A stretch of DNA of 64,000 bases from Polychytrium aggregatum (lineage: Eukaryota > Chytridiomycota > Chytridiomycetes > Polychytriales). This document shows positions 1 through 64,000 of the stretch, one piece after another. The first letter of the stretch is position 1; every line of letters begins with the position of its first letter. The notes beneath the pieces were generated by a model. That model was not told the origin of the DNA. It searched no databases and was given only the letters and a program-made list of their open reading frames with translations. Both the position numbers and the translations under genes were made by a program. The stretch is from the NCBI RefSeq assembly GCF_025602895.1, contig NW_026516205.1:1302001-1366000 (forward strand). Direction: 5' to 3'.

Positions 1-206
1 CGAGAATTGATCGTTGCAACAAAATAAGGGGTGCGAGAGGCGGGGAAACAAGAGGGAGGAGGGGAACGAGGGAAGAAGGGCATACCGCATACATGGAAGA
101 AGAATCATGAAGTTGAACAGCGTGCTGGAGGAGTCTACGGAAATTTTTTCAGATACATGGGGGCGGGGCCGAAGCACCTGCGGGGACTACTGCGGTTCCA
201 GAGCAC

Positions 207-2993
207 TTAGACGTCCAGAAGGAGGCGGCGGGGGTCCTCAATGGCCTCCTTGATCTTGACCAGGAAGGTAACGGCCTCTCTTCCGTCAACGAGACGGTGG
301 TCGTAGGTCAGGGCAACGTACATCATAGGACGGGAAACGACCTGGACCAAGACAGCGGGATAGCAGTTAGAAAACTATTGCGCCAAGAGGGCACTGTTAT
401 GCTTGGGCACTGTGGCAGATCCGCGACCCACCTGTCCCTTGACGACAACGGCTCTCTCCTTGACAGCGTGCATGCCCAGGATGGCACTCTGGGGCTGGTT
501 GATGATGGGGGTGCCGTAGAGCGAGCCAAAGACACCGCCGTTGGAGATAGTGAAGGTGCCGCCAGCGAGATCCTCGAGGGTGATGTTGTTCTCCTTGGCC
601 TGCAGGGGAAGCGAGTACAAGTCGGGTCAGTTGTGAGTCACGACGCAGGGGGCCGCAGAGATATGGGGCAAGATCACAGCAGAGGATCGCATGGCATAGC
701 ACAACATAGCGCAGCATAGCACAGCATAACACAGCATGGCACAGCACAGCAGCTTTGGAGCGTCCAGGCTACCTTCTTGGCAAGGGCAGCCATGGCCTTC
801 TCGACCTGCACCCAGCTCATAGACTCGACGTTTCGCAGCGCGGGGGTGACCAGACCCTTGGGGGTGGCAACAGCGACGCTGATGTCGGCGTAGTCGGCAT
901 AGACAATCTCGTCGCCCTCGATACGAGCGTTGACCTCGGGCACAGCTCGCAGAGCAGCGCTGGAGGCTTTCAGGAAGGCAGACATGAATCCGAGCTTAAC
1001 ACCGTGCTTTTCCAATACGAGGTCCTTGTACTTGTTGCGCATTTCAATCAGGTTGCTGGAAGGACGCAGATTGGGCGTGTGAACGGATCAGTCAGGGGGG
1101 ATGCCAGTTGCGCGGATGCGGTCGAGCCTGGGCAGTCGACCGCAAAGTGGCCAAGCAAGTACAGTTGGCCGCGACTCGTCATCGAGGAAGCACAAACCTC
1201 ATATCAATCTCGTTGAAGGTGGTGAGAGAGGCAGCGGTGTTCTGAGACTCCTTGAGGCGCTGCGAAATCTTCAGGCGCATGCGGTTCATCTTAACGCGGC
1301 GCTCGTCGCGGCTTCCAGGCAGAATACCGGCCTCATCGTCAGCAAAGACGACGGGGGCAGCGGGCTTGGGGGGCGAGGGAGCGGCTGGTAGCAACGATAC
1401 AAGGGGACGATCAGCTGAGGGATCGATCTAATGCAGCAGATCCGAGGAATGGTCTCGACAGCATAGCTCGGTGGTGGCGCGCGGATGCCGCCAGACCAGA
1501 GCAGCGCTTGGCGGTGGAAGTGGACCTGGGCCTCGCAGCAAAAACGGTCTGCGCAACAAGAGCACGACACAGCATCATCCGGCGCCATCCGACTCACCAG
1601 GAGCAGCAGCCTTGGGGGCGGCAGCGGGAGCGGGAGCAGCCGCAGGCTTGGCAGCAGGCTTGGGAGGAGCAGCCGCAGGAGCGGCGGGTTTGGGGGCCTC
1701 GGCCTTGGGAGCCTCAGCGGGCTTTGGCGGGGCAGCACCGGCAGCGGGAGCAGTGCCGAGCTCGATTCTGTAGAGGTCATTGCCAACCTCGATGGTATCA
1801 CCCTCGGCGGCAAACCACTCGAGAACGGTTCCGGACTCGCTGGCGTTGACAGTGATATCGACCTGCCGATAGAAGGAGGTTCAGCGATGGTCATCCGACC
1901 TGGACACACTGGCCGCATCTGCAGCAGCCACCGAAGGAGCTCCAGCGCAAACACGCCACTCGACTTGCTCGGAGAATGATCCTACCTTGTCGGTCTCAAT
2001 GGTAGCGATGGGCTCGTCGCGAGCAACAAAGTCGCCGATCTCTGCAAGCACGGAGGGTATGTCCGAGTTGGCGACATGTCCGCAGCAGCCCGAGCACAGA
2101 CACATCGCCAAGCCCAAAATGCGATCGGCAGTGGCAGGGCAAAGCGCTTACTCTTGTGGATCTTTGACAGAGTGCCTTCCGAGATAGACTCGGCCATCTG
2201 GGGGGTCTTGATGACCTTGTCCGCTGGCGGGGGTGGAATGGTGGGCAGCAATGCAGATGGGCGCGAGCACGCATGAGAAATCGAGATTTGCCGGAGCACA
2301 ACAGCCGATGCGGCGCACGATGCGCATCGAGATCTGCGGCGTCTTCTGCAGCATCACCAGAGAACATGACTGCAGACATCACCACTCAGCGGCCTGTCGA
2401 GCTCGTCCAGCCCGAGAAGCGCGTCCCTTCGTCCCGTTGGCAAGCGCATCAGAGGGGCCTTGCATGGCAGATCGTGGACGGCAACCAGCCAGCCGGGCCA
2501 GCGACCGCCAGGTTCATGCTGGAGCCATCATCAGTCACCCACGCACAGCATCGCAGCATCACATCTTACCCATGAAGCGGACTTGATGGTATCGGAACGG
2601 AGACACAGATCCAGAGCTGGAGACGGCCGATGCATCGAGGGTCACAACAGAGTGTGGGTTAGATCCATCGAACGGACCGAATCGGACTGAGGGCGCCAGC
2701 ATGGCCGAGACGGCAAGTACTTGAGGGCTTGGGTGGGTGGGGGTGGCTCCCAGTGCCAGCCATAAGCCAGGACCGCAATGGGATCGCGCTGCGGATCGGC
2801 CGAAAACGACGCAGAAACGACTGCACAAGATACGGTACCCAGTAGAGGCGGCGGGCGACGACAGGAAGATGCTGTGGGCAGCAGCAGCGCCGGCAAAGGT
2901 GCGGATGGCAGAAGTACCAAGCGAGCCGATGGTCGCCTGGGTCGCGGCGGCGCGCAGCGAGGAAGAGGCCAATGATCTTGATAATCGCAGCAT
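207..2993 (-). CDS. KGD2: Dihydrolipoamide succinyltransferase, E2 of 2-oxoglutarate dehydrogenase (mitochondrial)
   Basis: This is the E2 core of the 2-oxoglutarate dehydrogenase complex, which transfers succinyl from lipoamide to CoA in the mitochondrial TCA cycle. About nine exons are visible. ATG at 2993 opens a Ser/Arg/Ala-rich presequence (to about 2852). A short exon near 2643-2576 leads into the mature protein. The lipoyl domain follows, with [10 protein letters not shown] (about 2211-2148) and the lipoylated ETDKV motif (about 2040-1984). An Ala/Pro/Lys hinge lies at about 1868-1600. The catalytic domain occupies about 1388-1198, 1063-770, 602-430 and 345-207, with the active-site motif DHRLVDG and C-terminus RRLLLDV. 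No peripheral subunit-binding domain is seen, as usual for succinyltransferases. One intron carries a tandem repeat (690-750). Divergent from ATG16. Identity is near certain; exact splice sites are approximate. Confidence 0.93.
690..750. repeat. Imperfect tandem repeat in a KGD2 intron
   Basis: About five imperfect copies of a roughly 10-base unit resembling CACAGCATAG lie between the exon ending near 770 and the one starting near 602. The repeat lies inside the intron and does not affect the reading frame. Confidence 0.6.
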
Positions 2994-3893
2994 GTCTGGG
3001 CGGGGCAGCCGGGACGAAGGGGTGTTAGTGCATGTGCAGATCCGCAGCAGACTCTGGAGACGAGCGGGTGCCAGGGACGACAAGATCCACCTGTTAAAAG
3101 CACCGATAAGGGAGAACGCAAGTCGGATGGACGGCAGAGGGGCAAGTGCTGGAAGTGACAAGATATCCGAAAAAAATCAAGACGGACGAGCGAGAGCCGG
3201 CGAGAGGCCCGCGGCGCTCTCGCTGAGAGCACTTCCTGTCGCAGGCGCTTGTCTCTGTGCGTCCGCCCCGCTGTACATCCCTCTCGCTGCGGATGCTTCT
3301 CGCTCCCGAGCGAGAGCCACCCTCCACTACAACTGCCGCCGCCCACAGTCTCTGTGGCCCGTCCTCGGCGGCGCCACTCGCCCACCCCTGCACACACACA
3401 CACCGAGACGGGACGCACGCCGAGACACCGGCCAATGGCGCCGCGCGTCCACCAACCGCCGCCTGCGCTGCGCACGCCATGGCCAATCGCTGGCTGCCCT
3501 GCGTGGATCGATCCGAATCGGGCGGCCCGCTCGCCGCCCGCAGCCCTGCGCACCAAATAAGGCAGGCGCAGCACCCGCACGGACCAATCGCGCGCCGCCG
3601 CACGCGCGTGTGCTCGGAGCCGCGCTGCTACCTGACCGGCGCCGTGACTGCGGCTGTGGCGCAGGAGCCCTCGCGAGCCCTAGAAAGCCCTAGCGAGCCC
3701 TCACGACGCGTGACCAGGGTCGGACATGAATGGCAGCCGCCAGTCCGCCACCGCCGATGCCGATGCCGCAATGCCGATGCCGATGGCGGTGCAGACGATG
3801 CCAAGCGACCCTTGCCCAGGCATCAACCAGGCATCAACCAGGCATCAACCAGGCATCAACCAGGCATCAACCAGGCACCACCCGCTCCCCGCC
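2994..3893. other. Divergent intergenic region between KGD2 and ATG16
   Basis: About 900 bases separate the two start codons and should hold both promoters. It contains a short CA run near 3391-3402 and several GAGCCCT-containing copies around 3667-3705. Open frames crossing it in several registers show no recognisable protein similarity. No clear TATA box was seen. Confidence 0.5.
3818..3883 (+). repeat. 11-base tandem repeat just upstream of the ATG16 start
   Basis: Five exact copies of AGGCATCAACC (3818-3872) are followed by one diverged copy to 3883. The array ends 10 bases before the chosen ATG at 3894. If the in-frame ATG at 3726 were used instead, it would encode an 11-residue repeat, so the array bears on start choice. 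Confidence 0.85.
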
Positions 3894-6800
3894 ATGCAGA
3901 CCACCCACTGGCACGCCGATATCGTGGGCCAGCTGGCCGTCCTCGGTGATCGATACAGCCCCTCGCTCGCTGAGGTCTTTGCCTCGCACAATGAGCTCGC
4001 GAGGCAGTCCAAACGGATCACCCAGCGCAACCTGGAGCTCGAGAGACAGCTCGCGATACTGCGGATGGAGCACGCCGATCTGATCCGGTCCAGCACTGCC
4101 GCTGGCGACTTTAGGTACCATCCAGTGTCCCATGCTCCGTCGATGCTGTTCGTTCCAGGAGATGGCACAGAATAGATCCAAGAGCATGCTGGTTGCTGAG
4201 TCTGCAGCGCTAAATCATGCTCGTGGCCGCCTCCGCCAAGCTCACCAAATGTCCAGAAACGTATCCAGGAACTGGAGCAGCAGCTGTCTGAGATCAAGGA
4301 CGAGCGAGCTGAGCTCTACAAGACCCAGGGTCAGAATGCCCAACGGCTGCTCGAACTTATGGACATCACCAAGAAGCAGGAAGAATCGATGAAGGTCTTG
4401 AATGAAGAGTAAGAGCCTCTTCAGCACCGCCTTTGCGTTCACGGTTCCGCAAACGTACCCAACCATCGGGCATGGCACATCGTCGATGGGATAGACGACG
4501 CCAAAGTCCCGCCTTGCATTGCCATCGAGGACTTGCCATGGCCATCATGACCAAACCGTCCTGCCCTGTGCCTCACACCCTTGCGTCTGCCATCACTTGC
4601 ATTTTCAGAAACAAAAGGATCATTGCAGCCAACTCGAGTCTCACCACAAAGGCGAACGACCTGCAGGATAATTTGAGGGAAAAGGACAATGTGATCCAGG
4701 CAAGCACGACAGCCTCAGCCGGGCGCGAGCACTCGCAACTCAGTACCGCTTGCTGGTCTTGCCCCGCCCGCTGATCCAACTCGTGCCCCAGATCCTTCGC
4801 GACGAGCTCCAGGCATACCAGCTCGAATTGAGCCAGAGAGAAGAGCAACTCAAGACCGCTCAGGAGACGGTCAAGAAACTCGAGGTCGACAACAAGGAGT
4901 TGGTGGAGCGGCTGGTATCGCAAAAGGAGGATACCGCCAAGAAGATGAACGAAGCAAACGAGTATATTGAGAAGTGAGTCTGCAGTGTCGGCGGTTGATG
5001 TTGAAGCCGGTCCTGCTCCCCCCCCCTCTGCAGATGTAACGACCGCTGAATCTGGGTCGGCATGGTCACCGATGCCAACCTGACATTGGGCAATCCTTCG
5101 ATGATAGCGCCCTGAAGACAAGAAAAAGCGTAGGATCACCAGTATCCGACGCTCTGCAGCCACCAGGGCCGACTGTGGGACCTTCGCAAAGCAGTGTTCC
5201 CGGAAACATCAGAGCGACGGCGACGGCAGCTGGATTCTTCTCGAGCATGCTGCGTCGTGTCTCTGGCGATGTTCCACAGACCGATGCCAGGTATGTGATG
5301 TCGTTCACTCCATCAGCATCGTCTGTGCCTGCAGAATGCACTGGTGTCCCCGCCAGAGACATGCAGCTGAAAGAGCGCGCAGACGAGGGGTGAGCTGTAT
5401 TGAGATTCCTGATCGATGCGCCTGACGCTCTCGATATGGGCGACAATATAGATATCGAGAAGTGCCGCTGGTTCAATCCCTCCTCCCAATTTCAGCGGTC
5501 AAGGTCGTGGTAAGTAGCCATTTCTTGCGCAAAGACAAGACTGCACTGCTCGAGGGGCACTTGTCCAGCATCGGAACTTGACGCTGTCCACCACCAGTCT
5601 GCCCACGAAAGCGAAATCAACTGTATGCAAGTCACTCCGGACGGCTCGATGATTGCCTCTGGCGGAGGCGACAAGAAAATCATGCTCATGGACGCCAAGA
5701 CAGGTCGGTGAAGTGGCCCGGCGCCTGGCTGTGGAGCAATCGCCCTGAATGTCCCCGGATATCGGATGGGATTGTCGCTAACAGTATGCACGGCTCTGAG
5801 CAGGTGTCCAGCGAGGACAGTTCACCGGCTCGTTGGCTGGGGTCATGTGCGTTGCCTTCAACAATACAGGCGACCTGATCTTGGGCACATCCAACGACAA
5901 CTCGACCAAGATATGGAGCATCGCCACGGGACGACCAAAGGTGCGCTTCGCTGGAGCATATGCGATGGCTGGCAAGCGAATGAAGGGAGGCAGGTGCCCA
6001 AGGGCAATCGACTTCCTGTCTCGCATCTGAAACTGACAGCACTTGACTCCACCAGCACACCTTGACCGGACACATCGGCAAGGTGTACTCGGCAAAGTTT
6101 ACGGAATCAAACAAGATCTTTTCGGGATCGTACGATCGAACGATCAAGCACTGGGACCTGGCCAAGGGATACTGTACGTCGGAGTCGATACGCGGCGCAT
6201 CCGAGAGCAATGCACATGCGTGTTGCTGGCCAGTCTTGGCAGGGATATGATTGCGGATGATCCGGCGAGCAGGGACACTGACGCGATGGACCGGTCGATC
6301 TAGGCATCAAAACCATCTTTACGCTGTCGAGCTGCAACGATCTGGCACTTTTGGATCCCGAGGGGTGAGTACATCGATGCTCGAACCCTGCAGCCCTCCT
6401 CGTCCTCCAGTGGTGGCCACGGCCGTCCTCCATCGCAACGAGAGAGTGCACCAGAGTCCGCGGCGTGGATGTCTCACCTCTTCCTCCAACTCGTGACCGG
6501 GGCATCTCAGCAATCTCCTCGCCAGCGGACACATCGACAACAACCTGCGCATTTGGGATACGCGAAGTGGCAATCTCGTCCGGGAGCTCGCCGGCATCCA
6601 CGGCGGACAGATAACCAGCGTGGAGGTTGTCCCGAGTAGGTGATGCCGCATTGATGGTGATGGCGATGGTGGCGATCATAGCGATGCCACTGCAAGAAGA
6701 CGAGCTCTCGTTCCCAAGTCCGTCGCTGGAAATGCGCTGACCGAGGGCTGATTGGCTGTCGCAGACTCGAATCACGTCTTGACCACATCCAGGGACAACA

Positions 6801-7450
6801 TGCTCCGCCTGATTGATCTGCGCACTTATGAGACGGTCCAGGCATATGCGTAAGTCGGACGCATGGCCCGATCATGCCGCTGCGCAAGAAATACCACAGG
6901 AGACCATAGTCGCGGGACTGACGACCCGGATTGCCCTCACATATCTCCACAGGAGCGAGGGATTCAAGGTCGGACTGAACTGGGCCCGGTCGTGCATAAG
7001 GTGAGCAGCCATCCGGCTCGATGCATCCCAAACCAAAAACCTGGCGCAGTTGTTTCAGTGGATGCGGATCATTGGATACGAAGTCGCCACAGAAGTCGGT
7101 GTATCAGACGATGAGACAGACCGTGTTGGTTTACTGACAATCAATATTAGCCCGGACGGCGCATACATCGCATCTGGTTCCATCGACGGGGCCGTCTTTA
7201 TCTGGAACTTCAACACCACCAAGCTGGAGACAACGCTGAAAGCCCACACGTACGTCCGCTCCTGCCGCAGCTCCCGATCGACCGAAGCAACTCGCGACTG
7301 CGACACTAACGATCCTTGCTATGACTTTTGCCGGTTCCCCTTGCCATCGACACCAGCTCGGCAATCTGCAGCACGGTGTGGAATCCTCGTGGAGGAGCAG
7401 CGCTCTACAGTGCGGATAAGGACAAGAACATTGTGTTTTGGGGCATCTAG
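3894..7450 (+). CDS. ATG16: Autophagy protein ATG16 with C-terminal WD40 propeller
   Basis: ATG16 recruits the ATG12-ATG5 conjugate to the phagophore and so specifies where ATG8 is lipidated. The first exon (3894-4114) has an N-terminal helical segment like the ATG5-binding region (HWHADIVGQLAVLGDRYS). Exons at about 4259-4408, 4610-4699 and 4792-4975 encode a long coiled coil rich in E, K, Q and L. A Ser/Pro-rich linker (about 5100-5290) follows. WD40 repeats are then spread over many small exons (about 5615-7450), with SGGGDKKIMLMD, SGSYDRTIKHWD, SGHIDNNLRIWD and SGSIDGAVFIWN, ending NIVFWGI-stop at 7450. The intron at 4700-4791 appears to be GC-AG. The ATG at 3894 is preferred because the conserved region begins there; 3726 is an in-frame alternative. 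Confidence 0.88.
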
Positions 7451-7657
7451 GCGGCATAGTCAGCCCAAACGGGAGTTGCATGTATTGTAGCTGATCATGG
7501 GGCACACAACAACGAAATTGTCGTTCAGACTGCAGCACGATCTGATCAGCGACCCGACGACCAGGCGATTGTCGCACCTGACATGGCGTTGGACCGACAA
7601 AATTGCAGATCCATGGCCAGGCGACTGGGCCGGCAAAAGTGAAAAAATACCACTGCG

Positions 7658-7729
7658 TGCCCCCACCGTGGATTGAACACGGGACCTTCAGTTTACAAGA
7701 CTGACGCACTACCACTGTGCTATAAGGGC
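7658..7729 (-). tRNA. tRNA-Thr, anticodon TGT
   Basis: On the minus strand a 72-base sequence folds as a full cloverleaf. The acceptor stem GCCCTTA pairs with TGGGGGC (two G-U pairs) and the discriminator base is A. The D arm is GCACAGTGGTAGTGC (A box). The anticodon stem TCAGT/ACTGA encloses loop CTTGTAA, giving anticodon TGT. The T arm CCGTG/CACGG encloses TTCAATC (B box). There is no intron. Confidence 0.93.
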
Positions 7730-7800
7730 TGGATTCGAACTGCTGTCCCCGTGCTCGCGGCCCGCCGCACTGCCACTGCGCCACGACACGGTTTGCTGCC
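7730..7800 (-). pseudogene. Degenerate tRNA-like element abutting tRNA-Thr
   Basis: Directly 5' of the tRNA-Thr on the same strand lies a sequence with a good A box (GGCGCAGTGGCAGTGCG) and a good B box (AGTTCGAATCC). The flanking stems do not pair: neither the T stem nor the anticodon stem closes. It ends in CCA, immediately next to the first base of tRNA-Thr. It resembles a decayed tandem tRNA copy or the head of a tRNA-derived SINE. Confidence 0.45.
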
Positions 7801-9310
7801 CTTTCGAATTTTGAATATTGGAAGGAGTCTCGGAACCTTTGGTCGGCCAGGGAATCCGGCCACGGCACCAGGCCCAGTCGCTGTGAAGGGTGCTCTGGGC
7901 TTCGTTTGGTGCACATGTGTTTATATTCAGGATCGAGGGAAGAGCAGGGAGACAGGGGGGGGAGACAGGAATCGACCGTCGGCAGAGATATGAGGCGCCT
8001 TGCTTCGAGTTTCAGACGGCTGTCTCTGCACTGCAGCTCCGGGGCAGCAGCAGGCCGGGGACGGAGGATCGACCAATGAACAAAAGCCCAGAACCCTTCC
8101 CCTCTGGTCAGTGTCCTATTCTCGGAGTCGCATATTTGGAGGGCGTGCGAGAAAGCAGTAGCAGCCGTGGTTGCAGGAGCGATTCGCGGACTCGGGATTC
8201 AGCAGGCAAGATGCAGAGTATCAGACGGGCATGTGGTATGTCTCTAGGTTTGGGAGACTCGCTTGGCTTGCCGAGGGGAATCGATTCGTGTTGGGCGAGC
8301 CGACTCTGTATGAATCCGGGCCACGGATCGTTCTGGCTTGCACGACAGGCCCGAGCCGAATCGGCGATTGCGGGAAGAAGACCCTCACGAGAAGAGAAAG
8401 ATTGAACTTTTGGACATTGCGCGATCCCGCGGCCCGGGTATGCTTGGAGCCGGTGCTTGGAGCCGGTGCCTGTCCGCTGGCCGGCCGATCCCAAGACACA
8501 CGGGAGCGGCAAGCAGCAAACGAAGAAAAATTTTGGGCACACCAAACCCACAGCCGCTTTCCCAGGCAGCAGGCATTCGAATCCACTCGATCCATTCTTG
8601 TGTCGCCTGCTGCTCTGTGTCGCACAAGTCCGGTCAGGTTGGCTCGGTGAATGGTATCCAGGCGTTGCACACATCCCCTCACCTGCTCGGTCCCGGTGCT
8701 TCATTTCGGAGCGTGGGTCCTCGGATGCCCATCTCGTGACAAAGGAGTTTGAAATTACCATCTCTCTTGATGGAAAAAAAGCCGTCGCATGATGCGGCAT
8801 GAGGTCAAGGGCGTGAGGCGGCACAGTAACCGCGCCGGTTCATGACGCGTTCGGGACAGACTCCGATTCATTGTGATTTCTGATGTATCGCCTCGGATCG
8901 CATCAGCACTCTCAGTTTGATCGAGTGCTGCGGGTCTATTGGCCGAAACAGAACCGTGTTTTGGACAGGATGCCGCATTATCGATTTGCGAGGGAAAAGC
9001 GGAAAGAGAAAGAGAGAAAGCATATTGCACTCAACTCGCCTGCGTCGCAGCCCACCAAGGGCCATGGGACCCCGGGGTATCCGGGCACATTCGTCGATCC
9101 CATTGCAAATCCTCTCCATCAGCAGCGAGATAGCACGGCTTGATCCAGAATTGACAGACTGAGTCACACTGAGCATCGTTTGACGGCGAAGCGGTCACGC
9201 CGATACCCTCAAGTTTATCCGTAGCCGATTCGCCGAGGAGCATAAAACGCACCCCCCCAATCTCTCGTATCCTCTGCATTCCTTTCGGCAGTACAGCAAA
9301 GCACTTCACC

Positions 9311-11821
9311 ATGGTGGTCTTGAGCATTTCGACTGTCGTTTCAGCCATCACATCCCTCAGTTACTCTCTTCCAAACACCCTGCAAGGTATCGCCAATGCT
9401 GCCTTGGTTGCCTACACCGCCGTCCAGCAAACCGAGGAGAACCAACAGTCCTGGACCTGCCTGGCCAATCGCTCGCATGGCATTTTGATCACCTTGTCAC
9501 AGGCCCAGACACAGACTCCCGCATTCGCCCACCAGGCCAGGCGACTCGTCCAGTTCCATGATCAAATCTACCAATACTATACCCATGAGGTCCAGGTCCT
9601 CCACAAGGTCCAGAGAGTCTTCATGTCCAACAAGATCCGCCAGCGCATCGAACAGCTCTGTCGTGACCTCGATGTCCTCTGGCAGGGGGTGATGCTTGCC
9701 CTCGCTATCGACACCAACGACATGCTCAACGAGGCCGACCTCCGCCGAGCCATCCAGCAGGACGAGAACCAGAACGAGGTCTTCGTTGCTCAAATCAACT
9801 CTCTCCTCCGGCAGAACAATACCGCCGTCCTGGATCAGATGGATATTCGTCTGAACCAGCAAGAGTGGAAGATTCGCCAAGCCACCAATGCTCTCCAACA
9901 GCTTCTCCAAAACGGCGACGGCATCCAGCAGGTCGTCGACAGAGCTGCCACTTTGCTGCTCGGCATGCTGCAGGACCAGTCCAAGGTTGCACGCTCCTTG
10001 CAGCATAAGCCCTGGCGCATCCCCACCAGTTCAATCACCAACCGCTCGCCTGAACCGATCGCCTGCGGCGGCTTTGGCGAGGTCTACACTGCCACGTACT
10101 ATGGCTCAAAAGTTGCCGTCAAACAGCTCCTGTGCAGCTACCGCGAAACCGAGATTGCCGAATTCCGTCGCGAGATCGAGGTGTGGCACATGTTGAATCA
10201 CTCCAACATCCTCCCGCTCCGTGGTGCTTGCGATACCGCTGAGCGCCCCTTCATGGTCTCACCATTCATGGAGAACGGAACCCTCAAGCGATATATCTCG
10301 GATCCTTGGTGCCCCCGATCGCTCGAGGACCGCCTTCGCCTCATGTATGAGGTTGCTTGCGGCATGGCCTACCTCCACGGCAACCATGTTGTTCATGGAG
10401 ATCTGAAAACAGACAATGTATTGCTGGACTCTGGATATCACGCTGTGATCTCCGACTTTGGCCTGTCCCGCACCAAACACACCTCTGCTGCTTCGATTGT
10501 CCGACCTGGCCAGTCGATCGGTGGAACACTCGGCTACATGGCCCCGGAGATGCTCGACGACGATAATCCCCGCGGATCCTCCAACACGACCGATATCTAC
10601 GCCTTTGGCATCATGCTCTATGAAGTGCTCAAGAACGGCGACTACATTTGGGTCTCCATCGACGGCAAGCCTTTGACCCAGTGTACAGTCGAGCGCCTTG
10701 TGTGCAGCGGCAGGCGACCCAAACGATTTGAGGGCATTCCCGACAACATCTGGTCTCTCATCGAAACCTGCTGGCACCAAGATCCCACTGCACGCCCCAC
10801 TTTCCAGAATATCGTCTCTGATCTTGGGCCATACGCGAATGGTGAGAACGTGTCGCCTCAGCCAGAAAAGCCCGATCAGCAACCCGAAGGGTCGACCGCA
10901 GTGGCTCCTAGCTCTCACTCGGGTGGGAGTTCAGTCCAGCCTGACTCTACCCCTCCCCACCCTTTGGGGATGTCTCGCCAGACATCTACTGTATCTCTTG
11001 CGATTGACAGCAATCCATTGCTGCACACACTGAAGGTCGACTATAACATTCCCCAGGCTACGATTATACGGATTTACTTTGGCGAAGTTGCCGTCCAACT
11101 CGCCACCGCTCGCCAGCTATCCGAGGGCAAGCCAGTCAAGCCAGCCAACGACCCCGTCTGGGCTACTGTTGCCGGGTTATATCAAGGCCTTGCCGATGGC
11201 AAGAACCTCGAGGCCGCCTTCGAGCTTGCTTGGTTGCACTTGACCGGAATTGGCGTGACTAAGAGCGACAGAGAAGCATTTGCTTATTGGGAATTGGTCC
11301 ACGATTTCTCTGCCGACCCGGTCATGAAACCGATTGCCACCTTCATGATGGGCTGGTGCTGCTACCTCGGCCGCGGAACTCGCCAAGACAACACCAGGGC
11401 AACTCAGCTGCTACGAGAGAGCGACACGCCAGAGTTTGGATTTGGCGAAGAGTCGATCCAGGGCAGGGAAACCGCAAGCTCCTCCGCGACGGCCGCGATG
11501 TTCTTCCAGCGCTGTCAATTTGGATCAGAACGCGATTGGCTCTGTCGTCACCTCGTGGCTCGATGCTTGATTGGGGGCTTTGGAACAACACTGGATCCGG
11601 AATATGCCGTTGGAATTCTGCACGAACTGGCCAGTCAGGAATACAGTATCAGCCAGAGCGTGCTGGGCGACTGCTACCAACGGGGCTATGGTGTTCCGAG
11701 GAACAGCATCATGGCTGCCCAGTGGCACCAAAGGTCGACTGAAAGCGGCGACGCATCTGCAATCCATGGCATGGAAACGGATACCATCAACGGTGACGGC
11801 TTGATTGGGACGAGGGCGTGA
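9311..11821 (+). CDS. MLKL/HeLo-like helical bundle, TKL kinase and Sel1-repeat protein
   Basis: Single-exon gene of 836 residues. Residues about 1-240 are all-helical and resemble the four-helix-bundle plus brace region of MLKL, plant CNL-type and fungal HeLo-like proteins. Residues about 255-510 form a TKL-type kinase with glycine loop GGFGEV, catalytic Lys271 in VAVK, catalytic loop HGDLKTDN (H362-D364, with HGD in place of HRD), Asp382 of DFG and MAPEM. All catalytic residues are present, so it should be active. A Ser/Pro/Gln linker follows. Residues about 600-830 hold Sel1-like repeats (for example LGDCYQRGYGVPRNSIMAAQW), a protein-interaction solenoid. The kinase domain is a close paralogue of the one encoded at 22363-25719. 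The role is inferred: a signalling kinase with a putative membrane- or oligomer-forming N-terminal module. Confidence 0.85.
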   Translation: MVVLSISTVVSAITSLSYSLPNTLQGIANAALVAYTAVQQTEENQQSWTCLANRSHGILITLSQAQTQTPAFAHQARRLVQFHDQIYQYYTHEVQVLHKVQRVFMSNKIRQRIEQLCRDLDVLWQGVMLALAIDTNDMLNEADLRRAIQQDENQNEVFVAQINSLLRQNNTAVLDQMDIRLNQQEWKIRQATNALQQLLQNGDGIQQVVDRAATLLLGMLQDQSKVARSLQHKPWRIPTSSITNRSPEPIACGGFGEVYTATYYGSKVAVKQLLCSYRETEIAEFRREIEVWHMLNHSNILPLRGACDTAERPFMVSPFMENGTLKRYISDPWCPRSLEDRLRLMYEVACGMAYLHGNHVVHGDLKTDNVLLDSGYHAVISDFGLSRTKHTSAASIVRPGQSIGGTLGYMAPEMLDDDNPRGSSNTTDIYAFGIMLYEVLKNGDYIWVSIDGKPLTQCTVERLVCSGRRPKRFEGIPDNIWSLIETCWHQDPTARPTFQNIVSDLGPYANGENVSPQPEKPDQQPEGSTAVAPSSHSGGSSVQPDSTPPHPLGMSRQTSTVSLAIDSNPLLHTLKVDYNIPQATIIRIYFGEVAVQLATARQLSEGKPVKPANDPVWATVAGLYQGLADGKNLEAAFELAWLHLTGIGVTKSDREAFAYWELVHDFSADPVMKPIATFMMGWCCYLGRGTRQDNTRATQLLRESDTPEFGFGEESIQGRETASSSATAAMFFQRCQFGSERDWLCRHLVARCLIGGFGTTLDPEYAVGILHELASQEYSISQSVLGDCYQRGYGVPRNSIMAAQWHQRSTESGDASAIHGMETDTINGDGLIGTRA

Positions 11822-12592
11822 GCAACCAGTCGTCCTCAAGTACCACTTACGAAGCTTTCGGGTGAATCCGCCCAACTCGCCCCTGCGCTCGGCGCTTTGT
11901 CGCCCCTCCGATTCTGAATACACCCATACGACACATTGTCTTTGCTGGCGATCCGGTGGGCTTGGTTGGCTTCTGGAGCATCGTCTTGAATCCGCTCGGT
12001 CAATCCTCCGTGCCGAGAATCGGCTGGCAGGGATGTCCTATTTCGATTTGGATGGGCTGTGGGATGGCTTGATTCTGAATGGTATCCACCTCTGCGTGCA
12101 TCCTCTCTCGCCCGTCCCTGTCCCTCTGCGCAGCTCGGTGAATGCCATGGGTCGTTTGGCCGTTGACGACATGCGTGTTCCATCTGACGCCGGCACCGCG
12201 TTGTTGGTGTCGTCCTACGAATCACACCAGCACCGGGCAGCCGCGTCACGCCACCACTGGCTGGCAGTGGCGGCAAGCGAGAAAGCGGCGGTCTTGGCCG
12301 CATTTGGAAGCCCCATCAATTTTTCGTGGTTGGCCGCCGCGTTGTTGTAACAAAGGCCCTTCACAGCGATCCAGTGGCCGTGGCTTGGCGGTGGACCCCA
12401 AGCACACACACCAACCAGGACCCGTCAAGGCCACGTTCCATGTTGTCGTTGTCCTTCTGTCTGGGGTCGTGGAAGACACAAATAATCCCACGAGGGCCGT
12501 CGGTCGTTGGCTTTCGGTCCCGTCCAAGCATCTGCCTCACCACCTCTGCCTCACCACCTCCGCCTGGCACCCGAGACCCGCCATCTGCAGCC
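11822..12592. other. Intergenic region between kinase gene and repeat membrane protein
   Basis: Open frames cross this stretch, and the frame of the downstream gene is open back to 12326, but no similarity or signal-like start is visible. It should hold the terminator of the upstream gene and the promoter of the downstream one. Confidence 0.45.
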
Positions 12593-13951
12593 ATGTTCCA
12601 AAACGCAATCAACCTTGCCCTCGCTGCCACCACCACACCCCCAGGGACCTCCGGTCTCAGTGGCCTGAGTGGCCTGTCGAGCACGTCGCCGGCTCTGCTG
12701 TGGGGTGGCTACATTGCTGCCGTCATCGGTGTTGCTGCATCTCTCTACTCGCTCTGGGCAACCTTCCTCATCCTCAACGACATTGGCAACAAGCGTACTA
12801 GCGGCGAGCTGACCGAGTTCTATTCCCGCAAGGTCTTCCAGCTCGTCACCTACCGTCTTCTCTTCTGGGTTGCTGCCGTTCTGGCAATCATCTCTTTGTT
12901 AATCTCGTTCTGGTCGCTGGCTGCCTTTGGTGCCCAGGACTGGACGACCTGGTGCTCCATCGCTAGCTCGATCTGCTCGATTGTCTTCCTCGTGCTGATG
13001 CGCGAAGGCTCCATCCCAAATCTCTCGGCTCTGACTGGCTCGACCCAGGCTCCCGTTGTTGTCCCCGTGGGTGCCCAGCCTCCCGGCTCAGCTCCCGTAT
13101 ATGTCCAGGCTCCAGTCGCTGCCTCCGAGTATCCTCAAGTTCCTGTTGCTGCCTCCGAGTATCCTCAGGCCCCAGCTCCTATCTCCGAGTATCCTCAAGC
13201 TCCTGCCCCTGCTCCCGAGTATTCTCAGATTCCCGCTCCTGCTCCCGAGTATGCTCAGGCCCAGGTTCCCGCTTCCGAGTATCCTCAGGCCCAGGTTCCT
13301 GCTCCAGTGGATGCCCAGGCTCCCGGTGGTCCCACGATTCAAGTCCTCACCGAAGTTGCTCCAGCCAACGGCCCCACTGATCGAGTCCAGAAGGGTGTTG
13401 ACGGTCTCCTCCGCAAGGACCTCACCAAGACATTCGGCGTCAGTGAGAAGCTGTCCAAGGTGGCTCATGCCAGTAACGGCTGCTGTGGCTGTGGAAAGAT
13501 CACCACCGGTGTTGCGGTGATCTCGATCATTGCTGTTTCAACCTTCAACGGCGTCGTCACCTCTGGCGTTGCCTCAAACAAGGTTCAGATGGCATCCGCC
13601 GGAATCACTTACAGCAGCGCCGGTGGCAACTGGTGTTCGCAGTACCAGGCCGTGTATGCCCAGTCGGGCTATACGCTCTCGAGCGGCTGTTGCAACGCAC
13701 TTATGTCGGACCAGAACCAGCTGCTATCCTGCGACAACTCCCTCAGCAATATCGGCTCCACTGATCTGGCCCAGAACACCAACTTTGCGAACTGCGTTAA
13801 TCAAGCGACAAGCATCATCGGAAACAGCGGAGTCAACAGCAACAGTTTGGATGTCGATCTCAAGTACTCTGGCGCAGTGTTCCAGTGCTATGGATTGGTT
13901 GGTTACAGCGATTGTGCTGCCTTTGGAACAGTGCTCTACAACGGCTGCTGA
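12593..13951 (+). CDS. Unrecognised four-span membrane protein with decapeptide repeats and Cys-rich C-terminus
   Basis: I do not recognise this 452-residue protein. After a Ser/Gly/Thr-rich start it has hydrophobic spans at about residues 35-58, 86-110 and 118-140, resembling a small tetraspan-type bundle. Residues 179-238 contain six tandem decapeptides of the type EYPQAPAPAS, encoded by six exact-length 30-base units (13127-13306). A fourth hydrophobic span follows a CCGCGK motif at about residues 295-325. The last 120 or so residues are rich in Ser, Asn and paired Cys (SSGCCNALMSDQNQ, ending LYNGC) and would lie outside the membrane if the spans are real. The ATG at 12593 was chosen because upstream in-frame sequence looks non-coding. 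It could be a cell-surface or wall-associated protein. Confidence 0.75.
   Translation: MFQNAINLALAATTTPPGTSGLSGLSGLSSTSPALLWGGYIAAVIGVAASLYSLWATFLILNDIGNKRTSGELTEFYSRKVFQLVTYRLLFWVAAVLAIISLLISFWSLAAFGAQDWTTWCSIASSICSIVFLVLMREGSIPNLSALTGSTQAPVVVPVGAQPPGSAPVYVQAPVAASEYPQVPVAASEYPQAPAPISEYPQAPAPAPEYSQIPAPAPEYAQAQVPASEYPQAQVPAPVDAQAPGGPTIQVLTEVAPANGPTDRVQKGVDGLLRKDLTKTFGVSEKLSKVAHASNGCCGCGKITTGVAVISIIAVSTFNGVVTSGVASNKVQMASAGITYSSAGGNWCSQYQAVYAQSGYTLSSGCCNALMSDQNQLLSCDNSLSNIGSTDLAQNTNFANCVNQATSIIGNSGVNSNSLDVDLKYSGAVFQCYGLVGYSDCAAFGTVLYNGC
13127..13306 (+). repeat. Six in-frame 30-base tandem repeats
   Basis: Each unit begins GAGTA(T) and encodes Glu-Tyr-(Pro/Ser/Ala)-Gln followed by Ala/Pro/Val/Ile-rich residues. 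All six units are exactly 30 bases long, so copy-number change would keep the frame of the host membrane-protein gene. Confidence 0.9.
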
Positions 13952-14446
13952 AGACCAGGGACGCACCAGCAATCCTCCGGCTCTGTCGAGTTTCATGAGC
14001 AGCCGGATCATGACACGCCCACCACCGCCTCTGCCATCCTTCGTCACCATGGCTTTCAACCTCGTTGGTTCTTTCTTTCTCTCCTCGGACTCTGTTTCTA
14101 TCGCCCCTGAACATGGCTGTCTTTCAACTATTCTTTCGCCTTGGTTTCTTGCTGTCATTCGGTTATCTTCAGTCGTCAATACAATCCAACCATATTTTCT
14201 CTTATGAGCCGTCCACAGGCCCGATCTATTGCATAAACTGTGCCAGCCGATATGCCACACTTGACTCCAGCAACCCTCAGCCCGCCTCCCACAGTCGGAT
14301 CGTCGTGCCTGCCCGCTCCAACCACTCGCGGCCGACCATCCGTTGTTTGGTCCCCTCGTCGCCCTTCCTCTTTCGCCAGCGCGTCGCCTTCTCCGGGTTT
14401 CGCTTGCCTGCCCATCATCCATCCGCCACCAGTCCGCCCAATCGAC
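13952..14446. other. Intergenic region upstream of the hydrolase gene
   Basis: Pyrimidine-rich tracts precede the hydrolase start (about 14340-14440). No gene is supported. A long antisense frame here is a shadow of the flanking genes. Confidence 0.45.
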
Positions 14447-15262
14447 ATGGCCGTCACCGAGCTCAAGAACCTGGCCTACGGCCCTCTGCCCCGCCAGTCG
14501 CTGGACCTGTACCTGCCCGCCTCGGCCGAGAGTGCCCCCAATACCATCGTCCGGCCTTGGCTCGTCTACATCCATGGAGGAGCCTGGCGTGGCGGCAACA
14601 AGTCCCAGTTTGAGTTCCTTGGGCGCTTCTTTGCGTCTCGCAACATCCCGACGGCATGCGTCACCTATCGCCTCAGCGTCAAAAACGACCCAGAGTCGCC
14701 TCGACACCCCGTCCATGTGGAGGATTGCGCCAAGGCAATCGCCTGGCTCTCGCAGCCCAACGCAGCGTTCGCCGCATTTGCCCCTCCAACCAAGCTGTAC
14801 CTCTGCGGCCATTCGGCCGGTGGTCAGATCACCGGGCTCCTGCACCTCGATCCTCACTTTCTCGAGTCGCTGGGGGGCAAGGCCCTGTGGTCGTCGGTCA
14901 AGGGCATCATCGGCGTCGAAGGCATCTACGACATCCCGGCGCTGATCGCCCGCTGGCCGAGCTACATTGACTTTATCGACATGGCCTTCACCAGCGACGT
15001 CGAGGTCTGGAAGAAGGGATCGCCTCAGTTCTACACCCTGCCGTCCGAGGGCTATCCGCTCACAAAATACCTGGTTATCCACAGCACCGATGACGAGCTC
15101 GTCGATCTCGACCAGAGCATCGACTACCATCGCCACCTGCAGCGCATGGATCCTGATGCACAGTTAGACACGAGTCTGACGGGCACCCACGATGACATGC
15201 TCAAGACGGACCTGTTCCTGGAGAGGGTGCACAGATTCATCATCGAGTCCGAAGCCCAGTAG
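14447..15262 (+). CDS. Alpha/beta-hydrolase, probable kynurenine formamidase
   Basis: Single-exon, 271 residues. The protein has the alpha/beta-hydrolase fold with an oxyanion-hole motif HGGAW characteristic of arylformamidases. The nucleophile elbow is GHSAGG, a late Asp lies in HSTDDELVD, and a C-terminal His lies in TGTHDD, giving a plausible Ser-Asp-His triad. Kynurenine formamidase (BNA7 in yeast, AFMID in animals) hydrolyses N-formylkynurenine in tryptophan-to-NAD synthesis. The length fits that family. The alternative is another carboxylesterase of the HGGXW type. The start at MAVTELKNL was chosen because family similarity begins there; upstream in-frame codons look like leader sequence. 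Confidence 0.75.
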   Translation: MAVTELKNLAYGPLPRQSLDLYLPASAESAPNTIVRPWLVYIHGGAWRGGNKSQFEFLGRFFASRNIPTACVTYRLSVKNDPESPRHPVHVEDCAKAIAWLSQPNAAFAAFAPPTKLYLCGHSAGGQITGLLHLDPHFLESLGGKALWSSVKGIIGVEGIYDIPALIARWPSYIDFIDMAFTSDVEVWKKGSPQFYTLPSEGYPLTKYLVIHSTDDELVDLDQSIDYHRHLQRMDPDAQLDTSLTGTHDDMLKTDLFLERVHRFIIESEAQ

Positions 15263-15581
15263 ATCTCTGTGAGATCCACGCCAATGGGTCAAGTTGATTT
15301 GGGCTGGGTCGGATACGGATCGTTCTGGGTGTGGTGCGATGCGATGCGACGAAATATAGTCCTTGCACGAGGAAGAGAAATGGAGCAGCGTGCTTGTGTG
15401 ATGCACCACGAGCGGGCTGTATCTGCCGAGTGTTCTGGGTCATCGTCATCATCTTTGGTGCAAGCGATGGATAGGCGTGTACATCATGGATGAACAAATC
15501 TCTGCCATGGCAGTATCGAATAACTGTATTCGCATTGCATATCTCGGCTCCCATGGGCCAAGGCGACGGGTCAAACCAGGG
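15263..15581. other. Convergent intergenic region
   Basis: About 320 bases between the hydrolase stop and the IF-2 stop on the opposite strand. No gene is seen; it should contain both 3' ends. Confidence 0.5.
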
Positions 15582-18500
15582 CTATAGCGACTTGCGCCGG
15601 GTCTCAATGCGCACAAACGATTGAATCACATCGCCGACTTGCAGATCCTCAAAGCCCTCAATTGCGATACCGCACTCCATTCCCTTGTTGGCCTCGGTGA
15701 TGTCCTTCTTGTGGTGCTTGAGGGTCTTGATCTTGCCTGCAAAAAAAGAGGCATAATGGGACCACGGCGAACCCTGGGGTGAGCTATGATGACCGCTCGA
15801 GTGTGCACATCAAGAAGACAGTTGATCTATCTGCTCTCGCAGGACCATGCCAGCGACTGAGCTCAGACGGCGTTCGCTCTGCTCACTCATGCGTAATGTC
15901 GGACGAGACCAGGCGTACCTTCAAAGAGCGTTGTTCCCGCACGGACCACCCGGACAGCACACTCCTTCTCAAGCTTGCCCGTGGTGATACGCGATCCAGC
16001 GATTGTCTCGAACTGGTTCTTCTTGGTGTTGATCTTGAAGAGCTGCAGTACATCGGCTTCGCTCTTGACCTCGAACGCTACGTCTGGAGGCAGACGCTCC
16101 AGGAGGGTATCCTTGACGTGATCGAGCAGTTCGTAGATGATTTTGAACCCGTGGATGGGGATCGCCCGCGATTCGGCCATGCTCTGCATCGATCGGCTTG
16201 CGGGCAGGTTAAAGGTGATGATGGAGGCTGGTTGCATACAAGTAAATTGGTACATCGTTAGCTCAAAAATGGCCCTTGGACGAGTCTCGGCTGTCTGGCT
16301 TGCTCTGCCACTCCCCTTGGCTCGTCTGGGGGCATAGGATCGACCGCGACCGACATCCTGAGCGAGCAAATCGCCTCCAAGCATCCCGTGTCGCATGCAC
16401 CTCCCACCGCCGTTCTAACCTTTAGCAACCTCGGCAAGGTCAATATCAGATTCGCTGATGTTGCCCACGCCCGAGCCAACAATCTTGAGCTCGATTTCAT
16501 GGGAAGGGAAGCCAGCGAGTGCATCGGTGATGGCCTCCAGCGAGCCATCGACATCGGCTTCGAGTTCCATGAGACCATGCCAATAGGTTAATATCTAAGC
16601 CAACGGCACAGACGAACATCACAGCCCAATGGCACGAGCAAAGGGCTCAGGCCCGCTCACCCTTGAGAATGATGTTGACCGTCGGCTTGACAAATTCGGG
16701 GGTCTCGGGCTCGGTCTCTCCGCCTGTCTCCGCCTTGCTTCTCTCGAGCGCTCTTCGCTGTTGCTCGCGCTGGACATTGATTTTGTCGATCGACTCGAGC
16801 TGCTTCTGGCGCTCCAGACGAGTGATCCGGGTTTCCACAACGTCCTTAGCAAGGGCCTGGTCGGTCAGGGGAGGGGAGGAAACATGAGTCCAATCGGACA
16901 GATGGGTATACGGGGCTGTACCTATGGGTTCTCCTCATCGGCACGCAGCAATCGCCTTTGATATGTGCTGCCACTAGCAGCTGTACTGCGGCTGCATGCG
17001 TGTTCAGTCTTGTGAATGGCCCACCTCGCTTTCGGCGCCAATGACCTGGTCGCCTGCAGAAGGCAGCCCCTTCCAGCCGTTGATGCGAACGGGTATCGAG
17101 GGTCCGGCTTCCTTGACTTGACGGCCGTGTTCGTCTGTCATGGATCGAACTTTGCCCCAAGTGGTGCCGGCGACAATAACATCGCCAGGGCGAAGAGTGC
17201 CGCGCCGGACAAGGACCGTGGCGACGTTGCTGACGGATCGCGCACAGACGGATATTTGCACAGGTCAGCATCGATCCTTGGAAGCCGGGGCATGATCGCA
17301 CTGCCCTCCAACCTCGCCCCAAGAGTAAAGGTGCAAAGCAAAAGCCGCGCACAGCTTACCCAAGGCCCATGGCAACATGCGACTCGATCACAAATGCCTC
17401 TGGGAGTCCGCTTGCATCACCGCGGATATCCATCATCTCTGCGACTGCCAGGATCGTCTCCTCGAGATTATCGAGACCCTGGCCCTGTTGAAAGCAGTGA
17501 GATCGAGAGGGTTGGGACGAGCGAGCGAAATTTAGGGTGTGCCCAGGTCCAACGCAAGATTTCCAAACACTCTCCGGTTCGGCAACTGACCGTCAAACCC
17601 GAGACCTCGACGGCAGGGACATCGCCGCCATAGTCCTCGACAACAACTTCGTATCGGGTAAGTTCCTCCTTGACTTTGCTCTGCGATTTTGGTCGGAATA
17701 TGGGTTAGCCTCGATCCTGTGATGGATATGCTTCATCTGGCGGCGGGGTGGTATGTACCGGGTTGGCCTGTGGCTTGTCGCATTTGTTGATGGCGACGAT
17801 GATGGGCGCTACACGCAAGAGCAAACGTGGCTGTGTCAGCATTCACAACACTCGCGGTGCCATGGATGCTCCAAGCATTCAACATGGGCAGAGCTATCAC
17901 AGCATTGGTGTATTTGTCCAGATGCCGTCCCGCATGTGCAGACCCAGCCGAACGTGGTCAATCCAGGTTCGGTTCCACTTACCCCCGGCTTCCTTGGCGT
18001 GCTTGATCGCTTCCACGGTTTGGGGCATGATTCCGTCGTCGGCGGCAACCACAAGAACGACAATGTCGGTGGTCTTTGCACCACGTCGCCGCATGGCGGT
18101 GAAGGCGGCGTGTCCCGGTGTATCCAAGAACGTAATGTGCTTCATGGAGGGCAGCGTAACTGCAGCATTCAGGAGGAGCAAAGCGCCTGCCGTTAGCGGT
18201 GCTTTCACAACCCGGCCGCTGCTGTGATCGTCGTATCGGACAGCGGTCTTACCCGAGAACGCGCCAATGTGCTGGGTGATTCCGCCGGCTTCTCCGGCTG
18301 CAACAGATGTCTTCCGCAGAGAGTCGAGCAGGGTGGTTTTGCCGTGATCGACGTGGCCCATGATGGTCACGATCGGAGCTCTCAAAGGGAACTCGGACCA
18401 GGACTCAGGCTCGGGTCTGCGGTGGACCATGGTGGAGATTCTCGGTTAGCGCGGTCGAGCACAAGCAGCCGGGTACTCGGCAAGTGTCCGCATACCAAGG

Positions 18501-20147
18501 ATTTGATATAAATCGAATCAACGACTCGACTCGCTGATTTGCAACCAAAATGATGCGCACCTGGGCTCCAGATCCACTGCGGTCGTGGTGAGCATGACGG
18601 GTATGACGTTGAGCTCCTGGGCAACCAGGCCAGCCATTTCCTGGTTCAAGACTGATAGACGCAGCAATCCATTCCGTTAGCATCAGGAAGGATACGGCCA
18701 TGCTCTCTCCTGGTCCGAAGCCCACTCGCCAGACCAACGCAGATTGTGCTCAAGTATGCGACTCGACCGGGACTGAACATACGAAGGTCCGGTGTTACGG
18801 CATCGAAACCAAGGTTCTTCATTTTCTTGGACAGATGACCTGACGTCCATATGCCAGACATTTCATTTCGGGGGGAAGAAACAAGAGTGAGCGTCAGGCT
18901 TATCCATGCAGCCAGTCACATTTTAGGCAGTGGTATCCCTTCTGCCATCAGCGGTACCGCTTCTCTCAGCAGCGGATCCGTCGCTGACTGTGCAATTGGA
19001 TCGTGAGTCGGCTCCATCGATGCCGCCGTCTTTAGCTGTTCAACATACCGACGGAAATTCCGACAAGGGATGCAAGATTCGCCACCGTGATGGCCTCGGG
19101 CACCTGGATCTCCTTTGGCTTCTGCTGCTCCTTTTTCTTCTTCTTTCGCTCCATAAACTCGTCGTCGTCATCAAAGTCATCGTCGTTGTCTTGCTGCCGC
19201 CGGGCGCCCTGGGTGGGCTTGCCTTTCTTGGGCTTGAGGTTGGGTGAGTCGACCTGGACTTCGATGCGGCCCTTTCCTTTCTTGTGTCGCTGTTGTTTGC
19301 CGCGATCGTCCACGCCGTCATCAAAGTCGCTGGCGTCGTCGATGGCCGCATTTTCGTCATAGAAGTTGGCGTCGCTGGCCTCCGCACCAGCCTTGGAGCC
19401 GCCCTTGAATGAGCCTCCAGCGGCCGGTCGGCCGAATCGCGATCCGGAGGAGCCTTCGGTCGACCGCTGGTCCGTCGGGCGGATCGAGTCCATGGGGCTG
19501 CGGCTGAACTTGCTGCTGGCCCCAGCCCGGTCAAATTTGTTACTGCCGCTGCTCCCGGTCCGATCGAACTTGGACTGTCCGGTGAACTTGGAGGCTCCAT
19601 CGGATCGGGCAGTCCACTCTGGCTTTGGAGTGCCGTCGAATCGGCTGGGCTGCTGCGACGAGAATTTGGACGGCTGCGAGAACCCGCTTGACTTTGGGCG
19701 ATCGGACCCAGAGGACGGATATGATCCCGAAGTACGGTTGATCCTGGAGAATAATTCGTTGGATCTCGAGAATGAACCACTTGATCCCGGTGTCCGCGGA
19801 CTGCCTGAAGAGTCGCCGTCTCTGGACGAAGGACTGCTGTTGTTGGGAGTGGTGGTGTTGGATTGCGGCCGTTGGTAGCCTCCAAAGCGAGAGGGAGCAC
19901 TATCCCGTTTCCAGCCATCCGGAGGTCGGGCCGATTTTGAAGCTGCCGGGCGTGCCGATTGCTGGCTCCGGTTGGAGTCGGTTGCCCGCTGTAGAATATC
20001 TTGCAGCGACGGCGGGGGCTTGTCGGAAATGTGTCGGCGACAGTGGCTGTCGAGCTGGATCGCGAATGGCTCAGACGCCGTCCTGGCCCGCCGGAACAGA
20101 ATGTGCGAGCACGGGCGACGGCTTGCGGAACGAGAGCACCTCCACAT
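15582..20147 (-). CDS. IFM1: Mitochondrial translation initiation factor IF-2
   Basis: GTPase that places initiator tRNA on the mitochondrial small ribosomal subunit. About 12 exons. The first (20147 to about 19050) encodes a presequence-like start ([15 protein letters not shown]) and a long low-complexity Ser/Gly/Arg/Phe region with acidic and Lys runs. It then enters the IF-2 N-domain ([17 protein letters not shown]). The GTPase has G1 GHVDHGKT (about 18360), G3 DTPGHA (about 18125) and G4 NKCD (about 17790). Domains 2-4 follow in exons at about 17680-17590, 17490-17370, 17260-17025, 16865-16660, 16575-16425, 16230-15918 and 15737-15582. The C-terminus is [10 protein letters not shown]. The low-complexity N-region is longer than usual. 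Confidence 0.92.
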
Positions 20148-20652
20148 TCCTTCAACAGTGGTGATGAATGGTGGTGTGTGGCAGATTCAGGGCACGAAGC
20201 TGGGCAGGTCGAAGGGGAGGTCCTGCTGAAGCCAGCGGCGGATCTGGTTTGAAGCGGGATCAAAAATTTTCGACGCGCAGTCACTCTGATTCCCAGGCAG
20301 ATGCAACTTGGCTGGACGGTATGCATGGGATGGTGCATCCCGGTGCCCATCTGTGTCTGCACTGCAGCTCGACAAGTGGATATATTGAACCAAAAAGAAG
20401 AAATCGACAGTCGAATACACAAGACATGCTGCCAACAGTATCCTCATAACCAGTCGTGGATGTCGAGAAGTGGACGGCACCCGCCAACACTCAAACAATC
20501 ATGAATAAACTGAAAGGCTTCTATCGAAGCGGCATTACAACAAGGGTGAGCACACACATTTGAATCGTGTCGAGCAACCGATGGATGTTGATTGTGGCGG
20601 TCTCCAGAGAGACCACGGCGCAACTATTGCTGGGCTTGCACTGGCACGGGCT
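20148..20652. other. Intergenic region between IFM1 and HSP20
   Basis: Both flanking genes are on the minus strand, so this holds the 3' end of the heat-shock gene and the IFM1 promoter. No protein or RNA gene is evident. Confidence 0.45.
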
Positions 20653-21350
20653 CTAGTTGATCGCAATCTTCTTGGCCTCGGGAGGAGGCGGCAGTGCCTT
20701 CTTGCCAATCTTGAGCTCGAGGACACCGTCGGTCATCTTGCCCTGGATGCTCTGGGCGTCCACAGTCGGGGGAAGCCGGATCTTGCGCTGGAACTGGCCG
20801 TACGAGCACTCGACCATGTGGTAGGTGTCCTTCTTTTCCTCGTGCGAGGAGCGGCGTTCGCCCTCGATCGTGAGCACATCGTCGAGCAGCGACACATGGA
20901 CGTCATCCTGTGGTGGGAACATGTGCGGTTGTGAGTCGGAGGTGCTGTTTCGGCTGCAACAAGCACGGACAGGTATGGACAGGTATGGACAGGCATGGAC
21001 AAGATCCCCTGCTGCGGATGGACATGCAACTCGACGCCTACCTTCTTGAGTCCGGGGAGGTCGGCCTTGACAACAAACTCGGTTTCGTTCTCGATGACAT
21101 CCAGGCGCGGGGTCTTGTAGAATCCCCAGCCGCTGGGAGCCGGGCGCGACACCGACTGGCCCTCCGACTGGCTGCCGGACTGGTTGTCCGAGGACTGTTC
21201 AGGCTGCTTCTCGCCCTCCTGTGCAGATGCAGCGAGGCGGTCGTCGGCAATCAGCCGGTTCATCAGATGGTTCATGCGGCCGAACACGCGGCGCTCGTAC
21301 TCAAAGGGATCTTGGAAGAACGGGTCCGAGTTGAAGAGGAAGAGGCTCAT
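20653..21350 (-). CDS. Small heat-shock protein, HSP20/alpha-crystallin family
   Basis: ATP-independent chaperone that holds unfolding proteins. Two exons: 21350-21042 and 20907-20653, with a 134-base GTAGGC...CAG intron, giving about 187 residues. The N-terminal arm (MSLFLFNSDPFFQDPFEYE) is typical of the family. A Gln/Ser-rich linker follows, and then the alpha-crystallin domain: PRLDVIENETEFVVKADLPG, joined across the intron as GLKK-DDVHVSL. It continues through the strand containing IRLPPTVDA and GVLELKIGKK. The C-terminal tail PPPPEAKKIAIN has an I-A-I motif in place of I-X-I/V. The promoter has a TATA box and a three-unit heat-shock element (see separate entries). Confidence 0.93.
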
Positions 21351-21373
21351 GGCGATGTTGAGAGGGAAGTGCT

Positions 21374-21426
21374 GGGCTGAGTGAGTGGGCTGAGTGAGTG
21401 GGCTGAGTGGGCTGAGTGAGCTGAGA
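21374..21426 (-). repeat. GAGTGAGTGGGCT tandem repeat in HSP20 leader
   Basis: Several copies of a GAGTGGGCT/GAGTGAGTGGGCT unit lie between the TATA box and the HSP20 start codon, so they are probably transcribed as 5' UTR. Confidence 0.6.
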
Positions 21427-21480
21427 GACTTGCTTGCTTGAAGTTAGCGACGGACCTCCCTTGCCGAGGTGCCCGCGGCA

Positions 21481-21487
21481 ATTTATA
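21481..21487 (-). promoter_or_regulatory. TATA box of HSP20
   Basis: TATAAAT on the minus strand, about 130 bases upstream of the HSP20 ATG. Confidence 0.6.
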
Positions 21488-21596
21488 TCTCGAGGGCCGT
21501 ATGCCCCAAGGCACGCATCCGGTGCTGTGCGGAACGACTGCAAGTGGCAATATTTCTCGCACGCACGCACTCGCCCGAGGATCAACGCAGGTCCTC

Positions 21597-21619
21597 GAAT
21601 GTGCTGGAAACGACGCGAA
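21597..21619 (-). promoter_or_regulatory. Step-type heat-shock element
   Basis: Three GAA triplets begin at 21597, 21607 and 21617, exactly 10 bases apart (TTC on the gene's strand). This is the spacing of a step-type HSF1 site. It lies about 110 bases upstream of the HSP20 TATA box. Confidence 0.6.
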
Positions 21620-22362
21620 CGCCGCCCAAGCCAGGATGGCTCTCCCCGTGATCCCATCGCCGCCAATCAGCGCTGCGATCCGGCCGCACAAGGAACGGCA
21701 TCGAAACACGGCCCTGGATCAAACAGCAACGATACCAACCAGGATACCAACCGCGAAACCAGCCAGGATGCCGACGCGCAGAGGGTGCTGGAGCGAGCGG
21801 GAAGGATGCAGAGCCTGGATGACGCACGATGCATGCATGTGGAGCACTCTCTGTGGAAGAGATGGCCATGCACATTGCTGGTCGCCGTCGGCCTGCTGGG
21901 TGTCGGCGGGGGCTGCAAGCGAGCGACTGTTCCAGACCATGACCGCGGGATGCATCCAAGTCGACTTGGCATCCGCATGCTGCACCCATGGTCGCGAATG
22001 TCATCTGTCCATGCAGCACTTTGGCTCGGTGCTGAGGTATATCGGCTGTGCTGATGCCGCTCAGACAAATCGCCCCGTCCTGTTCCCCTGGCACACGGCG
22101 TCAAGTGCGATCTGGACTGTATTGCAAGTTGGCACCACAGTTGCCGCGATGGTGGTGCATTCAAGCGGATCAATTCAGTCCACAAAAGCTCAAAAGATTT
22201 GCAATGACTTCCAGTAACAAAGATCAGGGGCTGAAGAATGAGGTCGCCATGCAAATGCAGTTGCTTCCTTCGTGTCAGAGTCGATGACATGTAACTAGAT
22301 TTTGTTGCGGCTTGGTATTTTCTGGTTTTGCTGAATGAAGATGCGAGTGCGGCAAATCAGAC
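21620..22362. other. Intergenic region with a duplicated gene fragment
   Basis: No intact gene is seen. Positions 22029-22058 match 22640-22669, inside the 3' part of the neighbouring kinase gene, at 27 of 30 bases. The match includes the predicted splice acceptor, so this may be a relic of a duplicated gene end. Confidence 0.4.
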
Positions 22363-25300
22363 TCAGTGGAACAGCTTCTTGAGGAGGTCGTGGGGCTTCT
22401 TGGATGAGGTTTTGACGGACAGATGGAATCTGGACGTACGTCTGTCCTCTTCGACTGCCCTGGCCTCCTCGGCAATCCTTCTCGCCTCCTCAAGCTTTCT
22501 GGCTTCGTCGATCTGTCTTGTCTGATCCTCGAGGAACGCTGCTATCTCGGGACTCGCAAGGATGCTGGCACTTTGGGACTGGTGATTTGGATCGGGGGAG
22601 TCGGCAAGGTACTTGGCATATATGATACGGGTCTGCGGAGTGTTGAGGTATATCGGCTGTGGAGATGCCAAGGTCAGCATGTGTGCCATCGAGCCTGAGC
22701 AGCAGCAGGAGCAAGAGACATGATAGTCTAAACTTACCAAGATGCAGGTCGGCTGGTGTCTTGCCGCCGCGGTCCACACGACCGCAGTGAAGGGGCTGAA
22801 CTCGCGACGGCCGGTGGTCTGGGGCACTTTGACGACAAAGCGGCCATGACGTATCCACTGAGGCGCACCAGGAATGTTGCTCCACTCCGAAGCGGACGAA
22901 GCCAAGGTCGTCGGAGCAGACTGGGTGGCGGAGACGCCAAAGTTACGAAGATGCTGGCCCGAGCGAACAAACTCGCCTCTCTGGCGGACCCAGACGATCT
23001 GGTGGTTTTCCCAGTCGTGCGACAGAATAGAGTTGCCGTCCGGAGCGATGGTCAGGCGGTCCACAAAGTGTGTGTGTCCGGCAAGCGTTTGCTTCAACTG
23101 GCCCGTGGGTACGTCCCACACCTTGAGGGTCTTGTCGTCCGAGCCAGACACAATCCATTGTCCGTCGGGCGAGATGCCAACCGAGTTCACCACGTCGGTG
23201 TGCTCGCTGAGAGTGTGTAGCAGCTGGCAGGCGACAGTGTCCCAGATCTTGATGATCCTTCCATTGGCCGAGCTAATTGTGACAATCAGCTTGCCATCGG
23301 GGGAGACGAACGCGGATCCCATATCGGCTTTATGACCGCTGAAGGTTCTCCTGAGCTGGCCGGTGCGGATATCTAGCTGCTTGATCGTAAAGTCACTTGC
23401 CACGACGATGATTGATCCTCCGTCGGGCGAAATGGTTGCGGCAGCGATGCCACTTGTGTGCTCCTCGGAGATCTTCTCCACTTTGCCCGTGGCGGCGTCC
23501 CACAGCTTAATGGTATGGTCGGATGAGTTCGAGACGATCCAGCGGCCGTCGGGCGAGATGGCAGTGGAGCGCACTTCGGCTGTACGCCCCGTGTCGCCGA
23601 ACTCTTGGCTGTCCCAGTGGCGGTCGAGGCCAGTTGTGACCAGGAACGGGATCTTGTCCTCGAGCTGGGCAGCATACTTCTTGTAGAGCACAGTCTCCTT
23701 TGGCGTGAATGCAAATCCCGAATAATAGACCTGTGGGGCACTCGACATGATTGGATCCATAAACTCGCGGACGAATCGATATGTATCCGACACAAGTGCC
23801 TTGGTGGCGTCGTCGACGGCAGAGTTGGGCGCCTGGGCGAGCGTTCCTTGCAGCAGACCGAGTTGCTCCGTCAGCTTTGGGATCAGCCCGGTGAGGGACC
23901 CGCACTCGAGCCAGAAGAACACATGGCTCTCGAGGAGCTGAGCAAGCTGGTTCCCCAAGCCCGAGGCGCGGTACTGTTTCCAGATCTGCCGGTCAAAGGA
24001 CTTGTCATGCAAGCACCACAGGTAGTGCGTGACCCAATGGATGGTGCTATATCGGAGCGAGGGGGAGATCTTGGCCTTGATCTTGCCTTCGAGATCGGGA
24101 ATGTTGTCATGGAAGTCATAGATGTCGCAGATGTTGATAGCAGGCACGTTCGCGAGGATTGCCTGCAGACATTGCGAGGCAAAGGCCATGTGGAACCGCG
24201 CGGAAACGTGGAAAGGCTGGTCGGCAGATGCGTCTCCAAGGAGATAACTGACGACCAGCTGGTGCCCCTGGGCCTTGATATAGGCTTGGTCTTGGCTGCC
24301 CTCGCCGAGTTTGCCCGGGTCGAGGACAGGGGTTAGGTCCTTGACGCACCGGCGCACAACGCGGAGGTCGATCTCAAAGAGTCCAATAATGGTGCGGATC
24401 GTCAGGGGAGATCGCGATGTGGCGATTGCGGCAATCAGCACGGACAGTTCTTGCGGGTGGCGGGTCTGCTCGTAGATGCTGGCAAAGGCCTGCTGGTACA
24501 GCGTGTGGATGTCGCCTTCGGGAGGAGTGGTGGTGCTGCCCGCGATGGCGAACCAGAGTTCAAAGTCGTCGTCGTCATCGTCGTCGTCGGAGTCCAGGTC
24601 GACGTCAGCGCCAAAGTTGAGGAGCTGCAGCGTATCACTCAGACTCTGGGTGGGCCGTATCTTTGGCGCGAGCACTGACGAACGTATCGACTGCGGCGTG
24701 AGGGGGGCGGCCATGGAGGTCCGCGGGGCAGAATCGCGCTCAGCTGGCTGGAGCGACTGGGAAGGCAGAAGCGACTGGGAAGGCAGGAGCGACTGGGAAA
24801 GCTGGTGCGACTGGGAAAGCTGGTGCACCATGTGAACGGACGGCTCATGGTTCACGTCCTGCTGGCGGAGCTGATCGACGAGCTGGCGCAGACTTGCCAG
24901 GATATCAACAAACTTGGGCCGCTGGGCGGGATCCTGGTGCCAGCAGCGCTCGATCAGAGCCCGGATGTCGTTCGGAACGCCTTCGAATCGATTTGGTCGA
25001 TTACCCTTCAGGACTTGGCGCTCAATTGCAGTCGGCCGCATCGGTTGGTCGTCGACGGTGACCCAGATGGGCTTGCCGTTGTTGAGCACCACGTACATGG
25101 TGATGCCAAAGGCATAGACATCGGTGGCTCTCGAGGAGCCGGTCGGTTGCTCGTCGTCGAGCATTTCGGGGGCCATGTAGTCGAGGGTGCCGCCGGTAGA
25201 CTGGTCGCGGCGGGTGCGGTTGGCGGTGGCCGAAGTGTGCTTGGTGCGGGACATGCCAAAGTCAGTCACGACGGCATTGAAGGAGCCATCGAGCAGCACA

Positions 25301-25719
25301 TTGAGGGACTTGAGGTCGCCGTGGACAATGTTCTTGCCGTGGAGATAGGTCATACCAGAGGCAACTTGATACAGGAGCCGGATCTTCTCGCCGAGCGGCC
25401 GGGGATTGGCGGTGCCAGAGATGTAGCTGTGCAGGGTGCCGTTGGGCATGAGTGGCGAGACCATGAAGGGCCTCACTGCAGTGTCGCAGGCGCCGAGGAG
25501 GGGAAGGACATGGGGGTGGTTGAGCTTGTGCCAGATGCCGATCTCACGGCCAAAGTCGACCAGCTCGCTCTGGTTGTAGCCGCAGAAGAGCTGCTTGACG
25601 GCGACAGGGGCGCCGTAATACGAGGCGGTGTAGACCTCGCCGAAGCCGCCGGTTGCAAGGGGGGTGGCGGACCAGTCGGTGATGGCGTCTTCGGGGATGT
25701 ACCACGATTTTTCAGACAT
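22363..25719 (-). CDS. TKL kinase fused to NLR-like helical region and WD40 repeats
   Basis: One long frame of 1118 residues. The kinase (about 17-290) has GGFGEV, Lys42 in VAVK, HGDLKSLN (D135, N140), D153 of DFG and MAPEM. A linker has LSQS/LPSQS repeats and an eight-Asp run (near 380). Residues about 400-630 resemble the region that follows the NACHT domain in fungal NACHT-WD40 NLRs: a winged-helix-like part (SPLTIRTIIGLFEIDLRVVR), then a helical part ending in HVFFWLECGSL. About 4-5 WD40 repeats follow (705-912), for example VSGSDDKTLKVWD; that is fewer than a closed seven-blade propeller. The C-terminus is a charged helix (EARRIAEEARAVEE). No NACHT Walker motifs are seen. Near the 3' end a GTAAGT donor at 22737 can pair with acceptors giving an 81-base in-frame intron or a 43-base frame-shifting one. 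The kinase domain is paralogous to that at 9311-11821. Confidence 0.85.
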   Translation of the reverse strand: MSEKSWYIPEDAITDWSATPLATGGFGEVYTASYYGAPVAVKQLFCGYNQSELVDFGREIGIWHKLNHPHVLPLLGACDTAVRPFMVSPLMPNGTLHSYISGTANPRPLGEKIRLLYQVASGMTYLHGKNIVHGDLKSLNVLLDGSFNAVVTDFGMSRTKHTSATANRTRRDQSTGGTLDYMAPEMLDDEQPTGSSRATDVYAFGITMYVVLNNGKPIWVTVDDQPMRPTAIERQVLKGNRPNRFEGVPNDIRALIERCWHQDPAQRPKFVDILASLRQLVDQLRQQDVNHEPSVHMVHQLSQSHQLSQSLLPSQSLLPSQSLQPAERDSAPRTSMAAPLTPQSIRSSVLAPKIRPTQSLSDTLQLLNFGADVDLDSDDDDDDDDFELWFAIAGSTTTPPEGDIHTLYQQAFASIYEQTRHPQELSVLIAAIATSRSPLTIRTIIGLFEIDLRVVRRCVKDLTPVLDPGKLGEGSQDQAYIKAQGHQLVVSYLLGDASADQPFHVSARFHMAFASQCLQAILANVPAINICDIYDFHDNIPDLEGKIKAKISPSLRYSTIHWVTHYLWCLHDKSFDRQIWKQYRASGLGNQLAQLLESHVFFWLECGSLTGLIPKLTEQLGLLQGTLAQAPNSAVDDATKALVSDTYRFVREFMDPIMSSAPQVYYSGFAFTPKETVLYKKYAAQLEDKIPFLVTTGLDRHWDSQEFGDTGRTAEVRSTAISPDGRWIVSNSSDHTIKLWDAATGKVEKISEEHTSGIAAATISPDGGSIIVVASDFTIKQLDIRTGQLRRTFSGHKADMGSAFVSPDGKLIVTISSANGRIIKIWDTVACQLLHTLSEHTDVVNSVGISPDGQWIVSGSDDKTLKVWDVPTGQLKQTLAGHTHFVDRLTIAPDGNSILSHDWENHQIVWVRQRGEFVRSGQHLRNFGVSATQSAPTTLASSASEWSNIPGAPQWIRHGRFVVKVPQTTGRREFSPFTAVVWTAAARHQPTCILVSLDYHVSCSCCCSGSMAHMLTLASPQPIYLNTPQTRIIYAKYLADSPDPNHQSQSASILASPEIAAFLEDQTRQIDEARKLEEARRIAEEARAVEEDRRTSRFHLSVKTSSKKPHDLLKKLFH
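22657..22737 (-). other. Possible retained or alternative intron in the kinase-WD40 gene
   Basis: Donor GTAAGT at 22737 is followed by a pyrimidine-rich stretch with acceptor CAG ending at 22695 (43-base intron) and a second CAG ending at 22657 (81-base intron). Retention and the 81-base splice keep the same downstream frame, differing by 27 residues. The 43-base splice reaches a stop within a few codons and removes the C-terminal charged helix. Confidence 0.5.
24725..24830 (-). repeat. In-frame 18-base repeats in the kinase linker
   Basis: Copies resembling GACTGGGAAGGCAGGAGC encode the tandem LPSQSL/LSQSHQ residues between the kinase and the NLR-like region. Unit length keeps the frame. 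Confidence 0.6.
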
Positions 25720-25806
25720 TTCAGCGGAGCGGAACGGAGCAGGGAGACAGACGGAGATGGAGATGGAAGCGACGATGGCGATGGGGACGGTGGGAAGCGG
25801 GCCCGC

Positions 25807-25814
25807 TATTTATA
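25807..25814 (-). promoter_or_regulatory. TATA box of the kinase-WD40 gene
   Basis: TATAAATA on the minus strand, about 90 bases upstream of the ATG at 25719, in a GC-rich context. Confidence 0.65.
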
Positions 25815-26476
25815 CCGGCGAGGAGGGGTGGCCCAGCGGCACCAACGGCAGGGAACGCATGCGAAGTGGCTTGCTGTTTGACCCGCGACCTCGCCACCGA
25901 CCCATTTGGCAGGTCGTGTGACGACACTGCGCAGCGTGTTCTGCCACAGGCCCGGTGGCGGTACACTCGTCGTCCGGCTCTCGCTGAGAGCACCGGCCAT
26001 TGCGGTGCTTGCATCGCAAACAGGGTTCAGCGAGACGATCTGTTGCTCGGGCAGCGGTTGTGCCGGGCTGGGATGGGTTGCGCTGGGATGGGCTGCGCTG
26101 GGATGGAGCTGGGATGCTCGTGTCTGTCTTGCTGCCCCGACGCCGATGCAGATTCATCTCGCGAGCGATGGGACTCGCTGGGAGGAGAGATATTGCAGAG
26201 CAGCGCACGACAACGTCGCAGGACAATGTCGCAGGACAATGTCGCAGGACAGCGCAGCCGGTATCTGAGCTCCCTGATGGCACCCCTTGCGGCTCACCAG
26301 ACCCGCGTCGGGTATCTGGCATGTCATTGAGGGTCGCCTCGTTCGGGCGGTATCAAGTCCGAAGAACCCACGTGCGTGATCCTTGGCGCCACTCCAGGCA
26401 TTGCTTTCGTCGACCCACCCCATCCTTCATCCTCCATCCGCCAACTTCCATCTGCCCCATCAAGCAGCCGATAAGC
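25815..26476. other. Divergent intergenic region, kinase-WD40 gene and P450
   Basis: Shared upstream region of the two divergent genes. It contains GCTGGGATGGG-type repeats (about 26066-26115) and a 13-base tandem repeat at 26209-26247. No gene is supported. Confidence 0.45.
26209..26247. repeat. 13-base tandem repeat
   Basis: Three copies of GACAAYGTCGCAG followed by a partial fourth, about 230 bases upstream of the P450 start codon. Confidence 0.75.
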
Positions 26477-28856
26477 ATGGCCATCACCTGGTCTTCGTCG
26501 TATGCGCTGCCGCTTGCAATCGCCGGTGCAATCGCGGCGTACATGGTCCTTCGTCGGCCCCGCCATCTCCCAGATATTCCCGGCGACTACCAGTGGCCAT
26601 TGGTCGGCAATCTGCCCTATCTCCTTCCGTGCGTGCCCTTGTCCATTGACTGCTTTGGATCACCTGTTGCTGCTGCATGCCATCGTATTTTGCGAGCTTC
26701 ACTCCTTTGGTCAGCCTGTTCTTGTTCGCTCCCACAAGCTCGCTGACAATCCTGTCGCTCTGCTCCACACCATCCAGATTCAGCCGAAAGAGCAAGAGTC
26801 ATCTCTATATGCGCCGGTGCATGCAGCTCTACGGCAAGGTTGACCAGGGATACATATTCGGCAACGTTTTCGTTAATTTCTCGGACGCCAATGTCGTTCG
26901 TGAACTCTTGCGTCAGGATGAAAACGGCGCTATTGTCCGAGGCGACATTGTTCAGAAAGCCTTCCGGTAAGCGATGCCAACTTGCATCGGAGTTGCGTGA
27001 CGAGATGGATCGATGTCAATCACCCAACAGCATTCGGAGACTGCCGCTGAAAACTCCACATCCACATCCATATCACCCTCAACATCCACATCTATATCAC
27101 CCTCAACATCCACATCCATATCACCGCCAACATCATGCTCATATACTCGCCGTATCATCTCTACTTCGATTCTCTCACACCAACAATGGCGCTCGTTTTC
27201 AGCGGTGTCGGGAACTGGATTCTCTTTTTGATGCCGATGGACCGCCACTGGAAGCGTCACCGCAAGATGATCCAGCCAGGCTTTGGGCCTGCCCAGCTGC
27301 GACGCACCGCCGTCTCAACCAACGAGTTTCTGGATACGCTGCTCGAGCACTGGATCAGCACCGACGCCTCTGTCGTCGACTTCCACACGATCGCCTCCGC
27401 CGTGATCATGGACATTCTGTGAGTATCATTGGACCATCTGCTGATATTGCTGGGAGCCGTGTGATCTGCGCATGCACAGGCTGCAGCGGCTTGCTGACCA
27501 CGGTCGCTTTGATATTCTTGATCGCCTTCGCGGTGGTCGCTTGGGCCGCAGGGGCGACGTCGGCTTCTCGTACCGGTTCAACATGGTCAAACACCTCGAC
27601 GACCCAGAGAAGCTCAACGAGATCTTCCAGCCCTTCGATCGCCTCTTCCGCATCAGCTTCGAGCGATCGCGCTATCCAGCCTTTTTGTGGGAATGGTTCA
27701 ATCTCGGGGACGACCAAATCAAGCCGCACATCGGGGCTCTGCACACCCTCGTCCTTGCCGTCTTGAACGAGCGCCGCGCGGCCGAAGCCTCGGTACTGAA
27801 AGCAGAAGCCCGGGACATTGTGGGCCGCCTGATCTGTGTCGACGACGAGGGAAGCGAGCAATTCACGGACGAGGAGATATGCGACGAGCTCCTGGGCTTT
27901 TTCTTTGCCGGACACGAGTAAGCAGCTTCCTCGGTCCAGGCAAATCGTGCGCCGATCATTGGCTTCTTCGATCGCATCCGGAGTGCCGGCTAACGCCAGT
28001 TTGGTATCGGATTCCCGCCAGAACGACTGCCAACACCCTGACCTTTGTCGTGGCTGAGCTCGCCCAAAACCCTGCCGTCGCCGAGCGACTCTACAACGAA
28101 ATCCACAGCATCCTCGGCAGCGATGGCATTCCCAGCCATGACCAGCTGAGTGACTTCAAGTAAGCTCTCCATCGCGCCAAATGGCACTTGATGGCGCAAC
28201 TGCCATCGACTCGGCTATGCTGCGATGCCGACAGAGTCCTCTCCCACGACATCTGACTTGTCCTCGATCCAGGTACCTCGACAAGGTCCTTAAGGAGACT
28301 CAGCGGCTGCATTCGGTTGTTCCCATCATCTTGCGATTCGCTGTCCGGGACACAACAGTCGCGGGCTACAAGATCCCGAAGGGCGTAAGTGTGCTGTCAT
28401 GGCATACGCTATCATGGCATACGCTGTCGTGGCATACTCTGTCGTGGCATACGCTGTGTGGCATACTCTGTCGTGGCATACGCAGTCGTGGCATACGCAG
28501 TCGAGAACACATTTGTTTCCCCCTATCGCTCACTTTCGTGCCTGTTTCAACCACAGGCTCACATCGGTATAAGCATCGACCATATCCACCACAACCCCGA
28601 GTACTGGAAGGACCCAGACGTTTTCAACCCCGATCGCTGGGACGAACCCATTGTTCCCGGGAGCTTCATTCCCTTTGGCGACGGTCCGATGAACTGCATC
28701 GGCCAGAAGATGGCCGTGATCGAGAGCAAGATCTTTGTGATCCGTCTGGTGCAAAAGTTCCGGCTCCACATCGTCAACCCAGATCAGCTCGACCCGATCT
28801 ACTCGATCACACTCGGATACAAGAACGGACTCGACATCCGACTGGAGAGACGTTGA
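26477..28856 (+). CDS. Cytochrome P450 monooxygenase
   Basis: Membrane-anchored haem monooxygenase; substrate unknown. Seven or so exons. The first (26477 to about 26632) has an N-terminal anchor (SYALPLAIAGAIAAYMVLRR) and a Pro/Gly hinge. Later exons lie at about 26774-26968, 27130-27419, 27480-27918, 28021-28159, 28274-28384 and 28556-28856. The I-helix oxygen-binding motif AGHETT is assembled exactly across the intron at about 27919-28020. The K-helix ExxR is KETQR. The haem-binding loop is FGDGPMNCIG with Cys as iron ligand. Two introns carry minisatellites. No neighbouring biosynthetic genes were recognised, so its pathway cannot be inferred. Confidence 0.9.
27065..27135 (+). repeat. 24-base tandem repeat in P450 intron
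   Basis: Almost three copies of a unit resembling TATCACCCTCAACATCCACA, plus four bases, lie inside the intron preceding the exon at about 27130. Confidence 0.8.
28392..28503 (+). repeat. Roughly 15-base tandem repeat in P450 intron
   Basis: About eight imperfect copies of TGTCGTGGCATACGC fill the intron between the exons ending at 28384 and starting near 28556. Confidence 0.85.
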
Positions 28857-29258
28857 GGACATCCCGCACTGCATGGTCCTTGAGGAGCATTGTGGCAGCT
28901 CGCCATCAATAGAACAGAACTAGATGAGCCGATCCTGTTGTCGCTGCCCGAGCCAGAGAATCGGCCCGCATCAAGCACACCGCCCAAAAATAGTGCATGC
29001 GCAGCGATGTGCGTGCATTCCATTGGCCCGCTGGACCAACAAACGGCTGTTTTCGCCGAATGTTGTGCATCGAGCGTCCGGTTGGATGGTGTGTCGACCT
29101 GGCTCTGCCTCTGGATCTGCCTCTGGATCTGCATCTGGATGAACCGCTTGCTGCTGGGCCTCTGCTTCCAGCGCCGACCCCACCACAGCACCGCCCAGGC
29201 TCTCGCCCCTGGCCCACACCCCGAACTCGTCTCGGTGCTCTCAGCCCGGCTGTCGGCC
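28857..29258. other. Intergenic region between P450 and DUS2
   Basis: No gene seen. A short TCTGCCTCTGGA repeat (three to four copies) lies at about 29100-29140. The DUS2 frame is open back through it, but the conserved protein starts later. Confidence 0.45.
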
Positions 29259-31936
29259 ATGATGACTCACTCTGCCATATCATACGAAAACAAGCTGATC
29301 CTGGCGCCGATGGTGCGGGTCGGCTCCACTCCGATGCGGCTGATGTCGCTCAAGTATGGTGCCGGTAAGCCGGTGGAGAGCGGATGGGATGGAAGCGACT
29401 GAGTCGTGCCTGGACGTTCGAGGGAGAGGCCAGAGCATCCCCGAGGGAGCCTCGATTGAGCTGGGTGTGCTATGGCATGGAATCGGCATCCAGCCCCGGA
29501 TTCGGCAGCAGATGCCATTTGGCTCATGGTGCAGCATCGGTCCATGCGCTGCATGCGGATGTCGTCTCGGCACTGACATCCTGGTCCTCTCGGCACCGGC
29601 CGCATCATCCACAACCTGCGTCGTCTGCATCGGCCATGCCACTCCAAAGATCTCGTCTACAGCCCCGAGATTGTCGACAAGCGACTCATCCGAGCCACCC
29701 GCATCGTCAACGGTGAGAGCGCCAGAGCATACCCACGCTGTCGGGCACCGAAGACGGATCCGATGGATCCACATCAACCTGTGCTCGGCTCGGTCCCGCT
29801 GACCGACCCGCCTGCTTCTCCTCACCGCCATGCCACAGAGCTCCTCGGAACAGTTGACTTTGTCGACTCGATCGATCGGTCGCTGACGCTCCGGATCCAC
29901 CACTCGGAGAAGGACAGGCTCGTTGTGCAGATGGGCACCGCTAACCCGGAGCTGGCGGTGCAGGCTGCGCTGAAAGTGTATGTTTCCGATGAGAGGAGTG
30001 TGCTGAGGGGGATGCATGCGAGTTGCAAGACGGAGCCGAATGCCAGAGAAGTGGATGGCGGCACCGACGGCCCCAGCTCAACCAGGAGGAGGACCAAGCA
30101 GATCGATCTTGCTGGAGAATACTCGTCAACGAGCCTGGACATGGTGCAAACATCGGAACCCGCATTGCTGCGATATCATTCTCTGGACTGGAATGGAATG
30201 GACTGGACTGGGCTGAGCTGACACATCGAATCTCATGGCAACCCCAGCGCCGGCGACTGTGCTGCAATCGATGTCAACTGCGGATGCCCCAAGCGGTTCT
30301 CGGTCATCTCCAACATGGGCGCTGCCCTGCTCACACAGCCCGAGCTCCTCTGCAGCGTAAGGCCCTGTCGCCAATGCGAGATGTGGGCACCGCAGCTATC
30401 GTCAACGAGAGTGTTGGATTTACCTCGCCGATGTGACTGAGCCGTGGTTGCCTCCGATGCTCAGATCTTGACGAACCTGGTCCAGAACGTGCCGCTGCCG
30501 ATTACCTGCAAGATTCGGTGGGTGCACATGTCACATCGTGTGGATATTCCACATTGCGATGCTGGGCTGTTGCTCGTGCTGGGCACCTTGCCAGTCATGG
30601 TGGCTGCTGCAGCACAGGATGGGATATGGCTGTGGGCCAGGAAACTCACGGACATTGTCTGGACTGGACACATGCATCCGCACCAGGATGCTCCGGACAC
30701 CGGAGGAGACGATCGAGTTGGCCAAGAGACTCGAGGCGACGGGGATCAAGGCCCTCGCCCTCCACTGCCGGACGAAGAAGATGACGGAGAAGGACAAGGG
30801 CCAGTGGTCGATCTTCAAGCCTGTGCGCGAAGCCCTGAGCATCCCGCTCATAGCGAATGGCGACTGCTTCAAGGCCGATGATGTTGACAAGCTGAAGCGG
30901 CTGACAGGTACCAGCAGCAATTCAGGGCCGGGGGTGTGCCGCAGCGACCCCAGACGGAGACATGGTGCAGTGGGGAGCATGGTGTTGCGGATGCACACTG
31001 GCACAGCTGGCCGGGTAACATGGGATGCCACTGACGGATGAGCCTGGCTGATGGGATGGGATGGGTGAGTCTCACTGGTGGGATGGGATGGGTGAGCCTG
31101 GCTGATCGACTGGCAATGCCGACCGTCTCCGCAGGTGTTTCGTCCGTCATGGTTGCCCGGGGTGCCCAGAAGAACATCTCCATCTTCCGAGGGCCAGGCA
31201 ATCAACTCGACCCGTGGGATGTGATGGTCGACTACTGCAAGACAGCCATCGAACTCGACATGCCCTTCCACAATGCCAAGTACACCCTGCTGACGATGTG
31301 GTCCAACGTGCGCAAGTCTCGTGGCGAGTCGCCGCAGCGGATCTCACGGACTCGCAGCATGCGGCAGGTCTGGTAAGTGCCCTGGAACATTGGTTTCAGC
31401 CAGCAAGAACGAAAAGTGTTTATGAACCGGGGCGGGAAGGTTTCTCTGGCGGGTACTGTTGCTGACAGTGCCTCAACTGTGGTTGCGGATGCAGCGAGGT
31501 CCTCGGCATCGAAGAGTTCTACGACCAGCAACTCCAAGCCCGCCATGAACTGGCCGAGAAGCTGCAGCGGCTCGATCTGCTGGCGGAGGAGCAGACAGGA
31601 GAGCTTGGTGCAGGTGAGTGCTCGGGCTCGGGCTCGTGGGCGGACTTGTGCTTTGGCTTCGATGCGAGTGCACCGGCAGTGGCCGATGATTGCCGATATC
31701 GCCTGCTGATGCCGCCTGCTGATACCGCTTTCTGATACCACTTGCTGATACTGCTTGCTGATACCGCTTGCTGATGCCTCTCGCCGCCAACGACAGACTG
31801 TCCTTACATCCCCAACGAAGCATATGCCCCGAGCGAAGCCAGCGACGACGCGGGCGATGGCTGGTTCTCGGACGAGGAGGGAGGCTTTGGAATTGGGGCG
31901 CTGGGAGACTCGGACGCTGCCGAGCCCACGCCATAG
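29259..31936 (+). CDS. DUS2: tRNA-dihydrouridine synthase 2
   Basis: Flavoenzyme reducing uridine-20 of tRNA to dihydrouridine. About nine exons. The first (29259 to about 29364) has the TIM-barrel start NKLILAPMVRVGSTPMRL. The next read SPEIVDKRLIRATRIV, then LLGTVDFVDSIDRS...VVQMGTANPELAVQAA. An exon near 30250-30360 carries AAIDVNCGCPKRFS with the catalytic Cys of the GCP motif. Others hold ILTNLVQNVPLPITCKIR, an exon with RLEATGIKALALHCRTK and IPLIANGDC, then VSSVMVARGAQKN (about 31137-31375). The C-terminal acidic tail has GWFSDEEGGFGIGALGD. The active-site and FMN-phosphate motifs are intact. The double-stranded RNA-binding domain of animal DUS2 is not seen. Several introns are repeat-bearing. 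The start was chosen at MMTHSAISYEN. Confidence 0.87.
31037..31106 (+). repeat. Repeats in DUS2 intron (GATGGGATGGGTGAG type)
   Basis: Two to three copies of a GATGGGATGGGTGAGYCT unit just upstream of the acceptor of the exon beginning near 31137. Confidence 0.6.
31701..31779 (+). repeat. Roughly 13-base tandem repeat in DUS2 last intron
   Basis: About six imperfect copies of GCTGATACCGCTT fill most of the last intron before the acidic C-terminal exon. Confidence 0.75.
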
Positions 31937-32711
31937 CAGCCATGTCGATGTTGCCAGTCGGCGCCCGTGCATCGCATCCACTTGCTGTTGTCGCCGTCAG
32001 TTCATCACACAGATCTTGCTGCTGTCTCTTGCCTTTCCCAAAGTGCGCCGCTTTGCAGGACGGACAGCGGCCCCATGTTGCCGAATCCGCTCAGCCGCTG
32101 TCCTGGACGGCCAAACAGACCGCGCGCATTCCTGGACCCGGCACGTCTGTCCCTGCGTCGGCACGCCAATGCCCGGGCCCATGCCCAGACGGCTCCTCCG
32201 CCTGGAGGGCACATCCCCAGCTCGATATTGCGTTTCATCGATGCTCGGCGCCCGGGGCCTTGTCGAGATGACGATACTACTGCGGCAACGACTTCGTCGA
32301 GTCGCTTTGGCGCTGTCGTCGAGACATCATCCACCGTTACTGGTCGTTATGTATGGCCCTGTTGTGGACACCTCGCCGGCCCAACGACATTCAACTCTTG
32401 CTTGCGCTTCCGACAGACCGTTCGCCGTTGTCGGCGGTCCGGCTGGCCAGCTATGCCCCGCGGATGGCGGATCCTTGTGTTCGTCCGCAAGGAGATCAGG
32501 TTCCCTCCCTGGTCCATTCTCGTCCCGGCTCCCGCGCGTGCTCCCACGAAGACGACATTGTGCGCCGTGTTTCATACCCCGCCTCCGGCGATACTCTGGA
32601 CCGACCGCTTCTCCTTCCGTTCTCTCGCCCGGTCGGCTGCTTTCCAGCATATCGCTCCATCGGTCCGGTCAACGTTCTTTCTCTGCTTGTCCTCAGCCTC
32701 ACCCATCTCCT
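31937..32711. other. Intergenic region upstream of the SH3 protein
   Basis: The frame of the SH3 gene is open back to 31755, overlapping the DUS2 3' end, but its composition is atypical and no motif is seen. Treated as leader or promoter. Confidence 0.4.
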
Positions 32712-33599
32712 ATGAGCCCCAAGCCAATCGAAGCTGCCTCCCAGGCCCAGCCGGATCAGTTGCTCGTCGATGCGGTATCCGTTTCGCCCAGCACGCTGAC
32801 ACCAGCACCTCAGGACGCATCGTCGGGGTCGTCCACGGCCATTGGCTTCATCGCCGGTCTGGGGATACTGACGACCGTCGTTCTAGTCGTCGTTGTTGTG
32901 CTCTTCTGTCGCTCTCGCCGCAGATGCACACACCGCCGATCGATCGCGCAGATCATGTCGGGCCGAGATGTTGCATATGCATCGGCTTTGGACTGCGTCG
33001 AATCCCACGCTCCCGAGGAGAGAAGCCCCCAGCCCCGGAGCACCTCCAAGGGGAGCCTCTCGTTCTGGCCTGCCCCGGCTCCAGCTCCCAAATCGTCGTC
33101 GTCTGAGAAGAAAGCCCTCGACTCGCCTGCCCATAACCCTTTGCCTCGCCAACCACCCGGCCTCATGCAGCGCCTCAAAGAGGCGCTCTTTTCTCCCCAT
33201 CCGCACCGCTTCTCGCCAGCATTTGGCATCAGCGAGATTGCCACCAAGCTCCAGACACAACGATCGTCACAGCCGCAGCCGATTCCCTCGGTGCTTGTGA
33301 ACCTTGGCCTGCCCGGTACCGACATCTCACCGCACAGCCGCCCCAGAGCCGCCGCCTCGTCGCTCACAGAGGCGGATCTCCGCAACCCTGTTCTCACAGC
33401 AATCGTCTCGCGCAGCCACCTGGCCGACGAGAAGGACGAGATCAGCCTGCAGATGGGCGACACCGTCCAGGTCTTCAAGCTCTTCGACGACGGGTGGTGC
33501 TATGGCGCCAGGATCCAGGCCGTCGGCCAGACATCGACGGCCGCACTGATCAAGCCGGGCATGTTTCCGGTGTCTTGCCTGGGTCAGTTGCGGCCCTGA
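32712..33599 (+). CDS. Single-span membrane protein with C-terminal SH3 domain
   Basis: Single-exon, 295 residues. A short Ser/Thr/Pro/Gln-rich N-terminus without a signal peptide leads to one strong hydrophobic span (about residues 43-66, GILTTVVLVVVVVLFC) with a following Arg cluster (RSRRR), predicting a cytoplasmic C-terminus. A long Ser/Pro-rich cytosolic linker follows. The last 65 or so residues form an SH3 domain: LTAIVSRSH at the ALYDY position, DEISLQMGDTVQVF, DDGWCYG and GMFPVSCL. The architecture resembles fungal membrane-anchored SH3 proteins such as Fus1-type scaffolds, but orthology cannot be claimed. The ATG at 32712 is chosen as the first sensible Met in the coding-like part. 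Confidence 0.8.
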   Translation: MSPKPIEAASQAQPDQLLVDAVSVSPSTLTPAPQDASSGSSTAIGFIAGLGILTTVVLVVVVVLFCRSRRRCTHRRSIAQIMSGRDVAYASALDCVESHAPEERSPQPRSTSKGSLSFWPAPAPAPKSSSSEKKALDSPAHNPLPRQPPGLMQRLKEALFSPHPHRFSPAFGISEIATKLQTQRSSQPQPIPSVLVNLGLPGTDISPHSRPRAAASSLTEADLRNPVLTAIVSRSHLADEKDEISLQMGDTVQVFKLFDDGWCYGARIQAVGQTSTAALIKPGMFPVSCLGQLRP

Positions 33600-34635
33600 G
33601 CTGCTTCTGTTGCTCCTGGTGCTCTGTGGCTCCTCGTCGCCATGATTCGTTCCCACGAGACTGTACCTCAACTTTTCTTGGTTTCATTCGTCTCTCTCTA
33701 CTTGATTCACGCTGCACATTCGCTCCATCATAGGTTTCATTATGTCTCGCCCATTGTTCTTCCCCCTCAAGCCACCGGTGCATATCACTCATATTTGTGT
33801 CGCTCTCACGTTGCTCCAACGGATCCTATCTACATTCGGCGGCTCAAACGAGCGAGTTGCCATGCTACTTTACATCATCCGATTCATCATCCGATTCTTC
33901 TCCAGACTCTTCCAGCTCTATGGGCACCATTTCATTTTATTCCATTCCATCCAACTCCCTTTCACTCCATTCTATTCTATTCCATTCCAGTACATTGCAT
34001 TCTATTCTATCCCGTGGCAGCGCTTTCGGGTACTGCCGCGCAACCAGCACTACCGCCGCACTCTGACTGTTCCGGCAGCGGGATGCAGTCTGTGTGAATA
34101 AAGTCCATTGGTTAAACCACCGGATCCCATCGCCGACCGTTTACGGGACGGTCAAAGCCATCGGACTGGCGGGGAAAGAGATCATGCATCCCTTTCTGGA
34201 CAGTCGAGTCCTTCAGGAGATTTGAATGAGGCAAACTCTGGTCGAGCGGCGTATATTTCGAGCCCGAAGCACTGTTAGAATAAAGCGGATAAAGGATGGC
34301 GTAATACACTATATACAGAATAGAATAAGAGCGATTATGTACGGAAATACACTGCAGGAGCCAAGCACCTGCAGAGAGTGGCTGTGATTGTGACTGCGGG
34401 AGAGGGATTGCCCCATCAAGAGATGGGAGAGGTGTGGCAAGAGGAGGCGGAGGAGGCGGAGGAGAGAAGAGAGGTGCAGATGAACGATTTTTGAGTGCAC
34501 GGGCCATGAAGAAATCAATACGAGGCTCGTAGAAGAGCAGTCGTGAATGGGGCCAGCAGCGTGCTGCATGTATGATATGGGATCATTGAGTCTTGATGGA
34601 TGGCAGGTGGAAGGAAACAGAGGGAAGCTTGTGGC
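33600..34635. other. Convergent intergenic region with simple-sequence DNA
   Basis: Contains pentamer-like ATTCC/ATTCT repeats (about 33931-34020). A minus-strand frame at 34112-34507 is Pro/Ser-rich and unrecognised; it probably belongs to the 3' UTR of the gene ending at 34636. Confidence 0.45.
33931..34020. repeat. ATTCC/ATTCT-type simple repeat
   Basis: Imperfect runs of five-base units (ATTCC, ATTCT) on the plus strand in non-coding sequence. Confidence 0.6.
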
Positions 34636-35483
34636 TCACAAACCAGCGCTGAGCTTCTGGATGGCAGCGTGCATCTTGGCGAGTTGGATGCGGATCTGCT
34701 GCCGGGGTGTCAGACTGACTCGCTGGTTGGTCATACTCGAGAGTCTGGGTGCATGGACGAGTGGATGAAGGGCGATGAAGGGCGATCGGTCAGCGCAAAG
34801 GAGCCAGTACGAAACGGCGAACGGTCGGAATGCGAAGATTGCTGGCGGACCGAGACGATCCCGCTGCCTGGCTTGGCTATCCCTCGAAGCCGGACAAAAG
34901 GTGGGCCCTTCTCGATCTTGATCGGGCCTGTCTATCGCTCAACCACCGATGGATCCTCGCTCCGTCGCTGTTGCATTGGCCGCCACGCACTCGGGCGACC
35001 GACGGACGCTTACCCTTGGCGATCCATAACGCGCTCGAAGGAGTCGGAACGAGCATGCCGCTTCTTGATCTCGGTCGCTCGTGTGGTAATGCCGCCGAGG
35101 GGATACTGATCATCGGCGTCCAAAAAGAATGTAGAGCCGTCGAGACCGGGCAGATCGCTGAAGAGGATCTCGTCATCCGTCTCGGATAGCGAGTCGGTGT
35201 CGACCGGTTCTTGGCGGTCGCCGCACTGGGGATGGGCGGCGGCATCGTAGAGGGCAAACCGGTGCAGGAGCGTCGAAAAGTGAATGTAGGGCTGGTCCGC
35301 GGGGTACATGCACACAGGCTCGCTCTCAAAGGCCGGGCTTGGGGCGGGCCGCTCCTGGGGCTCTGGACGGCGGTGTTCGGCAAGGTTGGGCATTGAGACG
35401 GATGGGTGGTTTGTGATGGAGATGGGGGCCTGGCGAGCGTGATGGTTGTGGAGGACCGGAAGTTGAGGACGGGCGGTCTGCAT
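34636..35483 (-). CDS. Unrecognised protein with acidic Ser/Asp-rich middle
   Basis: I do not recognise this gene. The first exon (35483 to about 35012) encodes a Pro/Gln/His-rich start and a coding-like segment with DTDSLSETDDEILFSDLPGL and ATEIKKRHARSDSFERVMDR. It ends at a strong donor (GTAAGC). A final exon near 34636-34740 encodes a basic amphipathic helix (RQQIRIQLAKMHAAIQKLSA) ending at a TGA at 34636. An acidic patch combined with a basic helix could fit a regulatory or transcription-related protein, but this is speculation. The exon joining between about 35010 and 34740 is unresolved. Confidence 0.5.
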
Positions 35484-35667
35484 GGCTGGGCTGGGGTTGT
35501 TTCGACGAGGTGGATGGGAAGAAGGAGCAGCCGATCGACAGGAGGAAAGCGGGAGATCATTCGGGGTCAGACGGGCGGGAACAGGAGGGGGAGCAACGAG
35601 AACGGAGATGGGGCGGAAGAGACAAGCGGAGGAGCGATGCGGGTGGTGCTTGACAGGAACAGAGCGA

Positions 35668-35762
35668 CAGTGTGATGATGGGGTGATGATGGAGTGATGA
35701 TGGAGTGATAATGCAATGCTAATACAATACTAATGCAGTGCTAATGCAATACTAATGCAATG
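35668..35762. repeat. GTGATGATGGA and TAATGCAATAC tandem repeats
   Basis: Two adjoining imperfect arrays: GATGATGGAGTGAT-type units followed by about five copies of an 11-base unit resembling TAATGCAATAC. Confidence 0.65.
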
Positions 35763-35856
35763 GACATACCAATACTCGACGATGGATGATCAGCGATCGA
35801 CGGAATCCTCCGAGACCAAGGGCAGACGGCGAATGTGTGTCGACGGGAGTGCCGGT

Positions 35857-35864
35857 ATAAATAA
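35857..35864 (+). promoter_or_regulatory. TATA-like sequence without an assigned gene
   Basis: TATAAATA on the plus strand, followed by an A-rich tract (35873-35884). No confident plus-strand gene follows before RPN11 on the opposite strand. Confidence 0.3.
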
Positions 35865-36846
35865 ACCGCCAGGAAAAAAAAATTAGTTCGCATCTGAAAA
35901 GCGAGCACCGTGCGGGATTGCATTAGGTGGGGGGGGGAGGAGGGCCGTCACAGGCCACAGGCGATATCGTCGCTGTCGTTACTGCTGTCGTTGCTGCTGC
36001 CCTTGTGGGCTCGGTGTCTTGTTCAGCTTGCGGGCTTTGCCCTCGGCGCTGTGCATTGGCCTGTTTCGTCTTGCTCGACCCGACATCCATCACTGCCCTG
36101 CGAGGCGACGACGGGTGGTGAGCAAGCCTTGTGCGCCGGCCTCGTCGGCGGTGACTGATGATGTGTCGCTCGGCACAAGGGGCGTCTGTCGCCGCGGCCA
36201 TGGCGCTTCGGGCTGGCCGAGCTGCTCCCGATCGCTGTCGCTGGCGATGATAGCTTGCTGGCGCTGCGATCCCGAGGGCGGCGGTGGTCGCCATGGTCGC
36301 CATGGTGGCCGTGGGGGGGGGGTGGATGGCGACGCTGACCAACAACGACAACGATGGCATCTGCGATGATATAACCACCGCGACGGCGAATGTCGACCGA
36401 TGGCGGATATCGAGACACCTGCCAATCTTGGTGGCATGTGCCTGGTCATCGACAACAAGGCCCGCAGAGCCCTTTCTCTTTTGTGCCCGGCATCTCTCGC
36501 TCACTTTGGCTGTCTTTCACTCTCCTTCGCAAACGGAGCCAGCGGATCATCTGTCACCATGGAGGCTTGGCTCGTCCAGATTCAGGCTGTATTGACCCTC
36601 GACACAGCACGTTGGGCCACCTATGTCGCAACCAGACCCATTCTCGCTGCCCTTGCCTGCCCAGACCCGTCTCTCGTCGCCAGTTTGGCTCGGTCATCTG
36701 GTGCAAGCACAGGCCAGCCCAAAGTCCAGTCCAGCCCAGCCCAGCCCAGGCCACACCACCAGATTCGCAGCCTCAGTTGCCATTCGGTCGATCGGGCCCA
36801 CCGTCCTGTTGTCTTCCAGCCATCGTTCAGTGCGCCAGGAGCGCCA

Positions 36847-39028
<2,182 letters not shown>

Positions 39029-39647
39029 GGTAGGGTTCTGACTCGGTGCGGCGGTTGAAAGAAGAGTGAACAGGAGAGTTTGGCGGCTTGCGCTGTCCGG
39101 ATTACAGAGGCGAGGACAGTGGTTGGAGGCGATGGCAGATGGCAGGCAGATGGCAGACAGAAGACCAGGCAGAAGGCCAGACTGGATCTGCGCCGTCCAA
39201 GCAAAAGCTGGCAAGCGCATTGCCAGGGCCGCGTCACGTGCTTCGTGCCAGGGTCGGGGCTTTGAAGCATTGGAGGTGCCGAAGCCGGGGCATGCCGAAG
39301 CCAAGGCCATGCCGAACGAAGCAGGGACGGCAGCGAAGTGCGCCGAGTGCCGGGCTGCAGGGGAGGGACGTTGTCGGCAAGACGGACGGCAGCCGGATCG
39401 CCCTGCCATCGGCGTGCGCATCAGCCTGGGAGAGAGCAAGGCGCCCTCTGATGCAATGTGCGCTTTTTTTCTTTTTCGGAGGCGGCCTTGGTTTGTGTGA
39501 TCGACACCGACCCACGACCAGCTGCTGGCTCTGGGATCTGGCTCTGGCTTGCATCGCTTTCGGGCCCAAGCATCTCCCTGCTGGACCAGCACATCCTTGC
39601 TGCCGAATATTCGAGCTGTTGACCGCCTGAATCTGAACCTGCCAGCG
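39029..39647. other. Divergent promoter region, RPN11 and ESA1
   Basis: About 620 bases between the two start codons. A minus-strand frame crosses it in phase with RPN11 exon 2 but is interrupted from the true gene by the predicted intron. CAGATGGCAG-type short repeats occur near 39130-39180. No extra gene is called. Confidence 0.45.
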
Positions 39648-42321
39648 ATGCATGCGGTGGGATCGGCGTGTGCAGTCAAAAGGGCCAACGAGACCGAAGG
39701 TACCAAGCCCATCTCCACAGCTCGATCGCCTGGGTCTGCGGTCCTGCGACGCTCTCCTATCTCCACATCGCTCCCCCATCGCTTGAAACCTCTTTCCATC
39801 GCTGCTTTATGCACCGCCAGTCCAGCATTAAGGATCTAACCGGACTCGCCGTCGAATCAATGGCGTCCATGTCTAGAGCACGCAGTCGTTCGGGATTGCC
39901 GGTTGATCGACGGCAGGATCGAATACTATGTACATTTTGTTGGAAGTAAGACTATGATCTGGGTTGTTGTCCTCGCTTCCTACCACCTGCCGATGGGCTG
40001 CCTCTTGAAGCCAAATCGCTCATACAGCCGTGTACATGCCCAGAGGATAAGCGCCTGGACCAGTGGGTGGACGAGTCTCAAGTGCGTCTGGTCGAGCCAA
40101 AGCCCGAGCCCGCCGTCGACAGCAGACTTGCGGCTGAAGGCCCAACCACAGGCCCGTCAAGGCCGATTCAATCGATAAGCACCAGGGCTTCGACCCATCC
40201 CCACATTGGTGCGAAAGTCCTGGCGGGGATCTTACCACCGATGCCAACGCCAACGGCCGAAGCATCCACAACAGAAGCTGCTGTCCCCGCCGATCGAACA
40301 CTGACCCGCAACATGAAGCGAAAGCTGGAGTTGACTGAGGCTGCACCGGTCGGTAGGCAGTGCAGAGTCGAGGCGCTCAGGAGCGGGGAAGATGGGCAAC
40401 ATCCATGAAGTCCGGCTGCATTCCGGCTGCATTCCGGCACAGAGCTTCGACTGAAGCGTCCTGGCTGAGCTTTCGTTCTAATACTCTTCATGCCTGCTCC
40501 CGCCTGTCCAGGCCGACATCGTCAAGACACACGGCACGGCCAGCACAAGCACAAGCACCAGCGCCGCCAGCGCCGATAACGAGGAAGAGGTGGATCCCAC
40601 CTCCAATTCGATCAAAAATATCCAGTCGATTGTCTTTGGCAACTTTAGGATTTCCACCTGGTACCATTCGCCGTATCCGGACGAGTACTTCTCGGTCGAT
40701 ACCCTCCATGTCTGCGAATGGTGTCTCAAGTACATGCGCTATGAAGCATCGATGGAGTCGCACCTGGTAAATGAGGGCCGTATCCTTTCGACGTTGACAC
40801 TGATTGAACTGCCGCACTAACAACGAGCCCGTCTGCACTTGTTTGTGTATGTGGGGAGGGCATGCAGAAGAACTGCACCAAACGGAAGCCTCCTGGAACC
40901 ATGGTGTATCGATCGCCCTCGATCAAGATCTTCGAGGTGGATGCCAAGGACAGTAAGGTATACTGCGGCAGCCTTACGCCTCGAGTTTATGACTGGTCCC
41001 TCTGCATCCGAACGATAACCACAAGGCGACACACCACTTTCACAACCAGCATCTTCATCACCCATATGGCTAATCGCATCGGTCTCGGACTCGTCTGGGC
41101 CCTGGCCGCCATCAGCTTTATTGCCAGAACCTGTGTCTGCTGGGCAAATGCTTCTTGGACCACAAGTCCATCTTCTACGACGTCGAGCCCTTCCGCTTCT
41201 ACGTGCTCACCGAGACAGAGCGGGTGCGCGGCCAAGAGTTGGAGCGGTTTGTGGGCTTCTTTTCCAAGGTACGATATTCTTGTCTCTTTGCTGACCCTGA
41301 CCAGACAGTAGCACCGGATCCTGAACGGTCGTTGGTCATTAAAGCTGCGTTACAGTGGACTGCGTTACAGTGGACTGCGTTACAGTGGACTGCGTTACAG
41401 TGGACTGCGGAGACATGTGTTGACAGCGTGTTGATGGGCACATTGCCTGCTCACGCTTCTCGCTTCCCACGTTAGGAAAAGGACTCGTACGAAAACTTCA
41501 ATCTGGCGTGCATCATGATCCTGCCACCGTATCAAAAGAAAGGATACGGTCGGCTGCTGATCGAATTCAGTAAGACTCAGCTGCCGTCTCTGCATCCACT
41601 TGGACTGCTGCGGTCGACGATGTGTGCTACGGCTCAGCGGAGGGACCTACGGGCGATTGTCGATCTGCATCGGAGATGGCGACGAAGGAGCGTAGTCAGG
41701 CTTGGGCTGGAACCGAGCCGGAGTGGCTTTCTGGAGCTTGACCATCGGTGCTGCTTGCTGATACCGCCATTCGGCCACATAGGTTATGAGCTCTCCAAGC
41801 TGGACTGTCGAATTGGCTCGCCCGAGCGACCACTATCCGATCTCGGGCTTCGAGGCTATCTGTCATTCTGGGAAACCGTCCTCTACGATACGCTGGTGCA
41901 CAACACAAATGTCGATATATCGGTGGAGGAGCTCAGTCTCATCACTGGAATCAAAGAGGACGACGTGATCCTGGCACTGGAGTCCATGCAGGTCCTGGAC
42001 GGGTGGTCGGACCAGCAAGTAGCCATGTATGCATCGAACCACCGTCGGACCGTTGCTCCTGAGACTATACCACTTTGCTGCATTTTCTGATCGACTGTGG
42101 AGTGGCGACACATCTCCCTCCCTCGTCCGTGTTGCAAATATCGACTCACGCCGCTGCGCCCTCCTGTTCTCCGTCTTCCCTGCAGTGTGTCAATGACAAA
42201 GTTGCAAGACTATGCAAACCGACACCAAGCACGCCGTCTCCGCAAAATCGACCCCTCATGCATCACTTACACCCCTCATGCGCCCAACAAGCGCAAGAGC
42301 GGCTGGGAGGCGCGATACTGA
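39648..42321 (+). CDS. ESA1: MYST-family histone acetyltransferase (Esa1/Tip60 type)
   Basis: Catalytic subunit of the NuA4 complex, acetylating histones H4 and H2A. Exon 1 (39648-39699) gives [17 protein letters not shown]. Exon 2 (39877-39945) and exon 3 (from 40044) assemble a chromodomain: [28 protein letters not shown], phase-consistent at both junctions. The exon at 40512-40766 has [10 protein letters not shown] and the C2HC finger start CEWCLKYM. Next are [15 protein letters not shown] (about 40867-40956), [20 protein letters not shown] (about 41130-41270) and [20 protein letters not shown] with the acetyl-CoA loop (about 41476-41570). [20 protein letters not shown] follows (from about 41783). 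The last exon ends [10 protein letters not shown]. Catalytic Cys and acetyl-CoA motifs are intact. The short exon 1 is the least certain part. Confidence 0.92.
41347..41406 (+). repeat. 15-base tandem repeat in ESA1 intron
   Basis: Four exact head-to-tail copies of GCGTTACAGTGGACT within the intron preceding the exon with the acetyl-CoA loop. Confidence 0.9.
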
Positions 42322-42475
42322 GTCAATCTAAGCGCAGCCTCAGTCAGACAGTGGCGGTTATATTTCATGTCTATCATCGATACTAAACAACCATCCACAG
42401 CGATGTCCATCGGTCCAGTGCTTCAGCTGAGCTCACAGCTACACCAACAGCAGTTACAGTCGCAGCGTTTGATGG

Positions 42476-45400
42476 TCACGTCCTTTGGGAAATCGGAGTG
42501 GCGCTCATCACGCTCATCCTTTCGATGCTCGACGTAATCATGGCGATCCACTGTGAGGCCAGCTCCTCGTCGCCAGTCTCGACAAGGTAGGACTCTGCCA
42601 GCCAGGAGATCCGGAAGCACGATGGCTCCGCATTGGATGGGCCGATTGAAATCAGCGATAAGGGCGCCGATACTCCAGGTCTCTGCAGCGAACCAGCGTG
42701 GGTGAGAGATTCGGTGTATCAACATAGCGGTCCAGAAGCAGCAGCGGCACAGTTGGATAGCCGAATAGCGGTGGTCTATCAGCAGCCACAATGCTATCAG
42801 ACTCCCCCCCCCTCTCTCGCAAGACTCACCATGGCGTTGGGCTCGATGAATATCAAATACGGCTCTCGCGCAGGGATATAGCTGATCTTGACTGTCACCC
42901 AGCGAGAAAATATGCCGGCTTCCCGCTTCCAGCAAAATGTCTGACTGGGATTATCGCTCTATAATAGACAACAATCAATCCATGTCATCGGTGCCACTCC
43001 ACACTGGCCGTTTCGAGCTTATTGCATCAAAATTTGGTCGCCATAGCGTCCGGAGCACTTACACTCTTGGTCGACTCCGCTTGGGGCCAATCCCCACCGA
43101 CTTGATCCAGGTTGCTAATGCTGAGGTTGATGATGTCGTCTAAGGGGCTCCCAAACTGGGCTGTCAGAAAGGCCATGATGGTTGTCACGACCGTCGATGC
43201 GTGAAAGACAGCGATTCCGATCAGCTGGATGACAAGTCGGCTGATGGCCTTGATCCGCATAAAGGCGGCGTTCCAGTAGATTTGGGCGATGATCAAGACG
43301 CTGCAGATCACGATGTTGTACAGGGCGATTTCGATGTTGAGAGAGTCGCCCTTACTGGGTGGGGAGGAATGAGTGGCAGCGCGTAGAGCAATATGGTCAG
43401 ACACACAGCCATACAGAAATGCTGCAGTAAGGGCCAGCCTGGGTACTGCTCTGCAACGCGAATTCCGGCGAAACGAAAGCGAGAGCCTCAGAACACTTCC
43501 ACGGCTGCCCCAACTGTAGCAAACACGTCCGCTGGCTTGATGGCACTTGGACGACAGCACGATCGCAGCTCGGCGACCGCACGGCTGTACTCACTGGGCC
43601 GGAATACTCTTTGCTTTGCGTGCCATGATTGCTGTCGCCAGAAACAGGATGCCGTTTGCAGCATAGAGCGAGCCCGAGCTTGTCCAAAACACCTCCGGAG
43701 ACGATAAAAACGTGCATTGTGCGTACTCGGTCTGCAAAGTGAACACTGTCGTGACGGAGACTGGGTTGGCGAAGGTCCAGCCCACGAGCAGGATCTACGG
43801 GCGATAGGGAAACAAAGCAGTTTCAGCGACAGGATATCTGTGACACGGCGAGATCATGAGCGGGCTGGCCATGTGTGTTTGGGAGATTGATTTCCACGCA
43901 CCGACATGGCCGACGCTATGCCTAAGGTAACGCTCAGCAGCAACAGGTTCGGGATGAGATGGGCTTCAAGCTTCTTGTTGTCTGGAGGCCGGGCGAGCAA
44001 GCTGTCAGATAACGTTGGAGCCAACAGCGCCATGCCAAGCGAGTCACCCATCTTCACCTGATATCGTCCATACTCGATACGTTTTCACCAGAATGCCTGA
44101 CTATAATCAACGGCAAAACATGAATGGTTAGGACGGCTGCAGCAATGTCTGATGCATTTTGACACTCGCCCGAATGTTGGCTTAAAAACTGCTCGGTCAG
44201 ACATGGGGCAGCTGCAAAGAGATCACATAGTCGTGATGGAGATGTTTACCAACATCGCGCTGTGCCCGAGACTCAGGAACCACGGTTGGGAGATGCCTAT
44301 GAGATCAAATGATGATGGCGAGCGAGTCAAGAATCAGATGCAATGGTACCGATTGTCATCGGATGGATTTCCGCCACGATTCGAGTGGTGGCCGGCAACC
44401 TACAAGTCCACGGAGACGGCTCCAGCATGTATATAAGACCAGAAACCAGAACCAGAACTTCGCCAAACTGCCAGAGACATTTCCGTCAGTAATCGCAGCC
44501 AGGGAGAGGGGGGAAGGATTGACATTGGAGGCGCGATGCTGCAATCCGCCGAATCTTGCAAGCACTTGCATAAGCGCACCATCAAAATCGCATTCAGCAG
44601 TGGACTCTTCGACTTCATTAATGGCTTGTTTCGGTACACAAGGATGATGCCCATCGAGACCACAATCATGGTAAGAATGACGGCGTGTGTGACGAGAATG
44701 AATGTGGCCACTGGGTCGCCGTACAGTAGCTGGTCCTCGATATATGTTGGCATATCACTGGGGATGACTCCGTTGTAGAAGAGCGAGTTGATCAAATATT
44801 GTCCGGAGGATGACATGCTCAAATTTATGCTCGTTTGATTATATGTTCCGTAGACTATGTCTCCGAATTCCGTGTACCCGTAGAGCGTTCCGATCCTAAG
44901 AATAGCATATCATCAAGTTAGCGAGCTGAAGGTGTGGTCAGTGCAAGGTGTGTCTTGAGACGCTTCCGGCGTACGTGATAATATTGTGGTTGCTGTCGAA
45001 GCTGCAAAGCCAAAGTGGGAGCGCATGAGTGGCGTGCATGTCATGGGTTGGGCTACATGCACGATGCAGTATACCCACGCAATTGTACCACTGCATCCCG
45101 TGTACTGTGTCGCTGATATGTTTTGCGGAGTGCACTGTCCCGTTAGCGAGCCATTGTAAATTGCATTGGCTTCGAATCCGGTCTCGTTCACAATCTAGGG
45201 CATTGCCAAGACACGGATGAGATGGACAGAGCGAATTGGGGCAGATCGACTGAGCTGAGCAACACATTCGTCGCTTGGCAAGGGTCCCATGCCAGAGAAA
45301 CGAGTCAAAAGCAGGCATACCCGGTCCCATGTCAATAGAACCGCCATTGTAGCGTCGAAAGCATCAGATCCGCTACTATAAGGGTAGTTTATCAAATATT

Positions 45401-47473
45401 CACGTTGATCATTTGGGAGCTCGGCACTATCGCAGACATAAGGACAGATTGCGAGGGATTGAGTGTGAATGGGATATAGGTATAGCAGAGGGACTTGCGC
45501 TCGGTCTTTAGCAGTACAACGGATCAGACACCCGACTTTCGAGCTGCTGTTGCGACAAAGTCTTACCCCAATCGATTTTGTATGTAGTAATCATCGTGAC
45601 TATGGTATTCGAGACACTCTGTTGTGCTTTCGCCCGACTCCTGCGATGCGCGGTTCATGTTGCGTTTTATAAGAAAGACTTTGTGATCCATCGATGCGCC
45701 TTCCCAAGAGCCTAGCAGTTCCTGATACTGGCCAACCTACCACGCTGTAAGATGCGCGAATGAAGTTATGATATTGGGACTGAAACGCCTGTCGTCCGTA
45801 CTTTTGGATGGCTGTATCATTTGACAGATTTCCAAGTGGATTGAAGCTGATCCAGGCCTATAGGTACCGAGACTCGCGTTTAATGCAAAGTACGCAGCAT
45901 CATGGCGCAACACGATGCTGGGCGAGTCGATTCAATGCCACACACATAGTCGGGGCCGGCAAGCCCATAGGCGCTGATTCGAGAACAAAGAGACGGGTGG
46001 TTCGCAAGATTAGTGATGAGAGCATGCATTGGATCGTGGCCGATCGAGCAACGACCCACTTACGCTGCGCTGAAGTAGATATCGTCATTTAATACCGAGT
46101 CCGCTCTGTACCCATGATCAACATGCGATAACAGGGACTTGCATTAGTCATATTGGACATACGTCAAGTGACCAATGGCGATAGCGAAGGCGATGGTCGA
46201 TAGAGAAGGCGATGGTCGATAGAGATGGCGATGGTCGATACCATGATTCGCAGCGCCAGCATGTCTTGCACCCACAGTCACTGCAGTCCTCCTTCGGACA
46301 CAAAGCTCAAAGCGATCGCTTACATCAAAACGATGATCCGGGTTTCCAAGTTCCTCAGGATATCATACACAGGGGAGAGGGCGGCCATCACAGCGCTGCC
46401 GCTGGATGTATTGACGGAAGGAGCAAACTGGATTGCTGGGGGGGGGAGCAGTGGATCGTGAGTGACTGATGGTATTTGCACCGACAGTATCGTACAGCAA
46501 ACCAACACATCCGATTCATACTACGCTCCCCGGTCGATTTATTGGCGCATGCGATGACCCACCTACCTTGGGTTGTCAATATGGTCATGTTGTATAGAAC
46601 TGCTGCTTCAAGGGCCAGATTGAGCGACGACAGCGACATCGAGTCCATGGTATACAGAATCGAGATCCTTTTCCATCCAAGGCCATTGGCTATCGTCATC
46701 AATCCACTTGATACACCCCTTTACGATGTCAGGCGAGAGTCAGCGAGATACCGTCAGCCACGAATCCCTCTATCCATGATCGCCGAGTGATGGTGCGCGT
46801 GAGATACCGACATGAACACCATCCTCAGGAAGGTGCTGTAATGAACTGGATCCGAGAGCGAGGCGTCGCCGCATGAGAGGCAGAGATGCGGAATCTGGTG
46901 GTGCGAGAGGTGGTATGCCCAGTTGCTTAGCGGGCTTGTGCAGATGGTCCTCACAGGTACTTTGCCGACTCGCCTCAGGCGCTATGGTGTCCGTTGCAGT
47001 ATTTGACCAGATGCTGTTTGGCACTCACGCCGTAGTATGAGCTGACGGCAGCGGAATGAATGTTCATCGGGCTGACCACGTCCCCGATCACCATGGCCAA
47101 GTTGCCCATCTCGTGGAGATCGTTGACGGCGATCGCCTTAACAGAGAGGGAGGGTCAATATTGTGGCCGAGGCTCACGCTTGGCCATGAGCAAGCCGCAG
47201 CCCGCTCGTCTGGCCGTTGCGACATTCCGGCTCGCTGCCCGGGATCCATTGTCGTCGTCGCTCGGTTTGACAACACGCGATTCGCAGGATTCGCACCGCT
47301 TTCCCCCAGTTCGCAGAGGCATTTTGCACGACCAGATGGATGGTTGCATCGCGCATTAGCGATGAGCTGTTGTTGATATGGTCGACGGCAATCATGGCCC
47401 CGAGCTGGGCCATATATGCATATTCCAGAAGCATCCAGTTCGGCCATGGACTCAATATAAAGCCGACAGTGAG
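42476..47473 (-). CDS. Class C (GABA-B/mGluR-like) GPCR with C-terminal PH-like domain; signal exon not found
   Basis: A many-exon receptor gene. The first recognised exon (47473 to about 47290) opens a periplasmic-binding-like ligand domain (LTVGFILSPWPNW...AQLGAMIAVDHINN). Exons with NLAMVIGDVVSPMNIHSAAV and DIVKGCIKWMMTIANGLGWK match that fold. A juxtamembrane part is rich in Asn-X-Ser/Thr sites. TM1 lies in the exon at about 44890-44640 (TFILVTHAVILTMIVVSMGI). SQPWFLSLGHSAML (about 44290) matches class C TM3. Later exons hold hydrophobic spans at about 43990-43905, 43795-43600 and 43350-43140. The last two exons (about 42935-42830 and 42697-42476) encode FCWKREAGIFSRWVTVKI and SYLVETGDEELASQWIAMI, resembling the first strands and the C-terminal helix of a PH domain. 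The N-terminal signal peptide exon and several small exons are unresolved. Confidence 0.8.
46186..46240. repeat. Roughly 18-base tandem repeat in GPCR gene intron
   Basis: Three imperfect copies of a GGCGATGGTCGATAGAGA unit inside an intron of the class C receptor gene. Confidence 0.7.
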
Positions 47474-47986
47474 CTGCAGAGGCAAGTCCGTCAGTTAGCG
47501 CTGCAATGCCCAGACAAAGGACTCAGACTGCGAGAGGCCGACTCGGTCATAGGGCGGAGTCGAAAGCGTGAACGCTCGATGGACACACGTTATACTTGGT
47601 CTTGTCATAGGAGCGCATCGTGGCAATTGATCCGTGGCCGCCGTCGAGAGCCTATGGCCGGGCGTGGCGAGACGAACGGCTGCTCTGGGATGCCGCGCGA
47701 GGCGAAGACATCCTCAGGTTCGCAAGTACCGCCGCACGGAAGCCGCACTGCAGAGGAGCCGGCGGATCTGGCGGCCCAGAGGCCAATCATGCTGCCCCGA
47801 CGGCCCTCGATCGAATCCGCTCGATCGAATCCGCTCGATCGGTTTCGCAGTCCAGGGCCGCCAGAATCCATGGCCGCTCACGTGCGAACTCGGCAAACAC
47901 CAGCAATCCCTGGTCGCCGACTTTTGCCCGGCCTTGTCTGCAGATCTCGCTAGACAAGTAGTTTTCGCCTCGTCTTCCATCAAACC
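47474..47986. other. Divergent region, GPCR and SDR gene
   Basis: Should contain the missing signal-peptide exon of the receptor and the SDR promoter. Frames on both strands show no recognisable signal peptide. A short direct repeat (CGATCGAATCCGCT) occurs near 47806-47835. Confidence 0.4.
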
Positions 47987-49695
47987 ATGTCGAGCTGGGC
48001 CATCGTGATCGGAGCCGGACCTGGTCTGGGTGCGGCTCTTGCCAAGCGCTTTGCCCGAGAGGGATGCCATGTCGCCCTGCTCGCCAGAAACGCTGGTATG
48101 ATGATGCCGAGCTCCGACTCTCACCGACCGTCACAGACGTCCGTCTGCCCCCTATCGCCTGTGCAGAGATGGCGCATTTCTTGTCTCGGATTGCTGATGG
48201 CCTCTCTTGCGGCACTGATCCAGAGCGACTCACGTCCCTCCAGAAGCAAATTGTATCTGCCGGCGGCCAGGTGAGGCAGAAATATGCTCCTCGGACACAC
48301 AACACTCCCGCAGATGCTAACCATGATGCGGGGCAACCAGGCCACGCCCTTTGCGTGTGATGTGACCAGCAAGGAGGACGTCGACCGAGCTTTTGGGCTG
48401 ATGAAGGAGCAGTTCCAGCAAAACCGTCTCGAGGTGGCCGTCTACAGTAAGCATCGCAATCCCGCTGGCGATGCCCTTGGCCAAAACCCATGGACTCTTT
48501 GCCCATCCATGGAGCCACACTTGCAAGCACTCACAAGCACCCACAAACGCTAACATATGCTCCTCATCCACACAGACACTGCGGCGTTCTCAATGTCCCC
48601 GTTCTTGTCGATTTCTCCCGAAAAATTCGGTAGGACAACGCGTTCAGCCAACGTCAGCACCCTATTGCCAGCGCTGCTCTTGCTCAAGCAGCGAGCTTTC
48701 GGACAATGATGCTGATGGTGGTGGTGGCTTGCGACGGAGCGCCAATGCAACCAAGCCCTGATTCGGTATTTGTGCGGCTGGCGCCTTGATCAGAGAGCGA
48801 CTGGAAAACCATGACACTGGGAGCGTTCCTGTGCTCACAGAAGATTGTCGATCTGATGGCCAAGCAGAACCACGGGACGGTAAGCGGGGATACCGCACTC
48901 TTGCATCTGCTGCATCTGCTGCATCTGCTGCACGGTGTCCTCACTCTGATAGGTCCAGCGCGAGTTCGGATCCTGGCAAGCAGCCCTACACTCGGCTTGC
49001 TAACTGCGTTGACTTGATCGCACCCAGCTCATCTTCACCGGAGCTACGGCCTCGGTTCGTGGAAGTTCGGGATTCGCCAGCATGGCTTCCGCCAAGTTCG
49101 GGCTGCGAGCGCTGTCGCAAAGCCTCAGCCGCGAGTTTCATCCGCAAGGCATTCATGTTGCGCATGTGGTATGGACGGGCTCTGAGATGGCCCAGCACCG
49201 GTCCAGCAGCGATCCCTTGATCGGGTCATGTTGTGTGATGCTTGTTGGATGGTACTTGACAGCTCGCTGGCTCCGGATGAGTCTCGTTACTGACGGTATG
49301 CTCTGTTGTGTAGATCATCGACGGCTACATTGACACCGAGCAGTGAGTACCGCATGTTCGATGGGCGGCTTATGAGCGGTGATGCAGCGATGCGGTGACT
49401 GTGATTGATGTTCGCTGAAACAAACCACGCATCCATCGGCAGACTCAACAAGACCTTTGGTCCCGGCGAGCCCGGCACTCGATTGGACACCGACGCCATC
49501 GCCAACGAGTTCTGGAGTAAGCCTCGTCCATTTGCATGCATGTTTCCATGACAGCGACCCCGCCATCATGCCGTGGATCTGCCATCTCATATCGTCTCAA
49601 TTGCCATAACGGCCGCTATCACAGATCTTCACAGCCAGGACCGCTCGACCTGGACCCAAGAGCTGGACCTCAGACCGTTCTCTGAGAGCTTCTGA
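47987..49695 (+). CDS. Short-chain dehydrogenase/reductase family protein
   Basis: Several exons. The first encodes MSSWAIVIGAGPGLGAALAKRFAREGCHVALLARN, a Rossmann nucleotide-binding start with GAGPGLG in place of the usual TGxxxGxG. Later exons give PFACDVTSKEDVDRAF, then NTAAFSMSPFLSIS in the NNAG position. GAFLCSQKIVDLMAKQNHGT and LIFTGATASVRGSSGFASMASAKFGLRALSQ follow: the catalytic Tyr position of YxxxK appears to be Met or Ser (ASMASAK), with Lys kept. C-terminal exons read DTEQ...LDTDAIANEFW and then NLHSQDRSTWTQELDLRPF to the TGA at 49695. The loss of the Tyr may make it a non-canonical SDR. The substrate is unknown. Confidence 0.8.
48899..48931 (+). repeat. CTGCTGCAT 9-base repeat in SDR intron
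   Basis: Three to four copies of GCATCTGCT in the intron between the exons ending near 48880 and starting near 49030. Confidence 0.65.
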
Positions 49696-50033
49696 CCAAA
49701 CTGGCCTCAGTCCGAGTAAGAGCGCCGCAAACAGCATCGGGCCGTCGACTGGCTCTATCTCAATATGAGCGTATTCAACGGCAGGCTTGGAAGAACACAG
49801 TCCAACCCTGGAGCCGGAGCGATGGCCTTGAGCAAAGATGGGGGTGGTGAGAATGGACCTGACATGCACCGGGCGCAATCCATATTGCGCAAACGGTGCG
49901 GCCAGTAGGGGAACAGGAACAGTGGGCCCATGAAATCGCTGAAGGGACTCTATAGTGATCCAAAACCAACTGGGACATGAGTGGCCACACGTGCCGGAGG
50001 AAGAGGCTCGAGGGGGCCGCCGCCAAAGCACCG
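49696..50033. other. Convergent intergenic region, SDR and ZFPL1
   Basis: About 340 bases between opposing stop codons. Open frames exist but no motif is seen; it should hold both 3' ends. Confidence 0.45.
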
Positions 50034-52117
50034 CTATTCTGAACCGGTGCTATCAGCGACGATGTTGCCAGCGGCCGCGGATTGGCGCACCCAGTAGGCG
50101 CGCAGAACGAGGATGAGGACGGCGACCAGGAGGAAGTAAATGATGGCGCGCTTGATGGTGAAATGGCGGACGTTGGATAGGTCCCTGTGGTTCAGCAAGG
50201 GCAGCCTGGTGAGTCCTTGCTGAGACGGAGAGCCGCCACAGGCAGTGACAGCCAAGCAAGGGCAATGATGGCGACGGCAACGAGCTCGGTTCGTCAACTA
50301 CCCACCAGTCCTGAAGGCCGAGAGAGGCCAGGAGACCCTGTGACTTTGTTCCGTACTTGTCATCATCGCCATCGCTGATGTGCGACAGAGAGAGCCTCGT
50401 AAGTGGTTGGCACAAATTCAGCGCATTGACTGCAAACCTGAGACACCGCAGTGAGTCACCTACCGCAGCCGGTTCCGCGAGGGTTTCTTGGCAAGAGGCT
50501 GGACACCTGCAAGTTCGTTCGGTATCAGTCCATTGGCAATGGCACTATGCAGATGCTGTCGGCGGCAGCCAGAGCTGGGGAGGGGGAGCATCCGCCCTAC
50601 CTGTGGTAATAAAGGTCGATACTCCATCGCTAAACGTCGAGCTTTGCGGGGCGCTGGGGACGCTCGCAGGCGGGTAGGTCTGTGGAGCCGGGGTCGTAGC
50701 CGGGGTTGAGGGCAAGGTCCCGGTCGGGCCAGCACTCTTGGGTGCGCTGCTAGATGAGGTAACTTCCTTGGGGAACTCGGTCATCACATAGGGCTGGGCA
50801 TGGTTGGCAAATCGGTGAGTCGGCAGCCTAGCACGTCCGTCCTGGAAGGTCGGCGCTCCACGAATACACATACACGGACGGCCAAGCAACGATCCTACGA
50901 TCTGGATACTCACAACTCGCTTCGGAGCAACATGCTCGGCCCATTTGCAGCTGGCAAACGTGGCGCGGACATCGTTGGCGATCTGGCCGGTCATGTTCTC
51001 GGCGGGGATGATGGGAGCCTGTCGACAGGGTGCGGCAGACATCGCATAAATGTCGGTTACAGCGACTCGCCCAGAGAGACGCTCGGGTTGGAGACGTCTC
51101 CGGCAGGAACCTGCACAGAGACTCGTGGGGATTGCCAGAGTCTGCTGATGCGGCCACATCCACAATCCGGCACAGATCGACTGCGGCATCGCAACCACGC
51201 TGATCAGCATCTTGATGCGGAGAAGGCGCTTACATGGCAGGCTGGGCAGGCGTATCCAGCGGCAGCCGTGTGCTCGGGGAGCTTATCGCACATAGTCTTG
51301 ATGCAGTCCACATGGAAGAGGTCTTTGACGACGCAGCCCATCTATCAGCTGTCAAGCTTGGCTCCAAAGCGATGCCTTCGATCCACGGACAGTCGGCCCC
51401 CAAGCGACAGGCGATCAACTCACCCAGGCACGTTAGCCGAACCAACTCTCCTTGATCCAGAGCCCCCGAGCAGATGGCACAGACAGGGTCATAGTCGCTA
51501 TCTTGCAGCCATTGAAGATACGACCGGACTAGCCCATTCCAGGACGCGATGGAGGAAACACCAGCGGGTTGGATTAGCGCTGATGACCTGGTGTGGGTGC
51601 TCGAGCAGGACCACAGGATACTCCCGGCGCTCGCAAGAAGCAGCCCCATCTTCATCCTGTTCGATATGCCAAGGCCGGCAAGGACAGACTTCCACCACAT
51701 ACCAACACACTTTGAGCCGATATCCGGCAAGGCAGACCGATAGATCGGATCAAAGGACCAAAGGCGTTGTTCGCACGAGAGGTAGTCCACAGGCCAGATC
51801 GTTAGAAGGAAGGATATATGCCCGGCGCTCGCTCGATAGCCTCCAGATGGCAAGAGTCACTGGTGGTGTGCTGGCGCTGATGCGTCACCGACGCTGCTAG
51901 AGGACAGCGGCTGTACCTTTGGATGATCCGTGACGATGCATTTTTCGCAGACATTCTTCCTGTGCTCAAAGCAGACTGGACGGGCGACGGAGCCAAATGT
52001 CCGTCAGTGCATCGAGCAGAAGCATTGATCAGCGTAGCGAGCGCGACGGGAGACCAGAACAGCCGCTTCGAAGCACCTACATAGATTGGTTACGGTTCTG
52101 CACTTGCACAGGCCCAT
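50034..52117 (-). CDS. ZFPL1-like Golgi zinc-finger membrane protein
   Basis: Homologue of zinc finger protein-like 1, a cis-Golgi membrane protein with N-terminal cytosolic zinc domains and a C-terminal anchor. Exon 1 (52117 to about 52077) encodes MGLCKCRTVTNL. Exon 2 (about 51975-51917) gives CFEHRKNVCEKCIVTDHPK. Exon 3 (about 51550-51430) has VRSYLQWLQDSDYDPVCAIC. Exon 4 (about 51345-51240) has DLFHVDCIKTMCDKLPEHT and YACPAC, so the Cys/His pattern of the B-box-like and RING-like fingers is kept. A Ser/Pro/Thr-rich linker follows. DDDKYGTKSQGLLASLG, the conserved pre-anchor motif, then leads to a hydrophobic span (AIIYFLLVAVLILVLRAYWV). The stop is at 50034. It shares an upstream region with the TUL1-like gene. 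Confidence 0.88.
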
Positions 52118-52615
52118 GGTGACTCGGACGGCTGACGGATCAAGCGAGATCAAGGAAAAGGGGGGGGGCGCTGGTCGCAGATGGACAGGCCGATGCAAGC
52201 GAGCCGGCACAGGGGATGCGGGCGACGGAGATGCGGGCAAGGAGAGAGGCACGGCCAAAGGGCTGCTGGGCGGCGGCGCCTCTCATCGGCTCGCTGTCCA
52301 CACGGGCGATCGCATTGGACTTGCATCTCGCCGCCTGCGATTCACATCCGATTTCGCTGCCCGAGCTTTGCAGGCTGGACAGAGCAGTCCGGGCCCGACG
52401 ACCTCAGCGACAGACTTTGGACGGCGCCGCCTCAACGACACCGCCTGAGCACACACCCTGAACGACACAATCAACCGGCGTCAGCATCTGGCTCTGTTCC
52501 AGCCCGAGACTGCATCCACGTCAGCACCACATCTGCATCTGCATCTGCATCTGCATCTGCATCTGCACCACCACACCGCTCCATCCGCTCTCATCGCAGC
52601 CCCAAGCCTGCAGCC
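52118..52615. promoter_or_regulatory. Shared divergent promoter region, ZFPL1 and TUL1
   Basis: Only 498 bases separate the two start codons. The TUL1 side holds a CTGCAT hexamer array (52531-52568). A GGGGGGGG tract lies near 52160. No TATA box was recognised. Confidence 0.5.
52531..52568 (+). repeat. CTGCAT hexanucleotide repeat
   Basis: Six copies of the hexamer ATCTGC in tandem, about 50 bases upstream of the TUL1 start codon, probably in the 5' UTR. Confidence 0.85.
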
Positions 52616-55600
52616 ATGTCGCGGACGAGGACAATCGCCTTGCTCTTGACGGTCTTTGCCATTCTGTTCTTCCTCGATCCGTCGGGCAAGAGAGATGTCA
52701 TCCCGACGAAAACCCTTCTCGAGCGCCATCGAAACCAGTCCGTGCTTCTCGACGGACTGCATTTCAATACAACGGTACGGGCCGCTCCACACAATCCACT
52801 GGCCCTGCATGCGATGGGGCCACAGCTCTAATCGTTCTCGCTTGGCTTTGCATTCCAGTCCAATTTCAGGGAAATCGAGGATGAGCTGAGTCGGCTCTTC
52901 AATCTCTCGACACACGAGTTGCCTCATGCGTTTTACAAGAATGTCACCGGCTTCTTCAAAGGTGGGTCTCATTCGCTGTTGCACAGCCATGTCCTATTTC
53001 CATCTCGTTCTGCGCATCGGCTTGATGCTCTCGATGGCCGCATATTCTCGATGGCCACATACTTTCCATTCGCCGGCCGCATGGATAGAGCCTCATCCCA
53101 TGCTCGTTCTGGCTTTGGCTTCGTTGTGCTGGCAACGAATGGCTGTGGATCGACAGGCCGCTGGGAAGTCGCAGCCTTGAATGAGACTCTGCGGAGCCCG
53201 GACTTCAACCAAACGCTTGCCACACAGCGCCGCGGCGACTTCAATTTCAACGACGTCGGAATGCTCACCTACCATCTGCGGGCCAACGAAACCACCGTGC
53301 CCTCGATTCGGATGCTGGAGGGAAATCTTTGGCTTGAAAATGGACGCACGAGCGGAGGCGGCCTGGAGATTTTCGTCTATGGTCTCCATTTCATCAACGA
53401 AGGAGCCGTTTACCTGACTGGGGCCGCCGACGGGTAGGCTTGCTCGAAGCCGGGCCGCGCTGAGCAGCGATAGGATGTGGGCTGCTGTGACGATTGATCG
53501 CAGGACAGGCCGGAAGCGCATCCTAACTGTTTCTGACCCACCAGGGCGATGCCTCCGTTGATCGAGCTGCCCCGGATGATGCAAACCAACGCAAGCTTTG
53601 CTGCAGCCCTGAATGCAACCATTGGGATCAACAACTACTACATTGGCGTTCTGGAAAACGAGCTGCTCGAGAATGAGAAAGATGAACAAGAAGGTAGACC
53701 GAGGGCGCTTTGATGTGCTCTATCCAGTGCACACGCTCAGGAGAGGCATCCTGGCGCCGTGGTGATGCAGTGAACTAACGGCATCGGCAGTGGAGCGATC
53801 GTCGTCTTCCACCAAGTGCCAGTTCAGCGTCTTTATGCAGATCCGGCCTGTACCGCACATCGTCAACCAGAGCGACATCGATGCCCTCGAGCAAGGTGAG
53901 TGAACCGGCAGACTCGATGCAATCGGATGACCCCTGCTTTCCCGTCCTTGGACACATTTCTGTCTATGTGCATGTGTCCTGGAGCGACAGCCTTGACCAC
54001 AGGCAGCACCTTGCCCTGGATGTATGCTCACCATCGCCCATGGCTGTGTCTTGAACCAGAGCTGTGGAACCCTGAGGGCATATCGACCATCCGCCCTCCA
54101 GCACTTATATCAAAGTCGCTGGTCTATAGCCCCGACTGTGGGATCCTGCTGAGTGCATCCAAGTCCAAGGGCGTCAAGATCGAAGTATATCATAGAAAGG
54201 CTGTCAACTACACGATATTTGCCACAATCGTGGTTCTCGCCGAGTTGTATCTGACCATCAAGCAGATGGACTACACAAGCTCGCAGTCTGTGAGTATTCC
54301 ACCGATACACTGCAGCTCCCGTCAGATGGATACCTGCGGTTCAGAATCAGCAGCGTGGGTGCGTCGGCTCCGCAACGACCATCTATCTGACTCTGTCACT
54401 GCATCAATCTCCAGGCGCTCTCGAAGGTCTCCTTGATCTCGATTGGAATGCAGTCGGTCATCGACGCGTACTTTTGTCTCATCCATTTGTTCACGGCGAT
54501 ATTGATTCGTAAGCACTCCGATCCGTCGTCGATGTCGGTCGCATTGCCAATGTCTAGCAACCCACCATGGCAGTTGGAGCATGGCTTGTTGTCGTTGCGG
54601 GACATTGGTGCAGTGACTGAGCCTCTGTTATTTGCCACTTTCAGCCCAGCTCTTCTTGCCCTTTGCTACCGTCGGATTTCTCAAATTTGCGCTGTTTTCG
54701 CTGTTTGAGATGCGATATCTGCTCATCATTTCTCGCGCTCAGCGGCGCGAGAATGACGACTCTATACTGGGTATCCTGTACTCTCAGTTTTGTAAGCCAA
54801 ACCTTAAACACCCCCTACGATCGGATGCAAGCATGTTTCGGCACACGTGTATCCGTCGCAGGCCTCTCCTGAGTCGTACTGGTTCTAACGCTCGCCTCTT
54901 CCGTCTGCTGTAGCGATATACATGTTTTTGGGGCTCTTCGTGGTGTACCAGTTTACCTCCAAGTTTCCAATCCTGATCGCCGTCCTTGGTTTCTTTTCGT
55001 ACTCGTTTTGGATCCCGCAGATCGTCCTGTAAGATCCTCACCGCCGAGAATCCCCTGTCGACCTCGTCCGCCGCCGACGCATCAGACTCTTGGACTCGCA
55101 CACTCACCCTATGCGCTTCCATTTCTGTTTCCCTGACCTTGGCCAATCGGCTCACCTCGTCGGCCGATCGATATGGAACCGATAGCAACATCATGCGCAA
55201 CTCCAGACGACCGTATCTCACAGAGTACATCGTTGGGGTATCCCTCTTGCGTCTGGCAATACCGCTATACGCTTTTGGCTGTTCTCGGAGCATTGTTAGC
55301 TATACGGAAACGTACTGGTGGACACTACTGTTCTTTGCTGGCTACGTATCCGTCCAAGTCGCCGTCTTGGTTGCTCAGGATCGATTTGGGCCTCGCTCGT
55401 TCTTCCCCGAACATGTAAGTAGCTCATCCGGGAAATCTGGCTTGGCGCAAAAGTCGCAGGTCGGCCGTGGTTGTGTGTGAGCAAGTATGCCCAAGGTCGC
55501 AAGGGCAGGAGGAGCCGTGCTGGAGCAGAGGATGGGTGCTTGCAGCTCAGCTTGACTTTGGCAGAGTGCGCTCGACACGGTGCGTGGGAGAATACAGCCG

Positions 55601-56399
55601 GGATATCGGCTAGCTGGGTCTTGGCAGGGGGACTAATGAAAATGGCTGTGCGTCGGCGGTATCGATCTAGTGGCTGCCGCGTAGCTACGACTATCATCCG
55701 GTTCTTGCCTCTCCTGAAGCTGGACAGGATGTCGCCGACAATACCCACGATCCGCCTCTGGAGTCGGTTGAAGGCGCTGCAGGAGAGTCACACTTGGCGC
55801 CGCCAGTGGCAAGTGCCAGCGGGAGTGCCGGCAGCAGCTCAGGTTCAGCGAGCACAAGCTTTCGATACGATCCTAAAGGCAAAGGGAAGCAGAGAATGCG
55901 AGACGAAGGCCACGGCCATCCGGTTCTCAAGAATGGCGATTGTGCCATTTGCTTCCGTAAGTAGCAGCATTGGGCTCAGCCGCATCAACGCACTACCCTG
56001 CCCGATCCGATGGAGCGGCGGCTCGCTCTGCACACTGGTCACTGCTAGGACAGTCTGAAGATTCCAAACTGATCCCTTGGATCCTCGTAATAGTCCCGGT
56101 GGACTACACGTCTTCTCCCGGCAAGCCTCTGTCGACACGGATGACCACGCGCCTCAACTACATGCTCACGCCATGCCATCACATTTACCACACGGACTGT
56201 CTCGAGCGATGGATGGAAGTCAAGCTGGAGGTAGGTCTTGCGGCAGATGAATGGGGACATCGATGTGGTTGCACTGATTCGCTCGTTGCGGCATCCTTGC
56301 ATTTCACAAGGTGAGAGGAAGGGATTTCATGCGGACTAAGCACTATTTCCCGCTCCGATGCAGTGCCCGGTGTGCAGAACTCCCCTTCCGCCGATTTGA
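52616..56399 (+). CDS. TUL1: Transmembrane RING E3 ubiquitin ligase, TUL1/DSC1 type
   Basis: Golgi membrane E3 ligase (Tul1 in yeast, Dsc1 in fission yeast) that ubiquitinates membrane proteins and, in the DSC complex, acts in sterol-regulated proteolysis. It is split into many exons. The first has a signal anchor (TIALLLTVFAILFFLDPSGK). A luminal domain follows, with FNFNDVGMLTYHL, GLEIFVYGLHFINEGAVYL and Asn-linked sites. Then come seven or so hydrophobic spans (for example VNYTIFATIVVLAELYL, MFLGLFVVYQF, GVSLLRLAIPLYAFGC). A Ser/Gly-rich cytosolic loop precedes a RING-H2: GDCAICF, then LTPCHHIYHTDCLERWM and CPVCRTPLPPI at the extreme C-terminus. All RING ligands are present. Confidence 0.9.
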
Positions 56400-57045
56400 G
56401 TCATTCAGCGCAGCCTTGGGCTCGGCTGAGACAGCCGCCCGAGCCGCGGGAACAGGCTCGACTCTCAGCATGGACTCATGATACCACTCGACTCTGCTAT
56501 CGACACGACTGGCCGACATGGCACTCCCCGACAAAGACAGCAGCGTCATTCTGGGACATCGCAGGCCGGCAGCCCGGAGACAGATCACCAGCGGCGATCC
56601 GCGACACACCCAGTATCCGAGCAGCCACAAGGGTGTGGAGATCAACGGGAGATCGAGACCGCTGTCCCGTGGCAGCGAGTGTGCAGCGTATGGACAGCAT
56701 CTCAACGATGCCCTGGACATTCCGTGGACAGCATCACGTCGAGTTCTCCGCACAGGCCAAATACATGAGCATCGTCGGCTGGTCGACTGAGCATGGTATC
56801 GTGTCCACAGTCTTTCCAGAGATGGCCGGCCAGTGAGTGGACACAGCCCAGGGTCATGGGTCCAGGCGCTCGCACATGGAAGGGCGGGTTTTTCCTGAAG
56901 CCCGGGTTCGTTTGGGGGGAGGCCGTGCTGGACTGATTCGCCGCCCAGGCTTTCGCAGGCTGATCGAGCTGCCTCTCCAAGATCTGCATCGCTCGCGCCC
57001 CATCCGATCCAAGCAGCATCTTCCGTATCCTCTCCTTCGACAGCC
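56400..57045. other. Intergenic region between TUL1 and 2,4-dienoyl-CoA reductase
   Basis: A 238-codon minus-strand frame crosses the whole stretch and both flanking exons, but it has no motif and is probably chance. It should hold the reductase promoter. Confidence 0.4.
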
Positions 57046-58911
57046 ATGACCACATCCATCTTTCAGGTACGATGCATCGGTACAACACTCGCTGTCCTGG
57101 CACACCCATAGCGATTTTTGTGGGGGAGGGGGTTTGACTCGGATCCGATCCCTGACTCCCCGACGACAGAACGACATATTCAAGGGCAAGGTTGCTTTTG
57201 TGACCGGCGGCGGCTCCGGGATTTGCAAGGGCATGACTGAAGCCCTGATGAGGTGAGGCCAGCGTTGTTCAGTGCTGGCCGCATGAGCATTTTCCGGGAT
57301 GAAAACGACCGTCGTCCTTTACCCACGCTTCTCGAACCCGTCCGGTTCCTTCTCAGACACGGCGCAGACTCGGTCATTGTCAGCCGAACCCTCTCCAAGC
57401 TCGAGGTCGCTGCGAAAGAGCTCGCGGAGAGAACAGGTGAGCAGCCCAGCCCCAGAGTGTGGTCCAAAGAGCTATTTCTCAAGCAAGCCTGGAGCTGATG
57501 GGAGGGTTCGGCGTGTCGCCCGCATTCCCAAATCCCAGGCCGCCGCTGCCTTCCCTTGGCATGCGATGTACGCAACTACGCCGATCTCGAGACGGCCTTC
57601 CGAAAGGCCCAGGAGCATTATGGACGGATCGACATTGTGATTTGCGGCGCGGCTGGCAACTTCCTTGCCTCGGCCGAGCGACTCTCGGCAAACGGATTCA
57701 AGGTCGGTATCGGGTATCGGTCGAGACGTTGAAGTCAATCGTGCTGGGTGCTGGGGAGGGTGATTGGAACTAGCACTCAGCAGGCCACATGGGACTTGCT
57801 CGACGAGTTTGCAGACAGCTGTGTGTGCTTACTGATCTTCTCGCCGCATACTCGTGCGATCGGCTGCTGCCGCCATCAGACTGTCATGGAGATCGACACC
57901 ATCGGCACATTCAACACTTGCAAGGCTGCGCTGCCGCATCTGAAGCAGACCAAGGGATGCATCATCAGCGTCAGCGCCACCTTTCACTACGTCGGCTCCC
58001 CTTTGCAGGCAAGTTGGAGGACGGCCTATTGGAGCATGTTTGGTGTTGGACGGGGCCCCACGGATGTGAGTCGAGGGATGCCGAGGTAATGACGATTCCG
58101 CCTTTTATTCACACTGGGCAGATCCACGCCGCCGCTGCAAAAGCTGGTGTCGATGCCATGACCAGGTGAGTCGAGCTGGTCTTCATTTGGTGGGGATGGA
58201 GCTGTTTCGAAACTGGACCATGATGCCCAGTTCGAATCAAGTTCAGATCACTCCGTTCAAGTGGGACCGGCTGCAATCAGCTCGCCGATCGGTGGATTAA
58301 GCTTCGGTTGTGCCGATATTTGACGCTCCTGATGCTCCTGCGGTGGTCTCCCAGAACACTGGCTGCCGAGTGGGGCGCCTATGGTATCCGGATCAATACC
58401 ATCACGCCCGGTGTAAGTATCCCAACAAGCAGGCCTGTTGGCAGCGCTCCGATGTTGCCGACTTTTTGGTCTTGCAACCGAGGCGATTGCCAGCGGTTTG
58501 CTTCATGGCTGCCCTCACCAGCAAGCCATCCCGCTCCGCTCTGCTTCTCGACCACGCCGACTCACTACTCTGTCCGATCACTTGGTGTTTCTTATGGCGG
58601 CGGCGATGGGTCCATGGATACTCACCGTTTGGACGCTACCGTCGCTTGGGACTCGTTGGGAACGCAAGCCCATCGCCGGCACCACTGGCATGGAGAAGCT
58701 GACGACCAAGGACACTGTCGACTTGGTCGAGTCCGTAGTGCCCTTGAAGACCTGGGGCCAGATCAGAGACATTGAGTACGCCACGCTCTTCCTGGCCCAT
58801 CCCGAGAGCGCCCGGTTCATCAGCGGTGCCGTTCTGGTTGTCGACGGTGGCCAGTGGCTCGTGAGCGGTGGCGGGATTGTGCCCGAGTCGCAGTGGAGAG
58901 GCAAGTTGTAG
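57046..58911 (+). CDS. SPS19: Peroxisomal 2,4-dienoyl-CoA reductase
   Basis: NADPH-dependent SDR that reduces 2,4-dienoyl-CoA during beta-oxidation of unsaturated fatty acids. Exon 1 is only 21 coding bases (MTTSIFQ; 57046-57066). The second exon reads NDIFKGKVAFVTGGGSGICK, the cofactor loop. Then come RHGADSVIVSRTLSKLEVAA, the acidic-Asn segment NYADLETAFRKAQEHYGRID with ICGAAGNFL, and EIDTIGTFNTCKAALPHL. ISVSATFHYVGSPLQ and HAAAAKAGVDAMTR carry the family's active-site region, with Lys in place and no Tyr as in other dienoyl reductases. LAAEWGAYGIRINTITPG and a C-terminal exon follow, ending WRGKL. The final GKL resembles a weak PTS1 peroxisomal signal. DECR2 is the animal name. Confidence 0.88.
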
Positions 58912-59269
58912 CCGACTTTCCACCCGCCCCAACTTGGCGGAGTTGGAGAAATGGGGCATGGTCCTGCTTGGTGCACCATGAACTTGCGGAGATTGCCGGT
59001 GCACTCGACCAACGACGGTCTATAAACGCTTGGTTGTCCATCCAATCCGCTTTGTCTGCAATCAACTCGCACACCGGAGTGACGGACACCGACGAAGGGG
59101 AATATGAAGGAGTCGAGAACGCGAGCGCCCCCTGAGACTTTATTTCGCTTTTTTTTTTTTTTGGTTCTTCGGGTTTCATGATGGAGAAATGAGTATGAAG
59201 TGTAACTAGAGGGAAAGGGCGGGGACTGGGTGGCTGTTTCTCCGCAGCAGACGCGATTTTTACTTCTCG
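58912..59269. other. Convergent intergenic region, reductase and ERV14
   Basis: About 360 bases with a T-rich run (59148-59161). No gene is seen; both 3' ends should lie here. Confidence 0.5.
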
Positions 59270-60511
59270 AGGAGACCGACGATCATTCGGTACAGATCTG
59301 AGGGAGCGAGACGGAGCATGTGGTTGTTGAGCGGTGTCGTCAGTACGAGCAGCATTGTTTGGATGAGCAGCATCGTTCGAAAGAGTGGGTCGTTCATTCG
59401 GATGCCATCATCGGTTTGATTGTCGAAATGGCGAGAATGCAGGCGACGGCGCAATTTGCATGCTGTTAGGGTGGCCACCACGGATGCTGGCGACACGATG
59501 ACCGCTGAGGGTGACAGTCGGTGCATGCTCTTGGCAAGGCACTGGCCGCTACAAGACAAGAAGAGCCAGACAGGCAGCACTCACAGTAGAAGAAGCAAAT
59601 CAGGTAGAATCCCAGCTTGATGAAGCACTCCTTCTTATGAGATCCGAGGGTTCTGAAGATTTCGGTGGCATCGTACATGTGCTTATTATCCATGATCCTT
59701 TGGGAAAGCAGGGTGGCAAAGCCACAGAGAATGTTAGTCATGCACTTGTGACGGGGCATATGCTCGTGATGGACATGCGCTTGCGATGGATCCACGACTG
59801 CTGCGGCTTGCACTAGAGATCCCGATCAGATCCTCAACAGCCCGGTATTTGGTCGTCCCGACATAATAGAGAGACCGTGGGCGATCGGGACTGACGACCG
59901 CCAGGGACTGATGCGATTCGACATACTTTTTGATGTGCCAGCCTAGCAGGGGGGCGTTGATGATCAGCGCAACAAAGCTCAGGTTGAGAAGGAACATGAG
60001 ACACAAGAATCCGTGGGCGAGCATTTCGGGCAGGACGAACTAAAGAAGGAGCCGGTTGGATGGATGAGTGCAGCTGTCGCGATCGACTCTGGTGCGTGGA
60101 CATGTGCAGCCAGATGGATCGAAGATAGTACCTGGTTGAGCTTGTTGCAAAGGTCTATCGGGTTGATGTAATCGACTTCGAGATCAGAGAACATGATGAT
60201 CTGGGAGAGAAGAGACGGTCAGGAGAGATGACGCAGCCGATGTCAGAAGGCCGGGCCGGTCTGCGCCGTACGAATCGATTGCAGCAGAGGCAATATGGAA
60301 CCAAGTAGCTGCCACAGAGACAGAGAGGCAGTCCAGCCAGCCAGCCAGAGACTGAGGGGCTGGCTACAGGCAGGAGGGGGGGGGACGATTTGCGGGGTCT
60401 TGGCGCAAGACTCGGGGGCGATCGATCGGCTGCTCCTTCGACCGAATCCACTTACAAAGAAGACCATAGAGAACAAGAGGACGGCTGCCATGACGACAGC
60501 AAACAGGAAAA
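59270..60511 (-). CDS. ERV14: ERV14/cornichon ER cargo receptor
   Basis: Membrane cargo receptor that loads proteins into COPII vesicles. The exon at about 60511-60455 encodes TM1 (FLFLFAVVMAAVLLFSMVFF). The next (about 60200-60132) gives IIMFSDLEVDYINPIDLCNKLN, the family signature. The exon at about 60040-59930 has FVLPEMLAHGFLCLMFLLNL and PLLGWHIKK, with a GTATGT donor. The next exon (about 59698-59583) reads MDNKHMYDATEIFRTLG and ECFIKLGFYLICFFY. The last gives LYRMIVGLLEK and a stop at 59270. The order and spacing match yeast Erv14. The first few residues are missing: no ATG precedes TM1 in frame before a splice acceptor, so a small upstream exon or use of the internal Met (about 60485) is likely. 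Confidence 0.88.
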
Positions 60512-60529
60512 GAAACTGGGTAGCCACAG

Positions 60530-61888
60530 GTTACGATGCGGTACGATGAGCCACCGGAAGCAGATGGGTTAGTGTCGACGACAGGGGTGGGGTGGATCGA
60601 CTGTGCCGGCTCTGAGAAGGGGAAGGCGGGATCCTCCAAGTGATGGTCCTGGTTTCAGAGTCGATGCCAGCCGAGGATCGCAGAGGGCCATGCTTTGAAG
60701 CATTCATTCGCACTCGACATCGACGGATGGAGAGCAAGGTGAACAGGGGGGCGATTACGCAGGCCCTCAGTGAGGGGGGTGTGTCTCAACATACCGCTTC
60801 GCCGTTCATGATTGTGGAGATGGACGATGGCGAGGGAGACGGACGATGGGACGGCGCAACCAGCGAGGGGGTATTGACAACTGCGGCTTTGATGAGATTC
60901 GAGAGATGGTCCAGGCGGAGACGGTGGCGGTCTGCAGGCCTGCAAATGCACACAGGGGATGTCGGGCAGCCGGCGATGGACAGATGGGGGACGAGAGAGC
61001 AAGGCCAGAAGATCGCTTTTTGGGCCACCCAAGCCGACGCGAGGGGCGAGGATGATGTGGAGCGAGGAGGCAACGGGGAGGCGAGGAGGGGAGAGAGAGA
61101 TGGGATGTGAGCGTCTGAGCCGTGCGAGATGCGGCCGAGATGCAGCCGAGATGCCGCGGGGACGGGGCGAGGACCGGGCGAGAACTGACACGTTCGTTTG
61201 CAAGGGGGGCTCTGTCGAGCGGCAAACGAGCACACTGGGCTGCCGCCTGGGGGCATTGGGCGAAGCGCAGGACGAGGTTGAGGCCGACAAGAGAGTAAAG
61301 TCGGCGGAAAGGAGCACAAAGGGCTGGGACGCATTGTGCACGGATCCGCCGAGACGCAATGGCTGGGCTTCATGGGTCCGCACACAACCAGGAGGATCCA
61401 TAGGCCGCACGCATCGAGCAAGCAACTACCTTGGATGCAGCAACAGCAGCTGGGTGTGGATATCGAGTAGTTACGATGACAGCCCGGCCGTGCAGGCGAG
61501 TTGATGGGGAGTCGAAAGATGAGATGCCGCAGATGGCAAGAATGTTTTGCCAAGACAAACGGGTCAAGCCGAGGGCGAGGCCGTGCTCGGTCGCCTCACA
61601 GCATCGGCTCTGCAAGAAGGCACAATACGGCTGCGTTCTCGGGTGGGGTTCGCAGCAGATGACGGAAGAGCGCCATGTCCAACCGATGGACGTCACCACG
61701 CTCTGACGCTCGCTGTGTTTGTCTGCCGTCCATCGATACAGATCGAGGTGCTGATTGGGAAAGGGAAAGAGCAAGGACGCAAGATGCAGCAACATATCTG
61801 ATTGCATGGCCAACACACAGCAGACGCAGTCGTTATTGAATCGGGGGAGGAGGCTGCAAATGTCCCACTGGCCGCGGTCATATCGCAT
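60530..61888. other. Intergenic region with strand-asymmetric purine-rich sequence
   Basis: The plus strand is strongly G/A-rich at about 60800-61150. Frames up to 256 codons on the minus strand reflect this composition bias (Pro/Ser/Arg-rich) and match nothing known. It includes the ERV14 promoter, perhaps its first exon, and the phosphatase 3' end. Confidence 0.45.
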
Positions 61889-63705
61889 TCAGTGGTTGTT
61901 CAGATCGGCCAGCTTCTCGATGTAATAGTCAGGTTGGATGGCCGACTTTTCGAGCTGGTCGTGAGAAGTCACTCCTGCGGAAGTGTAATCGGCAGATTGG
62001 CAGATCAGTCAGAGCCACAGTCTCCTCTCGGCGCTGTGCATCCCTCCGGACGAATCGGATAGCCGTACCCGTCATGACCAGGAGGGTCTTGAGATTGCCG
62101 GACTGCCCAAAGAGGATGTCGGTGTCCAATCTGTCGATGCAAGCCGAAAGGTTAGTTCCAGAGTGCAACAACAGCAGCAGCAACAGCAATCCATCAGCAA
62201 TCCAGCAGCAATCCAGCAGCAATCCAGCAGCAATCCATCAGCAACGGCAAGGCATCTGCTTGTATCATGCATCCACATCACCGACCTGTCGCCGACCATG
62301 CATGTTCGGTCTCGGTCGAGGTGGTATTTGGCCACGATCACATCCAGCATAGTCTTCTCGGGCTTGCCGAGCACCGTCGGCTTGCGCTGGAGTGGGGCCG
62401 AGAGAGCCGAGAGCAAAGCGCCCGTTCCTGTGGCATGATGGGATGGACCAAATTCCCAAACACAACCAGACAATAGCGTCAGCTGCGGCTCCATCGAGCA
62501 AGCGAGTTTGGCTTGATTTCGCCCTCTTGAGAATCGATGGTCGGCATGGGCTCTTCTCCCGCAATGCAATCGCACACAAGCAATCGCACATGCATCCCAC
62601 ACATGCAGTTGCACGCCGTCCTCACCAGGGTAGACCGTTCCGCCAGCAGGGAAGGTCAGATCGCTGTTGGTGGCCAGGAAGTGGCACTCGGGGTTGTGGT
62701 GCAGATAGGTGAAGGCCTTGGCCAGCTTCTTGTAGTTGATGTTCAGATCAAAACCAAAGAGCACAGCGCCGACGTCGGGATCGTTCTTGACGGTGCCCAT
62801 CTCGCTCATTTCCTTGAGGTTATCGTTATCCTCCTGGTTCCCAGAATGCATCCACACGGGGCAAATCGCATCCGATCGTATCCGTACGAATGAACCGGGT
62901 GAGAAATCGGTCATTGCTGGACAAGATCAGCTTGATCTCTATGGCCGAGAGGACGATCTACCATCGCCTCGGCTCTCCCAGCTCCAGTCAGCACCAGTCC
63001 ATGACAGTGGCCAACGTACATCGACGCCGCAGTAGTTGATGCCTTCGGAAGCCAGCTCCTCCGCGATGCCGCTCATGCCGCAGACATAGACCTTCTTGTC
63101 CTTGGGGAACTTGAGGATCTGCGAAACGTAGCAAGCGGCAGCGTAGGCCGACCCAAAGATTTCGTCCTGGCAGCCAGAGTCCATTCATCGCGACGGCAGC
63201 CGTCAGCGTCAGCGCCAAGGGCGAAAGGAAGAATACAGCACCCAAGACGGGATCGGCCCGGTCCGGCGTAGATGGATCCGCAGAGGACTGTGCCCTACCT
63301 CGGAGGCCTCGATTCCGAGCTTGGTGAACTTTTTGAGATACGACTTTCTCGAGTTGGTGGAGTTGTTGGTGACGAAGAGCAGTCGCTTGCCCTTGGATCG
63401 GAGGAGAGCAAGCAGCTCTCTGATGCCGTCGAGAACATGGGTGCCGTGCCAGATGACACCTACAAGAGAGGAGCGAGGCACTGATGAGCCCCGGCGGCTG
63501 CATTGGGCAGGGATGCATGCGGGTTGCTGCTCGCTGCCACAGGTATCGGTCCCCAGACCGTTCTGGGAGGAGCAACAGATCAAATCGAGGCGCCGCGAGG
63601 CCCAGACGACAATGGCACCAAGCGCTCCGCACCGTCGCAATCCAAAAGGAAGGTGTCGATCGAATCGATGAACTGGGCGTAGTTCTCTTGCTCCAGGAAC
63701 GGCAT
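61889..63705 (-). CDS. PHO13: Phosphoglycolate/4-nitrophenyl phosphatase, HAD family
   Basis: HAD-superfamily phosphatase of the PHO13/PGP group, which clears 2-phosphoglycolate and related toxic side-products. Seven exons. Exon 1 (63705 to about 63635) encodes MPFLEQENYAQFIDSIDTFL and the nucleophile motif LLDCDG, split by an intron before VIWHG. Exon 2 (63459-63299) has LLFVTNNSTNSRKSYLKKF (motif II). Exon 3 (about 63170-63020) has KKVYVCGMSGIAEEL. Exon 4 (about 62840-62625) has DPDVGAVLFGFDLNINYKKL and FLATNSDLTFP. Exon 5 (about 62440-62297) has GKPEKTMLDVIVAKY (motif III Lys). Exons 5-6 join as MVGDRLDTDI (motif IV). The last gives DYYIEKLADLNNH. All catalytic motifs are intact. The type-C2 cap sits between motifs II and III. 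Confidence 0.93.
62165..62245. repeat. 11-base CAGCAATCCAG repeat in phosphatase intron
   Basis: CAG/CAA-rich sequence followed by about five copies of CAGCAATCCAG/T lies in the intron between the exons at about 62297 and 62133. Confidence 0.85.
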
Positions 63706-64000
63706 GGCGACGAGGACGGAAGATAGAGAGAACGAGGCTTGGGATCTGCCCTGTCGCAGTCAACGCCGATGGCCGTGGCGATGGTCGTGGCGCTGCGATT
63801 GCTGCGGGTCGGCGCCTGGCAACAAGCAGTTGAGGCTTGCGGCCCGGGCGGCCTGCCATCTCATCCAAGTGATCTCACCCAAGTGTCTCGCTCATGCAAA
63901 GGAACTGGAAAGGAGATGGACAGATGTATTGATTCAACAGACAAAGCGACAAGAACAGTGATGGGGGATATGGCACAAGGAGAGCATGGAGATCTACCGA

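Follow-up and report, generated by a model that had tools for sequence, protein, structure and literature searches.

The analysed window, a stretch of 64,000 nucleotides of the Polychytrium aggregatum genome, carries on its reverse strand (22363-25719) one open frame of 1118 aa with zero internal stops and a third-position GC of 0.65-0.85 over its entire length. The first-pass annotation of this locus had described a kinase, a middle region and WD40 repeats joined in a single frame, and this was confirmed, the kinase and the WD40 repeats being matched by Pfam families. The gene and its parts are as follows:

22363..25719, reverse strand: whole gene, kinase - linker - WHD - HD2 - WD40 - C-terminal tail; 1118 aa, one frame
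24880..25719, reverse strand: protein kinase domain, residues 1-280; best Pfam family PK_Tyr_Ser-Thr (PF07714), E 6.5e-52 over residues 20-277; VAVK, E59, HGDLK, DFG, APE
24544..24879, reverse strand: low-complexity linker, residues 281-392, with SQSLLP repeats (repeat family, 18-nt spacing) and an acidic run
24196..24525, reverse strand: predicted winged-helix domain (WHD), residues ~399-508; AlphaFold2 model, Apaf-1 match, column counts
23605..24195, reverse strand: predicted helical domain (HD2-like), residues ~509-705; AlphaFold2 model, Apaf-1 355-604
22915..23604, reverse strand: WD40 repeats, residues 706-935; PF00400, E 1.2e-28; propeller families
22366..22914, reverse strand: C-terminal part, residues 936-1118, with a charged tail at its end; partly common to siblings

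In Pfam, residues 280-389 of the linker were without a match, as was the C-terminal part (residues 936-1118) up to E 1. A redundant contig (L009) has a nearly identical copy of the gene that departs from it by single-base indels, and one such indel interrupts the frame within the linker.

The kinase had been described as apparently active, and its motifs agree with this: the lysine of VAVK (K42), the glutamate of REI (E59), the aspartate and asparagine of HGDLKxxN (D135, N140), DFG (153-155) and APE are all found. The catalytic loop reads HGD, with the customary arginine missing, a 'non-RD' form. Membership of the window protein in a PADLOC system was considered and rejected, as the best 25 of its 34 matches all lie inside residues 8-312, i.e., the kinase.

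Since the middle region (residues 390-705) had no match in Pfam up to E 10, it was examined through its relatives in the same genome and through its fold. A search with these residues covered the P. aggregatum genome itself (64.7 Mb, 418 contigs) and returned 130 matches with 44-100% identity, of which 126 were tabulated, the other four rows being second pieces of loci already counted. An upstream module was called when a kinase match (138 scored of 306 candidates) or a NACHT match (108 scored of 108) lay no more than 2.5 kb upstream of the middle region and in the same orientation. NACHT was found in this position in 86 of the 126 loci (no more than 275 bases away in 85), and a kinase in 28, at a distance of 272-573 bases; 12 loci had neither module and none of the 126 had both within 2.5 kb. 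The middle region is ~45-55% identical between the window gene and the NACHT loci, and the NACHT siblings carry a P-loop (AVAGVGKS), a Walker B motif (ILVDALDEC) and TSRPE directly ahead of it. In Pfam, the sibling L030 matched NPHP3_N (E 4.7e-29), with NACHT at 0.0029, under the NACHT cut-off. What had been annotated as a single protein is instead a family.

Eight of the 12 loci with neither module were inspected. L042 contains a pseudokinase by its motifs, L044 a truncated kinase and L023 a remnant retaining just the last 48 kinase residues, while no kinase or NACHT was visible in L031, L032, L045, L046, and L047. When a 5-kb range before NACHT was considered, a same-strand kinase was found 3.1-4.3 kb upstream in four NACHT loci. 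Farther upstream of NACHT, L043, L049, and L050 have other exons, that of L043 matching SAM (E 5.2e-4). A TIR domain in the NACHT siblings was rejected: the likeness is by eye, and of four scanned pieces one reached E 0.12. The kinase domain of the window gene is 74.6-82.8% identical in L011-L028, excluding L023, and the genome-wide kinase search revealed a very large related kinase family.

The closest fold to the AlphaFold2-predicted middle region, among 440 chains compared, was Apaf-1 355-604, the part ahead of its WD40 domain, a match given by a second-look aligner and not by Foldseek. A NACHT sibling matched Apaf-1 across 112-603. Foldseek with the middle region alone produced no significant match (best E 1.3, top matches without an NLR), and a sequence search against the PDB, profiles included, gave nothing at E 0.1 or better. 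In the kinase and NACHT classes alike, a winged-helix motif can be made out around a conserved histidine. The initial reading of residues 400-630 as winged-helix and post-NACHT segments, which had been made to depend on a structural match, appears sound in view of the modelled resemblance to Apaf-1, the NACHT homologues and the WHD motif; its extent needs correction, as the region reaches ~705. Relatives, predicted fold and motif together support the structural reading of the middle region as NLR WHD-HD2, and the WHD-HD2-WD40 part of the window protein is homologous to that of the NACHT-WD40 proteins of the same genome. Replication-associated proteins, matched by profile across the P-loop part at E 0.38 and 0.84, and RSC8 (profile E 0.2) were rejected as relatives. 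Peptide-pattern and tblastn searches confirmed no relative of the middle region among viral contigs or in prokaryote genomes.

The nucleotide switch is missing from the kinase class. The absence of Walker A noted at first holds: the P-loop pattern [AG]xxxxGK[ST] has no match in the window frame, and in the siblings L022, L027, and L028 it matches WD40 stretches, e.g., AISPDGKT. NACHT is absent from the best 25 of 47 Pfam matches of the window protein, and a NACHT query was empty in all 18 kinase loci vs. positive in 18 of 18 NACHT loci, 10 of which (L051-L060) extend only about to the NACHT start. The kinase query, in turn, found none in the NACHT loci examined, nor in the upstream stretches of L043 and L049. 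The proposal that a kinase has replaced NACHT is supported as to position, but the missing part comprises the NTPase plus HD1 and not the NACHT core alone.

The WHD itself differs between the classes. NACHT siblings have the common motif F-N-H-K-S-V-x-D-Y with small variation. Its histidine, which in Apaf-1 and NLRs contacts ADP, is invariant in 34 of 34 aligned sequences. The window gene retains it (H486), with A483, G485, and S491 standing where the NACHT class has F, N, and D. These three columns are occupied by F, N, and D in 15 of 15 NACHT rows each and in 0, 1, and 0 of 17 kinase rows, the rows being related by descent so that the counts do not represent independent events. The D gives way to A in 10 kinase rows, to S in 3, to T in 3 and to E in 1. 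Over the entire middle region, ten NACHT-fixed columns differ likewise, four of them within residues 481-491. We read the change as a probable loss of an NTPase-facing constraint in the kinase class.

Phylogenetic analysis gave different pictures for the two halves of the middle region. In the tree of the WHD half (32 rows), kinase and NACHT rows are split with support 98/95, while in the HD2 half the classes are mixed and well supported branches force at least three changes. The whole-region tree (39 rows) needs two changes; in a tree of 32 rows, all 17 kinase rows group on one side, weakly supported (60/87), and a grouping of 14 kinase rows without L041, L044, and L048 was not rejected (AU p 0.449). 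Along one HD2 stretch, L044 shares 95% identity with a NACHT sibling vs. 36% with the best main-group kinase sibling. The conflict between the two halves is read as recombination: with the classes separated by WHD, mixed by HD2 and bridged by L044, kinase and WHD appear to have been inherited as a unit, and HD2-WD40 to have been exchanged between the classes. A kinase tree was built from 37 rows: 18 kinases joined to the middle region, 18 other kinases of the genome and the second window kinase. The joined kinases do not form one clade there, at least three changes being forced, in a tree with unsettled bootstrap and with 'other' meaning only that no middle-region match lies within 2.5 kb. Two of these other rows, L063 and L064, fall inside the main kinase group and may be broken copies. 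Several kinases may thus have been recruited to the middle region.

Variation in the WD40 repeats was compared using units of 42 residues, with GH numbered 1-2 and pairs compared at ≥60% identity. The comparison set comprised 64 distinct units from 11 loci (8 NACHT, 3 neither) and the kinase set 47 units from 15 loci. In both sets pN exceeded the mean pS at sites 4, 5, 7, and 23, in a rough count to which the window gene contributes two units. Site 25 gave 0.89 and 0.62 in the two sets, and in the comparison set sites 33 (0.98) and 3 (0.90) were equally high. In a study on Podospora NWD genes, strong positive selection is reported at codons 7, 9, 25, and 27 (PMC1805685). From the spacing we infer an offset of 2, by which these codons correspond to sites 5, 7, 23, and 25 here. 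As far as this rough count goes, such variation supports a possible recognition role for the kinase class. Comparison of nearest units placed 31 of 46 kinase-class units closer to a unit of the comparison set than to one from any other kinase gene, with 8 ties; the larger comparison pool (69 vs. 46 units) favours that outcome.

A single open frame spans kinase and middle region in 22 of the 28 tabulated kinase loci; in the other 6 the two are in separate frames, through damage or an intron. The 28 kinase-class loci inspected, which overlap with but differ from the 28 tabulated, represent 17 clusters at 95% DNA identity, including the remnant L023 and the pseudokinase L042; L017 contains a stop. 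In ten distinct one-frame genes the median dN/dS was 0.174 for the kinase, 0.240 for the WHD and 0.185 for HD2, and relative to the window gene, siblings show dS of 0.68-1.0 (kinase) and 0.9-2.2 (middle region). Judged by these ratios, kinase, WHD and HD2 are under purifying selection.

We consider it somewhat probable that the window protein is an NLR-derived receptor in which a protein kinase has taken the place of the nucleotide switch (NTPase plus HD1), with phosphorylation as its output. In such a receptor, the WD40 propeller would bind a variable cue, a non-self or guarded-self protein, and binding would shift HD2-WHD relative to the kinase; in Apaf-1, it is relative to the NTPase that the WHD moves. 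The shift would release or cluster the kinase, and the freed kinase would phosphorylate a downstream target, so that the output would be phosphorylation instead of ATP-driven oligomerisation. A kinase in the position of the NLR switch suggests receptor signalling via phosphorylation, and it is reasonable to infer a different signalling logic for the kinase form. More tentatively, and with slightly less than even confidence, we propose a modular receptor system in which NTPase plus WHD or kinase plus WHD sits on a shared, recombining and diversifying HD2-WD40 pool, the WHD serves as a kinase regulator instead of a nucleotide-sensing lid, and an NLR-type sensor drives phosphorylation directly. 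If true, the NLR switch is replaceable, with sensor and lid kept and a kinase in the switch's place, and NLR sensing and kinase signalling are linked within one chain. The genome would also offer a natural experiment, the same WHD-HD2-WD40 occurring with and without an NTPase.

The main rival starts from an ordinary NLR with an effector kinase: an ancestral kinase-NACHT-WD40 protein would have lost NACHT by deletion, leaving WHD-HD2 as a mere scaffold and the kinase constitutive or otherwise regulated. Pkinase and PK_Tyr_Ser-Thr are indeed N-terminal domains of fungal NLRs according to two papers (PMC4986451; PMC9815663), WHD residues that are constant among NACHT siblings are variable in kinase siblings, and the four NACHT loci with a distant kinase could represent what is left of a kinase-NACHT form, or its upstream exons, which slightly lowers the odds of the exchange reading. 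However, none of the 126 loci has both modules within 2.5 kb, the stretches upstream of NACHT in L043, L049, and L050 are other exons (SAM in L043; TIR-like by eye), and purifying selection persists on WHD and HD2; we regard this course of events as unlikely, though worth serious attention. A fusion through misassembly, or a pseudogene, would fit the broken linker frame of the redundant copy, the six loci with separate frames, the stop in L017 and the 48 kinase residues of L023. Nevertheless, the shared frames in 22 of 28 loci, the 17 clusters, the dN/dS of 0.17-0.24 in ten genes and the dS values exclude chance fusion or misassembly for the family, for which an artefact is refuted; for the gene itself it is scarcely credible.

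It is also conceivable, albeit with a rather small probability, that the kinase proteins are helpers or decoys, which pair with NACHT siblings, their WHD-HD2-WD40 acting as a dominant regulator, or phosphorylate partners inside NACHT complexes. The mixed HD2 tree with its at least three changes, the near-identical HD2 stretch of L044, the pseudokinase motifs of L042 and the nearness of most kinase-class WD40 units to the comparison set (favoured by its larger pool) would agree with this, but recombination alone explains the shared stretches, and the WHD has lost its class-typical residues around the histidine. Least attractive apart from an artefact, and very improbable, is an ordinary kinase-WD40 protein, PkwA-like or a stress kinase, with a middle region NLR-like by descent only and no immune role. 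This does not sit well with the identity of the middle region to NACHT loci or with WD40 units varying at the same sites, even though the WD40 matches include a PkwA chain and related kinases abound in the genome.

Compared with known systems, the receptor proposed here, an NLR derivative with a kinase in the switch position, shares with fungal NACHT-WD40 NLRs (HET-E/HET-D type NWD) a WHD-HD2-WD40 homologous to that of the NACHT-WD40 proteins in its own genome; in the rough count, its class also appears, by spacing, to vary most at the WD40 sites under positive selection in Podospora. These NLRs have an NTPase, whereas the window protein has a kinase there and lacks NTPase, Walker A and HD1. 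Apaf-1 has the same WHD-HD2-WD40 order and the best fold match, but it begins with a CARD and contains an NB-ARC NTPase with a P-loop. N-terminal-kinase fungal NLRs resemble the window protein in their first domain but, by the NLR definition of those papers, keep the nucleotide-binding domain (PMC4986451; PMC9815663), and some Sordariales NLRs have a kinase as C-terminal domain, according to another report (PMC12258605). LRRK2/ROCO proteins also combine a kinase and a C-terminal WD40 in one chain, but they have a RocCOR GTPase and a different domain order. Bacterial PkwA-type proteins are alike by kinase name and WD40 match, no middle-region relative being confirmed in the prokaryote genome collection. 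Among the papers listed in a search of open-licence PMC, none dealt with a kinase replacing the NTPase before WHD-WD40; kinases at either end of fungal NLRs are already known. As the defining NLR feature, the nucleotide switch, is absent, the architecture is not filed as an NLR, though the kinase family would function like one if the proposed mechanism holds.

The siblings L039, L040, L042, and L048 have an additional part ahead of the kinase, which together with the pseudokinase motifs of L042 recalls MLKL, but MLKL_N reached only E 0.038 in one of the four siblings scanned, under the cut-off, and the window gene starts directly with its kinase. The 86 NACHT loci (redundant contigs included) suggest that this zoosporic fungus has an extensive NLR-type repertoire.

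Two further observations concern the genome as a whole and fit a zoosporic fungus. Chitin synthases (PF03142) gave 71 matches with a best E of 3.9e-229; only the long ones count, the same search being positive in 4 of 14 control genomes. A flagellar radial-spoke protein (PF04712) was matched at E 3.9e-32, with matches in 0 of the 14 controls.

The kinase of the window gene belongs to a large family with a second member in the window, to which it is 60% identical:

9173-11821, plus strand: kinase of the same family (PF07714, E 2.6e-54), with Sel1 repeats present (E 2e-17)

Related kinases are very numerous in the same genome (G000), amounting to 306 candidates, 138 of which were scored. Some G000 frames (C123, C40, C114 and C13) carry two or three kinase domains in tandem.

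Among the siblings, i.e. the other loci of this genome with the same middle region, several of the kinase class (L039, L040, L042 and L048) have an additional segment N-terminal to the kinase. In one of these four, a faint likeness to the MLKL N-terminus was found, under the cut-off (E 0.038). The motifs of L042 are those of a pseudokinase:

L042:190-3984, plus strand: pseudokinase motifs (HGN, DFG absent) before the same middle region, with an additional N-terminal part

Regarding the siblings in which a NACHT NTPase precedes the middle region, the upstream exons of L043, L049 and L050 appear SAM-like and, by eye, also TIR-like:

L043:1653-2201, plus strand: SAM-like exon 5' of the NACHT sibling (PF07647, E 5.2e-4)

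The TIR_2 match in the L050 exon is weak (E 0.12). NACHT siblings with such exons are possibly SAM-TIR-NACHT-WD40 receptors. Furthermore, four NACHT loci (C66, C397, C26 and C201) have a same-strand kinase 3.1-4.3 kb upstream, which may be either a separate gene or upstream exons of one gene.

L009 (C111) lies on a redundant contig and is near-identical to L010 (C223). In L009, a small indel within the linker disrupts the copy of the window gene, attributable either to sequencing error or to a null allele.

Two further features were recorded in the window, the first having one copy within the C-terminal coding part of the window gene and its second copy in the downstream spacer:

22029-22058 and 22640-22669: 30-nt direct repeat, copies 90% identical

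26500-28900, plus strand: cytochrome P450-like pieces with a haem-binding-like motif, read by eye
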